Shown: one piece after another, positions 1 through 64,000 of the stretch
Layout of the letters: each line of letters begins with the position of its first letter
How positions within the stretch are numbered: position 1 is the first letter of the stretch
Assembly: GCA_963971425.1 (NCBI GenBank)
Contig: OZ020524.1
Location: forward strand, 19,211,022 to 19,275,021
From: Bryoerythrophyllum caledonicum
Taxonomy: Eukaryota > Streptophyta > Bryopsida > Pottiales > Pottiaceae
DNA length: 64,000 bases
Reading direction: 5' to 3'
The notes under the pieces: model-generated
What the model was told of the DNA's origin: nothing
What the model saw: only the letters and a program-made list of their open reading frames with translations
Database searches by the model: none
Made by a program: the position numbers and the translations under genes

Positions 1-3000
1 CGTCGTTAGTCAACACCTCATCTAGAGCTCTAAAACAAGCCAACATCCAATCAAGGATTGCCATAGCCTCCAACTTCGAACAGTTCTACGATGATGCGAC
101 AAATTTAATCCACTTTCTAAAGTGCTCCACCATCTCCAACAAGTATTTGAATCCATGTAGGGTAACAAACAAGTAGCTTGTCAAAATCCAAGGACCAACT
201 ATAGCTCAATCCCATAATGGCCAAAGGCTGCAACTGCAGTGGCAAGGTGTTAAAACAGGAGGACATCCGATTACACATTTCACACCGAAAAATATATGGA
301 GCGACCTGGTGATACATGCCGGTCCACCAATACTAGTTGCGCAATATCAAACGAGTCCATCGCACACCAAAATGTCTTAAGTCTTCCGGTATTTGCCGTA
401 CCAACGAAGCCATTTGGTCAGGTTTGGGAACTATGCGCCTAATTCCATACGGCCACACTCAAAATAGAAGTCTATTCTCCCAACGGATCCTTGTTATCTA
501 GTGTCTAACTTAATCACGCTCCATAGTAGAAAGAGCTCGTGATAGTGTCTTGTGTTATAGCTTGTGCAAGACTGGAATATTTTCTTATACATTGCTAAAA
601 ACTTTGGCCTTATCCGGTTCCTCATCCGTTGCCAAATTAGACAACGTTGATGCGAAACTAGACATCAACGTGACGTAAGCTCCATGATACAACCTCGGGT
701 TTGATTCCCTGTCATAGTCCCTATGCTAGGTGGCACTAGTCAAATCGTCTTCCGATAGACTTTGATTGCGAGAAAGGCCATCTACATCCAAATTCGTGAT
801 GCCGGCCCGATGTACAACGCCAAAGTCATACCTCTGAAGCAACTACGTCCATTTGGCGAGCTTGCCATTGAGCTTGACAAACTCCATGAGCCACTTCAAC
901 GGTGGATTGTTGGTTACCTACGTAAATTGTTGCCCATGTAAATAGGGCTTAAAATGGCATATGGCCTAATCCGTAGCCAAAGCCTCGACCTTGTAGGACA
1001 CATAGTTGGATTCCGTCTTGTTGCTCTTAGAAGCAAACGCCACAAGGTACTCACGTCCTTCCTTATCTTTCTAAGTCACTATGACTTCCTATCCTACAAC
1101 ACTTCAATCCATGTGTAACTGAAATGACTATATAGCATCTAGACGTCGCAGTACAAGAGTTGAACCAAGCTTCAACTTCAAAGTAGCAAACGTGTGTTGC
1201 TGCTCCCGTCTCCAAATCTATGGCTCATCCTTCTCCGTGAGAATACTCAAAGGCTTAGCGATCAAGCTAAAATTCTTGATAAACCGGCTATAATAATTTG
1301 CCAACCTTAGAAAAGCTCAAAGCCGTGATACGTTGGTTGAGGCAAGAATCTTCTACAACGCATTCACTTTAGCCTATTACACGCTAAGACCTCTTGGAAC
1401 AATCATGTGTTCCAAATATAACAACCAATTGTGGAAGAACTTGCACTTGCCATGCTGCAAGCGCAATCCCCACTGCCATAACCTTTCAAATAGTGCTTGA
1501 AAATGCCTCACATGCTCATGTGGGCTACTACTAAAAATGATAATATCATCAATGTAGCATTGAGCAAAAAGGTAAATTGGTCAATACCTAGTCCAACACC
1601 CTCTTAAACTCAGCCGCTGTGTTCTTGAGGCCAAATGAGAGAAACTTTCAATGATAACTCTGATCTCGATTAACTCTCCAAAATGCGGTCTTCACCCGCT
1701 TGTCCTCCATCAATGGTATTGGTGATAATTGGACGGCATATCTAGAGTACTAAATACTCTGGGATATTCCAACGCATCAAATAACTCCTCCGGCGTGGGC
1801 ATAGCATACCGGTATCACTTGGTCTTGCGATTGACTCGCCTGTAATTTCCACATATCCGCTCCTTCGTCCGGTTGCCAAAGATGTCATTCTTTGATGGCT
1901 TAATCGTGGCACAAATGTACTTGCCGTTGGAGAGCTCAATGAAGTTGGCGGCCAACAACTCCTCACGACGAGTTTGAACTCCAACTTTCTCAGAAAGACC
2001 AAACTTGTACGGTCATCGGAAGATCGGATGGTCGTCTTCCAACTAAATGTGAATTGGTTTGCCTCTACAGCTCTCCAAATCATGGAAGCTAAAGGCAAAC
2101 AACTATGATAAGAACGTATAAATGTTTGCACCCTTTGTGCTTCAGCACTGGTAAGATGTAGCTCCATATCCAGCCTATGTCCCGTAACCATATGCTTATT
2201 GAAGAGAATGAACAAACACTATATTCATGCCGGTCTCTTTCGGGTACTAGAGTTCTACTTCTTCTTTTTAGCTCCATATCCAAAGGCCAATCATCAAACT
2301 CCATGGTCTCCTTCTCTAACGTTGGAGATTCATTGCGTATTGGCATGGTCGTTGATTGCTACTTGGTAGCGGAGTGGGCATTCATGCTCTTAAACTCCTC
2401 ACTCACGGGATTCATAGAAAATCCCTTCTTGTGATGATAAAATTGGGAAAGGACATTGCGGTATCCTCTTGATCAAAATCTTTCGAAAGGCTCCAATGAC
2501 ACGCTGAGCTTGAAGCCCCTCAGCCACGTGCTTCTTCAAACAAAAATGTAGCTCGGCTTCTATGATTTTTCTGCGATGTGGCACCGCCGCTCCATGACCA
2601 TCAGAGTCTTCTTTTTGCAAGCGTGAATGGTCACATGGACAACGATGAACAACAAAACAGAGGCCACAAACCCAAACAAGAGAGTTCAGATCAATGGCGT
2701 GACTCAAAAATAAATGACGCTTGCCTTGAGAGAGATTTGATGCGGCGGTGGTGTCTCTCAAAAGCCCATCGCTTGCTCTTTCTCATTGGAAGAATGCTTT
2801 CTATAAGTTTGGATGATAGAGTCTCAAACCATGCCCGGACCGGGTCTCCTAAAGGCAAAAAACCTTGAGTAACACATCAAAGTGGGAGATGCCCCTGGAG
2901 TGAAACCTACACAGTTTACCACAACCAAGAATGGCTTATCATCCTTGGTAACCTCCATGGAAACATGGTGATCGTCTAGGATGTCATCAACCTCACGGCA

Positions 3001-4060
3001 AATGGACCGTTGCACTTGAGGAAGTGCAGAGGTTACTGTCTCCGAAGAAGCCATGTTGGTCCACATCCAATAGGGCCGATAGGTATGAGAACCCAACGCT
3101 GCGGCATACACAAACGTGGGGGGGACCACGATGAATGTATGCACCATTCTCATGAACCTTCATATGAGTGTCCCCAATGCGGATATATTCTCTAAAATGT
3201 ACCCTTGTGGTGTCGATTGGTAGGTAATCCACCATTGAGTGAACCTGGGGAAATCCGCAAAGAGATTTCTACGCAGATCATCGAAGTTGCGTCCACTGCT
3301 TGCCAGTGAACGGCCTTGGCAAGGCCATCCGACAACCAAAGTCTACATGACCATAGCAACGGAGATCTTCATCACTGATCAACGTCACATCATGTGGCAA
3401 TATGCCAATACAATTGCAAATCGCGGAAGGCAGTAGTTGCTCTGGATACAACACCAATATGCGCTAAATGTGATGGTGAATGGCACGTTGGCTGCGAATC
3501 CACTATCCACATGGATGTACTACCGTATCTTGAGCACAACCTCTAACACCACCAGTCCAGTACCAATGTCAGCAAAAAAACTCGACGACGGTGATGCCCT
3601 CATCCAATGCTCGCCACTGAATAGTGCGAGCTATCAACGGAGTGGGAGAATTTAGTGGAGTTTGTGGAACATCCAGAGCGTCCACAATCTCCTAACTGTA
3701 AAGAGTGAGCTCCAACTGAGTCCCCCATGGCGGAAGCGGATCCTTGCAATGACATGTAGGGATCTCCACAAGTGCGTGCTCACAAAGTTCCGCTATCTGA
3801 AAGATAAATGCATATGTCTCCTCCAAAAGTATGGAACCACACAATAAATCGGATGCCAACGCACTTTACCCAAATATAGCGTCCGTCGTGGAAGTCACTA
3901 CGGTAGCTGCGAAGACAACGAGCTCTTTTCTGCCATCACCGACACACCATCCAGGCCTAATCCACGCCTCCTCCGCCACGACCTATCACCACCACGAACC
4001 CCAGAACCAACAAGCTAAAGTGGTCCAAAACCACCACCCACCCACCCCGTTTCCGAAATT
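1..4060 (-). mobile_element. Degenerate Ty3/gypsy LTR-retrotransposon polyprotein region
   Basis: Read on the minus strand, several broken frames together give a Ty3/gypsy pol in the order expected from high to low coordinates. Reverse transcriptase lies at about 2150-1300: an ICGNYRRVN-like block near 1860 is followed by FSTLDMPSNYHQYH near 1720 and the catalytic YIDDI at about 1541-1560. RNase H remnants lie at 1300-850, and the typical RNase H-integrase linker VVHRAGITNLDVDGLSR at 767-832. The integrase zinc finger (CEMC) is at about 240-290, and the integrase core runs off the left edge. Upstream, 2281-4060 has fragmentary open frames in the position of gag and protease; I could not assign them firmly. 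Stops and frameshifts occur throughout, no LTR is visible, and the element is dead. A short LINE insertion splits it at 2160-2280. Confidence 0.8.
2172..2268 (+). mobile_element. 5'-truncated LINE 3' end with 12-base target duplication
   Basis: This 97-base piece resembles the 3' end of the long LINE at 31297-38751 (there on the minus strand), including a GAACAAACACT..ATTCATGCCGG core and a CTTCTTCTTTTT tail. It is bounded by perfect direct repeats AGCTCCATATCC at 2160-2171 and 2269-2280. That is the signature of target-primed reverse transcription with strong 5' truncation. It sits inside the gypsy polyprotein region and so is younger than that element. Confidence 0.85.
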
Positions 4061-4899
4061 TTAGGAAATCAGTTATGATTGGGTGTCAGTTCATGATTGG
4101 TTCAAAGCTCTCGGTTTATAGTCAATGCAGAAGTGGTCATTAGTACAACTTAGTGTGGAAATAGAGAGTCTTGTATGTCGAGGATTGGGTCTCGGTTTAC
4201 TATCCACTTTGAAAATTTGTAGCAATTTCAATATGAAGAAATAAATGGTCAAGACAATTGCAATATTCATGAAATCCTATTTTTTGATTCCCAAAATTGG
4301 TCTTACTACATATACAAATGCTATAAATAGGTCAGCAAGCTTAAGTTGGTGGTTATAGGTCATCTAACCTTAAGCTCATCTCAAGGCAACTGAACTTCAC
4401 CAACTCCGTCGCTCTCTCTCAAATTGATAAATAATAATAATAATAACAATAATAATAATAATAAGAATAATAATGATTATCATTAGTAGTGATGATTATC
4501 ATCTTCGATGATATTTATCATCCATTTTGCAAGAACTCGGGTCTCTCGCGCATGAACTTGCGCTCGCACTCAGCAGCAGCAGCACCACCGCCATCGCCAT
4601 CGCCATCCCGTCGCTCACCTCCTCCTTCGCCGTCCCGCCATCACCACTACCACTATCGTCACCGCGCGGTCGCCCACTCCCCGCGGAACCAAACGGGTCG
4701 CCATTTGGACGCCTGTGGAACTCGCTTCACTAAACCCTAGGTGATGGTAGGATGGCAGAATCAAGATGAAGATCTCTGCGGAGTTTTTTTTTATGGTAGA
4801 GAAGGTGAATTGGTAGGATGAAGATCTCCGCGGAGTTTTGTTGAGGGTGGAGGAGGAGACGAGGAAGGTGGATTGGTTTTTTGAGGTTTTTTTCTGAAG
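4061..4899 (+). promoter_or_regulatory. Upstream region of the syntaxin gene, with an AAT microsatellite
   Basis: No coding sequence is recognised. An (AAT)n microsatellite with small interruptions lies at about 4428-4474, and an AT-rich CTATAAATAG box at about 4320. From 4560 to 4720 the sequence is CGC/CCA-rich, as in many plant 5' leaders. Two near-identical GAAGATCTCYGCGGAGTTTT stretches lie at about 4768 and 4820. The promoter role is inferred from position only. Confidence 0.4.
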
Positions 4900-7800
4900 A
4901 TGGCGACGAGGAATCAGACGACGTTGTTTCGGAAGTACCGGGAGGCGCTACGGAGCGTGCGGCCGCATGTGACGACGTCGTCGGCAGGGGCGCGCGGTGG
5001 CGGGGCGATCGAGCTCGTGGAGGCGCCGTTGCTGAATCGCGGGGGGCCGCGCGGGTACAATGCGATCGGCGGGGAGGATCTCGATTCCGCGCATCACAGG
5101 TTGGCTTGTGATCCCTTTGATGTGTAGAGGTTGAGGTTGTGTGAATACCAGAGTAGGAGGTGTTGCTGTTGTTGATTTGGATTGGTTCATTGAGGTGGTG
5201 AGAGTCTCTCTCTTCTCGGTTAGGGTTTCTTGTAGATCAGCTCGTGCAGTAGTCGGATTATGCTCGGATTACGCCAATGATTCGGCAGAAAGGGGAAGAC
5301 GATGTGTGTGGAGGAGTTGAATTGGCTTCAGTGATCTTGTCACTAAGTTGTAGCTTCGTAGTAGGGAGGGGAGCTAGATAGTCTGGTTATGGATTTGCAG
5401 GAAACGAGGCATTCGAAACTCTGTCTGCTAGTCAGCCAGCCATCGGACTTGCCGATCCGTGAATTGAACCGTGGAGGAGTTTTAAATTCTTGTCAGCGTA
5501 CTTCGATAGCACTGATTTTGTCGAAGAAAGTGCCGGGCAACGTTTTTCCGGATTGCTCTGTTTCAGTCAGTCAAATTGATAAAAGTATTTTTCTGAATGG
5601 TGAGGGTTTATTCGTCAAAAAGATCTAGTCCTATTGTATGTTGGTTTGTTATGAGTGATTAGTTTTAGGTTTATTGGTAGGCTAAGGTTGGTTGTGTGGT
5701 AAATGCATTGTTCTCTTCTCTTTGGTTTTGCAGTGGTTGAGGGAAGAGTTATGTTCTCCTGGGGACTGGTGATTGAATATGAGTTTTTAGTGTACTTAAC
5801 GACTCTTTATCTTTTGTAGTGCGGGGTCATCAGCAATGAATTTGCCGCCAGGTTGGGTGGATATCTCGGACCAAGTTTCCGCAGATATGCAACTGGCGCG
5901 TTCCAAAATGGCGGAGCTAGCAAAAGCTCATAGTCGCGCTTTGATGCCTTCCTTTGATGACACGTCCAAGGAAGAGCGTGCCATTGAGTTACTGTCCCAG
6001 CAAGTTACCAAGTTGTTAAAGAAGTGTGAACAGAAGCTTCAACAGCTCTCAAGACCAACCGGCCCCAGTGAACAAGATGCTAATATTCGCAAGAATGTAC
6101 AAGTAAGTTTCATCACGGCTGCCCACATATGCGCAGACTCCACTGCCATATTGAGTATTGGAAAAGGATCTTTTCATGTGGAACCATTTTATTTTTTTAA
6201 CAGTCGTCATCTGTGACGCTTACTTACGTCTTACCTTGTTGTGTTCCAGAGATCTTTAGCGACGGATTTGCAAACCTTGTCCATGGATTTTCGGAAACAA
6301 CAAAAAGGCTACTTAAATAGATTGCAACGGCAGCAAGAGGTGCACCTCTTGCCCTTTCTATCTGTGCCCTCTTAAGTGTTTCCTTGTAATGAATTAGTTC
6401 AGGTTCGTTCAATGTTATTGGAGGTTGTGAATAGGTAGATCCTCTCACTGTGTCAGACACAAGTTTGGCAAGGTGTGACCTATTCTGTTCTGCATTTAGG
6501 GGGTTGGGATTTGTCCAGCGATTGGCACATACAGCTTTTTGACACAAATTTGTGTGTGTTATTCGGTTCACATCTATTGTCTGTGTGGGGGGCGGGTGTG
6601 TTTGTTTTGGTCTTACATTCGTGCTGAATTTGCCCTTTCTATTGTTGCTCAATCAGGGACAAGCTGTGGATGATGGCATTGGATTGAAAAAACACTCAAA
6701 AGCGAGCGAAGACGATGACTTCTCTCAGGTTGCTACCAGTTTTCATTTGTGTATATGGGTGATGCGATGATGCAGCCTGCTTTGATAGTTTGCAGAAGTG
6801 GCACTTTAGTGAACCACCAAGAAATTTGATCTCCTTTCGTTAAGTTTGGATCCAACACAATGGTGCTGATCTCACTAGGTTAAGCCATAAGTTAAAAGAG
6901 ACGGGAAGATCTATTCATTGTGTTTTTTGCTGGCAACTTCGCGTCTGTGTTAGGCTGTAGCACCATCTTGGTCCCAGTTTGGTTCAGTCCCAGTTTGGTT
7001 TATAGATTTCTAGTGTCGTGGTGCTTGTTAGGGATTTTGATGTGGTTGACTTTGCAGCCATTAATATTAAATTGGAGAGGACTGTGTACCATGAGCTCAT
7101 TTTTTACTATCCTGTTCGCAGAGTTTCTCAAATCAACACCTTGCGCAACTAAGACAGAATGAAGCTTTGTCTGTTGAGCGAGAGAAGGAGATCAATCAGG
7201 CAAGTATTTTTTCTAGGTTATGGCTTCTTAGCATAATTCTACTGAAGGTGTAGCAGTAAGATAGTGCATAAGCCTTGGGGTTACCGTTTATCTTTTGTTT
7301 GATTATCGTAGTAGACTTGTTATTTAATATGAAAGTAAATACAAATGACAACTTGATTATGACTCCATTTTCAGAGAGGAAGTGTGCCTTATAGTTAACA
7401 TGCTTCGTTTGTGTTCATTCAGATTGTGGAATCTGTCAATGACCTGGCACAAATTATGAAGGATCTTGCGGTTCTCGTCATCGATCAGGTGTGTACTTCA
7501 ATAAGTCATTTTGCTTGTTTATACCTCTCCCGTGCTCTTGCATTTGGATTGTTTCTTACACTTGAAGTACGTTCCCTTTGGCTGGCTCTGAGACTGTGCA
7601 TGATCAATATGAAACAGGGAACAATAGTTGATCGTATTGATTACAACATCACCAATGTTGCTTCCTCAGTTGAGCAAGGGGTGAAGGAGCTTGTGAAGGT
7701 GAGAACCTTATTATGCTTTCATCAATTGAAAGTGAAGCTTCTCTTGAAGTTTCTGATCAGTGTCGAGTGTGTTTGTATCAGTTGATAATGGTTCTGGTTT

Positions 7801-7926
7801 GCTGGATGATTGCAGGCAGAGGAGACCCAGAAACGAGGAGGCATGGTGACGTGTATATTGGTGCTCATTGTCCTCTGTGCAGCTATGCTGATAATTTACG
7901 TCCTGAAAAAAATCATCGGACTTTGA
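4900..7926 (+). CDS. SYP4: Syntaxin of plants SYP4 group (TLG2-like Qa-SNARE), 7 exons
   Basis: Predicted trans-Golgi-network Qa-SNARE for vesicle fusion; in Arabidopsis SYP41/42/43 act in TGN traffic and vacuolar sorting. Coding exons: 4900-5099, 5820-6102, 6250-6339, 6657-6728, 7122-7199, 7423-7488, 7618-7698, 7816-7926, that is, eight coding segments giving 326 residues, the usual family length. The start MATRNQTTLFRKYREALRSV is the conserved SYP4 N-terminal peptide. The Habc region contains NLPPGWVDISDQV and RKNVQRSLATDLQ. The SNARE motif lies at about 235-297 with the zero-layer glutamine near residue 263 (VLVIDQGTIVDRID). A C-terminal membrane anchor is at about 300-320. All junctions keep frame. 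The intron after 7199 has a GC donor (GCAAGT). No defects are seen and the gene looks functional. Confidence 0.95.
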
Positions 7927-9748
7927 CAGCGTTGGTTCTTTCGTTGACAAGTTTTGCGAGCAAGTTTCTATTCTAATGCATCTACAAAGCTGGCAGCAGC
8001 TGGATGAGGAGAGAGAGAGGTAGACTGAGATGTGCTGCACTTCTGATGACCAATCCGTGGACCAAGTCAGGGATCAAAGGTACATGTCATCACACGACAT
8101 ATCTTGGAGCGATCAATGTCCTCATCGATACATAAGCTCCCGGGATGGTTGATTTGGAGTGGCTAACTCAGTGGAGAGGCGCTACAGAGGAAGACGATCA
8201 ATGTTCAAGGATGACTGTTCAAGACCAGAGTGTTGAGCCAATCGTTTCAGTTTCTGGTTTGAATTACGCAAACTTCCGAAGACGTGTTCTTTCTTCCAAG
8301 CACTCGAGCAAGGTGCGTTGCTGTGTTGAACTCTGGATGGAAGTGTTTTTAAATTTCAGAAGTAGCACAACTTGCTCAAGGCTGAACCAGGATGGGATTG
8401 TATGTTCGACTGGGATTGAGAGCCCTTCTGCTCTCTGTGCTTCGTTGGTCCTCTTCAAAATGTACAATAATTCTTCGGGTCATTGATTGAGTTTGAGAAA
8501 TACTTGTAAGGGGCGAAAGCATGTATAGATTCATTTTATCGGCTGATAGGTTTCCAGCCTGGTATTCATTTCAAGGCATTTGTGGCTTCAGTTTTCTACA
8601 TGCTGAAGTAGTCCACTTTTAATTTGAGCTAAACGTGAGTTCCATGCTTTCTAATAACCCTACAGTTCTTTTTTTTACTTCTCTCCAGCATTCTTGTGAA
8701 TGTGGTTGTGATAGATTATCTTATCGTCATGTAATTCTTCTACAATGATATGTAAATTTTCGTGTCTTTTGTAGAGGTGAAGCAGATATGGTGGTTGGAA
8801 AATCCTAGTAGATTCACTGCAAATGATCTTGATACATACTATGTGCTTTTGGAAAGCTTTCAATATAAGCTATAGTTGAACCACTAGAATCATTAGATCT
8901 TTTTCAGACTTAATTATCATTATTGATCTATTTTCAAATTTTAAATCAATGGATATAATCATTTTATTCATGTTTTTTGTAAAACAGATTCTAGTGTTAA
9001 AACTACGCAATTGATTTTTTTTATCACATTGTTTTTCATAACATGTGCCGAAGTTTTTTTTTTTTTAAGGAGAAATCAATTCTTAAATATATATGATTTT
9101 TTGAAACATTTCCAATCAAGTACAGTACTCAATGTTTTCTTTTTTCTTTTTTAATTATTAACACCTAAATTTCCAAGAGTCCCCTTGGGGGACCTTTCAA
9201 GGTTTAGGCAGGTTATTGTGGTGGCAATTTGTAACATTCTTCTTTGAATTTTCAAGTGTTGATGGACAATATTGGAAGTGTTGTGTGAGTACAATTATTT
9301 TTCTAAATCCAGCATCTTGTGAAAAGCGTAGGCCATCTTAAAGAGAATCTTCTCAAGAGCTGGCTCATCGGGCAACTCCAATTTTTTTTGCTAGGACATT
9401 CTATTGAATGTGAGAATTTGAATTCTAGCAAAAAATACTATTTCCTTAGATATTGTCAAAAAAAAGATTCTTTAGTAAAAAATAGCATATAAACCCAAGT
9501 CATACATTTTCACATAATCACACATTGTCAAGCAAGGTATAAAACAAACTTCTCTTCAACAAAAAACCTTAGAGATCTTTATATTTTATAGTTTTTGACT
9601 TCCTCGTGCAATTTGTGGTGCAAGTCTTCATATGGACTACTTGAATTATAATTCCACAATATACTAAGTATCCAAAAAAACACATGAATTGACAATATTT
9701 GAACTTCCACTCTTTGCACAATTGTTTTTACCTTAACTAATGTCTTCC
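7927..9748. other. 3' flank of syntaxin gene and AT-rich spacer, no gene seen
   Basis: The first several hundred bases probably include the syntaxin 3' UTR. Beyond about 8600 the sequence is AT-rich with T and A runs. No open frame here resembles a known protein, and I see no convincing element boundaries before 9749. Confidence 0.4.
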
Positions 9749-10678
9749 TTAACCCCTGAAGGACCAACTGTCACCCCAGGGTCAAATTGGATTTCGGGCA
9801 TGTACCTAAAATTAAACAAAAATTCCTTTTGTATTGAAAATTTTATACTAGATTGCCTCTAATAAGAGCTTGGCGGAGGTATTTTTATTATTTTTTTTGG
9901 ATTTGCAGTTTGAACGTTAGTACCACTCATAGTAAAAAATGGGGACTCCGGGCACCTCCAAATTTTTTGACAAAAGTTTCAATTGACATTGAGATGTTTC
10001 GTACATATAAAGAATATTTCCTTCTATAGAAATTTTCAAAATATAATCTTGTCTTTAGTGTAAAATGGCATTTTACACTAATGATAAGTCAAACATTTTC
10101 ATATATTGTCGGGCAACGGGGAAAAAAGGTTTTCACCACATATTGTTGTTGAAAAAATTAACATTCAAAAAAAGAACGGTCACAAAAAAAAAAAACGTAT
10201 GTGGTGAAAACGTTTGAATTATCATTCAAATACATACGTAGTTCTCAACAAAAAAAAACGTGAAATGGCAATTTTTGAACCTCCACTTCTTGCACACTTG
10301 TTTTGAATATGCTACACCCCTTTTTTACCTCTAAAAATTGGTGTGTTGGGAAATAACATCATGCTTAAGACAATGGTACGAGATTTAGACCTTGTATAAT
10401 GCAAAAATTTGATACAAAGTGAAGTCAAAGTCTGGTGATCTACTCAACGTAGGGAAGAAAATGAACCATTTTTTTTACTTTAAACACTAAAATCTATCAA
10501 TCCGTGCAGTGGATTGCAACCAAAATTTTGATGTCATGTTTATATAGAAGTCTATTTTAAGATCTTATGGTTGAAAGTCCAAAATTCACTTTAAAATGTG
10601 ATTTTCATGTCTCTTTTTTGCAGTGGCAGTTTTGGACTGGTTTTAGAGCGAAAGTGGTCGTGGTCCTTTAGGGGTTAA
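9749..10678. mobile_element. TTAA-flanked nonautonomous element (piggyBac-like MITE), 930 bases
   Basis: The two ends are inverted repeats, TTAACCCCTGAAGGACCA at the left and TGGTCCTTTAGGGGTTAA at the right, differing at one base. They start and end at TTAA. A TTAA duplication with CCC-initial termini is the hallmark of the piggyBac superfamily. No transposase frame is present. The interior resembles, in reverse orientation, the element at 29965-30780 (shared AAACTGCCA, AAGATCTT and TGCACGGATTGA blocks). Confidence 0.65.
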
Positions 10679-11916
10679 CATGATGGTGATGCATTTAGAC
10701 CATGTACAATGCAAAAATTTGACATTGGGTGAAGCCAAAGTATGTTGATCCACTCAATACAAAGAAGAATATGCACCACTATCTTTATTTTAACCCTTAA
10801 ACATCGGTTGGGAACCATGTATACATGCACACATTTTACTTTGTAAAATACAAAAAATGTATGAAAGTTTAGCAAGACTTTCACCTTTGAGTTGAAGATT
10901 TATCGACTAACAACATCTTTCATGTAGAGGCCATTTCAATATGTGAACTTTATCATCTTCAAATACAACATCATACATACAGAATATTATGGCCACCAGT
11001 AGCACCTTTTGACATTCAAGGATTGAATACTATAAACCTTCAAACTATGCTATCAAAATTTTTGAAATGTTGTGACAATGTGATTGAATATGTCTTAATT
11101 GAGATCGTACGGTTAAAATTTGAAATAAAGGGCTTTGTTTCCTTCATTACTCATTGCACTAGAATGAGTAGTTTTGAAGTGTTTCTAGGGCTTAAATTTT
11201 CTTTCATATTTACAAGCAATAATGTCCTTTTATAATTTTATCAATGAATTTCCAACACTACATCATAAAGTCCTTCCATTCGTTGAATTATTACAATTTA
11301 AAATGATTTTAAACAAAGTTGTTTTCTGAAATTCCAGTGCTCAACTCTAAGTTAGTTTTAATACAACTTNNNNNNNNNNNNNNNNNNNNNNNNNNNNNNN
11401 NNNNNNNNNNNNNNNNNNNNNNNNNNNNNNNNNNNNNNNNNNNNNNNNNNNNNNNNNNNNNNNNNNNNNNNNNNNNNNNNNNNNNNNNNNNNNNNNNNNN
11501 NNNNNNNNNNNNNNNNNNNNNNNNNNNNNNNNNNNNNNNNNNNNNNNNNNNNNNNNNNNNNNNNNNNNNAGAAAAACTACAATCACCTCCCTTTACAAGA
11601 GCATATGTTACCACAACTATTTCATGTATAACAGTCATTTTGGGTTGTTGTGAAAAGAGAGTTGACTATCATAATGAAAACAAAAAAAGGCTTGTAAAAG
11701 GGAGCTGATTGTTATAATGAGAGGTTGTTATATCAAACATGGCTGATGTAGAGGGAGTTGATTGTACCTTGACATGGCTCTAAAGTTCATCTAAATTTAA
11801 TAGGAAGATTTGCATCAAACTACCACCAAGCTCTTATAATGATCTAACAACTATTTAGACAAGTATAATAAATGTTAAAAGACGATATCTTAACTCTAAA
11901 CCCTAATCCCTAATTC
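10679..11916. other. AT-rich spacer with a 200-base assembly gap
   Basis: Positions 11370-11569 are N. Outside the gap the sequence is AT-rich. The block right of the gap (about 11577-11660: CTCCCTTTACAAGAG, TTGTTACC-like) resembles the tandem unit at 14994-15600, so it is probably repeat-derived. No gene is seen. Confidence 0.6.
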
Positions 11917-12240
11917 CTAAAATCTACATTCCAGTATGAAGGAATTGGCCAATTTAACCAGTATCGTTACGTACTCATGGATGGGGAGCCGTTGAAAACC
12001 CTTTCCTGGCGGCCGGTCACACACAATTGCAACAATCTCCTTGACGCGTGCATACATGGGGCCCTCCTTGCAGCGGTCAAGCAACCGGTCCACGGCCGCA
12101 GGCTTGCCCGAGAACACCGCTTCTATGGACCCATCCATCAAGTACCGGATCCAACCATTTATTGTCATAAGTACTGCTTGCTCATAAGCCCATGCTTGGA
12201 AATGCACGCCTTGCACCTTCCCTTTTATAATCACATGCAC
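11917..12240 (-). pseudogene. Acylphosphatase-like exon lacking both catalytic residues
   Basis: The minus-strand frame gives VIIKGKVQGVHFQAWAYEQA, then GWIRYLMDGSIEAVFSG, then a GFQRLPI end: the full acylphosphatase fold signature over about 85 residues. In active acylphosphatases the arginine after GVxF and the asparagine after GWVR are catalytic. Here they are Gln (GVHFQ) and Tyr (GWIRY). The frame opens directly after a plausible splice acceptor (TGTAG before GTGCATGTG) and has no ATG, so a first exon would have to lie upstream on the minus strand; I could not find one. It also runs about 20 residues past the normal C-terminus. It is most likely a relic. An expressed non-catalytic ligand-binding paralogue is the alternative. 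Confidence 0.7.
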
Positions 12241-13151
12241 CTACATGCATGTACACACATATGAAGCCATGTAAAATACATTAAAGTCAAATTATTTTTA
12301 GTTGCCAAATGATTAACGATTGGCTAATATCATCAATATTGATTTATATAACGTGATACTAGAATTGTATCTTTTTCAGCGACAATATGAAGTAATATAA
12401 CCAACCATATGTGCATTCAAAGCTTAGCAATTCCAAACTTAAGGACTGCACTATTACATGTCCCCATTGAGGAGATCAAACGATTATATGCAATTTGGAA
12501 TGTTGGTGTCCTTCCTTAACATGACAATTTAAAGGATTTGCCTTGGATCTAGGATTTTATGATACTATAGAAGGTGACAAAAAAGATATTAGAGTGTATA
12601 ATTTGTTTGATATCCTTGATAGATTATATCTTATCCCTTTCATCATATCTCAATGATGTAAAATGGCATAACCATCAAAAGAGTCGTTGAGAGTGCGATT
12701 TGAGTCATATCTCAATGATGTAAATTTGACTAGGCATCAATGGTGTTTGGTAAGATTACACCAAGTCCAAGGCACTTTCAAAAGCTTTTATTGTCCTTGA
12801 AATGCAAAGTTCACATTATATTTGTTACTCACAACCAAACTTTCTATTCTTGCTACCCAACTCCTAACCATTAATGGCTATATTTGTTGTATTGACAGCT
12901 TTCACTACCATTATCTAAACTGGCTCAACCATGTAGATCCAACATGGATTGTTGGATTTGCCACATGAGTTGAGGAACTTTTTTTTGAAATCAGTGAAAT
13001 GGAAATTCACTCACACTAATAGCAAACTTGTCCTTTTTCACTTACAGTATACAGAGGGCGACTAAATTTTGTCAAAACAGACATGAACGAGAAACCTTAA
13101 GTCCACGTTTTCAGTGAGTGAAAACCAACAGGTTTTCTCCCAGTGATAATA
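12241..13151. other. Spacer, no gene seen
   Basis: AT-rich sequence with a short internal duplication around TCATATCTCAATGATGTAAA (about 12642 and 12702). No coding or structural RNA feature is recognised. Confidence 0.4.
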
Positions 13152-14100
13152 GAAACATGATGCTAATCTATACATCCAATTGAGCTTGAATGACCCTAAT
13201 TAGTAGTAACACTCACAAAGAAACCAAAAAACCCTACAATGGAAGCAAATGTGTCCCTTTTTACTCCAAATGTGTCCCTTTTTACTCCAAATGTGTCCGT
13301 CCTCACTCTCTTTGAACAAAAACAAGAAATTTGTCATCAATGATTGTAGCCAACTCTTCAAGGACAAGCCAAACCAAACTCGACCACCAACAGGGCCGCC
13401 CAAATCAACCGACAATCCTCACCTCTCCCAAATTGGTTGTCGCTGGCTGAATTGATCCATGGTAGGGTACAACTCAGCCGTTTTGAAACATGATGCTAAT
13501 CAATACAACCAATTGAGCTTGGATTTCCCTAACAAACAGTAACATTCACAAAAAACCAAAAAAACCCTACAATGGTAGCAAATTTGTCCCTCCTAACTCC
13601 AAATGTGTCGGTCAACAAAAACAAGAGATTCGTTACTAATAATTGTAGTCAACCCTTCAAGGACAAGCCAACCAAAACTCGACCACCAACAGGGCCGTCT
13701 GAATCAACCCCACACTCCTCACCTCTCCCAAATTGGTTGTCGCTGGCTGAATTGAACCGTGGCCGTGTACAACTCAGCCGTTTTGAAACATGATGCTAAT
13801 CAATACAACCAATTGAGCTTGGATTTCCCTAACAAATCGTATCACTCACAAAAAAAACAAAAAACCCTAAAATGGTAGCAAACCTGTCCCTTCTAACTCC
13901 AAATGTGTCGGTCATCACTCTCAATCAACAAAAACAAAAGATTCATTTCCAATGATCGTAGCCAACCCTTCAAGGACAAACCAACCCAAACTCGACAACC
14001 AACAGGGCCATCCAAAGCAACCCCGCATTCCTCACCTCTCCCAAATGGGTTGTCGTTGGCTGAATTGAACCGTGGCCGTGTACAACTCAGCCATTTTCTT
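13152..14100. repeat. Three-copy tandem repeat, unit about 300-335 bases
   Basis: Copies begin with GAAACATGATGCTAATC at about 13152, 13487 and 13787. Each contains CTTCAAGGACAAGCC, AACTCGACCACCAACAGGGCC-type and GGTTGTCGCTGGCTGAATTGA blocks. The first unit carries an extra short internal repeat (AAATGTGTCCCTTTTTACTCC-type, about 13247-13300). The array ends beside CCTTAAAGGGTTAA (14111-14124), the end motif of the TTAA elements in this window, so it may be the body of one whose left end is lost. Confidence 0.85.
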
Positions 14101-14124
14101 AGCCCGTCGTCCTTAAAGGGTTAA

Positions 14125-14749
14125 ATCACTCAGCATGGTGGATAGTGGTAGCAGTGATCTTACCGACTCGATGGGGTTGCCGTGGGGCAAGAAGACTTTG
14201 GTGGCCAGGCCATCTCTCTCAAAAGTGTGGGTGACCTGCTGCTCTCGCAGCCTCTTGATGTAGTCCTCATTCCTGCGATTAGTAGCATGGAAGTGGGTGC
14301 ACTGCCCAATCGAACACATGCTGCTTTGGTCCGGAGAAGGGGATCAAGTTGGAGGTGAAGAAGAAGCACATAAAAGAGGCACCACCACCATTGTTGTTGT
14401 TGTTGTTGTTGTTGCTAATGCTGCTGGGGCCTAAGTTGAAGATGCTACTAGGCTTCAGTTGGCAGTTTTTTCATGTGTTTGCATTGGAGACTTGATCTGG
14501 TTTTCACGGATTTGGTGATTTGTGAATGCGGAGGTCAAGGGATGCGACTCTTGGAGGTTGGTCTTTGGGAGATGCTACTAACTCGTGGCTTGAGTTTTTC
14601 TTGCTACTAAGTAGACGCACATGACGGCCATATGGGGCTTCATCTCCCAGATACGGTCCCTAATAGTCTAGGTTGGGCTCCTCATGCCCACACCAGTTTC
14701 ATGGTAAAATCTGATATGGTTTCTGACCAAACCATTTAGTTACCCTTTG
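14125..14749. other. Spacer with GTT microsatellite
   Basis: A (GTT)n microsatellite is at about 14391-14415. The rest, moderately GC-rich near 14160-14340, has no frame I recognise. Confidence 0.4.
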
Positions 14750-14759
14750 ATTTACCTTT

Positions 14760-14905
14760 TTAACCATGTTATTACCACAATGTTCCCATTGCGTTCCTGA
14801 TGTGTTCCCATGTTGGTCCCACAGGGTTTCCCCCGTGTTCCCAATTGTGTTCCCCCAGAGTTCTCCATGTTCCCAGAGAGTTCCCAACATGTTTACACTG
14901 GGAAC
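14760..14905. repeat. Degenerate GTTCCCA-type simple repeat
   Basis: About a dozen imperfect copies of a GTTCCCA / GTTTCCC core, spaced 10-20 bases apart. This makes the translations look like GNT-rich repeats on the minus strand. It is a low-complexity repeat with no evidence of coding. Confidence 0.6.
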
Positions 14906-14993
14906 CAATTTACACTTTTTAAATTTTATCGAAATTTACCTTTTGTTTAGTGGGGCCCGACGTAGGCTCATCTGCACACATGTGCGTGAGCTT

Positions 14994-15600
14994 TGTGATT
15001 GCTCTTTTCGGACTCTCTTTTGTCAAAGTGTTTTGGCTTTGCTGATACAATTTTGACTCCCTCTACAAGATCATCTGTTACAACAAACAAATCCCTCTAC
15101 AATAAGGGTTGTGTAATATTAGATGTTTAAACAAATAGGGTAATTGTTACTAAGTTGTAGGTTGAGTTTTTCTCGCTCATGATTGCTCTTTTTGGACTCT
15201 CTTCGGTCAAAGTTTTTATTTTGTTGATACAGTTTTGACTCTCTTTATAAGAGCATTTGTTACAACAACCAGCTCCCTTTACAAATAGGGTTGTTACAAC
15301 ACATGTTGTTTAAACAAATAGGGCAGTTGTTACTAAGCTATAGGTTGAGTTTTTCTTACTTATAATGATTGTTCTTCTCAGACTCTCTCCGATCAAAGAC
15401 ATGATTTTGCTCAGACAATTTCGACTCTCTTTAGAAAAATGGCTGTTACAACAGCCAATTCCTTCTAGCTCTTTCTCTCTACAAACATGGTTGTCATAAT
15501 AGATGTTGTTTAAACAAATAGGGCAGTTGTTAAGAAGTCATAGGTTGAGTTTTTTGCTAATGATTGTTCTTTTAAGGCTCTCTATAATTTCATTATTGTT
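14994..15600. repeat. Tandem repeat, unit about 180-200 bases, three copies and a part
   Basis: The marker GTTTAAACAAATAGGG recurs at about 15127, 15307 and 15508. Each copy also carries GACTCTCT, a Y-rich TTTACAA stretch and TAGGTTGAGTTTTT. Related sequence appears right of the gap at about 11577-11660. Confidence 0.75.
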
Positions 15601-15613
15601 GATACTGAGCTTG

Positions 15614-15743
15614 TTAACCCTTTAATGCTAGGTAGGCTATTGCCGACGACAAATCTACGAGTGTTATATATTAAATTCTACAAAATCTATTCCGCTCGTA
15701 GATTTGACCATCGGCCATAGCTAACCCGGCCTTAAAATGTTAA
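15614..15743. mobile_element. Short TTAA-flanked MITE (130 bases)
   Basis: It begins TTAACCCTTTAATGC and ends AAAATGTTAA. The interior folds back (ACAAATCTACGAG near 15650 against CTCGTAGATTTG near 15697). The right TTAA is shared with the next element. Confidence 0.5.
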
Positions 15744-16004
15744 CCCTCAAGGCTTGTGAGGCCCTAGAAGAGTCAACTTTGGTGCTCTAGGTGTTGTGAA
15801 TGGCTGTTGTTGTTAGAACGCATGTCAATTTCCATGACATTTTTCCAATGCATGTCCTTGATCTCCGATTGATGCAGGCATTGGCAAACTATAATGATTC
15901 CCGTGATGAAATGTATCCTATGCGTAGATGATGTTTTACATGATCTATTACGCTCATAGATATTTTCCTAGACCTTGTGGTCCACTTAGGCATTAAAGGG
16001 TTAA
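15740..16004. mobile_element. TTAA-flanked MITE (265 bases)
   Basis: It starts TTAACCCTCAAGGC and ends GGCATTAAAGGGTTAA. It is related to 51933-52222: both hold ATGCAGGCATTRGCAAACTA and a TCTATTACGCTC block before the right end. There is no coding capacity. Confidence 0.65.
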
Positions 16005-16486
16005 GAGACCTACTTGGAACATTACTCAAGACGGAAATCAAGCCCCAATTCAAGAGAGGTAATACTTGAATAAATTGATATTCCCCAAGCGTAGATCACG
16101 CAAGATAGAATGTCAGCTGAAGTTCCCCCAGAAGTTGCCTTGCGGCAGAAACATGATGTACGCTACATGTGTGAGAAAGGCATGTATATATGATGCCAAA
16201 CATACCCAAACTTCTGCTAGAAAAGGGTACTCTCCAATGTCAGCGACTTTCATTTTCAAATGTCAATACCATAAATGACCATCATCGTTGATATAGCGTG
16301 AGTGACATGGTCGAGAGATTCGTCATTTCTCTTTCCACAAAGCCTGGCGATGATGGCCAGAATGTGCAGTGGTATCCCCTGAGATGCCTTTGGGAATGGC
16401 GCCATATATCTTTGCCTTGCTCCAACTTTGTGACATAAAGGTAGTCCAGCCCATCACCGCCACCCTACTATCACTGCCACTCTATA
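16005..16486. other. Spacer, no gene seen
   Basis: Mixed sequence between two MITEs with no recognisable protein or RNA signal. Confidence 0.4.
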
Positions 16487-17157
16487 AGGTAAGCCCCCCT
16501 AAAATCGACAAGTTTAGGAATGTGCATATATGGAGAGGGGATATTATTATACTGTTATTTTTCAGTGATAGCCAATAGAACTACAATTCCAACCCAAGTG
16601 ATTTCATTTTTTCCGATGAAAATTGAATTAGTTATGAATTTTCAAACTATACAACCATGTTTAGTGGGAGGCGAGCAGTAGGTACCCCCCATAACTAACG
16701 ACCAAAAGTAAGGGTCTTGACTAATAGCAAACCTCCATTTGTAGCTGAGTTGGTGGTAATGGGATGGAAGAGGGTTGGATATACCCCAATTTTGTAGGCA
16801 TTGGCTATGGGTTTTGGTTGGTCATGGGGGGCATACCTTATATGGTCCCAATTCCACCCCATATCTACCCCATTTCCACCCATTCACTCTTTGTTAGCTC
16901 CAAATTGAGACTTACTATTGGTCAAGACCCCTAACTATTGGTTGGCGCTATTTGGGGGTACCTAGTGGCAAAAATAGGCTAAACATGGCTGACCACTTTG
17001 AAAATCCACAACTAATTCACATCTCATTGGAAGAATATGAAATCACTTGGGTTGGGATTTTAATTCCGATGGCTATCCCTGAAAAAGAAATGTTTAATTA
17101 TTTGGGTTGTCCTTATATGCACATTGCTTAATTTGTAGGTCATGAGAAGGTATACCT
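16487..17157. mobile_element. Foldback MITE with long inverted arms (671 bases)
   Basis: The left arm (AGGTAAGCCCCCC, then ATGTGCATATA, TTTTTCAGTGATAGCC and CCCAAGTGATTTCAT) pairs with the right arm (ATGAAATCACTTGGG, GGCTATCCCTGAAAAA, TATATGCACAT, GGTATACCT). The centre holds a second pair of inverted blocks around CCACCAACTC-type and GGGTGGAAATGGGGTAG-type sequence. Half-length relatives lie at about 48565-48917 and 54468-54785. No transposase is present. Confidence 0.75.
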
Positions 17158-18172
17158 CAGAAGTAAGTGTTGGCACTAGAAATAAGTGCTCTGGAAGGCT
17201 TGGTCAATCCTCCACATATTGGTTCAATCCTTATTAGCACCGCAAATTCTTATCGGAAAATTGTAGAATTTGTGTCACCAACACCATATAACCCTCTAAT
17301 GCCTACAAGGCCTTGGGAGGGTCAAGCTTGATACTCTAGTTGTGTTGTATTTTTTCCCATGATTGGCAATCTTCCAATCGCACTTCGCGGAGCGCGACAT
17401 GGTACATTCTAGTGTCTACACTCAATCCAAGACCTGCATAGAGATTTGTGTAATCTTGTCGTACTAATTCCAAATCTGACAAATATCAGTCACTTCATGG
17501 ATAACTCTTATTCTCTCGTCCTCCGGATGGCAAGGTTTGGATGCATTGAAATCCAAGTGAGCATGGGCGTACCCACATATCTCATGTGTTGAACTTATCT
17601 CAAAGGTGAAGAGAAAAGTGTTTGCATGTTTTATGCAGAGAAAGTATCAAGAGAAAGTGTTAGCATGTTCTGTGAAGACCAAAACATCAATCATGATTTT
17701 TAGCAGCATTTAATCATAAGATCTAAAATTGGACTTCTATTTGACCTTGCCATATTTTTGTGCTTGCAATCCATCGCATGGATATGAAGATTATAGCATT
17801 TGAAGTGAGGAGAAGTTTTTTCACGCCTTTGCCCAGCAAGGTCAACCCACTTTGACTTAGCATATCTTGGAACTTCTACCCTATAGAGTGTTCAAAAATG
17901 AAATAAGAATTTTGTTGCATATACTTTTACATATTTAAGAATCCCCACCACTCAAACTTGCCATTCACTAATTTCACTAATTTAGTAAACAAAATTGAGT
18001 AAAAATAGTAAAATATCTAACTTAAAACAGTTCATTGAATTATCCAAGCAATTTTTGGTTGGGAAGTCCTCAAAAATTGGGATTGTTCATCAAGTGTTCG
18101 GCCACATCATCTCACCTACTTGTCTTGAAGATTAGGATCTTCACACTTTTGTTCACAAAAAAAAGCCTACAT
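17158..18172. other. Spacer with a TTAA-element remnant
   Basis: At about 17288 ACCCTCTAATGCCTACAAGGCC resembles the left end of the TTAA elements, but no partner end is visible. The rest is AT-rich and without a recognisable gene. Confidence 0.4.
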
Positions 18173-18682
18173 GGTAGGCACATGCGAGTCACTCTATGGT
18201 CCCGCGGCTTGCATATGACATTGTGTGTCAAAAATATTTATGTAGAAAGATGTGGAATTAGAAATGAAACTCAACAAATATTGTTTCAAATTGAATCTCG
18301 AAGATTTGGAATTGATGTAGAATTTAAAAGCCCAAAAATCACCGGAGCCCATAATCATACTCTAGAGTAAGTGAGATTTGGTGCCCTCCTTTGCCCAATG
18401 CCAATAAGTGAGAATGAGTAAAACAGAGATGACATGTCCTGGATAACCAACCCATGGAGGTACCCAATGCCGATCGCCCTTGTTCAACTTTCGAGGCAAG
18501 GCCTCGAATGAGAGCTCAATTGAGGTGGAGCAACCCAAAATTGCACACATCATGACCCTGTGCCGATAATGACTCGGGTTTTCAAACTTTGAGATATCAA
18601 TTTTGGGTCACTTCATGCACCACTTCATGCATATTCTTCTCATTGGCTTTGGGTGGCCGATCGGAATTGGGTGCCTCTACCT
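18173..18682. mobile_element. TA-flanked MITE, family copy A
   Basis: The right end is GGTGCCTCTACCT (to 18682) followed by TA. The body matches copies B (49346-49890) and C (53583-54107): GACATTGTGTGTCAAAAA, TAGAATTTAAAAGCC, GAGATTTGGTGCCCTCC and GAGGTGGAGCAACCCAAAAT blocks. The left arm is degenerate and I place its limit only roughly. Confidence 0.6.
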
Positions 18683-18959
18683 TACCCCACTTTAACACTT
18701 GTATTTCATTGGTTCACAGGGCTGCCACACTGCCCAACACCCCCGTTTTGTACTTTAAAGGACTAAGAACTTTCAAACCAATATTCCAAAAATAATAATA
18801 AAAACATCTCCACGAAGCTCTTATCAGTGACAATCTAATATATACAATTCTCTGGTCCTGTAGGGATTATTCAAAGGCACACTGAAAGGAAGTACTAGAA
18901 GTTTTTCTGTATATTATTCACAAGGCGCCATCATCATCATGATGGCTTGATATTTCTGT

Positions 18960-19222
18960 ACACAAGACTTGACACAAGGTCCTCCAAGTTCATGACTAAA
19001 ACCAAGACAATCTGCAAACTATACAAGTCACACCATAATTTACATGTCAAGACAAGTCAAGTTGTACAGGAACCTGGTGTAGAGGAATTGCCTACAAGAC
19101 TTAACACCATTCCTTCCAAGTTCATGACTAAAACCAAGACAATCTGCAAACTATACAAGTGACACCATAATTTACATGTCAAGAGGAGTCAAGCTGTACA
19201 GGAACCTGGTGTAGAGGAATCC
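18960..19222. repeat. Two-copy tandem duplication, unit about 131 bases
   Basis: Both copies carry CCAAGTTCATGACTAAAACC, GACAATCTGCAAACTATACA and TACAGGAACCTGGTGTAGAG with few differences, so the duplication is fairly recent. Confidence 0.85.
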
Positions 19223-21011
19223 ACTCCCCATCTTTTAGCCAGTTGTTGTCACACGCCTCATTATATAGCTCGAGTGTTGTCTCATGGGATTAGCTCGTCA
19301 TCTGCTTGTACAAGAAAACGCAACACCTCGCTGTGAGTTGTAGAGGTTCACGATGCTCAGCTCATTCGTTTCAGCTAGCGAGGTCGCCATGGCCTCCCTC
19401 CCACTTCACCCACAACTTCAGGCTTTCCGTCGTTGGGCGCGGAATTCGAGCTGGATCCAGCTCCGGGCGTCTGGCCATTGAAGCTGCTGAAGCGCTGGGC
19501 CTCTTTGAAGACTTGCATGACGACTCTGCAACCATCACCAGTTTAGAAACCAAGACCCTCATCTCCGTAGCAAACACACACACAAAAAAAGAAGCTAACC
19601 AGCGATTCCCTATCCATTCTTCCCATGACCAAAGAATCGAGGCTCAAAGAAGAGAGAATCGAGATATCCGCAAAGGAAGGCATTGATGATGTTCGTTGGT
19701 CCCCTTATGGTAAGATCTACAATATTCCTGTCAACAACTAAACTCCGGATTCTCGCCAACCAACTCCTATCTCTAATGTGTTGAAAGGAAAGGCCAAGTT
19801 GGCAGGAAAAAGAGCAAAACACAAGTTGCCGAGTGGATGTCAACCAAAACAAGGGTGGAGGAGAAGACTTACCGATGGACACACACAGAGAGGGAGCTCA
19901 GCTGCGAAGGAGGCGGATCACGAAATGGCAACCAGAGTTGTAACAGGCCCTTCTTCTACCTACAGCTACAAGTTCGCTTGTGATGGAAGCAAGGTTCTGT
20001 GTTGCACTTTACCGTGCCGACGTCGTAGCAATAGTGCTACCTGTCATGGGCCAGATGGTGCCAAAATGAACAGGAAACACTCATTAGCCATGAGATAAAA
20101 ACTCTAAATTCTTGCCCTGAAGATCAGTTTTCAGTTAAACCATGAATGATTTAACGGTACTAACTGTACGTCACGTGTCTGATCAGGTCGCCGAAGTGGG
20201 CTGCCCGGTGGACCAAGCAAAGGGAAAGAGACGCACACCACACAACGCCCAAGGCTATCCTGTGTCTGAAAACGCTCACCCAATTAGTGGCAATGATGAG
20301 GGACCATGGAAGAAGACAGAAAAACAATTTTAGGTTTTCGGGAGATTAGACTCGGCGACCCACATCTGATAAAGAAAAAAACAAAGCAACTGGACCACAT
20401 CCACTCATGACCAAGTCAGAAGCCTACGCTCTCCCAAGCGGTTGATGCCTGAGGCTCTTCCAATTGGCACTAGATGCAGATAATATAGGGTTGCCCAGTC
20501 AAGATCATTCATCGAATTGGAGGCAACCGTGACAACCTTGTTGGTTTCCACAACATGGTCCCACATCAGAAAATGGTTCGCAAGACATGCAATCAAGCGG
20601 ATTACTGTCCAGGACCACAAAGATTCCTGAGCTCGATTGGTTTATCTGCTTGTAATTCCTTTTTTATTGTCTTTAAAAAAGGAGAAAGACAAGCAAAAGG
20701 AGAACAACAGTAACAAGCTCTGTACGTGTGTACCTTTCATGCACTCTTGGTCGGCCACCCCTTTCAGAGCGCCTCTTGAACCGCAGCAGGCATTTGTTGG
20801 ATGATACACTAGGAGCAGTGAAATGGAGTTTATACAAACAGAGGGTGTTCATGTATTAGTTTCCAAGCCAAAAAAACTTTTGATTGAATGGTGGAGAAAA
20901 TCATAGTGATACATACCGATCTTCTTAATGGTTAGCTACATCCAATTCTCGAAACCACTGAGAGTGTGAGTGGATGAAAGACGTCTCTCAATCTCCAGCG
21001 CCTTCTTCGCT
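19223..21011. other. Low-repeat region without a recognised gene
   Basis: Less repetitive than its neighbours and moderately GC-rich between 19370 and 20330. Several frames of 60-125 codons are open but start at non-ATG codons or match nothing I know. A minus-strand frame at 20405-20620 is hydrophobic and could be an exon or chance. The last few hundred bases are probably the 3' region of the minus-strand DUF4050 gene. A non-coding transcript cannot be excluded. Confidence 0.35.
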
Positions 21012-21700
21012 CTACTCATACAGGCCCTCTTGCTCCCATACATCCACAAGAAAATCCACCATCTCCTGCAAGAAAACAGTTGGTGGGGATCACATTTGGT
21101 GTACTGGCATTACTGACACAGAAAACTGGATGACTTGAACGTAGGAAAAACTTACTGGTAATGGAATAGACTTTGCAAACGGTCTATTTGTGCCTAGCAA
21201 GTCTTCATATGTCGTACTCCAGCTGCCACCAATGTCCACACATCGATAATTATGGATTAAAAAAAACGCATCCTGCACAACAAGCTGGGTGGGCCTGAGC
21301 TAGGAACATTGGAAGTCTATGTACATGATTTTGCACCTGATCACTGGCTCTCTGTGCTCTGCGGACCGAGGCAGCTTCTCTCGCGTGCCGACCCACTCTC
21401 GCCTCCTCTCTGTCCACATCCTCAATGCTGCACAGAAGCAGATTAGCACACACTAAAAAGGGTAAACCCATTCTTCCATGTATGTAACATCAAATATGGA
21501 TACCTGAGATTAGAAAAAGGCTAGAATGTAGCAGTGAAAACTGAAAAGGGCAAGAGAGGTGTACCATGGTTTTCGTATGGGCTATTTGAATCATTCTCAG
21601 CAGATGGCGGGTGATTAGCGAGGATTGTGGTGGAAAGCCTTTGGTTGCGAGATGTGGTGGAAACCCTCTGTTGGCGAGAAGTGCTTCCTTTGCTTTCCAT
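21012..21700 (-). CDS. DUF4050 / Gag1-like clamp domain protein, 4 coding exons
   Basis: Coding exons on the minus strand: 21700-21565, 21427-21337, 21222-21156 and 21065-21012, giving 115 residues with all junctions in frame. The joined product carries the plant DUF4050 core: WTERRREWVG, REPVISWSTTYEDLLGTNRP, then IPLPEMVDFLVDVWEQEGLY and a final Glu before the TAG stop. The family's function in plants is unknown to me. The chosen ATG gives a serine/arginine-rich N-terminus of about 45 residues. Family members I recall are longer and begin with a Cys-rich GGCLGC-like peptide, which is not visible here. A pyrimidine-rich leader (about 22200-22030) with a likely leader intron lies upstream. 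The alternative is that a short N-terminal exon was missed. Confidence 0.8.
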
Positions 21701-21719
21701 CTCCAGCTTGTTCAGAGGT

Positions 21720-22210
21720 AGCTTGACAATCAAGACCAAGACCACAGGTCAGTTTTAGGTCGTGTCAATGCAGGAAGAGAGACAGAAAAGAAGAAGACAC
21801 AAATCTCTCAAACAATGCAAGGATCTAAGATCGAGATGCACAGTTGGTGAACCACAACCTCAACCACACATAAACCCTAAATATTCTCTCATCTTTTCTT
21901 TGCAGTTAGCAATTCCATCCACAAACAAAAGATGATAGAATATATAGGGTTCATGATTGGCCACTACAAAACCAGGAAACCCTAGACCTAAAACAAAAAA
22001 ACTGTCTGATGAGAAAAAAAAACATGAAAACCAAGACAAACCTTAACATATTGCTCCCACCGATCTCTTGAGGAATTTCCTGGTGTTGTGAAGATATGGT
22101 GTGAGCTTGGTGTGGATAAGCAAGTGTGAGAAGAAAGAAGGCTAGAAACTGTACAGACAATGAAAGAGAGAGAAGAGAGAGAGGGTTTTGTATGTTCACA
22201 GACTTGTCAA
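21720..22210 (-). promoter_or_regulatory. Probable 5' leader and leader intron of the DUF4050 gene
   Basis: On the minus strand, a CTCTCTCTCTTCTCTCTCTTTC-type pyrimidine tract is followed by ATGTTAAG and a GTTTGT donor near 22040. A GTCAAG acceptor lies near 21722. Splicing would give a five-codon upstream frame (MLSYL) before the main ATG. This is inference from splice-like sites only. Confidence 0.35.
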
Positions 22211-22913
22211 GCTTCCTGACAAGTTCCTCAGACCAGGATTCTCCTTCCTCCTTTATTTTATTCTGTTTTATGAAGACGATAATTCTTTTTAATTTTCCAC
22301 AAATGATTGTATGTGTTTTATATTGTTGATGTTTTTATTCTCCAACTTTTTTACTTTTTCTGATTATGTTAGAAAGGAAAAATTAGGTCAGGAGGTTGAC
22401 CTTCAAACAGATTTGAATGAAATGTTTTCATTCTTTGCATTACACGTGATATGGAAAATGGAAAGACGTAAAAGAAATGGATACATGTAAAAAGTATTAA
22501 TATTAAAACAGGAGTTCAGATAAAATAGAACGAAATCAGAGACATGTAGGCATAGCTGGAAAAACCACAACTTATTATGCACAGAAACCCCTCCTCAATT
22601 ACCAAACACACAACATACTGAGCCTTTATTTGCTTGACAGACTGAAGCGAAATCATGTATGACAAAACTACGCAATTCACATTCACATGTAAGCACAAAT
22701 GTTGACATGAAAAACACATCTTTCATTAACAATGACACAACAAACGCATCATATTTTTCTGTAGTAGCTTCTGAGAACAGTGTATTAATTTGCTATATGC
22801 AGAACATTCTCCAGCAATATGTGTACAGAATCACATATGAAAGTGAGCCTACTTCACTCACACACATGAAAGAATGTATCCTAAAGTGAAAACCAAATGT
22901 GTGAATGTATCCT

Positions 22914-23972
22914 TCACGGAACAAATTTGGCTTTCTTCGCAAGTGAGATGATGAGAGGCTGCGTTCTTTTGGGATCGGCAAGAGAGGTAGAAGGCGGAGC
23001 TAGCTTCCGCTTCTCACCAGGATTTGAAGTTATGGATTCGCTCCGCTTGTGCTCCGAAGACAGACCAGATTGAGCTGACGAACATGAGGTGGTGTTGGAG
23101 ATGGCTTGAGATGATGTGAGTGTGCCGTTAGTTTTGAGGTGTAAGGCGACGCTGGCGTTGAGGGAGCGGTTGGGCAGCACGTCAGAGGGCTTGCACTTGG
23201 ACGAGGCGCAGCTGGGACACTTGTGGTAGAGGGAAAGGGCAGCAAGGACACAAGAACGACAAAAGCTGGTGAAACAACACGGAATCAGAACGGCGTCTTT
23301 CATAATGTCATGGCATACGGAACATGCAAGGTCACGTGGAATCTCTCTAACTACACTACTCTCTAACGTGACATCTGCGTGCGACGACGGTCGCTGTGCA
23401 CTCAATTGATTCCTCTCGCTGCTCGCCGCATGTTGATTCCTGTGGCGGCTCACGCACGACGCCGCAGGTTGGTTCCTGTGGCTGCTCACACTTGACGTCG
23501 CAGGTTGGTTCTCACGGCAGCTCACGCGCGACGCCGCAGGTTGGTTCCTGTGGCTGCTCACACTTGACGTCGCAGGTTGATTCTCACGGCGGCTCACGCG
23601 CGACGCCGCAGGTGTGGAGAAGACGTCGTCTCCAAAGCCGTCGTCGATCGGACATGCCCTAGGGTTAGGGTTTGTGATTGGTTGGGGAGCTTGCTGCTGT
23701 TTCTCGGCTTCCGAGACGACGTACGCGGGCAGCCGCTTCACCACGACCCTCGAGTGCCGTGGAACCTTAGTTCCCGCGCCGAGAATCTCCTCCTTGCTCT
23801 CCGCGTCGAAAACCCTGAAATCAAACCTCTCCTTGACGCTCCGTTTCTCCATGGCCGCCCGGAACTTGAGGTTGAAGATCTCGTCCTTCAGCCGCCCAAG
23901 CGCGATCCAGTCGCCTTCCACAGGCACCGACTCAAACTGCTTGGACGCAGCAAACATGAAGTGCACCGCCAT
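22914..23972 (-). CDS. DWNN-RING (RBBP6/PQT3-like) E3 ubiquitin ligase, intronless
   Basis: 352 residues in one exon. Residues 1-82 form a DWNN ubiquitin-like domain beginning MAVHFMFAASKQFESV and ending RVVVKRLPA. Residues 217-255 form a C4-type RING/U-box-like finger (LACSVCHDIMKDAVLIPCC, then FCRSC and CPSC), typical of the RBBP6 family. In Arabidopsis the relative PQT3 is an E3 ligase in oxidative-stress control. The family normally has a CCHC zinc knuckle between these domains. Here residues 121-189 are instead five 12-residue repeats alternating PAASRVSRRENQ and PATSSVSSHRNQ types, plus a partial sixth. The tail is basic (KRKLAPP, KKAKF). Start: an ATG with the DWNN signature. The frame extends 13 codons upstream but without an ATG. 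A substrate-recognition role is inferred. Confidence 0.9.
   Translation of the reverse strand: MAVHFMFAASKQFESVPVEGDWIALGRLKDEIFNLKFRAAMEKRSVKERFDFRVFDAESKEEILGAGTKVPRHSRVVVKRLPAYVVSEAEKQQQAPQPITNPNPRACPIDDGFGDDVFSTPAASRVSRRENQPATSSVSSHRNQPAASRVSCRENQPATSSVSSHRNQPAASCVSRHRNQHAASSERNQLSAQRPSSHADVTLESSVVREIPRDLACSVCHDIMKDAVLIPCCFTSFCRSCVLAALSLYHKCPSCASSKCKPSDVLPNRSLNASVALHLKTNGTLTSSQAISNTTSCSSAQSGLSSEHKRSESITSNPGEKRKLAPPSTSLADPKRTQPLIISLAKKAKFVP
23406..23612 (-). repeat. In-frame 36-base minisatellite within the DWNN-RING gene
   Basis: Five units of 36 bases and a partial one encode alternating 12-residue repeats. Units two and four encode identical peptides, pointing to a 72-base higher-order duplication. 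Reading frame is preserved across the array. Confidence 0.9.
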
Positions 23973-23999
23973 GGCGTAGGTGCCAAACTCAACCAAAAC

Positions 24000-24135
24000 A
24001 AACCAAAACAAACCTAAACTACTGCTGCAAACTCAAACTACTACTGCAAACTCAACCAAAACAAACCTAAACTACTGCTGCAAACTCAAACTACTACTGC
24101 AAACTCAACCAAAACAAACCTAAACAAACCAAAAC
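24000..24135. repeat. Tandem repeat upstream of the DWNN-RING gene
   Basis: About two and a half copies of a roughly 54-base unit built of AACCAAAACAAACC, TAAACTACTGCTGCAAACTC and AAACTACTACTGCAAACTC segments. It lies immediately 5' of the DWNN-RING start, in its leader or promoter. Confidence 0.8.
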
Positions 24136-24510
24136 GATGCTAAAAGAGAGATGAGCAGAGCGCGGAGGAGTTTTGCGGCGAGAATGAACGAGGCAAATGA
24201 CGCAGCAGGATCTGCGAGACGAAGTTTATGGTTCACACCCAAAGCGCGTGAACCCGAAACTTCTCGCGCACGCCTGTCTGCCTTCACTTTTACTTTTACT
24301 TTTACTTTTGCTTTCCCGAAGCAAAGTTGGACGATCTGTCAGAAAGTAAAAGCGATGGCCACACGAATTCGACACGTGGACGACGCTGGTGGCTCCACTT
24401 AAACCACTCTATCCGCCAAACCCAACCCTTTGAAGTTAGACCGGGTTCAAGCTCCGAACAACCCCCCTCAAATTTCCAGCATAATCGACCCATTTGGTCG
24501 CACACAAACC
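24136..24510. promoter_or_regulatory. Shared spacer between DWNN-RING (minus) and aldo-keto reductase (plus)
   Basis: The two start codons are 538 bases apart and face away from each other. The spacer holds a CTTTTA hexamer run at about 24286-24310 and an ACACGTGGACGAC (CACGTG-type) site near 24372. Promoter function is inferred. Confidence 0.4.
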
Positions 24511-26936
24511 ATGTCAAGCGCGTGGGTTGGATCAACAGCCAGTTTGCGCTTCAGTCCTCCCCCAAATGTGGCGGCTCCCCCCAAATCCAGAGTCGTTTGT
24601 ATGAACACCAACCTAGAAAGCTCAACTGGTAAGCTTTGTCAGATGTGTCGTGCTTATCAATATCGTTGAAGAATGTAGGATTTTTACATTGTTTTTATGA
24701 TATGTTATTGATAGGTACGATGGTGATGTGGTGTGTGAAGGTTGATGATGATAGACCTGATGTGGGGTTTTTGTTTTGGTATTTGCAGAGGTAATGAAGC
24801 TGGGGAGGAGTGAGGTGCAGGTGTCGAGGTTAGGTGTTGGCACATTGCAGTGGGGCGACCCTGGTAGTGGATTCGGGGCCACTTTTGGAGAAGCTGAGCT
24901 TGCCAGTGCCTTCGACGAGCTCGTCGCAGGGGGCATCAACTTTTTCGACACGGCGGAGGTAGGTACTATCAACACTTGTAGCGACCAAAGCTCCTCACTC
25001 ATGGAACTCTCTCTCTCTCTTTCTCTCTCGGATGCTGCAGGTATACGGCTACCAGAACATCAAGTCTGGATCCTCCTCCGAGCAGCTCCTGGGCAAGTTT
25101 TTGCGGGAGAGGAATCACCAGGAGCTTGCAGCGCCGGTGGTGGCTACCAAATTCTTCACCATCCCTTGGACAAACTTTCTCGTTGGTGAGACCATGTAAA
25201 GAGAGCCATTGTTCTGAGGAGACCAATGGAAAAGGGTAGAGCTCCCAATTCTTTAGATGGCTGAAAACTCCAGAAACATCTGTCTTCCAAACTTATGCTG
25301 GTTTGATGGTGTGAGTTTTATATGGTATCTTCTTACACCATAACTTTGTTGAATATGTAAATTGACAACAACTCATTTTCTTACCAGTCTCTTAACATTA
25401 ATAGAGTGTGGGGTTCAGGTGGGGGGTTCAGGTTGGGTCGGAAGTCGTTGCTAGCTGCTCTGAGAGAGAGCTTGAAGAGGATAGGCAAGGAGAGAGTCGA
25501 CCTCTACCAGGTTGATTGGCATACACTTTTCCTTGCTGAGTTTGTTTTCTCCTACTTTTTGTAACTGGGTGCGAAGGTTTTACCATGTCAAGCAGATACA
25601 CTTCCCATTCCCAACATTCAGTAATGCTGCCCTAATGGAGAGTCTGAAGGAAGCAGTGGAGGAAGGCCTCACTCGAGCAGTCGGAGTATCAAATTTCTCA
25701 AAGGAGCAGGTGAGAGGACATTAAAATTATGACTATTCGTAGAGGACGTGGCAATCTTTGTCAATCGTGTTGCTCTTTTGCAGATGGAAGAGGCTGATGA
25801 CTTGCTCTCTCGATATGGTATACCTTTGGCTTCAAACCAAGTGCAATACAGGTAGAAGAGTAGAAACTCCTCCCCTTACTCAGACTCTCTTTGTTTCTCA
25901 GGTTCTAGCTATATGATATTTTGCTGAGATGTAGAGAGTATGACCTACGAGCTTACTGATGATAGGCTTGTTTTTGTTATATGTGAGAGAGCTACTTGCT
26001 CTACTTGGCCTGACTTCACGTTCCTTGTTCACATATTCTGGGCCTCAGCTTGGCCAGCCGTGATGTGGAGGAGAATGGTCTCTTGCAGGCATGTAAGGTA
26101 GTTGACAACACATAACTACCTGAAATGCAGCTTTGCGCAGAGGAGTACAACTTTTCCTCTTCTCATCACGTTACATTGTGAGGTCACTTATGCTCCATCT
26201 ACTGCAGTGTTTAAAGAAGATCATCTTGTTAATGTGCAAGGTCAGGATCGAAACATACAACTGATTGCTTACTCTCCACTTGCTTCCGGTCTGCTAACGG
26301 ACAAAGCGTTGACCCGCTCCGACGGAAAAGCTACCAAGGTATTACATATCATACGAAAGTGAATACTTCATTTTTCTCCAGTGAAAATGTGATGTGAAAC
26401 AGACCAGCTGATTGCGTGATTCTTTTCCGGTTTGGTATGTAATTTTATAACTTCTTTTTTCCAGATTCAACCCCTTTTGAAGACGATGCAATCAGTTGGT
26501 GCAGAGCACGGAGGCAAAACAGTGACCCAGGTGTGGAAATCTGACATGCTTTTGTATCTTGTTAGTTACATGTAACATCAAAGATGGTAACCACTGTAGC
26601 TGAAATTTCTTTCCTTGGCAGGTGGCACTCAATTATCTCATCTGTAAAGGCAGCCTTCCAATTGCCGGGTACGCATCATGAACTTCTTTTGTTGCTTGCA
26701 AACACCAATTGTTGTTCTAACACGTTGCGTAATCAGATGCAAGAATGCACAGCAAGCCAAGGCACATTGTGAAGTGCTCAAATTCAAGCTCACAGATGAC
26801 CAGGGTAAGACACTTTGTCATCTTCTACTGTCTTCTTTTTTTTTTGCTTTTGCTGGTGTTTAAGATTTAATGAGGGATTTTGATACCATGTGCAGTCGTA
26901 TCACTCCAAGAGAAGGCAAGGACATTAAAGCTGTAG
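24511..26936 (+). CDS. Chloroplast aldo-keto reductase (At1g06690-like), 12 exons
   Basis: Coding exons: 24511-24628, 24789-24958, 25041-25185, 25419-25510, 25596-25709, 25784-25851, 26049-26097, 26246-26338, 26465-26530, 26622-26668, 26737-26804, 26896-26936. They join in frame to 356 residues. Residues 1-38 form a Ser/Pro-rich start (MSSAWVGSTASLRF) consistent with a plastid transit peptide. The reductase barrel follows with the aldo-keto reductase tetrad visible: Asp93 and Tyr98 in FFDTAEVYG, Lys133 in VVATKF and His177 in YQIHFP. RAVGVSNFSKEQ, LASNQVQYSL, LIAYSPLASGLLT and LPIAGCKNAQQAKAH match the plastid subgroup. It reduces carbonyl compounds with NADPH; the physiological substrate is unknown. 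Exon 4 uses the first of two close CAG acceptors, which keeps frame. Confidence 0.93.
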
Positions 26937-28031
26937 ATGTATCAAACCAAAACAAAGATTGCTTCTTAAATATTCCGGCGCTCGCCTTGTAGTTTGTGTA
27001 CAAAAGAAACACGAAACATCTCTTGATGTGCATTCGTACACTAAGATGTAATCCTCTGACTTTCAATCCTCTTTGTGCCTCATCAATTCTAAGATGCTTT
27101 TGGAAGGAAAACACTGTAAATGTACACATCCTATCTTTCTCGCACGTGTAACCAATGTTTAAAATACCACGAGAAGTACCACACATGTTTATAGTCTGCA
27201 AAATTAATGAGCTCCCAGGCCATGCACCTATATTAATGATGATATCTTGTTTACACTCAACACTCTCTCCCCGTACCAAAGGTGTAGAATTTCTACCCAA
27301 AAAAAATAAAATTCCAGATAGTGGCTCTTGTCTGCAACTTCTTCACAGATTCTTGCTTGCTTTTGAAGTGGTTTTTGACACTGGTGATGGATACTAACAA
27401 ATTTTCAATGCTTTTTTTTTTTAACATTTTGCCAAAAAGGGTGTCGAGGTAAGAGTGTGAGGAGGGCCATTTGTAGGATTGAAGGAGCGGAAACATGTAT
27501 GGGGTCCAACTTATTGGAGGTAGGTGTTCCTGACCATGGCCTGGCTTGACTTTGACAATGGGAAGGGGAGCTTCAATGGCGACTTCTCGATGATGTACCA
27601 TTAGTACCGTCATCTCCATCACACATTTTGCAGCTATGAGTTCCGTCTTCTTCTCATGCTGATCGTACCTTGGAAATGGAGTAAGACTTACACCTCCCAC
27701 CTACTGTACTTCATGTGCGATGTTGGAAGTGATGCTCTCTTGGGTAAAATGGAATTACCCTTACCCAAAGGTCAGATTTGGCCCTATATCCAGCTATTTC
27801 TAAAAATATAAATTTGGCAATTCTCTGAAATTCGTTTCTTGCCCCCAAAAGAGTCAATTTTGAGGAATTGTAATTTCCCAAGATCCGGAAGCTAAATTTT
27901 TTAGTAGGTCTCTTGTTTTGTGGATTTGGGTTTTTAGAAGGTCTCTTGTTTTGTGGATTTGGATTTGGGTTTAGTCCTAATATTTGTGGATTTTGGTTTG
28001 AAGTTGGAAACTGCAATTTTGTTTGTATATT
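26937..28031. other. 3' flank of aldo-keto reductase gene and spacer
   Basis: Probably includes the reductase 3' UTR. At about 27899-27975 a TAGTAGGTCTCTTGTTTTGTGGATTTGG-type stretch is repeated twice. No gene is seen. Confidence 0.4.
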
Positions 28032-28070
28032 TAATAACCTTTGTTTTGCTAAGCAAAACAAAGGTTATTA
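28032..28070. repeat. 39-base perfect palindrome
   Basis: TAATAACCTTTGTTTTGCT, one central A, then its exact reverse complement. The stem would be 19 base pairs with a one-base centre. No neighbouring gene would use it as a terminator. Confidence 0.9.
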
Positions 28071-29964
28071 GATATACACTACAATTCATAGCTCGGAACA
28101 ATATGTAGTTGGGGATTAGCACCACTATTCAAAAACCTCGTTGATGGATCCAACAAGCACTGTACGGGTGTGGGAAACCGGAGTTTTCATTCTTCCTAAT
28201 TTGAAGTTGAAGTTATTACAATTGATGACCGAGCATCTTATGACCACAAGATGTTTGTGGAGATGAAAACGAGTGGGTCAATGACAAGTCCATAGGGAAA
28301 GTTTGACACGGCTTGACATGTGTTTCTTCCTGATTGAATTAGTGGAATTCTTGGTCAATTAGGACTGCACTACAGGGTACTGTACTGAAAAAAATTGATA
28401 CCAACTACTCGAGAAGATCCTCTCAAGAATGTTGTCAAATGTAGATGAAGAGGCAACATGACCCATAACTTTGACCATGTACGTACCATGTTACATACCT
28501 ATTTCTGTACCAGGAGAGAAAAATATATATACTGTACTGTAGGACCAAGGCATAGGTGGCACTCTAGAGTTTTTTTTTTTTTTTTAATTCTAAGAATTCA
28601 GATGTACGCCTTTAGAAATAGTTGTCTTGATATTTTGAAGCAAAACAATTGTTGAAAATACATTTAGAAGCAGCAAAATATCTCAGAAAAGAATGCATTC
28701 ATTTTTTTTGGGCCCATATAATCTCCCAAAATTCTCTTATTTAACCCCAAAATCCCCAAGACTTTGTTACACCAAAACCACCCCAAAATGAGTCTCTAAG
28801 ATGAGGTGTGCGAGACTAATTGGAACAATTGTTTACTATTGTCATCCGTAGGAACTTCCAAATCACCACTACAACAAGACACTTAGTTTTTTTTTGTAAA
28901 TCTCGATCGTATGGTTTGTAAGATGCATGCATTTGAATAGTGTAATGTGGTTTTTTTTCTACCTTGCGTAGACATGGTCAGCGTACTTTGACTCATGAAG
29001 ATAATTATATTTTCTCACTCCAGATTGCATATTTTTTTTATGAATCTATGTTCTACCTTGTGTTAAATTGTTGCATGCCAAAAATCACAAGTAATGGAGG
29101 TGTTTACAATAAGATAAATGGACTTGCAATGTCTAGGGGTATAGAAAGTAGCCATTTACTTGGAAAAGTGATTTTATATTTTGAGTCAAAGTAATTGTTG
29201 GATTTTATATCCAAATGGTGGAAAGAAACGTTATGCCTTCTTTTGTTGGGAGAAATTTGTATTTGAAAATAAGTAAAAACTTTAATTTCTAAGAATTTTG
29301 ATCGAAAAAACAACAAGGGTTGCCAAGAACTTTCCTTTACTGATACCCGCCTCTAAAAATTGCACTGTTCAAGTTCTACATTGGTACTATTCAGCTCTAT
29401 AGTACCTTGCCTACACTGTCCACCTTCTCTAAGAAACTACTTCAAGCATCATAACTTTTTCATGAAATATCAAATTTAGGAAGAAGATTGTGCTCCAACA
29501 AAGCTTTTAGAAATTCTATTTACAGTAAAATGTTTTAAAATGAATGTTACAAATTGATACCATAGGAACTTGCCTAATCCTTCAAAGTCCCTTTAGGAAA
29601 TTCTTGGGAATTTAGGGGTGAAAAAAAATAGTGCAGATAATTAGGAATTCAAGTATATGTTTACCATTCATAACAAATAAAATCCAACTCTCAAAGATGG
29701 ATGACCCTAACTTTGGAGTTTTAGGATGAAAAGCTGATTAATCATCTTTCTCTCTTAGAAACATGTGCCTTAGATTAGTATTAGTCTCACTATAATTTCC
29801 AAGAGACTCTATGGTAGGACAACTCAAAAGCGACAAGTGACCCAATACTGCTTCCTTCTATAATGAATTTATAAGTGATATAATGAAAGACATTTCATCC
29901 CTAACATCTAGGAAGGGTATATTAGGGAGCTATTGGTTCCCAATCAGTTTTGGATTGTTTTACC
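28071..29964. other. AT-rich spacer, no gene seen
   Basis: Long AT-rich stretch with T runs (about 28570-28585, 28880-28890). No homologous protein, RNA gene or clear element ends were found. Confidence 0.4.
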
Positions 29965-30780
29965 TTAGGTTCTGAAGGACCAAGACATTTTCCCCTCAAA
30001 ATCATTCAAAAACTGCCATTTTCAACGCATTCAACACGAAATGATACAAAATGTTTTTTCTGAAAATTTAACCGTAAGATCTTGTACTAGATTTGTATGA
30101 GAGTGTGTGGTGAAAATTTTGGTAAGTTTGACCGCACGGATTGAAAGATATCAGCCTTTGAAGTGAGACATAGTCTCTTTTTGAGGTCATACTAAACACC
30201 TTCAACAAACTTCGACCACCTTCTATGGCAAATTTTTACACTACGGGCCGTGAATTTATTATTTTAACTTGAAAAGGATCATGTTAGGCACATAGGCACT
30301 GAATTTTAGAAGTAGAAGAGGTGTGGAAGATGTCCTAAAAAATCCTGCAATGCAACTATGTGCTGAGAATCAACAATTCACATTATATTTTGCATATATC
30401 ATATCCTTCTCAAATCTTTGAAATTCACAAATCCGTATGGTAAATGCAAAGATCTCAATTTCTTTTCCAAGAGGATATTTTCTTTCTTTTTAATGGACAA
30501 AAACTTGAATTTCTATTGAATTTAGAAGTTATTAAAGTTTAGTGACAGTATTTGTGATATGTCACACCAAATTGATGCACTATTTGTATATGTAAGTGAA
30601 AATAAATTGTAACTTTTGAACTGTAAGTTGGAATTCTACGAAATTTGTGTCTACGCAAAGCTAATCTAAAGTTGTCCATTCAATTAAAAATCTCAGTAAA
30701 TAATGCCTAGAATTGAGAACGTGGTACCTTACCGAAACTCAAAATGTCCCCCGAGGGGACTTTGGTCCTTTAGGGGTTAA
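29965..30780. mobile_element. TTAA-type element related to 9749-10678 (816 bases)
   Basis: The right end TTTGGTCCTTTAGGGGTTAA matches the right end of the 930-base element. The left end TTAGGTTCTGAAGGACCA is its decayed partner. Interior blocks (AAAACTGCCA, ACCGTAAGATCTT, CCGCACGGATTGAAAGAT) match that element in reverse complement. Confidence 0.6.
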
Positions 30781-31576
30781 ATGAATGGATTGAATTTAAG
30801 TGACCATAAAAGCACACAACCTCCAAAGTTGTTTGGCATATTGCACTATTTTAACCCTTAAGCCTTTAAGGCCGATGAGCTTTTTAAGCCTATGAGGATC
30901 TATGAGCATTCTAGATCATGGAGAATGGCATCTATGCAATGAGTACATTTCAGTATGAAAATCTATAAACTTGTTTTACGGAAATCACTATCGGTTGCCG
31001 ATACTTATACTGATTGCGGTGGCGATGGTCTCAATAAATGCCCATCTTCCTCCACCTCTAAATCATGGTCTATTCTTTCCTTTGAAGTGGCTTATTGCGC
31101 TTTCTATAAAGGTTCTTGTCCCAAAACGCCCTATATGTGGTTATATTAAAAGTTTGTAATTGTGTTGAGCCTAGTTCAATGACACATGACAATTTTAATT
31201 TAGATCATTACTGCACCTACTACATGCTTGAGAAGTTGCAAAGTGGTCATGTATCCTACATGTATGGTGTCGTATTTGAACATGACAAGGTTTAGAAGAA
31301 GAAGAATAATAATGTCGGCATCGAGAGGGGCCGGCGTGAATAAAGTGTCTGTTCGTTCCACTTACTAAGACCATGTCCACTGGACAAGGAAAAGTAAGCT
31401 GGAACTACTCCCCTCTCTCGAGGGTAGACACTATGTGACAAGTAGCCAAAGAACCACAGACCAACCAACCAACCGACCAACCAATCTCAACAAAGCAACT
31501 AACCAACTACCGATCAAGCAAGCAATCACAAACCTTAAGACCAACAAGTCAAGATAAATAAAGGTGGGGAAAGAAT

Positions 31577-32308
31577 TTAAGGGGGGTCTTGTGTGTCGGG
31601 GAGGGTTTGGTTGTTTTCGATTTTGCGTTTATGCAGAAGAATGGACATGGCATGTTGAATAGCAATGGTGTTAATGTTTTTAAAGGTGGTTTTAATTGTT
31701 TCAATGGGGATTTTGAAGACATTTTCAAGATTATTCATAGAGGGGATAAAGGAGGTAGCACGAGCGCCGGAAGTTATTACAATAAGGGGGTCCACATTCC
31801 ACCCGAGAGCCATGATGTCGTCAATAAGGGGTTGGTATTTATCGATTTTATTTTGGATTGTTTCCGGGGAAAATCTATCGTTGCAATATGTGAATTCAAT
31901 GAATTGAATGGTGTAATCTTGGTTGATGTTATCGGGTGGTGGGTCGTTATATGGTAAACCTTTAACACAAAGAATGTCCGGTTTGAGCCGAGCGTTGCAA
32001 TGACATCTTTGGGTCATACATGAGCATGGGAGTAGCCAAGGGGGGACCGTATTTTCTTGTGGTTTGTTATTGAAAGTGCCTGCGTTCATTAGTATAAAAC
32101 ATCTCGATTTATTGTAGAAGGTGATTAGTTTTCGGCTTTCCCATACCGCTTTATTATGTCTTTTAACGATAAGAGAATGTATGTGATGGTTTTGGCATTT
32201 GAGTAGAACATGAAGCCATGTGTCGGGATCCGTTGAGGGGCATATGGGGCATGTTATGGATGGGAATCTTTCTATTCCGAAGAAGAGTTGTTTGCGAGCG
32301 TTTCCCAT
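31577..32308 (-). pseudogene. LINE C-terminal CCHC finger and restriction-like endonuclease
   Basis: 243 codons. A zinc-finger motif C-x2-C-x9-H-x4-C (Cys20, Cys23, His33, Cys38; ITCPICPS and WLHVLLKC) is followed by HSLIVKRHNKAVW. That finger and RxxRH-type spacing precede the restriction-like endonuclease in R2-class LINEs. The nuclease core shows KPDIL (Asp111), QFIEFTY (Glu138), IDKYQPLI (Lys157) and a PLIVITSGARA strand, the order of a PD-(D/E)XK fold. I infer a second endonuclease beside the N-terminal APE. Open and undamaged in this stretch. Confidence 0.78.
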
Positions 32309-32438
32309 ATACTGACCAGTACGGAATTTGATGAGGCATGTTATTTGCGAGTCTGAGATGTTGGGGTTTTTCCAAAAGTTTGTAGAGAGTTCATTGTCTG
32401 TCGTTATTGTTAGTCCATTTTTCTATGTTAGGAATATT

Positions 32439-33528
32439 TTATGAGATTGTATCAAGGTTGTTGTAGAGGTCTTGTTTTTTGAGATATTTGCCCAAAAATC
32501 TAATTGGGCCTTTGTCAGGGGTATCTTCTTTGTAAGGCCATTCTTCTTTTTGAAAGTAGTATGGGGTAGCATGGGCATGCTCGTGTGGGTCTTTGGCATT
32601 TTTGTGTGATTTTTCTCGGCCTTCTTTTGCTAATTTGTCTGCTTCTTCGTTGCCCTCAATGTTGGCATGGGCTCTTACTTTATGGAGGGTTGTGATTTGT
32701 GTACGGTTTTGTAACATTTGGACCATTGATGTTAATATAATTTGATCGGGGTGGCTATTATGAAGGGTGCGGTGTGTTATTTGAGTGTTTAGTAGGTAAA
32801 GTGCATTTATACAATCGGTGAATATATGTGCGGGTTCATTATTGTATTTTGTTGTGATGATTTGTAGTGTTTTGTGAATGGCCATGAGTTCAGCTCTGAG
32901 GAAATTTTGTAGTCCATGGAGTCTTTTGGCTAGTTTAATTTCCTTGGTAGTTATATATGCCATAGTCAGCTTTTTCTCTGCGCCAGGAGCCCGGGCTAAT
33001 TTGTTCGGGTGGTTTAAAGGAGCCATCAGTGTAATAGCTGTGTGCGGGATTAAATTTTGGTGTGGTATAAGTGGGGTAGTCTGGAAGAGGGGGAGGTGTA
33101 ACGGAGTGGTTTATTGTGTTGTTGACATAATTTAGTTTTGACCAGTTTTTACTTTTGTTTACAGGGGTTTGTGTCGGTGTTGGTGGGGCCAGTTTTGTGT
33201 ATGGTCGTTGTATGTCTAGATTGTCTGTTATGGAGTTGAGTTCCGCAATTTGTTCGAGGGAGCCAAGGGTTTGATTTTGATGATGGACGCATAGTATTTG
33301 TAATGTAGATGGCTCGATTCGGGGTTTTCTTAGCTCGGGTGGAATAGTAGGTTCTTTGTATGGTATTGTGTCTGCTTCAAATAATGTAATAATATGGGAA
33401 TCTTGAAATGGGTTTGAGTGTGGGTTGTTGTTTTGGTACCAATTGTTGTTCGGTGTGATGATGATTGTATTTGTGTTATTTGGATCATGTTTGGCGGCAA
33501 GTCGAGCCCAATGTATTGCTTGTTCCAT
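32439..33528 (-). pseudogene. LINE RNase H domain, split over two frames
   Basis: The first frame ends with SYYTDGSFKPPEQI (about 33036); the second holds LRAELMAIHKTLQ, HIFTDCINALYLLN and HANIEGNEEADKLAKEG (about 32666-32620). These supply the four acidic residues (D, E, D, D) of type-I RNase H. The frames overlap at 32935-33026, showing one frame shift within the domain. It removes element RNA from the hybrid during second-strand synthesis. Confidence 0.85.
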
Positions 33529-33946
33529 ATCTTTCTCGTTGTGGGGGTGAGCTATACCATTGCCGATCCATTTATAGTCAAAGACCTTTCCTAGGGATCT
33601 GAATATTTTGTCTCTTTCATAAGGTGAGTAGAATTTTTTTAGTTTAGTAGAACATGTGACCGGGGAAGAAAAATATGATTGTTCAATGTTAAAGGATGAG
33701 ATTAATGAGTCTAAAATGGAAGTGGGTATTGTGTATTGTGCATTTTTTAGGAGGTCAGTTTTCGGTATCCGGTATTTATACCTTTGGTATAACCAGATTA
33801 GTTCGGTTTCAAAGGGTTGGGTCGTTGGTTCAATGTTTGTGGGGGTTTGTAATTTTGTATTGTATTGATTCTATAACCATTGGAGTCGAGTAATGGGGAT
33901 AGTGTGTAAGTGTCGGCCATTTTCTTCATATAGATGTGCTTGATCG

Positions 33947-34591
33947 TTATCTATTATAATTGTGTTTGAGGGTGTAAGAATATCTTTTTCGGGGTTGCAT
34001 TCTGTTGTGTGGAATAATTATGAGTGGTGTTACAGATCTTGAGTCCGAAAGTTGTTCTTGTGGGTGGTGGGCTTGGATGATTTCTGAGTATGTTTTGTTT
34101 TGGGTTTTTTGGTAGTATTGTTTTAATTTTTGGGTGTTGAGTGTGGAGGTATTGGTGTCGTGTCTTGGAAATAGATCTCTTTGGTGGAGCCATTTATTGT
34201 ATGTGTTATCATTGTATTGCCATTGGCATAAATATTTTGTGTAGGTGTTTTGTATGTTATTTGTGTCTATGTGTTGGATATGTTTATGGCGTATGATGTT
34301 ATTAATGGGATATGTGGTAGGGTTTTTGGGGATGTATGTTGGGGGGTGGGGATGGTATGTATGTGGGGGATTAGGGGGATTGATTGGTGTGAGAATATTT
34401 CTTGGGATGATGCTATTGTTGGGGGTGATGAATGGATCCTTAAGTATTTGCAAGTATGGGTGTATGTTACAATTAGTATGACATGTGGTGGGGCATGTTG
34501 GGTGGCAAAATATTTGTTTAGCAACATTTAGGGCACTTTTTATTAGTTTAGTTGGAGTGAAGTGGTAGGTTTTAAAGTCTTCATAGTTCAT
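33947..34591 (-). pseudogene. LINE polyprotein linker between RT and RNase H
   Basis: An open frame of 214 codons rich in Pro, Thr, Asn and His, with CHPTCPTTCHTNC-type cysteine spacing near its start. I recognise no domain. It lies where LINE polyproteins carry a thumb or linker region, and its frame differs from both neighbours. Confidence 0.5.
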
Positions 34592-34828
34592 GATGTGTGT
34601 GCCGTTAGGTAGAGTAATTTGGGTTAGTTCGAAAATATTTTTTGAGAGGAGTTTTTGTAGAAGCTTTTGGGAGAGTTGGGCATTAAGTGTGTTGTGGTTA
34701 AGTGTTTCTTGCCGCCATAGTGTTTCAAGTGTTGTAGGGTTAATGAGAAAGTTTGGGAGTGTGCTTTTAAGGTGGACTTTAGCTATATGTTTTAATAAGA
34801 AGAATGTTCGTGTTATTGGTGACCTTAT

Positions 34829-36514
34829 TCAGTCGGCTTTTTTAATTCTAGGTATGTTTTCAGCGCCACCATATTGGGCAAGTATGTAATGAGTTAACCC
34901 ATCATAAATTTTTCCAAGTCTACTTTTATCGGTTAAGGCATTTTGTAGTTGTTCGCCTATACATCGGAGATATGCATTTTTTAGGGAGAAAGCTTCAAGT
35001 CCAAATAGGTTATGTGGGAGTTGTGTTATTGCATTTGACATACATTTTGGTACTCCACATATGGTTTTTTGTATGGCGATTATTTTTTGATCAAGTTTTT
35101 TGATGGCTGGCATAGAGTATGGTACACCATAAAAACTATATGCCACACCTGGGCGTAGTACGGTATCAACCATTTTTATTTTTTGTTTCATGGTGGCCGG
35201 ACATGTTGTTAGTTCTTTGCATTGTTTGATGAGCTTTGTGGTTGTAGTGTGGATTTGGATTTTCCATTTTAGTGAGGGAACAAGATTTGTACCTAGGTAT
35301 ATGTATGGTTCGTTTTGGTGTAGTATAGGGATTGGTTGGTTGCGGTAGTTGATGTTAGAGGTTTGCATTAGGGCTTTGAAAGTGGTAGGGTTCAATTTAG
35401 ATTTGTTTGGGCATCCGGTAGCGGCACATTTTGGGACTCCCACATCCATGCCAGCCCATTTACAATATCTATCAATTTTATTGAGTTGTATTTGGATTGA
35501 TTTGATTTTGTTAGTTATAGTGGCTAGGTCATCCGCGTATGCGGCGGAGTTTATTGTGACTTGTGATGTGCCGAAAGTATATCCGTTATTGCCTCTTTCT
35601 AGCCATCTAAGTAGTGGTTCTAAAAATATAATAAATAGGTATGGGCTGAGGGTGTCCCCTTGTATAGTTCCTCTTTGGATGGGTATAGGTTTTGTTTTCC
35701 CAAAGTGTTCACCGACATAGCAAGTAGATGATTGGGAATAGATGTTTCCAAGAAGTGTAGTTGCCTCTTTTGGGTAGCCAAGGTCTGACATTATTGCTAG
35801 AAGTCTGACATGGTCAATTGAGCCAAAGGCATTTTTATAGTCAACGTATAGTATGTATATATATTGGTTAGTAAATTTTGCGTCTTCTAATGCGGCTATT
35901 ATAGTTTGTATTTGTCGTGCAATACTTCTCTTTGCTCTAAATCCTTCTTGACTATCATGTAGGATTTTGAATTTTTCGCCATATGAGGATAGTATGTGGG
36001 TGAGTGTACTAGTAAAAAGTTTATATATTGTGTTAGCTAGTGCAATTGGTCTATGATTGGGTAGCATGGATGGATCGCCTTTTTTGTATAGTAGAATTGT
36101 TGTACTTGTTTTCCATGAATTTGGTATTTGTTTTTGTTTACAGCAGTGAGAAAAGAATAGGAATAGTAGTTTATGAAATCTTGGAGGCATGTTTTTGAGT
36201 ATTGAGTTTGGTATGCGGTCTGGGCCTGGGGCTTTATTATTTCCAAGATTTTGGAGGCATGTGTCGTATGTGGCTCTGTTGAGGTATTTATGTATTGGGA
36301 TTTGTGGTTTGCCCCGTTTGTCAAGGGTATATCCGTCCAGGTCATGCCATGGGTATTGGCGTACTGCGCATGTACATTCTATTGTATATTGTAGCTGGTA
36401 ATTACATGTTGGTACTGTTGGTCTATTGGTTTTTGTTTGTTGGTTAAATATTTCATTCGCAATGTCTTCGGGGCTAGTTAGAATATCATTATATTGATTT
36501 GTGATACAGTCCAT
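34829..36514 (-). pseudogene. LINE reverse transcriptase domain (561-codon open segment)
   Basis: Longest open frame in the window. Ordered RT motifs: NKAPGPDRIPNSILK (residues 93-107), HRPIALANTIYKLF, GFRAKRSIARQI, YVDYKNAFGSIDH (catalytic Asp225), QRGTIQGDTLSPYLF, then AAYADDL with the catalytic Asp pair at 328-329 (about 35535), GVPKCAATG and YIYLGTNL. The catalytic residues are intact although the frame is closed off from its neighbours. It copies the element RNA at the nicked target. Confidence 0.93.
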
Positions 36515-36533
36515 TGGCGGGGATTCAAGGTTT

Positions 36534-38287
36534 TTAAAGATTTTTTGTTATTTTTTTTGGGCTGATTTCGTATAGTTGTCTATATTTTGAGATGGATTTT
36601 TTAACGTTTTCTTTGGTGTATTTTGTGATTATTTTCCGGGCTTGTATGTTGGCATTTTTAGCAATTATCGCGATATCTTTTATCCATGTATCGTGGGAAA
36701 GGTCCGGAGGTGGCGGGGTAGGGATTTGGATGTGTTGTAGAGTTAGTAGTTCATTGTATATGGGGTGGTTACGCCATTGAGGGTTGTTTTTTACAATTCT
36801 AATGGTTTTGCGTATGGTATGGTATGTGGTTAAGTGTTGTTTCCAAGTTTTAAAAAGTTTGCGGGGTAGGTATCCGCCTTGTTGAGAAGTTCTATTATTC
36901 ATTTGGGGTATTGGGTGTGCTCTACAAGTTTGTTCTAGTATTTTAGAGATTTTATTGATGAGTTTGTCTAGGGTGTGACATGCTTCTTGCCATTGAGCTT
37001 GTGTTAATTGACTATTATTTTCAAGAGTGTCTATGAGGGAGTCTATTTGTATGGAGTTTTCTTCGAAGAATTTTGTGTTGAATTTTTCTATGTTGGTTTT
37101 TGGGATGGGGTTGAGTATGCGTATAGTGTCTTTGTTTAGGATTATAGGAGTTCTACTAATTAGTGTGTTATTTGGGATGTGTAATTTTACGGGTGAGTGG
37201 TCCGAGTTGAGAATAATATCTTTGTTTGTTGTGGAGGTGTATTGTGTATTGTTCTTTGTATTTATATAGAATCCATCGATTAGACTCCAATCACTATAAT
37301 TATAGCCACCTTGTCTAGAGAATTGTGTATCAGTATTGATGTAAGTGAAGTTTAAGTTTTCTGTGAAGCGACGCCATTGATAATCAATGTTTTGAGGGGG
37401 GGTGTGATGATTTCCATTTTGTCGGCCAATTAACGCTATGTCTCTGTTGAAGTCTCCGCATAATAGGTATGTATGGTTGGGATTATTATTAATTTGGGAT
37501 GTAATAGTGTTTTGTATATCTAAGAGAAATCTAGTATCTTCGGGATGGGATGGCATATACATGTGAAAGATTAACCACGGTTGTAGTGGGTGATTAGTGA
37601 TTTTAATTATTTGGATGTATGGTGATATATGCATTGGGGTAGGGGTTTTGTTGATGTTGCCTGGGAATGTATATTTTTTGTGTATTAATGTAAGGAGGCC
37701 ACCTCGGCCCGAAGTGTATGGTCTCGGTTGTTGCATGCATCTTGTAAGTGTATGTGTATTGTTAAAGATGAGTTTATAGTTTTGAAATATATTTTGTATG
37801 TATTTGTAGATTTTGTGGCGGTTAGTTTTGTTTCTTGTATAACTATGAGGGCCGGTGGTGTGTCTGTGTTTGTGACTAGAGTTTGTAAGCTAGGAAAGGT
37901 GGTGTTTAGTGAGGAGGTATTCCATGTTATTATGTATGTATTTTCTTGGTTTGATCTAATGTTTTGATTTTGAGGGGGGATGTAGGGAAGAGGTGAGGGT
38001 GGGTGGGTGTATTCTGGTATAGGATCTAGACATTTTAGTGATTCATTTATGAGGTTGTTAGGGAGGTAAGGGAATTTTAGTTTTATTGTATCATTTGAGG
38101 GTGGTATATCTTGACTATGTAAGAAGTCGTATAGTCTTTTATGTATTGAGTTCTCATGGTTTATAATATTATGGTTGTCAACCAAGAATTCAGTATAAGG
38201 GTGTAGAGTGTAAATGTGTCGTTCTGGTGGGTTATATAAATTTAGTAAGGTTTGTAGAAGTGTGTTGGTCCACGTAGTTGTGTTCAA
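36534..38287 (-). pseudogene. LINE AP-endonuclease (exo-endo-phosphatase) domain, frameshifted
   Basis: Two overlapping frames (38287-37685 and 37736-36534) carry the domain in order: TYIITWNTSSLN near 37940, LIVIQETKL, then after a one-base shift near 37800 SGRGGLLTLIHKKY, LLCGDFNRDIALIGRQ near 37457, SLIDGFYI and LNSDHSPVKLHI near 37205. The metal-binding and catalytic signatures (WN, QE, GDFN, SDH) are all present. It would nick the target DNA to prime reverse transcription. A second shift near 36530 separates it from the RT frame. Confidence 0.88.
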
Positions 38288-38911
38288 ATTTTGTGGGTTT
38301 AGAAGATGGTTACATTCATCTATTTTTGGATGAGTAGTGATTATTAGAGCGTATAGAATGTAGGGTGGTGGATGCGTATTTTTTTGTTGTATGTATTGGG
38401 CAATGTTTGGGTGGGAAGTGTTGTGTATGTGGTGTAGTGTATGTGTGTTTTTTAAGAAAGGTGCGAAGGATTTTGCAATGTGTTCATATTCTGGTTGGAG
38501 TTTTATGGTATTAGGTATGATGTATATTTTGGCATTTTTTTATGTGTTCTGGGGTGTCTTTTTAGTATATTTGGCATGGGTCCGGGGTTGGTTTCTATGT
38601 CTCCTCCCAGGAGTAGTAAGAGTTTGTTGTATGTATGTTTAGTGTTATATTTTGACGTTATTATTATTATTATTGTTTTATATATATATATTTTTAATAA
38701 TAGTTTTTTTAGGCTTTGTTATGTTATTAAGGTCTTGTTTATTTGGGGGGAGACAAGGTTTAGATATTGAAATGACCTTCAAATGAAAGAGGTTAGTTGA
38801 AGAATCATCAATCCAAAGGTGCATGTCTTGCTAGATTTTAGTACATCTTTTGTATGCAAAGAGTAAAATTGGTGACTGTATATATGGTCCCCATCGACCT
38901 TTAAAGGTTAA

Positions 38912-40376
38912 AGTGAGGGGGATTTTACATGCGGACAGTTGATCAAACTATGTCGAGGACCAAACCATGTTGAGGACCAAACTATGTCGAGAGGCCGAGT
39001 TTTGGAGTTGGAATAAATATTAGTATATGTAATTTGTGGAGTTTGGGTCCTTGTAGTGTGAAAGCTCGAGAGACCGAGTTGAGAGGCCGAGACCTATACC
39101 ATTTGGCAAATTCCAAGTCAATTTCTACTTCTTAAGGATCCTACTTTTATGAATTTTTCCTCTCTCACATTCTCTAGCCATGGAGTCTACAAGGGAACAT
39201 AGTTTTGGTTAAAAAAATCAAGATAATAGTCAAAATGCTCATTACACAAAAATTTATAGCACAAGCACTGGCACAGAAAAAAATTAAAGTAAGAACATTA
39301 AGGTGAAAAATCAAATACAAATTTTCAGGTAAAAAGATGGGTAAAAAGTTGGATAAAGAATTTGAATAAAATGTTTCATGGTAATATAAGATATTGTTTT
39401 ATCCCATAAACTAGTAAATATTTCAGGGTAATATAAGTTACGGTTGAGATCTTGCCAGATATTAATATTTTAATGAAAAAAATGTTCAGCACCTCGGCAA
39501 GAGTTGGTCCAAACAAGAATAGAAACCTAAACTTCTCTCAAGGGACCAAACTCTTGGCGCCAAAACCTCCAAAAAGTGTTGTCATGTAGGCATATTAGAC
39601 GCCCTAGGCCTCTCGACTGTTGCTCCGTGTGTGAAAGCCAAGGGGCCGATTAAGGCTGAATTTGAGGCTCAAGACCAATCAAATTGCAAATAGCACTCGG
39701 CCTCTTCACCCTCGATCGGCATTTGAAACCCCATAAGGATCATCTGTTTCCAAGAAAAAAACCAACACGCAAGTGTGTCGTACTCAAGATTCCACTAAGG
39801 TAGCGGACCACATTCTTGCCCGAGTCCTAATGGCAACTCCTAGGGTTGGGGGCTGGTCCACAGAAGTGGACAATTGGATTTGTAAAAGCGTCCATGAAGG
39901 GGCTTTTACTATTTACTGGACAGGTTTAGGGGTAGATCTGCTCGAAGTAGAGCTTCAGGCTCGATGAAAAATGCAGGTCGTTGTTTGGAAAGAGGGAGTA
40001 ATGAAGTTGCAATTACTTCTTTGTAAGTTCGAAAAATAGCCTACATAGTGGGCTGATTTTGTAATAAAGGAGTTATGTTTAGTGCTTCTAAATGGGCGGC
40101 TTCACGTGGCGGCATGGTTTTAATTGCAACCCATAGAGGACGCGTTTATATGTAAAGGTGCTTGTATTTCTGAGGAACCATGGTGGTTTTAGTACTGCAG
40201 TAAGAGTGAGGTTAGAGTGCTCTCTGGAGGTTGATTAGAGTAGTCATGAGTACATTTGTAGAGAAAACTGAGGGCTTTTAGAGCAGTGAAGAGATACCAG
40301 AAACTCAAGTGTGTGGTGTAGGAGGGCAGATTTCAATTGAGGATGGGCAAGGGGGGGCTTAGACTTTGATGATCAC
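38912..40376. other. Spacer left of the transposase gene
   Basis: Contains repeated GAGGACCAAAC / CGAGAGGCCGAG phrases near 38950-39090 and related AGGGACCAAACTC / GGCCTCTCGACTG phrases near 39540-39620, which may be arms of another decayed element. No gene is recognised. Confidence 0.4.
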
Positions 40377-42314
40377 ATGACTCAATTAGAGCAAGGGAGG
40401 AGGAGATATAGAATTTGTACTCCTACTCTGCATGTCAATTCTATTGCAAATGCAACTCAACAAGCCAAACGACAAACTTTGATTGTGGAAAGTGAGAGAC
40501 CAAGGAGGATAGGGTTGAGGAGTTCAGCTCCATGGGGGCAAAGAAACCTATCTCAATCTGATTTCAGTGTGAGAGAGGTAGGGACCCCCATAGGTGGCTC
40601 CCAAAATGCTCAATTAGCTCCAATCAATACTGTAGGGGTCACCAGAAACACAAACAGTAGAGGTGCAGGCAAGAAAACGGGGAACTAGATAGATGCAGCA
40701 TTAAATCAAGCAATAGATGCAGTCACAGATCATGGCATGAAGGTAAGAGCTGTTGCACGCACCTTTGGCATTCCACCTACCTCTTTGAGAGACCATTTGT
40801 ATGGCAAAGTAGTTGGGAGGAAGAGAGGGACAAAAACAGTGTTAAGTCAAGAGGAGGAGGAAACATTACTTGATTACTGTTTTAAGATGCAAGATCTAGG
40901 CCACCCATTAACCTCAGGTCAACTGAGATTAAAAGTGGCCATGGCAACTCAAACAAGGAAAATCCCTTGGAGTGCCAATGGAGTCCCTGGAAAGTCCTCG
41001 CTTAGAAGCTTTAAACTAAGACATCCAGATCTAGTATCTAGGAAAAGCCAGCCCCTAGAGATAGGCAGAGCTAGGGGATTATGCCCCACAAGTGTAGCTA
41101 TCCTATATTCTAACCTACAGGAGCTTTACAATACCTTTAACTATCCACCCTCCCACATCTGGAATTGTGATGAGAGTGGAGTGTAGGCTTCAAGATTTGA
41201 AAGAGCAACGGTCCTAGAAAAATTGGGTAGCAAGTCTATCCACACCATAGAGCTAGACCAACGTGAGCACTTGTCAGTCCTCTCTTGCATCAATGCTGCA
41301 GGAGGAAAAATACCTAACTTCAATATCTTAAAAGGGACTTACTTCCTACAAGATTACATCAAAAACTGTGAGCCAAATGCTATCATGGCCATGCAACCTA
41401 ATGCATGGATGGCTAAGTGGCTCTTTGAGTCCTGGATCTCACATTTCATTGGCATTTTAAAGGAAACAACAAGAATTGATGACAGAAACAAGCGCTTATT
41501 TATTTTAGACGGGCACAATTTGCATGTGACCTTGGAAGTGGTTACAGTTGCCATCAATTCAAGTTTAGATATCATCTCCCTACCAAGCCATACTTCCCAT
41601 GCCCTATAACCCTTAGATGTCTCTTGTTTTAAACCTTTCAAAAGTGCATTCAGACAAATAAGAGACTCCTGGACTTTATTGAACAAAGGCAAGAAGGTAG
41701 AAAAAACAAACCTATGTGAATGGACAGCTGAAGCCTTAGAAAAAATCCCTAACTCCTAAGAACATCAAGTCAGGCTTCCAAAAAACAGAGATATGGCTAT
41801 TAAATGATCAAGCAGTCATTGCAAGAATGAATCTCAGTCAAGGTTTTGAGGAGGGGCAAGAAGCCTTCGACCTGGACAATGCACTTCACTCCACTAAGTC
41901 GGAGTCCAGTGACGAAGGTGACGAAGGAGGGCCATCGGAGTGGGAGGGTAGACCCTGGAGTCCCATAGAGGAAGGCAGACCCGGAGCGGGGCTACATATT
42001 GGGGAAGGCAGGGCCGGAGCGGCGATGCAGCTGGCCGGGGAAGACCGCGCCGGAGCTCCCGTGCAGCAGGTTGGCGACAACGGGGCCGGATCTGCGATGC
42101 AGCGGGTCTGTGACTTCGGCGGTGTAGCTGCAACGCAGCATGTCACCGACGTCGGGGCCAGATTAAAGAGGCAGCAGGTCGCATATTTCAGCGGTGGAGC
42201 TTCAGCGCAGCACGTCAGCGTCGTCAGGGTTGGTTCAGCGATGCAGTAGGTTGACGACTTCAGCGGAGGAGGATCGGCGAAGTAGCGGGTCGGTGATTTC
42301 GGCGCTAGAGCAAC
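40377..42314 (+). pseudogene. pogo/Fot1-type DDE transposase, N-terminal and catalytic part
   Basis: From an ATG at 40377 the frame gives a helix-turn-helix (psq/CENP-B type) in DAVTDHGMKVRAVARTFGIP and TSLRDHLYGK (40710-40810), a second DNA-binding segment (LRSFKLRHPDLVSRKSQPL), then DDE_1 motifs: IWNCDESGV (41158-41183), FILDGHNLHV (about 41500) and SHTSHAL followed by PLDVSCFKPFK (41590-41640). Stops interrupt it at 40686 (TAG), 41184 (TAG) and 41607 (TAA), and a one-base frameshift at about 41755 precedes NIKSGFQKTEIW. Downstream the frame stays open through an acidic stretch into a 12-residue repeat tail. The family cuts and pastes TA-flanked DNA. Dead copy. Its 3' part continues at 44217. 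Confidence 0.85.
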
Positions 42315-42322
42315 ACCGCAGC
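41958..42322 (+). repeat. 36-base minisatellite in the transposase tail
   Basis: About nine to ten units of exactly 36 bases with a core GCGATGCAGCRGGTYGGCGAC read in frame as 12-residue repeats. Two later units have TAG where other units have CAG (42247 and 42283, 36 bases apart), ending the frame. The array resumes right of the hAT-like insertion (CCGCAGCAGGTCGGCGATG at 44210). Confidence 0.9.
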
Positions 42323-42566
42323 CAGAGTTGTTATACTGGACGGACGTCCGGTTTGCCCGTCCGTCCGTCCGATTCGCCCATCCGGTAGAGCATTTGCCCA
42401 TCCGATACAGTCAACACAAAGTTGACTTACCCGCAAAGTAAAAAAATAGGTGACGTGGCAGCCACGTATGCACTAATGTGTTGTCACGCAGGATTTAGAC
42501 TAAATAAAATGAGTAGTTGACTTTAAAAAATGGTATAATAGTCACGAGGATGTCCCCGCCCCTAAA

Positions 42567-44026
42567 TGGCAGGGGTGGAGATGCTCCAGCCCCTCCCTGC
42601 CCAATTTTGGAATCAGCAACTTTGAATGGCCATATCTCACTCAATAATAGTCAAAATTAAGGGTGAGAGATGTTTTATGGCACCAACGGAAAATTTAAAT
42701 GTCAAAGCACACCTCAAACGCTTGATTTGGGCTATTTTGAGTGAGTTATGACCATCTAAACTATCTAATTCCAAAATTAGGCGGGAAAGTGGTGGAGACG
42801 TCCCTGCCCCTCCCTGCCCAATTCTGAAATCAGCAACTTTGAATGGCCATACCTCACTCAAAAATAGTCCAAATTAAGCGTGTGCGATGTTTTTCGGCAT
42901 CTACAAAAAATAAAGATGTCAAAACACACCTCAAATGCTTGATTTGGGCTATTGTTGAGTGAATTATGCCCATCCAAACTTTCTGGTTCCAAAATTACGC
43001 GAGGAAGGGGAAAGTTGTGAAGTAAAGTTAAAGTGTTGTTACACAAGGGATATATGGACATTGGATGATTCGACATTATGCTTCATAAATTTGAATATGA
43101 CCTTAAGACGAGTCATGTAAAAATACGTCTTTACCTCTAAACTACATTGCTCAATGGTATTTGTCCGTCGATAACAAAGGAGGTTTCACTTGTGCAAAGA
43201 ATATTACCTTCTTTGAAAATGTCAAAAAGAATTTGTTGTTTATAACGTAATACAACAATCTAATTCAAGTACCATCATAGTCCACCCAATTAGGGTGGGA
43301 GGTCCCATGGCCTCGTTGTATGGAAACCCACAAAGCCCTTGGAGGAGATCACATGTCGGTTGTCTCTAATGCAATTAGTGTAGGGAAGCACTTAGAGTAG
43401 AAAAGTGTTTATCCTCGAGAGGGGGAAGTAGTTCTATACACACTAGCCTATTTCCTGTGGCCATATGCTTAGTGAAGAGAATGAACAAACACTGCATTCA
43501 CGCTGGTCCCATTGTAAGACCGTAGTTCTTCTTTTTTTTCTTCGCAGGTACAATGGAACCATTTAAAGCAAAGAGCCGCTAAATTTGATTCTGACAAGAT
43601 CTTTGCATTCTTCAACCATCATGGCAATTATGTCTTTCCCTAGAAGTTGGAAGGAAAACTAAATTTACAATATAAATATAGTTCTCGAACGCATGGAAGA
43701 AGGAAGGCCTTTGCCAAGGCGAGAATGGAGTTTGCCCAACATTGTTCCTCTACTACCTTCAAAGGGTTGAGTCCTCACCCTCACGTCCCCGCCCCTAACG
43801 TGCCTGCCCCTTCCCCGCCTAATTTTGATATCAGAAAGTTTGGATGGGCATAACTCACTCAACAATATCCCAAATCAAGCATTTGAGGTGTGTTTCGACA
43901 TCTAATTTTTTTGTTGATGCCAAAAAAATCTCATACGCTTCATTTGGACTATTTTTGAGTGAGATATGGCCATTCAAAGTTGCTGATTCCAAAATTGGGC
44001 AGGGAGGGGCGGGGATGTCTCCGCCC
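42567..44026. repeat. Foldback repeat nested in the hAT-like element
   Basis: An arm of about 215 bases (CCCTCCCTGCCCAATTTTGG, AATCAGCAACTTTGAATGGC, CTCACTCAAAAATAG) occurs at 42575-42790, again in tandem at 42800-43015, and inverted at 43790-44015. The spacer contains the LINE fragment at about 43402-43540. Confidence 0.8.
43402..43540 (+). mobile_element. 5'-truncated LINE 3' end
   Basis: It matches the last 140 bases of the 31297-38751 LINE in reverse orientation: TCCTCGAGAGGGG, GTAGTTC, GAACAAACACT, ATTCACGCTGG and a TTCTTCTTTT tail. A target duplication is not clear. Confidence 0.75.
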
Positions 44027-44216
44027 TAGTGCCATGGTGGCATGACACGTCTGAATGTGACGTGGCGATTACAGTAAAAATTTCTTACCTCTTAAAAATT
44101 GTTGGGCGCATTGCAGGCAATTCGTTCGAACCGTCCGCTTGTCCGGTCCGGACCGCCTGTCCGGTTGTCCCGTCGGATCACCTCAATCCGTCCGTTATGT
44201 CAACCTTGACCGCAGC

Positions 44217-44870
44217 AGGTCGGCGATGTCGAATCTAGACAGGCGCTGCTGCGGTTCGACGAGGTCATTGATGGCTTGGCGTTGTAGCGGATCGGGGAGG
44301 CCAGGGGAAATGCACACCATGGAGGCGACGAAAGAGATGGGGCTGTTGAAGAGAACTCCGGATGTGCGGGCAGGGCTGCAACGTAGTTCACTTCTGCACG
44401 GAGTGACGTCATCAATCCTAATGTGAGGGAATGAGAGGCATCTATACGACATTTCTATGTGGATGTCCAGAATGGAGAGGAGAGCAACTATGATTTCAGT
44501 GAGCAACACATCAGTATAGATCCTGCATTTCGTACACAGGTTCAGCATGGAAATCAGGAGAATATAAGTAACTTCCTCTCTTTACCTGAGCTCATTCCAG
44601 CTAAAAAGATAAGAAGGTAGCAACCTCTCCTAGACTACAGAACTAGCAGAATTTTAACTTCTAGGGATTATATCACAGGACTAGAGGAACTCCTAGCAAA
44701 AAAAGAGGACACAACTGCAGCTGCAAAGAAGAAAAAAGAGAAAAAGAAGGCCACTAAAGAGCATCAAAAGGCTTTGAAAGAGCAATAGTAAAAAGACAAG
44801 GAAGAGCGCGCACAGGAACGAGTACGAAAAAAACAAGACAATGAGATGGAGAAACTCACCATGAGAGGTT
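44217..44870 (+). pseudogene. pogo/Fot1-type transposase, C-terminal coiled-coil part
   Basis: After the hAT-like insertion the plus strand gives SLPELIPAKKIRR, a TAG, then QPLLDYRTSRILTSRDYI and TGLEELLAKKE, followed by a Lys/Glu-rich coiled coil (AAAKKKKEKKKATKEHQKALKEQ) with another TAG near 44787. Pogo/Tigger/Fot1 transposases usually end in such a segment, so this is the 3' end of the gene that starts at 40377. It is too damaged to function. Confidence 0.75.
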
Positions 44871-45600
44871 CCGGTTCGGGAAGGGGCCATTGGGGGAGGA
44901 CTGAGCCACCGTAAGCACCGGAGGACCTTGGTAGCAGCCTCCTGCACTCGCTCACCACCACAACACCGCAAGTGCCTCCAGCCGACCCGCCGCTGGTCCT
45001 GCACTGGAGCACAGATCTTTACTCACATTCGGCCTCCATACCGCAGTGCTCACAAGCACCTCAAACGCCGCGACCTGCCCCACTCACGTATCCCTGGATG
45101 CACTCACAACCACTGTACCCACCGTATGGCAATCCTCATGGTCATGCATTCTATCCACCTTACAGATTCTAGAGCAACATCGGGACGACGGGGAGGACTC
45201 AGAGGCGAGGGGAAGCAGGCCGCAAGCAATACCGGGACGATGGGAAGGACTGAGAGGCCAGGGGGAGCAGGCCGCAAGCAACACCGGGACGACTTGGAGG
45301 CCAGGGGACGCCGCAGAGGGCACGGCGAAGGCAAGACTGCGACAACGGGGAGAACTGATCGTCGAGGATAAGGGAGCCGTTGAGTGCGCGGGAGTGGGAG
45401 GTCACAGTTGGCTCTGCGTAGATTTCCCGCGTCCAAGTGGGTGGAGTCGGATGCTGCATGGGGCGATCCGTGGACCGCGACAGTCTACAGGACGCCCTTG
45501 ACATCGCGGATGCGCCACCCCACGCAGCCCACATGCATGATCCCATGGATCGCCTTCGGGTTCTCAGCCAGCCGCTCCCTAATCCGGGACTTCACCTGAT
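44871..45600. repeat. GC-rich stretch with a 53-base minisatellite
   Basis: At about 45175-45300 two and a half units of about 53 bases (ACCGGGACGAYGGGRAGGAC, then GGGGAGCAGGCCGCAAGCA) lie in tandem. Open frames on both strands here follow from high GC and are not convincing genes. Confidence 0.6.
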
Positions 45601-47510
45601 TCCACCTATGGGAATCCGTTCCCACATAGTTCCGGATATAGCCTTAAAATCCAGCTAGATATAAAATTTAATAAACAATTAGTATATAGAATATTATAGT
45701 AGGACGCAAATAGGTAGAAATAGGAAATCAGGAATCTAGATCCAACCGGAATCCTTAAACAGAGCTATTAGAGTACTTACTATTAGTGCGGACGTCCGGA
45801 GAAATCTGGACTATTTCAGGGGTGATCCGGAATCCGGAACTGTCATCATGAAACGGACCTCATCCGGCGGCCGTTTATTCCTCACGACAACTCTAAGAGG
45901 AGATCCTCCTGCTGGAAATCCTTCGGTGTTCCGGCGCTCATCTACACCGCCATCAACTATCCCCCGGAGGTAGACTTCCCCGGTTTCGAGACGGTGTATC
46001 GAGGAAGCTGTCAGTTTGATCGGGAGCTTCCGGGACCTCGTGGGAAAGCAAATCTGGTTGGCATGGAAGTCGGCAACAACACCACTAGCAGAATAATCTC
46101 TAGCAGCGATTTCCGGATCCGGAACTCAGCAACCGGAGGAGACTCCGGAGAAAACAGACGCCGGAAAGAAGATGGAGGAATCACCTAGGCGTAGGAATAA
46201 GAAGACACCATAGTTAGAAGTAGTATTAGGAAATCCCTAGTCCCTTTTGAATTAGTAGCGATTAACGATGGGGTTCAAGATTGCACCCAGCTACTAATAA
46301 AGGAGACTAAGGGAAGTTTGCATCCGGAATGCCTAAGTCTAGAAAACTGTGAGTCCGGACTTCAGGGAATTACGTGATTTCAGGGATTTCCGGATTTTTG
46401 GAAGCCGGAAGCCGGAATCCGGAAGTTGGAATCCGGAATCCGGAAGTTGGAATCCGGAATCCGGAATCTGGATCTCAGATCCATAAACTTCATATCTGAG
46501 ATTTGAAATCAGGATTTTCAGGGATAAGATCTTTTAGGATAAGATTTTCCGGATTCCTTGCGGATAAGATGGAGCTGAGGTTAGGAACTAGGTAGTACTT
46601 AAAGGATGAGTCTTGGGAGGCTCATCATCTTGTTTCCTCTTGCTGAAGACGTCTTAGCCTTTGAATATATTTCTCTATATCCTAGTGTTGAGCGTTTTGT
46701 GAGGAACGGATCCATTGCAGTTTGTGTTGTTGTGGATAGGTTCTGCCGTAGTGAGCGTTATTGTGTTTGTAACTTGAGGTAACTGGTTGGGACTTGCATT
46801 AGGAGAGCGCCCGGGAGAGCTGGAGACGTATTGCAGAGGTGTTCTTGGTAGTCTCCAGGGTCCGGAAGAAGCCAAGAGGGGAAGAGATATATAGCAGAGG
46901 TGTTCTTGGTAGTCTCTAGGGCATGGAAGATCCATGCAAACCCGGATTCCGGTTGAGGGTGGAGTTTACCCCCACGATAGGAAAAAGCCTGATGTATTTC
47001 TCTAGGAGTCCTCGTTGCAAACCGTAATACTCACTCGGTAGAATCACGACAGCACTTGCCGGAATGTCGTTGTAATATAGATTTATCTCTGTGTGACCGC
47101 GTCTGGATGACTATCCGGATGTCGTGACAGTCTAAGTCTAGCAACAACAATCAAATCACCGGTTAGCAGAGTAGAGAGAGTGGTGTCCGGTCACTAGAAG
47201 TTTTGGGCAGTGGGTGTCTAGCCACTTAAAGTCACAAGGCAGTGGGAAATCCAGCCACTTACACAAAACATGATCAGTGTACCCCGGCCACTCGCTTAAA
47301 AACTCCGAAAGAGGCTCTGTCAAAAGTTATCTGGAATCCGGAAGGATCCGGAAACTAGTGTAACAAGTCCGGAATCCGGAAGGATCTAGAATCTATTATT
47401 AGAATCCGGAATCCGAAAGGATCCGGAAACTATTGAAAGGATCCGGAATCCGGAAAGATCCGGAAATAGTTGTAGAACAAGTGAGAATGAGGTTCCGGTA
47501 GATTGGTGCT
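45601..47510. repeat. CCGGAATCCGG-rich block, possibly a solo LTR with leader
   Basis: The palindromic word TCCGGAATCCGGA occurs singly or in runs (45830, 46400-46470, 47330-47470). A duplicated CAGAGGTGTTCTTGGTAGTCTC phrase lies at 46833 and 46893. The stretch from about 45600 (a GGGAATCCGTTCCCAC palindrome) to about 47130 has the composition of an LTR; GGTTAGCAGAG near 47161 could be a decayed primer-binding site. I see no second LTR and no pol frame, so this is tentative. Confidence 0.4.
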
Positions 47511-48564
47511 TAGTGTTAGTGGATTATTTAGTGATTCTAGAAGAAACAGGAGGCCGTTGTGGGAACGAAACCGGAGCGATTACTTTGGAAGCATTTAGTG
47601 ATGATTGGGTGCATTCTGGAGGAATACTGTCTCTAGGAACTGCAACACCACCCCCCACCCTCCCACATTACCGAGCCTGGCACGCTTTTTTGGGGACACC
47701 TCTGTTTGTTGTCAGGGGATAAAGGTGCTCAGTTTCAGACTACCCAGCCTGCAGATTTTGAAATCCAACTTGTGGATATACCACGTACTCTATGCTCGAG
47801 GACTGGTCACTCTACGAGGTTTGCTTTAAAAAATTGTAGGAAATCACAGACATGCTAGAAAAATTTGTTCTCTTCTGGGTTGCTCTTGCACTAGCTTTGT
47901 GGAGCACTGAAAATTTATAAAAAATTTGTTTTACAGTCCCAACTAGCCACATCTGAAATTCAGTCCGGAATGTGGTCAGCTACCTTATGATCAAAGCATA
48001 GTCCACAAGATTTACACTGCTGAGTAATTGCATGGCAGTTGTCACATTTTATGGCGGTTACAAGTAGAGCTACAATGCTGGCCGTGTTTGATGCCATGGG
48101 TGTCTTCACCAGACGTGTTCCAAGTCCATGTTCACAAGTACTAATATTTCCGCAACCGGCATGCAGTAATCTAAGTGATGTGGAAAATTAGGGGAAAATT
48201 AGGGGAAAATTTAAGTAAGCTTGTCGAAATAACTCTTTATTGTGGTGGAATTTTTGGGGCAATGGGCCTCTGTGGCGTCAAGAGGATAAGGAACCCATTA
48301 CGTGTTTGGGATTGTACAACTACACAAAAGATGGCTTTAGTGTAATAGTGTAGTTACCCTAGTACACTATTTGATAACAAGTTGGCAATTAGTGATAGCT
48401 GCCATTGTCATGAATGTTATCCCTCAATCGTCCACCTACCCTAGTACCCTTAGTATTAGCCCCCAATCAACCACCTACCCTAGCACAAAAATTTGTTAAC
48501 AAGTTGATAAATAGTGTTAGCCCCCATTCAACCACCTATTAGTCTCCCTAGGAGATGGAGTAAT
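47511..48564. other. Spacer, no gene seen
   Basis: Mixed-composition sequence. Short open frames near 47513-47720 are not recognisable. CCACCTACCCTAG phrases repeat near 48430-48480. Confidence 0.35.
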
Positions 48565-48917
48565 GTGAGCCCCTCCATAACCAACAAAAACCCATAGCCA
48601 ACACCTATAAAATTGGGGTGTATCCAACCCTCTTCCATCCCATTACCACCAACTCAGCTCCAAATAGAGGTTTGCTATTGGTCAAGACCCTTACTTTTGG
48701 TCGTTGGTTATGGGGGGTATCTACTATTGGCCACCCACTAAACATGGGTGCACAATTTGAAAATTCAGAACTAATTTGGTTTTCATCCAAAAAAAAATGA
48801 AATCACTTGAGTTGGAATTGTAATTCTATTGGCTATCACTGAAAAATAATAGTATAATTATATCCTCTCTCCATATATGCATATTCCTTAACTTGTCGGT
48901 TATAGGGGGGCTTACCT
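48565..48917. mobile_element. Half copy of the foldback MITE
   Basis: It matches one half of 16487-17157 (TTGGGGTGTATCCAACCC, AATAGAGGTTTGCTATTGGT, ATGAAATCACTTGAGTTGG, GGCTATCACTGAAAAA) and ends GGGGGGCTTACCT followed by TA. The other arm is missing. Confidence 0.65.
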
Positions 48918-49345
48918 TATCATTCCTTTCCAATCCTAAGATGCTCCGTAACCTTCTCCATCCAGCTCACATAGCACAATAAAGTTCTGTAAACTACACT
49001 GTTCACTGAATGTAGTATGGATGCATTGGTAATGTGGATGAAAAATGATGTGGACCACATCAATTTCAGTTTTGGAACCAAATTTAATGTGGACACATTT
49101 CGACAAGTGTTATGCCGCTCTCTACCACCTCACTGCCACTCACTACCAAATACCTTCCACTCATGGCCGCTCACCACCACCTCTCCATCAATCCACATTG
49201 ATTTTGTGTGAACAATTTTGAAACATCCCACACTATATTTTGAGGTATAATATGATTTGATCTGGATTGAGAACTGAGGTGGACCACCGTGACTTGCAAA
49301 TACTAGATCTAGTGGAGGTATTTCAAAATAGTTTAGTCCACAATA
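48918..49345. other. Spacer, no gene seen
   Basis: Unremarkable sequence between two MITEs; CACTGCC/CACTACC phrases near 49115-49190. Confidence 0.35.
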
Positions 49346-49890
49346 AGGTAGAGGCACCCAATTCCAATCACTTAAGCCACTTCGGGACTCAAATGACATT
49401 GTATGTCAAAAACATTTATATAGAAAGATGCAGAATTAGGAACAAAACTCAACAAATATTTGTTCAAATTTAATCACAAAGATTTGGAATTGATATAGAA
49501 TTTAAAAGCCGAAAAACCACTAGAGCCCATTATCAAACTCTAGAGTAGGTGAGATTTGGTGCCCTCCTTCACCCAATGCCAATAAGTGAGAGTGAGTAAA
49601 AGAGAGAAGACATGCCATAGATAACCAACTCATGGAGGGTACCCAATACCAATCGGCCTTGTTCGACTTTCGAGGCAATGCCACCAATGAGAGCTCAATT
49701 GAGGTGGAGCAACCCAAAATTGCACACATCATGATCCAATGCCGATAATGACTCGTGTTTTCAGATTTTGAGTTATCCGTTTTGGGTCACTTCATACACC
49801 ATTTCAACCATTTGCCATTTCCATGCACCATGCCATGCATACTCTTCTGATCGGAATTGGATGGCCGATCGGAATTGAGTGCCTCTACCT
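49346..49890. mobile_element. TA-flanked MITE, family copy B (545 bases)
   Basis: TA, then AGGTAGAGGCACCCAATTCC at the left; the right end carries CGGAATTGAGTGCCTCTACCT, then TA. The body matches copies A and C throughout. A TA duplication suggests the Tc1/mariner (Stowaway-like) class. No transposase is present. Confidence 0.75.
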
Positions 49891-49892
49891 TA

Positions 49893-50473
49893 GGGGCGGT
49901 TTACACTATAGACCAAGAGCCGTGAGTAAGGAAAATGGATTAATTCCATGGTCACACTTTATAAAAATGTCATTTTTAAAGCCCTTGGGCCTCTCACTAA
50001 GTGTAAACCGAACTTGGACCCAGAGGGATGACCATGTACTAAAAAGTGGGCATGCTGATTTTTTTAATGAATGCCTAAAAAGGGCAGTATTTCCTAAAAT
50101 AACAAAGAAAATAAAACAAGCCAAAAAGACAGAAAGGGTGGCCGCCATTGTATCTACAGTAACGTTGGGCCCCCTTCCCACAAACCAAAAAAAAAAGACT
50201 TAAAAAATAATAAAACTACCTTTCAGGCCCATGGTCCCCTCGTTTCAGCAACGAGAGAACCCATTTAGCCTCTCTCACCGCAAAATCCGGAGGACCCTCC
50301 AACATTATCCATTAGGCCTATTTCTAGGCCATTTGAGGACCTCAACTCCTTTGGTCACTTTTCTTTTTTCCTCCTAGTGTAAACCCAAGTCATCCCGGGA
50401 CGAGTTGATGGAGCCAATCACAGATTTAAGAGGGTCATGGGACGAGTTTTTGGTCCGTAGTGTAAACCGCCCC
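49893..50473. mobile_element. Tourist/PIF-Harbinger-like MITE (581 bases)
   Basis: Direct TTA repeats at 49890-49892 and 50474-50476 flank inverted termini GGGGCGGTTTACACTA and TAGTGTAAACCGCCCC. TTA duplications and a GGG-type terminus are standard for PIF/Harbinger MITEs. Further CACTAAGTGTAAACC and CTAGTGTAAACCC sites inside repeat the terminal motif. It inserted exactly at the right edge of copy B. Confidence 0.85.
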
Positions 50474-50476
50474 TTA

Positions 50477-51866
50477 CATGCAGTGAACGGTGTAGATCAC
50501 TTGGATGACAAGTGTTGGGATAAGCTAAGAGCACTCGCACCACTCCGCATGGTGTGGCCCTCCACTCCAATCGCCACGTGTTGCAAGCATATATAGTCAC
50601 CCTTCCCTCAAATTCAAACATTCGATTTAGCTACTCCTCGGTCAAAGGGCGCTTGACATGCTTTCAAAACTCACGGTATCCTCCGGTGAAAAGGCCAAAT
50701 TATGGAGGAACGGGCATACTTTGGTGTGAATGTTATGGCTGCGGTGGGGTAGGTTCAGCCGCACTTTTTTGCTTTGACGTGGAGATTGGAGTGAGCTGTG
50801 CGGCTACTCTAACAACACTTCATTCACACGGACCCCCTTGGAGACTCGCTTTGAACCGGAAAGTAGTACTTTTTCCAGACCTCTCTGACCCTCTTCAACT
50901 CCTGCCTGGGATGTACCATAACAGGATCTTGCTACGAAATTCCCATTTCATTCCCTCAAAAAAATCCAAAAAGAAATCTGGACTCCACACTAATGTATTG
51001 TGAAGCATGCAGTACAGAATGTATATCACCGAGTACATGGATGAAATTCCGTATTATCCCCATAAAAAGTAGGCACCAAAGAATGATAGTAACAATTTAC
51101 ACCATCTAAACCCTTTAGCAACCAGGTCATGTTTCTCCAAAAACCACAAAATGTGCTGATATTTGTCTTTGAGCTCACTTTAATGGAAATATAAGGCCTG
51201 ATTTTAGTATCCAACCTTACAAAATTGAATTCAAACCATGACCTCAATTTTGGGGAAACTTTGCACAACATACAGCAATTGATGGAATAGATTACAGTGT
51301 TTCAAGATACTGTAAATTGGTAATGAAAATTGTGGACTTTGGTGGGTATACTACTTTACCTATCAATAGATTCTTGCAAGATTTTTTGTACTTTGAATAA
51401 AGGAGGTTCACGTGTGCACTAGGTGGATAGCTTTGCATTGGCATATCATAGGTGAAGAAAACATTCATACATGATTATTGATGACTTTTAAAACTTTTAT
51501 CATATGATTGTATACAAAAAAAGTTTCAAACTTCTACGAGTTAAAATGGAAGTTTTGTATGCGATGAGAGAGATCAACAATCACAAGACAATGAAGAATC
51601 TCTGAAAGACAAATTTCAATCAAAATTGAAATCCATAATCATGTTGCATGTGTATGAAATACAACATAGTATACAACATGGTATTCATTGTATTTCATTG
51701 TATTTGATGTATTTTGAGTTGTATTCCTAGCTTTTCCACGAGTTCTATCACTCCAAATCATGATATGATTTTTTGCACAACGTTCATGTAATGTGTGCGC
51801 AAATCTAAACTTCACAAGTTCACATTTCACAACCTATTTCCTCATGGGTTTCATGCAAATTGATTT
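50477..51866. other. Spacer, possibly containing a further MITE end
   Basis: TAAGAGCACTCGCACCACTC at 50524 looks like a MITE terminus but I found no inverted partner. An ACGTGTTGCAAGCATATATAG segment at 50577 has G-box-like and TATA-like sites but precedes no credible gene. Confidence 0.35.
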
Positions 51867-51932
51867 TTAACACCTTGAGAGTCCCATTTTGGGTCTTGTA
51901 GGCACTAAAGGGTTAATATCTTATATTAATTT

Positions 51933-52222
51933 TTAACCCTTTAACACCTCTAAAACCCAAGCAGGGTCAATTTTCGTGCTTTCGCTCTTCTAGCTCTTTC
52001 CACAATTGGCCGACTCATGTCCTCTGAACCCATTTTGAGCTCCTCAACTTTCAATGGATCTCTCCAATCTCCAATCCATGCAGGCATTAGCAAACTACAC
52101 TAATTTCCATCAAGGGGAATCATGCTCCAATGTAACCACTCTCTACATGATGTTCTGCCTAATCTATTACGCTCCTAGATTCTTGTGGGCTCTCGTGGAC
52201 CACTTAGGCATTAAAGGGTTGA
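51933..52222. mobile_element. TTAA-flanked MITE (290 bases)
   Basis: Left end TTAACCCTTTAACACC; right end GGCATTAAAGGGTTGA, with one mutation in the TTAA. Related to 15740-16004. A 50-base mini-version (TTAACACCTTGAG to CACTAAAGGGTTAA) lies at 51867-51916 just before it. Confidence 0.65.
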
Positions 52223-52450
52223 ACGTTAGAAGGTGCCAATGGTGGCCACATCAATCTAGTACATGTTCGGTGTTGTATTTGAACATTATAAGGTTCAGAT
52301 ATTGAAATGACCTCCAAATGAAAGATATTAGTTGAAGAATCTTCAATCCAAAGGTGTAAGTTTTGCTGAACTTTAATACAATTTTTTTGAATCCTACAGA
52401 GTAAAATGCGTGCCTGTATATACGGTTCCCGACTGACGTTTAACGGTTAA
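52219..52450. mobile_element. TTAA-flanked MITE sharing an end with its neighbour (232 bases)
   Basis: It runs from the shared TTGA (mutated TTAA) to GACGTTTAACGGTTAA. The body (TTGTATTTGAACATTATAAGG, TGACCTCCAAATGAAAGA, TGTATATACGGTTCCC) matches the element that hosts the LINE and the copies at 53186-54190. Confidence 0.6.
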
Positions 52451-53185
52451 GAATCACAGATTCCTTCACGCCTGCAGGTGTTGACAATTAGCTCTACGGT
52501 ACCCATGAAAGCTAATGGCTTGTACTTACATGACATTATGATGGCCTCTTATTATGTGCCTGTACTTACATGTACATACATGATGGTCTCTCATTTACAC
52601 ACAGCAAATACAAATACCTGCGTTTGTCCCGAAGCTATCGCATTACTTTTACAAAATAGCTAATAAATTTATATATTTAAATGTGATGATTCCATCTTCT
52701 AAATTCACCTGTTTTAAAATGAAAATATCTGTGGAATAAATTTTATTTATTTACGATTTCCAAAAATATCTCCTGAGAGGGTCCTTGGAAGATTCTCACC
52801 GAGAAACACATGGCTTGGAGTTGAGTGAACATCTTATAAACAACAACAAAGAGTGGTAGGTGAAAAAATCACTTCTTTGCAGCCAAGTGGACGGTGCCCA
52901 GCAGTTTCCCCCCGGCTTGGATGTGCACTTATGGGATGGTGCTCGATATATTAAAATATTGTCCGTCCGGTGAAGTCGAAACCTAAGTGATACTTGGATA
53001 GATGACACCCGGACATACATTTGCATCACCTTGGGACTATCCTTGCTTTGTCACGAACAACGGATATCTTACCCTTCAAGAAGTGAGAAGCCAAATTTGG
53101 GCTACAACATGATATTTTCTAGTGTATTTGACATACAAAAGGTGTAGGAATTGATGGATATAATAGTTACAAAAAGTTTCTCTTT
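52451..53185. other. Spacer, no gene seen
   Basis: Contains repeated TGTACTTACATG phrases (52521-52570). No gene is recognised. Confidence 0.35.
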
Positions 53186-54190
53186 GTGTTGACACATGAC
53201 ATTTCGAAAATTTGGTTTTTTATTGCACCTACTACATGTTTGAGAAGTTGCAAAATGGTCATGTATTCTACATGTAGGGTGTCGTATTTGAACAGGATAA
53301 GGTTTACATATTGGAATGACGTGAAAATGAAAGATGTCAGTTGAAGAATCTTCATTGTGAAGGTGAATGTTTTGCTAAATTAAAATACATTTTATGGATT
53401 CTAATAGTAAAATATGTGACCGTATCTATGGTACTCCACGGACTTGTAACCCTTTAAACGTTGAAAAGTGCCACTCGTGGCCATAGTATTCTACATGCAT
53501 GGTGTCGTAGTTGAACATGATATTGAAATGACCTCCAAATGAAAGATGTTAGTTGAAGAATAATCAAGCCAAAGGTGTACTAAGGTAGAGGCACCCAATT
53601 CCGATCACTTAAGCCAGTTTGGGACTCAAATGACATTGTATGTCATAAACATTTCTGTAGAAAGATGCGAAAATAGGAATGAAACTCAACAAATATTTTT
53701 TTGAAATAAAATCACAAAGATTTAGAATTGATATAGAATTTAAAAGCCCAGAAACCACTGGAGCCCATAATCAAATTGTAGAGTAGGTAAGATTTGGTGC
53801 CCTCTTTCACCCAATGCCAATAAGTGAGACTTTGAGAGTGAGTAAAAGAGAGAAGACATGCCATAGATAACCAACTCATGGAGGGTACCCAATACCGGTT
53901 GGCCTTCTTTGACCTTGGAGGCAATGCCACCAATGAGAGCTCAATTGAGGTGGAGCAACCCAAAATTGCAAACATCATGACCCAATGCGGATAATGACTT
54001 GTGTTTTTAGATTTTGAGTTATTGGTTTTGGGTCACTTCATGCACCATTTCAAGCATTTACCATTTTCATGCACCATGCCACCGATTGGAATTGGGTGCC
54101 TCTACCTTAAGTCTTCCTATTTACTTAAATACATCTCTTGTCTGCTACAAAGTTAAAATACATGCATGTAGAAACGGTTCCCAACGGACA
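53186..54190. repeat. Two tandem TTAA-type copies, the second split by a TA MITE
   Basis: 53186-53449 matches the LINE host element (GCACCTACTACATG, GGTGTCGTATTTGAACA, TAACCCTTTAA end). A second copy starts near 53448, is interrupted at 53583-54107, and resumes with CTACAAAGTTAAAATACATG and GAAACGGTTCCCAACGG to about 54190. The uninterrupted relative at 52350-52440 provides the empty site. Confidence 0.6.
53583..54107. mobile_element. TA-flanked MITE, family copy C (525 bases)
   Basis: Left AGGTAGAGGCACCCAATTCC after TA (53581-53582); right GGTGCCTCTACCT before TA (54108-54109). The body matches copies A and B. It sits in a TTAA-type element. Confidence 0.75.
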
Positions 54191-54467
54191 TAACAAATGA
54201 CATTGCATTTGCTGCTACTGTAGTGGTCCTGAGGCAAGGTTTTTCTTTTTGGCCTCAAAAAAGATGGAGGGAACAAAAACTACACTAAGATCTCACTTAG
54301 TATATCCACACAAATTGATTTAGAAATGCTTTAACTTTTTACTTGTGATGAATATTATTACCAACTATGTCTACAATGATCCACCTCTTTGAGTAGTGTA
54401 GATAGATGTTCTCTCAGTAAAAATCTTTATGAAAAGTAAAAAACCATAGCTTTTCCAAATCACACTA

Positions 54468-54785
54468 AGGTGTAGCCCCCCATGATTAACAGACTAAGCA
54501 ATGTGCATATAAGGAGAACTCAAATAACAATACACTTATTTTTCAGTGATAGCCAATAGAATTACAATCTCAACCCAAGTGATTTCATATGTTTCCAATG
54601 AAAATTGAATTATTTATGAATTTTCAAAGCGTGATGCCATGTTTGGCCCAAATTTGCCACTATGTACCCCCCATTGGCGCCAATCAAAAGTTAGGGCCTT
54701 GACCAATAGTAGGCCTTAATTTGGAGCTGACAAAGAGTGAATGGGTGGAAATGGATTGGATTTGGGGTGGAATTGGGGCTAAATA
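54468..54785. mobile_element. Half copy of the foldback MITE
   Basis: AGGTGTAGCCCCCC start, then AAGCAATGTGCATATAAGG, TTTTTCAGTGATAGCCAATA, CCCAAGTGATTTCATATG and GTGAATGGGTGGAAATGG: one arm and half the centre of the 16487-17157 element. Confidence 0.65.
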
Positions 54786-54826
54786 TAGAGTGGCAACAGA
54801 AGGCGACGGTGATGGGTAGGACTACC

Positions 54827-55041
54827 CTAACCCCTAAAGGCCCAATGAATCTCTATTCTGTTGATTAAAATTGTCAAGATGAACTTTTTAAGAATGTAAC
54901 CATATGATCTTCTTCTAAACTTATATGAGACAATGTAGTAAATTTTTTTGGAATTTTGACCGTACAAATTGAAAGATAATTGTAGTCAAAGCGAACATGA
55001 ACTTTGTACCCCGCAGGTACATTTGGGCCTTTAAGGCTTAA
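54827..55041. mobile_element. Short TTAA-type MITE (215 bases)
   Basis: Left CTAACCCCTAAAGGCCCAA, right TTGGGCCTTTAAGGCTTAA, near-perfect inverted ends. The interior TTTTGACCGTACAAATTGAAAG relates it to 9749-10678 and 29965-30780. Confidence 0.65.
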
Positions 55042-55084
55042 ATGAGATAATTCTTAGAGCAGTGGATCAAAAGAGGAAGAAGAA

Positions 55085-55240
55085 CTCCGATCCCCAAAAG
55101 AGGGGTGGGCGTGAATAAAGTGTCTATCTATTCCACCACTAAATCCATGTCCACCAAACATGGGTTAGTAATATGGAACTACTTCACTCTCTCAAGGATA
55201 GACACTATGTACCACGTAACAAGTAACCATGAACAAAAAA
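55085..55240 (-). mobile_element. 5'-truncated LINE 3' end
   Basis: It matches 31300-31450: AGAAGAA, GGGCGTGAATAAAGTGTCT, CCATGTCCAC, GGAACTAC, CTCTCTCAAGGATAGACACTATGT. It has the same orientation as the long LINE. Confidence 0.75.
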
Positions 55241-55326
55241 ACCAATGACACTAAGGGGGCTACTGCGCTGAAGTGTTTAGTAGATTTTCATGGGGGGTCT
55301 AGCATGTCTAATTGAGCAGGTGGTGC

Positions 55327-55327
<1 letters not shown>

Positions 55328-55363
<36 letters not shown>
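55328..55363. repeat. Poly(A) run of about 36 bases
   Basis: Uninterrupted A tract. It could be the tail of a retroposed sequence on the plus strand or simple expansion. No retroposed gene is visible to its left. Confidence 0.9.
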
Positions 55364-55364
<1 letters not shown>

Positions 55365-56911
55365 ACTGTCCTGAGGAGTGAAGGGGAATTATCGGATAGC
55401 CAGCCACTCAGGCAGTGGGCTTTGTCGCCACAGCAGCCGCGCGCGCTGCGACGACGACGCAGCCTGCGTCGCGTGCTATTCTCTCATAATACATCGTCGC
55501 TCCTTGCACGCCACCACAACCAACCACTTACCAAACAGACAAACACACCGCATCATCGACACCGCTGCTGCTGCTGCTGCTACTGCTACAGCGCTAGTCA
55601 CAGTAAGCTACTCAGCATCACCTCAGGCTGCAGTTGCAGCAAACTACTGTAGATGGTCACTGCTGCACCGTGTCTGTGCTAGCGTGTCGGATTTGCACCG
55701 TGTGTAGGAGACTAGTACTAGCACACTTCAACGCGGTCGACCTGCTCCCCTCGTTGCAGTGGTGGGCCGCCCCCTGGGTTACTCGTCTAGCTAGAAGGTC
55801 GCCGCACTGCTGCTTTTTCTGGCCTTCCTACTTGTCGCTCCGGAGTTGCGGCTGCATGTTTTCCTCACAAACTGTTTTATGCATTTGAAGCCGGGGTGAT
55901 CAGGCTGTAGGATATCTGGAGCCTTGAACCTAGTCGGGTTTGTTAGAGTATACTACCTTGTTGTGTGTGTGCGACGCGGAGAGTTTTGTGAGGGGTTGAC
56001 GAGTTTCTTTGCTTTACAAGTGGGCTTCCCTGGTCTTGAAGAAAGTGGATTCTGGCGAATTAGCTGTGAGCTAGAGGTTACGGAGAAGACCAGAACGAGT
56101 TTGGGGTTGATAACTCGCCTTGAAGAGCCTGCAGTTTCAGATGATCACCGTTGTTTCCACCTTAGATTTGGGGTTGCACGGGAGCAGAATGTGGAGATTT
56201 GCGGCCGGCGCACTCAATCTTATTGTCGTGCAGCGGTGAAGAAGGAAGAACAGAAGGGACTTCCATAGCTGGTATCTGTGGTTCTTTGGAATCGGCTAGC
56301 GCTTGTTGCTTGTGGTCGGGATGCTACACTCTGGAGCAAGCTTGCGTGGACGCCCATCATTCCGAGGCTCATTTGTGTTGGACTTGCGCTTTGGAGGGCT
56401 ACCTAGGTTGCAGGTATGGCGATCACTTCAAAGTGAAATTACACTACAGGTTCATGTTTAGAGAACTCTTTGTAAGCTACTGCTAAATTTAGGAATAAGA
56501 AACTGCCAATCAATCGTGAAGAACTCCGTAATGGCGACCAATTTATTCCTCCTCTGGCAGGTTTATGAGGTCTCAAAGCTTGAAATCCACTGCATTATCT
56601 TATTATCATTGCCGTATGTATGACGTAAGTGGTGCAATCAATAACCTGGTTGAGAAACATCACTCCTATCAATGCCGCGATCGAGAATTTGCAGGTATTT
56701 TGTGCAGAATAAGTACTCTTGATAAGAAAGACGCACATTAGTGGGCCTCAGTTATGAACATGGGGTCCAGGTTGTTTAGGGTTCGCGGTGCACCTTCAAC
56801 CGAAACTTGTGTGTGAAATTCAATAAGGGTATGGTACAGATTAGAAACTCGGAAGCTGTGTCTGTGAGAAAATCGATAATGCTGACGTGAATCTCTCCGT
56901 GCGCAGGAAAT
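55364..56911 (+). promoter_or_regulatory. Upstream and probable 5' leader region of the pseudokinase gene
   Basis: GC-rich from 55400, with a CTG run at 55565-55580. The pseudokinase ATG lies only six bases after a GCGCAG acceptor (56900-56905), so a leader intron ends there and non-coding first exon(s) must lie upstream in this stretch. Open frames here are not conserved proteins I know. Confidence 0.45.
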
Positions 56912-58147
56912 ATGTGTTTGGTGAAACGGACGAAGAAGCAACCGCCACCAGGCTCCGAAGTATTCACTCCCAAGGCCAAGCCCAAGGCAAGCAAGGCGGC
57001 CGGACCGGACGAGATCAGCAGCCTGGACATCACGAATTCCAAGAGCACCACCAACTCTTCCAAGGAGTCGCGCGTCTCGTCCGCCAGTGCAACCTCGCTG
57101 ACCAACATCCGGGAGATGCTCTCGGACGGGCCCATCATCTTTCAGTACAAGGATCTCTGCAAGGCCACGGACAATTTCTCGCCGTCGAAGAAGCTGGGCG
57201 CCTCCGTCTACCGAGGGAAGCTCCAGAAAACCACCGACATCGCAATCGTCGTCGACAAGAGGAGCCCCAGCTCGTCGGGCAGCAGCTTCGTGTCCGAGAT
57301 CAAAAACCTCGGAAGCGTGCACCATGCGAATCTGGTGCGATTACTGGGAGGGTGCAGAAACGGCGACCACGTTTACTTGGTGTACGATTACGTCAACGGG
57401 GGAAACCTGCGGCAGTACCTCCACAGCGCGCACTCGCCGGGGTTCTCCGCGCTCCCGACGTGGACGGTGCGCATCCAGGCCGCGCTGGACGTCGCCAAGG
57501 GCCTGGAGTATCTGCACCACCACACGCTCACGCCCACCGTCCACAAGTACATCAAGAGCTCCAACATCCTCCTGGACGAGGAGCTTCACGTCAAGATAGC
57601 GTACTTCGGCGTGGCACGCATCCGCGGCGAGACAGGCCACGCGGCGAAGGAGAAGGAGCATCCAGAGATCACGCCCACCCTGAGACGCTCCCACAGCGTG
57701 AAGATCACGGGCATCCACGGGTACATGGCGCCGGAGTACGTCTCCGGCGGCGTGATCAGCACGAAACTCGACGTGTTTGCGTTCGGGATCGTCTTGCTGG
57801 AGCTCCTGTCAGGGAAGGACCCGGTGAGCTTCCAGACGGGCGGAGCGATGCATGAGATGAAGAAGACGCTGCTGAACGAGGTCATTGTGTCCATCTGCAG
57901 CGAGCGCGACCCCAAGAGCAGGCTCAGGTCGTGGATCGACCCAGTTCTCAGAGACAGGTTCCCGCTCGACTGCGCCATGAAGGCGGCGGCTCTGGCCCGC
58001 AGCTGCGTCGACCCCGTGCCGGAGAATCGCCCCGACATGAGCAAGGTCGCCATGACGCTCCTGCAGATCCAGATGGCGTCGCAGATCTGGGACGACAAGA
58101 TGAAGGCCTCCAAGGATCTCCTCACCAGCACCATGCAGGCGCGGTAA
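56912..58147 (+). CDS. Receptor-like cytoplasmic pseudokinase (LysM-RLK-related, At3g57120-like)
   Basis: 411 residues in one coding exon with high GC at third positions. After a Ser/Lys-rich N-terminus starting MCLVKRTKK (Cys2 could be acylated), a kinase-like domain runs from FQYKDLCKATDNFS (77-90) to about 395. Key residues are altered: the Gly loop is LGASVYRG, the VAIK lysine position reads IAIVV (about 113), the catalytic loop reads VHKYIKSSN with Tyr213 in place of Asp, and the DFG site reads YFG (Tyr231). The fold residues APE (273-275), LDVFAFG (Asp287) and ENRP (Arg373) remain. So it should not phosphorylate; a scaffold or regulatory role at the membrane is inferred. The open frame is clean, so the losses are evolved rather than decay. 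The family assignment rests on recalled similarity. Confidence 0.9.
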   Translation: MCLVKRTKKQPPPGSEVFTPKAKPKASKAAGPDEISSLDITNSKSTTNSSKESRVSSASATSLTNIREMLSDGPIIFQYKDLCKATDNFSPSKKLGASVYRGKLQKTTDIAIVVDKRSPSSSGSSFVSEIKNLGSVHHANLVRLLGGCRNGDHVYLVYDYVNGGNLRQYLHSAHSPGFSALPTWTVRIQAALDVAKGLEYLHHHTLTPTVHKYIKSSNILLDEELHVKIAYFGVARIRGETGHAAKEKEHPEITPTLRRSHSVKITGIHGYMAPEYVSGGVISTKLDVFAFGIVLLELLSGKDPVSFQTGGAMHEMKKTLLNEVIVSICSERDPKSRLRSWIDPVLRDRFPLDCAMKAAALARSCVDPVPENRPDMSKVAMTLLQIQMASQIWDDKMKASKDLLTSTMQAR

Positions 58148-58231
58148 TCATTCATCGATCAGCTATCACGAGGGAAGAATCTGTTGACGAAGACGTCGCG
58201 CCCGTGATCACCTCTCGTGTAAATTGCGTTT

Positions 58232-58445
58232 AGGAAGATCCTACTAGAATTGCTATCAAGAAACTTGGAACCGGTGAGCTTTCAGGTTGCGGCGACGCAT
58301 CATGAGATGAAGCAAACGCTGCTAGGTTACCTTACTAGAATTGCTATCAGGGAATTAGCAACTGTCGGTGAGTTTTCAGGTTCATGAGATGAAGAAGACG
58401 CTGCTAGATCGACGAAGACGTCGCGGTGGTCATCTTGTGGTGGAG
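58232..58445 (+). repeat. Two degenerate copies of a pseudokinase coding segment in its 3' flank
   Basis: CCGGTGAGCTTTCAGG..CATGAGATGAAG..ACGCTGCTA (58271-58325) and TCGGTGAGTTTTCAGGTT..CATGAGATGAAGAAGACGCTG (58365-58405) repeat the coding segment CCGGTGAGCTTCCAG..CATGAGATGAAGAAGACGCTG at about 57820-57872. The adjoining GACGAAGACGTCGCG is also duplicated (58186 and 58413). Confidence 0.85.
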
Positions 58446-59330
58446 TGTACACTAGATCGTGTGTGTAAATTAGGTGATCATTCTTATGGCTGCCATGCCG
58501 CATTTTTGTTACAGAAAATCATTAGTTGTGAGTGGACTGAATTATGGAGTTGTAATAGAGCGAGATTTTCATTGACGTTTAAACCTCTCTCTCTCTTTTT
58601 GTTATAAAAATGGGTGTCATAGTGAGTGATTCATAACTCTTGGTGATGGATAACACGACAACACACGTTACTTTTTCAATATAATTAGTTGCAAGAGGAG
58701 AGTAGCTGCACATTCACATCACCTAAGTCGATGAAAGGGCGGTCACAACACATGAAACGGATTCTACAAGAACGTATCGGCTTTGTTGACTGCGCACCAG
58801 GAGCAACTTTGACGTAGTATGTAGTGACTGACTCTCTTGCAGATGAGTTCAAGTGGATAAGATGTAATATACAACGTCGCTGACTTTTCTCCGAAGCGTA
58901 CTTCGGAGGAGTTTCATCATCCTACAGACGTGCCTTCATGAAAATGTTCCTTCATTAAATGTCGAATCTGACGTTAAAGACGGCATCAAGAGCTCACGTT
59001 GTGAACCCTCAGCAATCGGAACAAACATCATAAAACTTATCTTCAGGAAACTCCGGAATCATATGAAAACAAGATAGTTTCGGTTGAAGACAAATGGCTT
59101 ACATTGATTAGATAACGTGCCGCATGAAATCCTGATGGAAACGATACCCAAGTTGACTTTTGATTGATGGTAAGCAACAAATAGATACTTTCTGTAAAGA
59201 GAGTGTGCCAAAGTAAAACTCACCCAAGTGACTTGACCACAGATTATGTGAATTTTTTTAATATTCTGGCAAGCAACCTACCTACCACAAACGACAGAGC
59301 AAACTCTACTACACCTGTGAAGAAATCACC
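58446..59330. other. Convergent 3' region between pseudokinase and Lhca5-type gene
   Basis: Contains the 3' ends of both genes. GAAGCGTACTTCGGAGGAG-type short palindromic sequence lies near 58895. No further gene is seen. Confidence 0.4.
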
Positions 59331-61698
59331 TCAGTGGTTCGCTATCCTCTGAATGACTGTTGTGTGGAGAGGGTCGGAGAGATGCGCCGTGAGATTCTCT
59401 ATGGGCCCAGTTTTTGTGACGTATGCTTGCACGATGAACCCCACCATGGCCACCATGGCAAGACGGCCTGCACAAAATACATTACATCAAGATAAATATT
59501 CTTCTTTCTATTGATATAGTATTGAGGTGTCTAGGCTACAAATAGGAATGGATATTAACTGCTTGTGGACAAGAACATAAACTTCAAACTATCCCATAGT
59601 CTAGAGTAAACTATTCTTCTTTCCGTTGATAGAATTCCGCCAGGCTAGAAATTGAAAATTGGTTACCATTTTTTATCTCTTTCCACCGCAAGGATAGACC
59701 ATTGTTCTTGTCCTTTGCGAGGCCCAATGGATTGAAAATGGGGCCGCCAGGGTACCTGCAGGACCCAAAGAAGAAAAAAAAGTAAAAAAATTTAGGTAGG
59801 ACTAAAACCATAAGTTATTTGTAAAGTCATCCACAGTTTCACATATTGTAGTACTCTTTCCTCACTCTGGATAATCAGAAGAGCCTAGTGGTCTTACAAT
59901 TAGAATCCTTCAATGAAATAAGGAAGAGTTTGGTGGTCTGAGAGTAAGGAAAGAACCTCCGACAATATTAACCATCTTCTTCTCATTTTAGATTAATTGA
60001 GGGCTATAAAGAGCTGGATTTTTAAGGAAAAAGAGGGGATAACTTTGAGTGCACACTCACCCATTGTCTAACCCTCCAAAGGCAGGTTCCAGGCCGAAAA
60101 AGGAGTCTTCTGCAGCTTGAGAACCAGGCGTAACAAAGTCCATCCATCTCTTTGTCTCCACAAAACTGAAGAAAGCCTCCACACAGTTCATGTTACAATC
60201 CAACACTTTAAGGTGGGCTATCAAATAACAACGCAGAGAGCTCACATCAAATAATCTAACATAATGTCGGTTTCTACTTACAAGAACATGCTCTCACTTA
60301 AGTCTTCAAGTAGTCCAAAAGTGTGGTAACAAAGTAGGATATAAACCATGAAAGAAGTGTAGAAGTTCACCCCATGAGAATGAGCTGCACTAGAAAGAGT
60401 GTTGTGGTGTCTGCAATGTCAAATTTATAGGCACCGGCTTCATACCACAACGGGATATCAGTCCGCCCAGAGGCCCGCAGAAGCTGTAGTATTGTACACC
60501 AACACCAACGAATGAGAGCACTAGTTTAGAAGATTGCCAGGTTCCAAACAACTTTCATGAGGAGTTCTGGAAACAAAAGAGATGGATCGAAACATCCAAT
60601 TCAAGCAGGTGAATGGCATTAGAAACCTCAACAGAGTGCATATCATCGTTGTATGTCTACTTGGCCAACTTTCTCTCATGAGTTGATAGCAATACTATAT
60701 GATCTGTTGGAAAGGAATGGACAATGAGAAGAGCCTGGAGCACACACATCAGTGAAGAGGATTCCAGCCACACCCGCCATGGCAAAGCGCGCGTGCACCA
60801 GCTCGGCTTGCACGTACCATCGCAGGTCGTTGGGATCTGATCCGAGCTCCAACGGGTCAAATCCAAAATCGCCTGCCAACCTGACAGTAATTCACAATTT
60901 AGCTTCAGAATCAGTGCAAAACACTCAGCCTCAGGTACCATTGTTTAGGTTTAAACAAAGCATAGTGGATGTGATCATAAACTCGATTCTTCTTATCTCA
61001 TCTAGCTTCGAGAAGGTGCCATGGTCCGGTATCTTGAGGCGAAAAAGCTGTGAGGGGATTGCCGTACTAAGCATGAACTCAAAAGAAAATAACACATGAT
61101 TCAGCTGCTCGTGAAACATAGTCAGTGTTTTTTAGGGCTCGCATTATGTCTTCTCTGTATACAGTGACCAAACTTTCAAGCCCAAACGTACAATCTCAGA
61201 GTATACCGAAAGTTGACATTGCAAGAACCCCGCATTGCACTGTATCTCTGTCAACACTCCACCCCAAATGGATGTCAAGACCCACTGAATATCTACCCTA
61301 GATGTGGAATGCAAACAACCATCTCAAAGTGCGTCTTATCACTCTTCAATTCTAGAAGCTAACGACGTGAAATCCGTATCAAAATGATGGAATTCCACCC
61401 AAAACCGACATGCTGAGAGTTTTTCACAGGTTTAGTTATCTCTAGGATCCTTGTCGAGAGGATGCGCAACTTACGTTCCATCGAGGTAAGCCGGAGGAGT
61501 GGATCCGGGGAGCCACAAAGGCCGAGTCGACGTCTCAGCAGCAGCACTACTCTCAACGGATGTCGCAACCCTGCATTTCACACCCACTCTCGCAATTCGA
61601 CCCACGCACGACGACAACCCCACCTCGCCATGCCTCCAGCCTGGGCGAGCAGTGCACGACACAGCCGCAGTGGCAACAGAAGCGAACTGCAGCGCCAT
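59331..61698 (-). CDS. LHCA5: Photosystem I light-harvesting chlorophyll a/b protein, Lhca5-type, 6 exons
   Basis: Coding exons (minus strand): 61698-61475, 60880-60748, 60483-60371, 60165-60061, 59755-59667, 59467-59331. They join in frame to 266 residues. Residues 1 to about 55 form a Ser/Ala-rich plastid transit peptide. Mature start [17 protein letters not shown]; first membrane helix [20 protein letters not shown] with the Glu/Arg chlorophyll ligands; second near [10 protein letters not shown] and [17 protein letters not shown]; third [15 protein letters not shown] with ExxNGR. The C-terminus [18 protein letters not shown] is typical. [20 protein letters not shown] and [15 protein letters not shown] favour Lhca5 over Lhca1-4. 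In angiosperms Lhca5 helps link PSI to the NDH complex. Lhca2/6-like is the alternative. Confidence 0.92.
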
Positions 61699-62209
61699 AG
61701 CTGCTGCACGAGAAACGAACTGCTTGCGTGCGGTCCAGGTTCGTCTTCTTCTTCTTCTTCTTGTTGCAAGGAATGAACAACCCCAAATTCACATGTCCCG
61801 TGACCGCGTCACCTATCTGTGGGTCCACACGCGACGAAAAGTGTCTCCAAAAGTGGATAGAGTTGCGACGGTCATAGACCTCGGAGAACCAGTGGGTCGC
61901 TGGTGTTCGTCGCGGCGGATGATGGCCATGGTACTAGCATTGATTCCGTTTCGCATTTGTCGCAGCTACCAGTTGATGATCAGTAAGTGGAAATGGGTTT
62001 CAAGCGGAGTCCGCTGCGTTGAATTTGAAGTGGAGGTGCTTTGATTTGCGAGGTTGACAGACTTGGCCGCAGGAGACTCGACGTGGGACGCTTACTGTTC
62101 AATCGATCGATTGTTTCGTGGTTTCCAGGGCTGTTGTTAGTAGACCGATCTGCAATTGGCAAGACCTGTAATAACAAGTGTGCTGTAGTGCCGACGTTGA
62201 GCTACCACC
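61699..62209. promoter_or_regulatory. Divergent promoter region of LHCA5-type and lipocalin genes
   Basis: The start codons of the two plastid-protein genes are 512 bases apart, back to back. The spacer holds a CTT run (about 61743-61763) in the LHCA leader and no clear TATA box, as is common for photosynthesis gene promoters. Shared control is inferred from geometry. Confidence 0.5.
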
Positions 62210-63726
62210 ATGGCCATGGCGTCCTCGGCAATGCTGGGGTCGGTCATGCATCGGACCCCATCTAAGCATTCTTCTTCTACAAAGAAAGTGGCCGTCGTAG
62301 CCGTGCGATGCTCGCTGCTCACCTCCGTTCAATCTGCTGCAGTGGCGACCACGGCCGCGGCGTTGCTGCTGCTCGCTCCCGTCAATGGCGAGGTAATCAT
62401 CTCACCTTCCGACGACTTGTGTTAGGTCATGGTGTCGAAAATTCTTCTTGACAGTTAGTTTGCAGGTGGCTCTTGCAGATCAAGCGCGGATCGCTGGAAG
62501 CTTGTGTGAGATTGCGGCCGAATTACCCGAGGAACTGAACCTGGATGGTCCGCTCATCATGTCAGCCGGCATGACCATGAAGAACTTCAACCCGGCGCGC
62601 TACGCAGGCCGCTGGTACGAAGTGGCATCGCTTAAACTAGGGTTTGCTGGCCAAGGCCAACAAGATTGCCATTGCACGCAGGTATTGCTCTAGCCTGAAA
62701 ACAACGCTGCAACAACTTCATAGTCTACGCTTAATTCTCTTATGATCTCTCATATTCAACATGATTCTCTTCTGGCAGGGCATCTACAGCTACAACGAAG
62801 CCAAACAGTCCATCGAGGTCAGCTTCCTCTTCTTTGCTAATCCAACATCCAACCGATTTCCTTTCAACCTCTCATGTGAAGTGACAAGTCTTTATTTCCT
62901 AGTTGATGCAACTGTTGATTTCTCGTCTTTATTTCCTGTTACGAATCACATCTAGAAGACTGAGAAGCCTTCATTTTCTGGCCTGATACAGACTGTGGCT
63001 ATCAATTGTTCTCTCCTGATACTAGCATCTAGAGATCTCTGGCTTTTTTTCTGGCCTGAGGTTGTTGATTGTTGTTTATCTTACACCTGTAGGTGGAGAC
63101 GTTTTGTGTGCACGGGAGTCCAACAGGCTACACAACAGGCATCCGCGGCAGAGTGCAATGCGTAACTGACAGGGAGCTTGCGAAGCTCAAGATCAGTGAG
63201 TTCGAACGCAAGCAGATGCTGCAACAGAAGTGTTTCCTGCGGTTCCCAAATCTCCCCTTCATCCCCAGACAACCTTACAACGTCGTTGACACCGATTATG
63301 ACAATTATGCCCTCGTCTCAGGCGCCAAAGACGCCAGCTTCATCCAGGTACTACCTGATTTGAAAGAGTAGTATCACCATCACTCAAAGAGAGGAGATAC
63401 ATTTTTTTCCTGACATTATGTTCTTCCTGCAGATTTATTCCCGGACTCCGAACCCGGGGCGTGTATTCATCGACGAGAAGAAGGCGGTGCTGGCGACGTT
63501 GGGGTACGACGCGGAGGACATCGTGGACACGCCGCAGGATTGTGAGGAGACGTCGGTGGAGGCGCTGGAGGGCACGATGGCCAACCCCGGGGTTGAGAAC
63601 GTGCTGGACAACACGTTTCAGCCGATTCAAGGGCTTCAGAAGGGGGTGCAGCTCAATCCCTTCACTAGCAATCTGGAGACAATCAAAAAGCTACTTCAAT
63701 TGTACCTGCCCAAATTCGGAAAATAA
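62210..63726 (+). CDS. CHL: Chloroplast lipocalin (CHL/LCNP), 5 exons
   Basis: Coding exons: 62210-62392, 62466-62681, 62779-62817, 63093-63347, 63433-63726, joined in frame to 328 residues. Residues 1 to about 65 form a bipartite transit peptide: a Ser-rich part with Lys/Arg, then the hydrophobic AAVATTAAALLLLAPVNG and an ALA cleavage site, fitting the thylakoid lumen. The lipocalin GxW motif is in RYAGRWYEVASLK (Trp111). Further conserved blocks: GFAGQGQQDCHCTQ with paired Cys129/Cys131, VETFCVHGSPTGYTTGIRG, CFLRFPNLPFIP, DYDNYALVSGAKD and QIYSRTPNPG. In Arabidopsis this lipocalin is needed for sustained antenna quenching (qH) and protects lipids from oxidation. The frame is intact and the length is close to the family norm. 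The second ATG, two codons later, is an equally good start. Confidence 0.95.
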
Positions 63727-64000
63727 ATTACCACCATTTCGCATTGATGCGCTCTGTGGAACTGCCCCCATTATCAGGTCATTGCAATGTGGTTTTGTAG
63801 CTCAATTTCGACCGAGTATTCTTCCCTTGAATGCCAATTAAAAACCTCGTCTGCGCACCATTCATATGCCATATCTGATGATGGAGGCTCTCGCAAAAAG
63901 TGAAGTGCAGGATCGAACTGCAGATGAGAGAATTCTACCACTCTGGTAGATTCGAGAGATATGGTTTCGAGTCTGCCTTGTTTTTGGTGCCTTTTTTTAT
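63727..64000. other. 3' flank of the lipocalin gene
   Basis: Probably 3' UTR and downstream sequence. No further gene begins before the window ends. Confidence 0.4.

Follow-up and report, generated by a model that had tools for sequence, protein, structure and literature searches.

The LINE copy in the window (the whole 64-kb stretch of DNA analysed here) is very probably a dead, 5'-truncated member of a Dualen/RandI-type family which is autonomous and has recently been active in a land plant, and it is probably an enlarged variant of that type which carries a pseudo-methyltransferase. Dualen/RandI LINEs, a rare type, are reportedly elements of Chlamydomonas (Kojima and Fujiwara, 2005).

The window copy lies on the minus strand, with its 5' end near 38751 and its 3' end at 31297. 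The 13-bp sequence GACAAGGTTTAGA occurs exactly twice in the window when both strands are checked, at 38752-38764 beside the 5' end and at 31284-31296 beside the 3' end, and these two exact copies of the target site duplication (TSD) bound the element at 31297-38751, the coordinates given in the initial annotation. The same annotation had placed an APE endonuclease, a reverse transcriptase, an RNase H and a CCHC finger followed by nuclease-like residues in one direction within a single 13-base TSD pair, and all were found on the minus strand of this interval. By blastn, homology to longer copies begins at 38653 in 10/10 copies, marking the 5' truncation, and the 98 nt between this point and the TSD (38654-38751) are either filler or a diverged 5' part. 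The copy is dead, as its reading frame falls into seven main stretches in three frames instead of one open frame, and it is about 9% diverged. Its RNase H (32619-33036; PF00075, E 1.4e-11) is interrupted by a frame break and retains the four acidic residues previously claimed, in the motifs YTDGS, RAEL, TDC and EEADK.

The 437-Mb plant genome contains many younger copies of the same LINE. Two complete copies measure approximately 15.7 kb, with an ORF1 of 1419 codons and an ORF2 of 3600-3700 codons, and the order of domains in ORF2 of long copies is 2A, APE, RT, PCIF1-like, RNase H, CCHC and restriction-like endonuclease (REL). The full length, the 2A motif and the PCIF1-like domain had escaped the initial annotation. 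Ten long-frame copies each carry ORF2 as a single uninterrupted frame of 3438-3757 codons, which is open from the 2A motif through the end of the REL in nine of the ten fetched, and stops inside the REL, some 105-114 codons early, in the tenth (C2:21397497). Of the RT stretches scored, 76 in all, 65 were free of stops. It is doubtful that ORF2 is coding throughout its 5' half, which has low complexity and a dN/dS of 0.62 over a poor alignment. These ten copies and eight further loci were picked for long open frames, with L038 (REL start unmatched by the search string) and L034 (frame ending early) left out of alignment A1.

Between diverged copies, dN/dS, which is biased low by the choice of copies with open frames, was 0.07 for CCHC-REL, the lowest among the domains compared, 0.09 for RNase H and 0.16 for the PCIF1-like domain (28 pairs of 8 sequences, L087 being left out for its broken frame). 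For the APE it was 0.06-0.14 between five unbroken diverged loci (10 pairs), with a mean of 0.12 over all 21 pairs of seven sequences, where pairs with the frame-broken L094 or L097 reached 0.71; L095, with no APE match, and L098, in broken pieces, gave no frame of more than 200 aa and were not included. Within the young family alone, the APE was less constrained than the REL (dN/dS 0.30 versus 0.10) and the PCIF1-like domain was under mild constraint (0.47). Both nucleases are under purifying selection between diverged unbroken copies, which argues that neither is a relic; together with the shared frame of the long copies, this bears out the original proposal of two nucleases in one LINE.

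The APE of the window copy (37188-37945) is interrupted by a frame break and contains the GDFN and SDHSP motifs on which it was first recognised, together with ITWN, IQET and LIDG. Its match to Exo_endo_phos_2 (PF14529; E 1e-4, 22.5 bits) is below the cut-off of 27.4, and an intact copy matched Exo_endo_phos (PF03372) with 26.7 bits, above the cut-off of 24.5. Comparison with the PDB gave exonuclease III (E 1e-3), aligned over query residues 2-40 only.

The C-terminal domain (31577-32167, ending in a stop codon) is assigned as a putative REL of the PD-(D/E)XK type on its residue set, its constraint and its place in the shared frame, not on profile or fold. It follows a CCHC zinc knuckle, CX2CX9HX4C (32195-32251), which exceeds the published CX2-3CX7-8HX4C by one residue. 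It has in order RH, KPD (31970-31987), E in QFIEFTY (31886-31906) and KIDKY, a KX2KY (31832-31852), which are residues of the LINE-specific REL set in PMC5678591. The KPD, E and K that had been pointed out behind the finger were thus all located, whereas the nuclease they were taken to indicate matched nothing in Pfam, NCBIfam or the PDB, profile searches included, and the GXW belonging to the same published set was not found in the C-terminal segment. Alignment-free structure prediction of the window REL segment was unusable (mean pLDDT 33.4), and scans requiring short exact peptide matches found no relatives in IMG/VR with the window REL and RT or in GTDB contigs with the REL alignment. An ordinary APE LINE, L1- or RTE-like, whose C-terminal segment is a DNA- or RNA-binding tail resembling a nuclease, would account for the missing profile and PDB match and the missing GXW, a CCHC knuckle also terminates APE LINEs (PMC5678591), and the RT scores L1 ORF2 above silkworm R2. 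We consider this unlikely, as RH, KPD, E and KX2KY are all there and in order, the constraint on the C-terminal segment is the strongest of the domains compared between diverged copies, L1 is clearly outscored by three further R2 chains, and none of 200,000 shuffled versions of the segment produced the CCHC and the catalytic pattern in order, for a pattern defined after seeing the sequence (PD..E..KX2KY alone arose in 55 and CCHC alone in 405 of the same shuffles).

The reverse transcriptase with its thumb (34829-36547) is open over 572 aa in the window copy (RVT_1, E 4.8e-27; R2 in the PDB, 5.6e-32), with the YADD of the initial annotation at 35522-35545. Its PDB matches give a mixed picture: the best were the R2 chains 9nl2, 9nl3 and 9dou (E 6e-32 to 1e-28), followed by L1 ORF2 (5e-21), with the silkworm R2 chain 8gh6 (2e-14) ranking below L1; this last result, and one further locus with no APE match, slightly lower confidence in the Dualen/RandI-type reading and slightly raise that in an ordinary APE LINE. 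The element resembles R2 LINEs in these top three matches and in the CCHC, RH, KPD, E and KX2KY at its C-terminus, but R2 elements are marked by site-specific rDNA insertion and the absence of an APE, whereas this family has an APE, an RNase H, two ORFs and diverse flanks in 49 copies. With plant L1 LINEs it shares the APE in front, two ORFs and an RNase H (PMC4640811), but L1 elements have no REL and an A(n) tail, and here a REL is present and the 3' tail is not A(n). As in Chlamydomonas Dualen/RandI, an APE N-terminal to the RT and a C-terminal REL belong to one non-LTR element that also has an RNase H (PMC4640811, PMC3636483 and PMC8226300), so that the Dualen-like affinity suggested at the outset was upheld by the two nucleases in one frame and the RNase H. 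The ATT-type 3' tail of the window copy may be a further likeness. The family differs in its land plant host, its length of about 15.7 kb with a giant ORF2 and the (TTC)n ends of its young copies, and possibly also in its 2A motif and PCIF1-like domain. Titles and abstract openings of the matches listed described no Dualen in a land plant. Dualen elements are regarded as the bridge from LINEs with a restriction-like nuclease to those with an APE (PMC4640811).

Between the RT and the RNase H of ORF2 lies a domain matching PCIF1_WW (PF12237; m6Am methyltransferase fold), at 33196-33870 in the window copy. The match scored 45.1 bits (cut-off 31.1), was found in 10/10 aligned members and was above the cut-off in all 150 places scored out of 2614 candidates; a profile search against the PDB gave four matches, two of them PCIF1 chains (E 0.37 and 1.0). 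Alignment-free structure prediction of the window segment was again unusable (mean pLDDT 33.4). The domain shares the FxSPxxC and FGSxG blocks with the PCIF1/CAPAM cap methyltransferase, but is embedded in a retrotransposon polyprotein and has HPH[N/T] in place of the catalytic NPPF in 19/19 sequences, with HPHN in the window copy (within 33535-33558), 10/10 young copies and 7/8 other loci, and HPHT in L087. It is possible, if somewhat doubtful, that the LINE captured a PCIF1 fold, exchanged its catalytic motif for the invariant HPH and kept the domain under selection as a binder of the 5' cap or RNA end inside a dual-nuclease integration enzyme, by which the 15.7-kb element would be copied over its whole length, each DNA strand having a nuclease of its own. 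That the domain is instead still active as an N6-adenine methyltransferase, despite its altered motif, and marks element RNA or cDNA, would fit the consistent PF12237 matches, the invariance of HPH and the constraint between diverged copies, but we think it improbable, as the alignment to 6irv shows that NPPF has lost its Asn, its second Pro and its Phe to other residues and we know of no N6 methyltransferase motif of HPH form. No PCIF1 domain in any LINE was described in the titles and abstract openings of the matches listed; if confirmed, it would be an accessory domain new among these matches and a hint at how the element handles its RNA cap.

All eight further loci have the PCIF1-like domain, RNase H and REL, and in seven of them an APE match also lies upstream at the distance expected (unbroken in four and broken in L094, L097 and L098), with no APE match in L095. 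Juxtaposition of two nucleases from separate elements by nesting or an assembly join, for which the broken frame of the window copy might speak, was rejected as having almost no likelihood, since the 10/10 long-frame copies hold both nucleases in the same order in one uninterrupted frame and seven of the eight further loci have the APE in place.

A StopGo/2A core, DIETNPGP, stands 5' of the APE in the window copy (38578-38601) and at the same place in 10/10 long-frame copies, with degenerate further copies of the motif upstream. It fits the core (D/G/C/N)(V/I)ExNPGP given in PMC12846837, and such motifs require a suitable upstream context (PMC4981915). The non-LTR elements of Trypanosoma (L1Tc) and sea urchin likewise contain D(V/I)ExNPGP, but are titled APE-type, where the present LINE has both APE and REL and extra degenerate motifs (PMC4981915).

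Longer copies end in a hairpin and (TTC)n. The 3' anchor and hairpin were present in 49/50 junctions, the exception (L050, without the anchor) being omitted from tail and flank counts, and pair changes in the hairpin were judged by eye; in the window copy the stem-loop (31314-31338) is weak at -5.3 kcal/mol. Tails of (TTC)n, with n of 2-21, were found in 47/49 copies. The ATT/CTT triplets initially ascribed to the 3' tails are those of the window copy, with (ATT)3 and then CTT units (31297-31313), and young copies mostly have (TTC)n. An ATT-type tail is tabulated for algal RandI, with 3' repeats of (ATT)n or (CTATTT)n (PMC3747384). TSDs were 12-14 bp in the three copies with both ends read (the window copy and two full copies). 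Insertion sites were diverse across 49 copies, with no fixed site seen in their flanks, and 14 of the 49 lay inside other copies of the element, 13 of them antisense. The 3' flanks were T-rich (34 versus 10 copies, p 4e-4), also when self-insertions were removed (22 versus 9, p 0.03).

These features are consistent with a scheme in which a capped transcript would yield the ORF1 protein and an ORF2 polyprotein, from which, judging by its sequence, StopGo at DIETNPGP may free the enzyme from APE through RT to REL as a separate protein. The enzyme would bind the 3' hairpin of its own RNA and one nuclease would nick the bottom strand, after which an A/G-rich primer end could pair with the (UUC)n tail and be extended by the RT in target-primed reverse transcription; the cut in the second strand, at a distance of 12-14 nt, would be made by the other nuclease, and the template would be cleared by RNase H. 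The PCIF1-like domain, with methylation presumably lost, probably attaches to the cap-bearing 5' end of the RNA that encodes it, which would favour complete, cis-acting copies. With a young, high-copy family of such two-nuclease LINEs in a plant, it becomes testable which nuclease cuts which strand.

A weak chromo-like stretch in the LINE (KYLCQW...NKW, 34190-34237), located by the match of an intact copy to Chromo (E 0.085; 13.2 bits, where the cut-off is 25.1), is suggestive only. Rfam gave no match anywhere in the 64 kb, and the window contains one LysM-receptor-kinase-like gene, in keeping with a streptophyte host.

All of the motifs that the initial annotation had placed in the element at 31297-38751 were found on the minus strand, which is the strand of the element (APE motifs, YADD, the four RNase H acids, CCHC, KPD, E and K), as was its single pair of target-site duplications (TSDs), the exact 13-mer GACAAGGTTTAGA, which brackets the element at 31284-31296 and 38752-38764 and occurs only twice within the 64-kb window. 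The coding region is split into seven main stretches over three frames, showing that this copy is dead. Its RT was unambiguous (RVT_1, 4.8e-27), as was its RNase H (1.4e-11), with a weak APE match (1e-4, below its cut-off) that rose above the cut-off for PF03372 in one intact copy. Just beyond the element, at 38941-38991, are three tandem units of 17 nt each, GATCAAACTATGTCGAG.

Searching the 437-Mb source genome with the RT frame gave at least 76 places (76 scored of 6127 candidates), where the RT stretch was stop-free in 65 and its protein 94-96% identical to the window copy at the 75 places other than the window's own (100%). Ten copies, picked for long frames, were read in detail; these were 95.9-99.2% identical among themselves over long matches (≥7.7 kb), against 91.0-91.5% between the window copy and all ten across approximately 7.35-7.40 kb, marking the window copy as an older or decayed member. 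Two copies traced to both ends (C4:25644413 and C2:21397497; loci L041 and L042) were 99.2% identical across 15.75 kb, with TSDs of 14 bp and 12 bp, and so the window copy is less than half of full length. In these, an ORF1 of 1419 codons is overlapped by an ORF2 of 3708 and 3598 codons. ORF1 (L027 1-2994, L041 4738-6099) gave no Pfam match above cut-off, and the 5' half of ORF2 (L021 2672-6838, and other copies too) is an open, putatively coding frame rich in Thr, Asn and Asp, in which a unit of approximately 41 codons is repeated several times almost identically. In the two full copies, the 5' TSD is separated from the element start by 37 and 51 nt of unshared sequence, and in the window by 98 nt (38654-38751); these stretches are possibly template jumps or filler.

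In 10/10 copies, the 2A motif, APE, RT, a PCIF1-like domain and RNase H share, in this order, a single frame, which extends to the usual end of the restriction-like nuclease (REL) in nine. Of eight further loci, also chosen for long frames, seven had APE matched as far upstream as expected (four unbroken, three broken), whereas L095 gave no APE match. The proposal of two nucleases in one element was thus upheld as to the shared frame, and the expected nuclease match was absent, as searches of Pfam, NCBIfam and PDB with the C-terminal segment gave none. Its residues agree with the LINE REL set described in PMC5678591, namely a CCHC knuckle, RH starting the first helix, PD, E and a catalytic K displaced to a KX2KY motif of the following helix; the knuckle is longer by one residue than in those RELs, and their GXW motif was not seen in the segment. 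When the segment was shuffled 200,000 times, the in-order combination of CCHC with the catalytic pattern (defined after the sequence had been seen) never arose; the catalytic pattern alone arose 55 times and CCHC alone 405 times. KPD and E were invariant in 9/9 aligned copies, and the first K of KX2KY was present in eight. The putative REL is assigned from these residues and from selection, without a profile match.

Across the ten young copies, dN/dS was 0.10 for CCHC-REL, 0.10 for RT, 0.22 for RNase H, 0.30 for APE and 0.47 for the PCIF1-like domain. A comparison of eight sequences at greater divergence (28 pairs, dS > 0.2 in 26) gave 0.07 for CCHC-REL, 0.09 for RNase H and 0.16 for the PCIF1-like domain. 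APE values were 0.06-0.14 over the 10 pairs of five unbroken loci, and averaged 0.12, with single values up to 0.71, over all 21 pairs when two frame-broken loci were included. All of these ratios are lowered by the picking of copies for open frames. Of the evidence that both nucleases work, selection is the strongest.

By predicted domain content, the element has those features that were tested as defining Dualen/RandI (APE + REL, and RNase H), in keeping with the Dualen-like assignment made initially. The RT evidence on the LINE group is mixed: the best PDB matches were three R2 chains (6e-32 to 1e-28), followed by L1 ORF2 (5e-21), with silkworm R2 lower (2e-14 and 4e-13). RandI is placed under green algae, with tails of (ATT)n and (CTATTT)n, in PMC3747384, and Dualen is reported for all Chlamydomonas relatives studied in PMC8226300. 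Judged by title and start of abstract, none of the matches listed for Dualen LINEs in genomes or for PCIF1 with retrotransposons reported this element or domain.

The PCIF1-like domain, which is a feature absent from the initial annotation, was matched by PF12237 (PCIF1_WW) between RT and RNase H in the window (45.1 bits; cut-off, 31.1) and in 10/10 aligned members. The cut-off was passed at 150/150 scored places of the source genome (of 2614 candidates), with no PF12237 match in any of 14 control genomes. Forty-two places tied at one score, 33 of them with a frame of exactly 3087 codons (e.g. L083), and are probably a second, very recent burst of the family. A profile of the ten members, compared with all PDB sequences, retrieved four chains to E 10, of which two were PCIF1 entries (6irx, E 0.37; 6irv, E 1.0), weak alone, and two were designed TPR proteins (E 0.54 and 0.96); the window segment as a single-sequence query did not find PCIF1 in PDB. 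In the alignment with 6irv, HPHN stands opposite the catalytic NPPF. HPHN was found in the window, all ten young copies and seven of the eight further loci, with HPHT in the eighth (L087), a locus that has only 53% in common with the window. As NPPF is lost, its replacement fixed and the domain conserved, it reads as a putative pseudo-methyltransferase that may have a binding role. A chromo-like stretch (34190-34237; E 0.085 in an intact copy) lies between RT and this domain.

Upstream of the APE part, the putative StopGo (2A) motif DIETNPGP was present in the window and 10/10 copies, with a degenerate NPRP copy approximately 510 nt further upstream in eight and GGELEINPGP still further upstream in four, two of the ten being covered further upstream than the other eight. 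The StopGo core is given as (D/G/C/N)(V/I)ExNPGP in PMC12846837, and PMC4981915 describes 2A-like sequences in non-LTR elements, for which a suitable upstream context is required.

At the 3' end, an anchor followed by a terminal hairpin, intact or slightly altered, was found at 49/50 junctions, the hairpin having its exact common form (-22.0 kcal/mol) in 18/39. By eye, the hairpin of L053, L075 and L079 carried two pairing-preserving double changes and one C-A mismatch, and that of L049 retained one of these double changes. Tails were (TTC)n, with n of 2-21, in 47/49 copies and T tracts in two. Downstream flanks were diverse, so no fixed insertion site was seen; 14/49 matched the element itself, 13 of these antisense (p 0.002). 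On the insertion strand, the flanks were T-rich in 34 versus 10 copies (p 4e-4), and in 22 versus 9 (p 0.03) when self-insertions were excluded, a bias that is only suggestive of (UUC)n tail priming from an A/G-rich bottom-strand end.

Elsewhere in the window, a kinase gene at 56891-58147 had LysM receptor kinases as its best PDB matches (8e-56); given where such kinases occur, the host is very likely a land plant. A fragment at 40689-41186 matches the DNA-binding domain of Tc5-type transposases (E 3e-4, slightly below cut-off), and a minus-strand gene at 22914-24032, in which a DWNN domain is combined with a RING-type finger, is presumably RBBP6-like.
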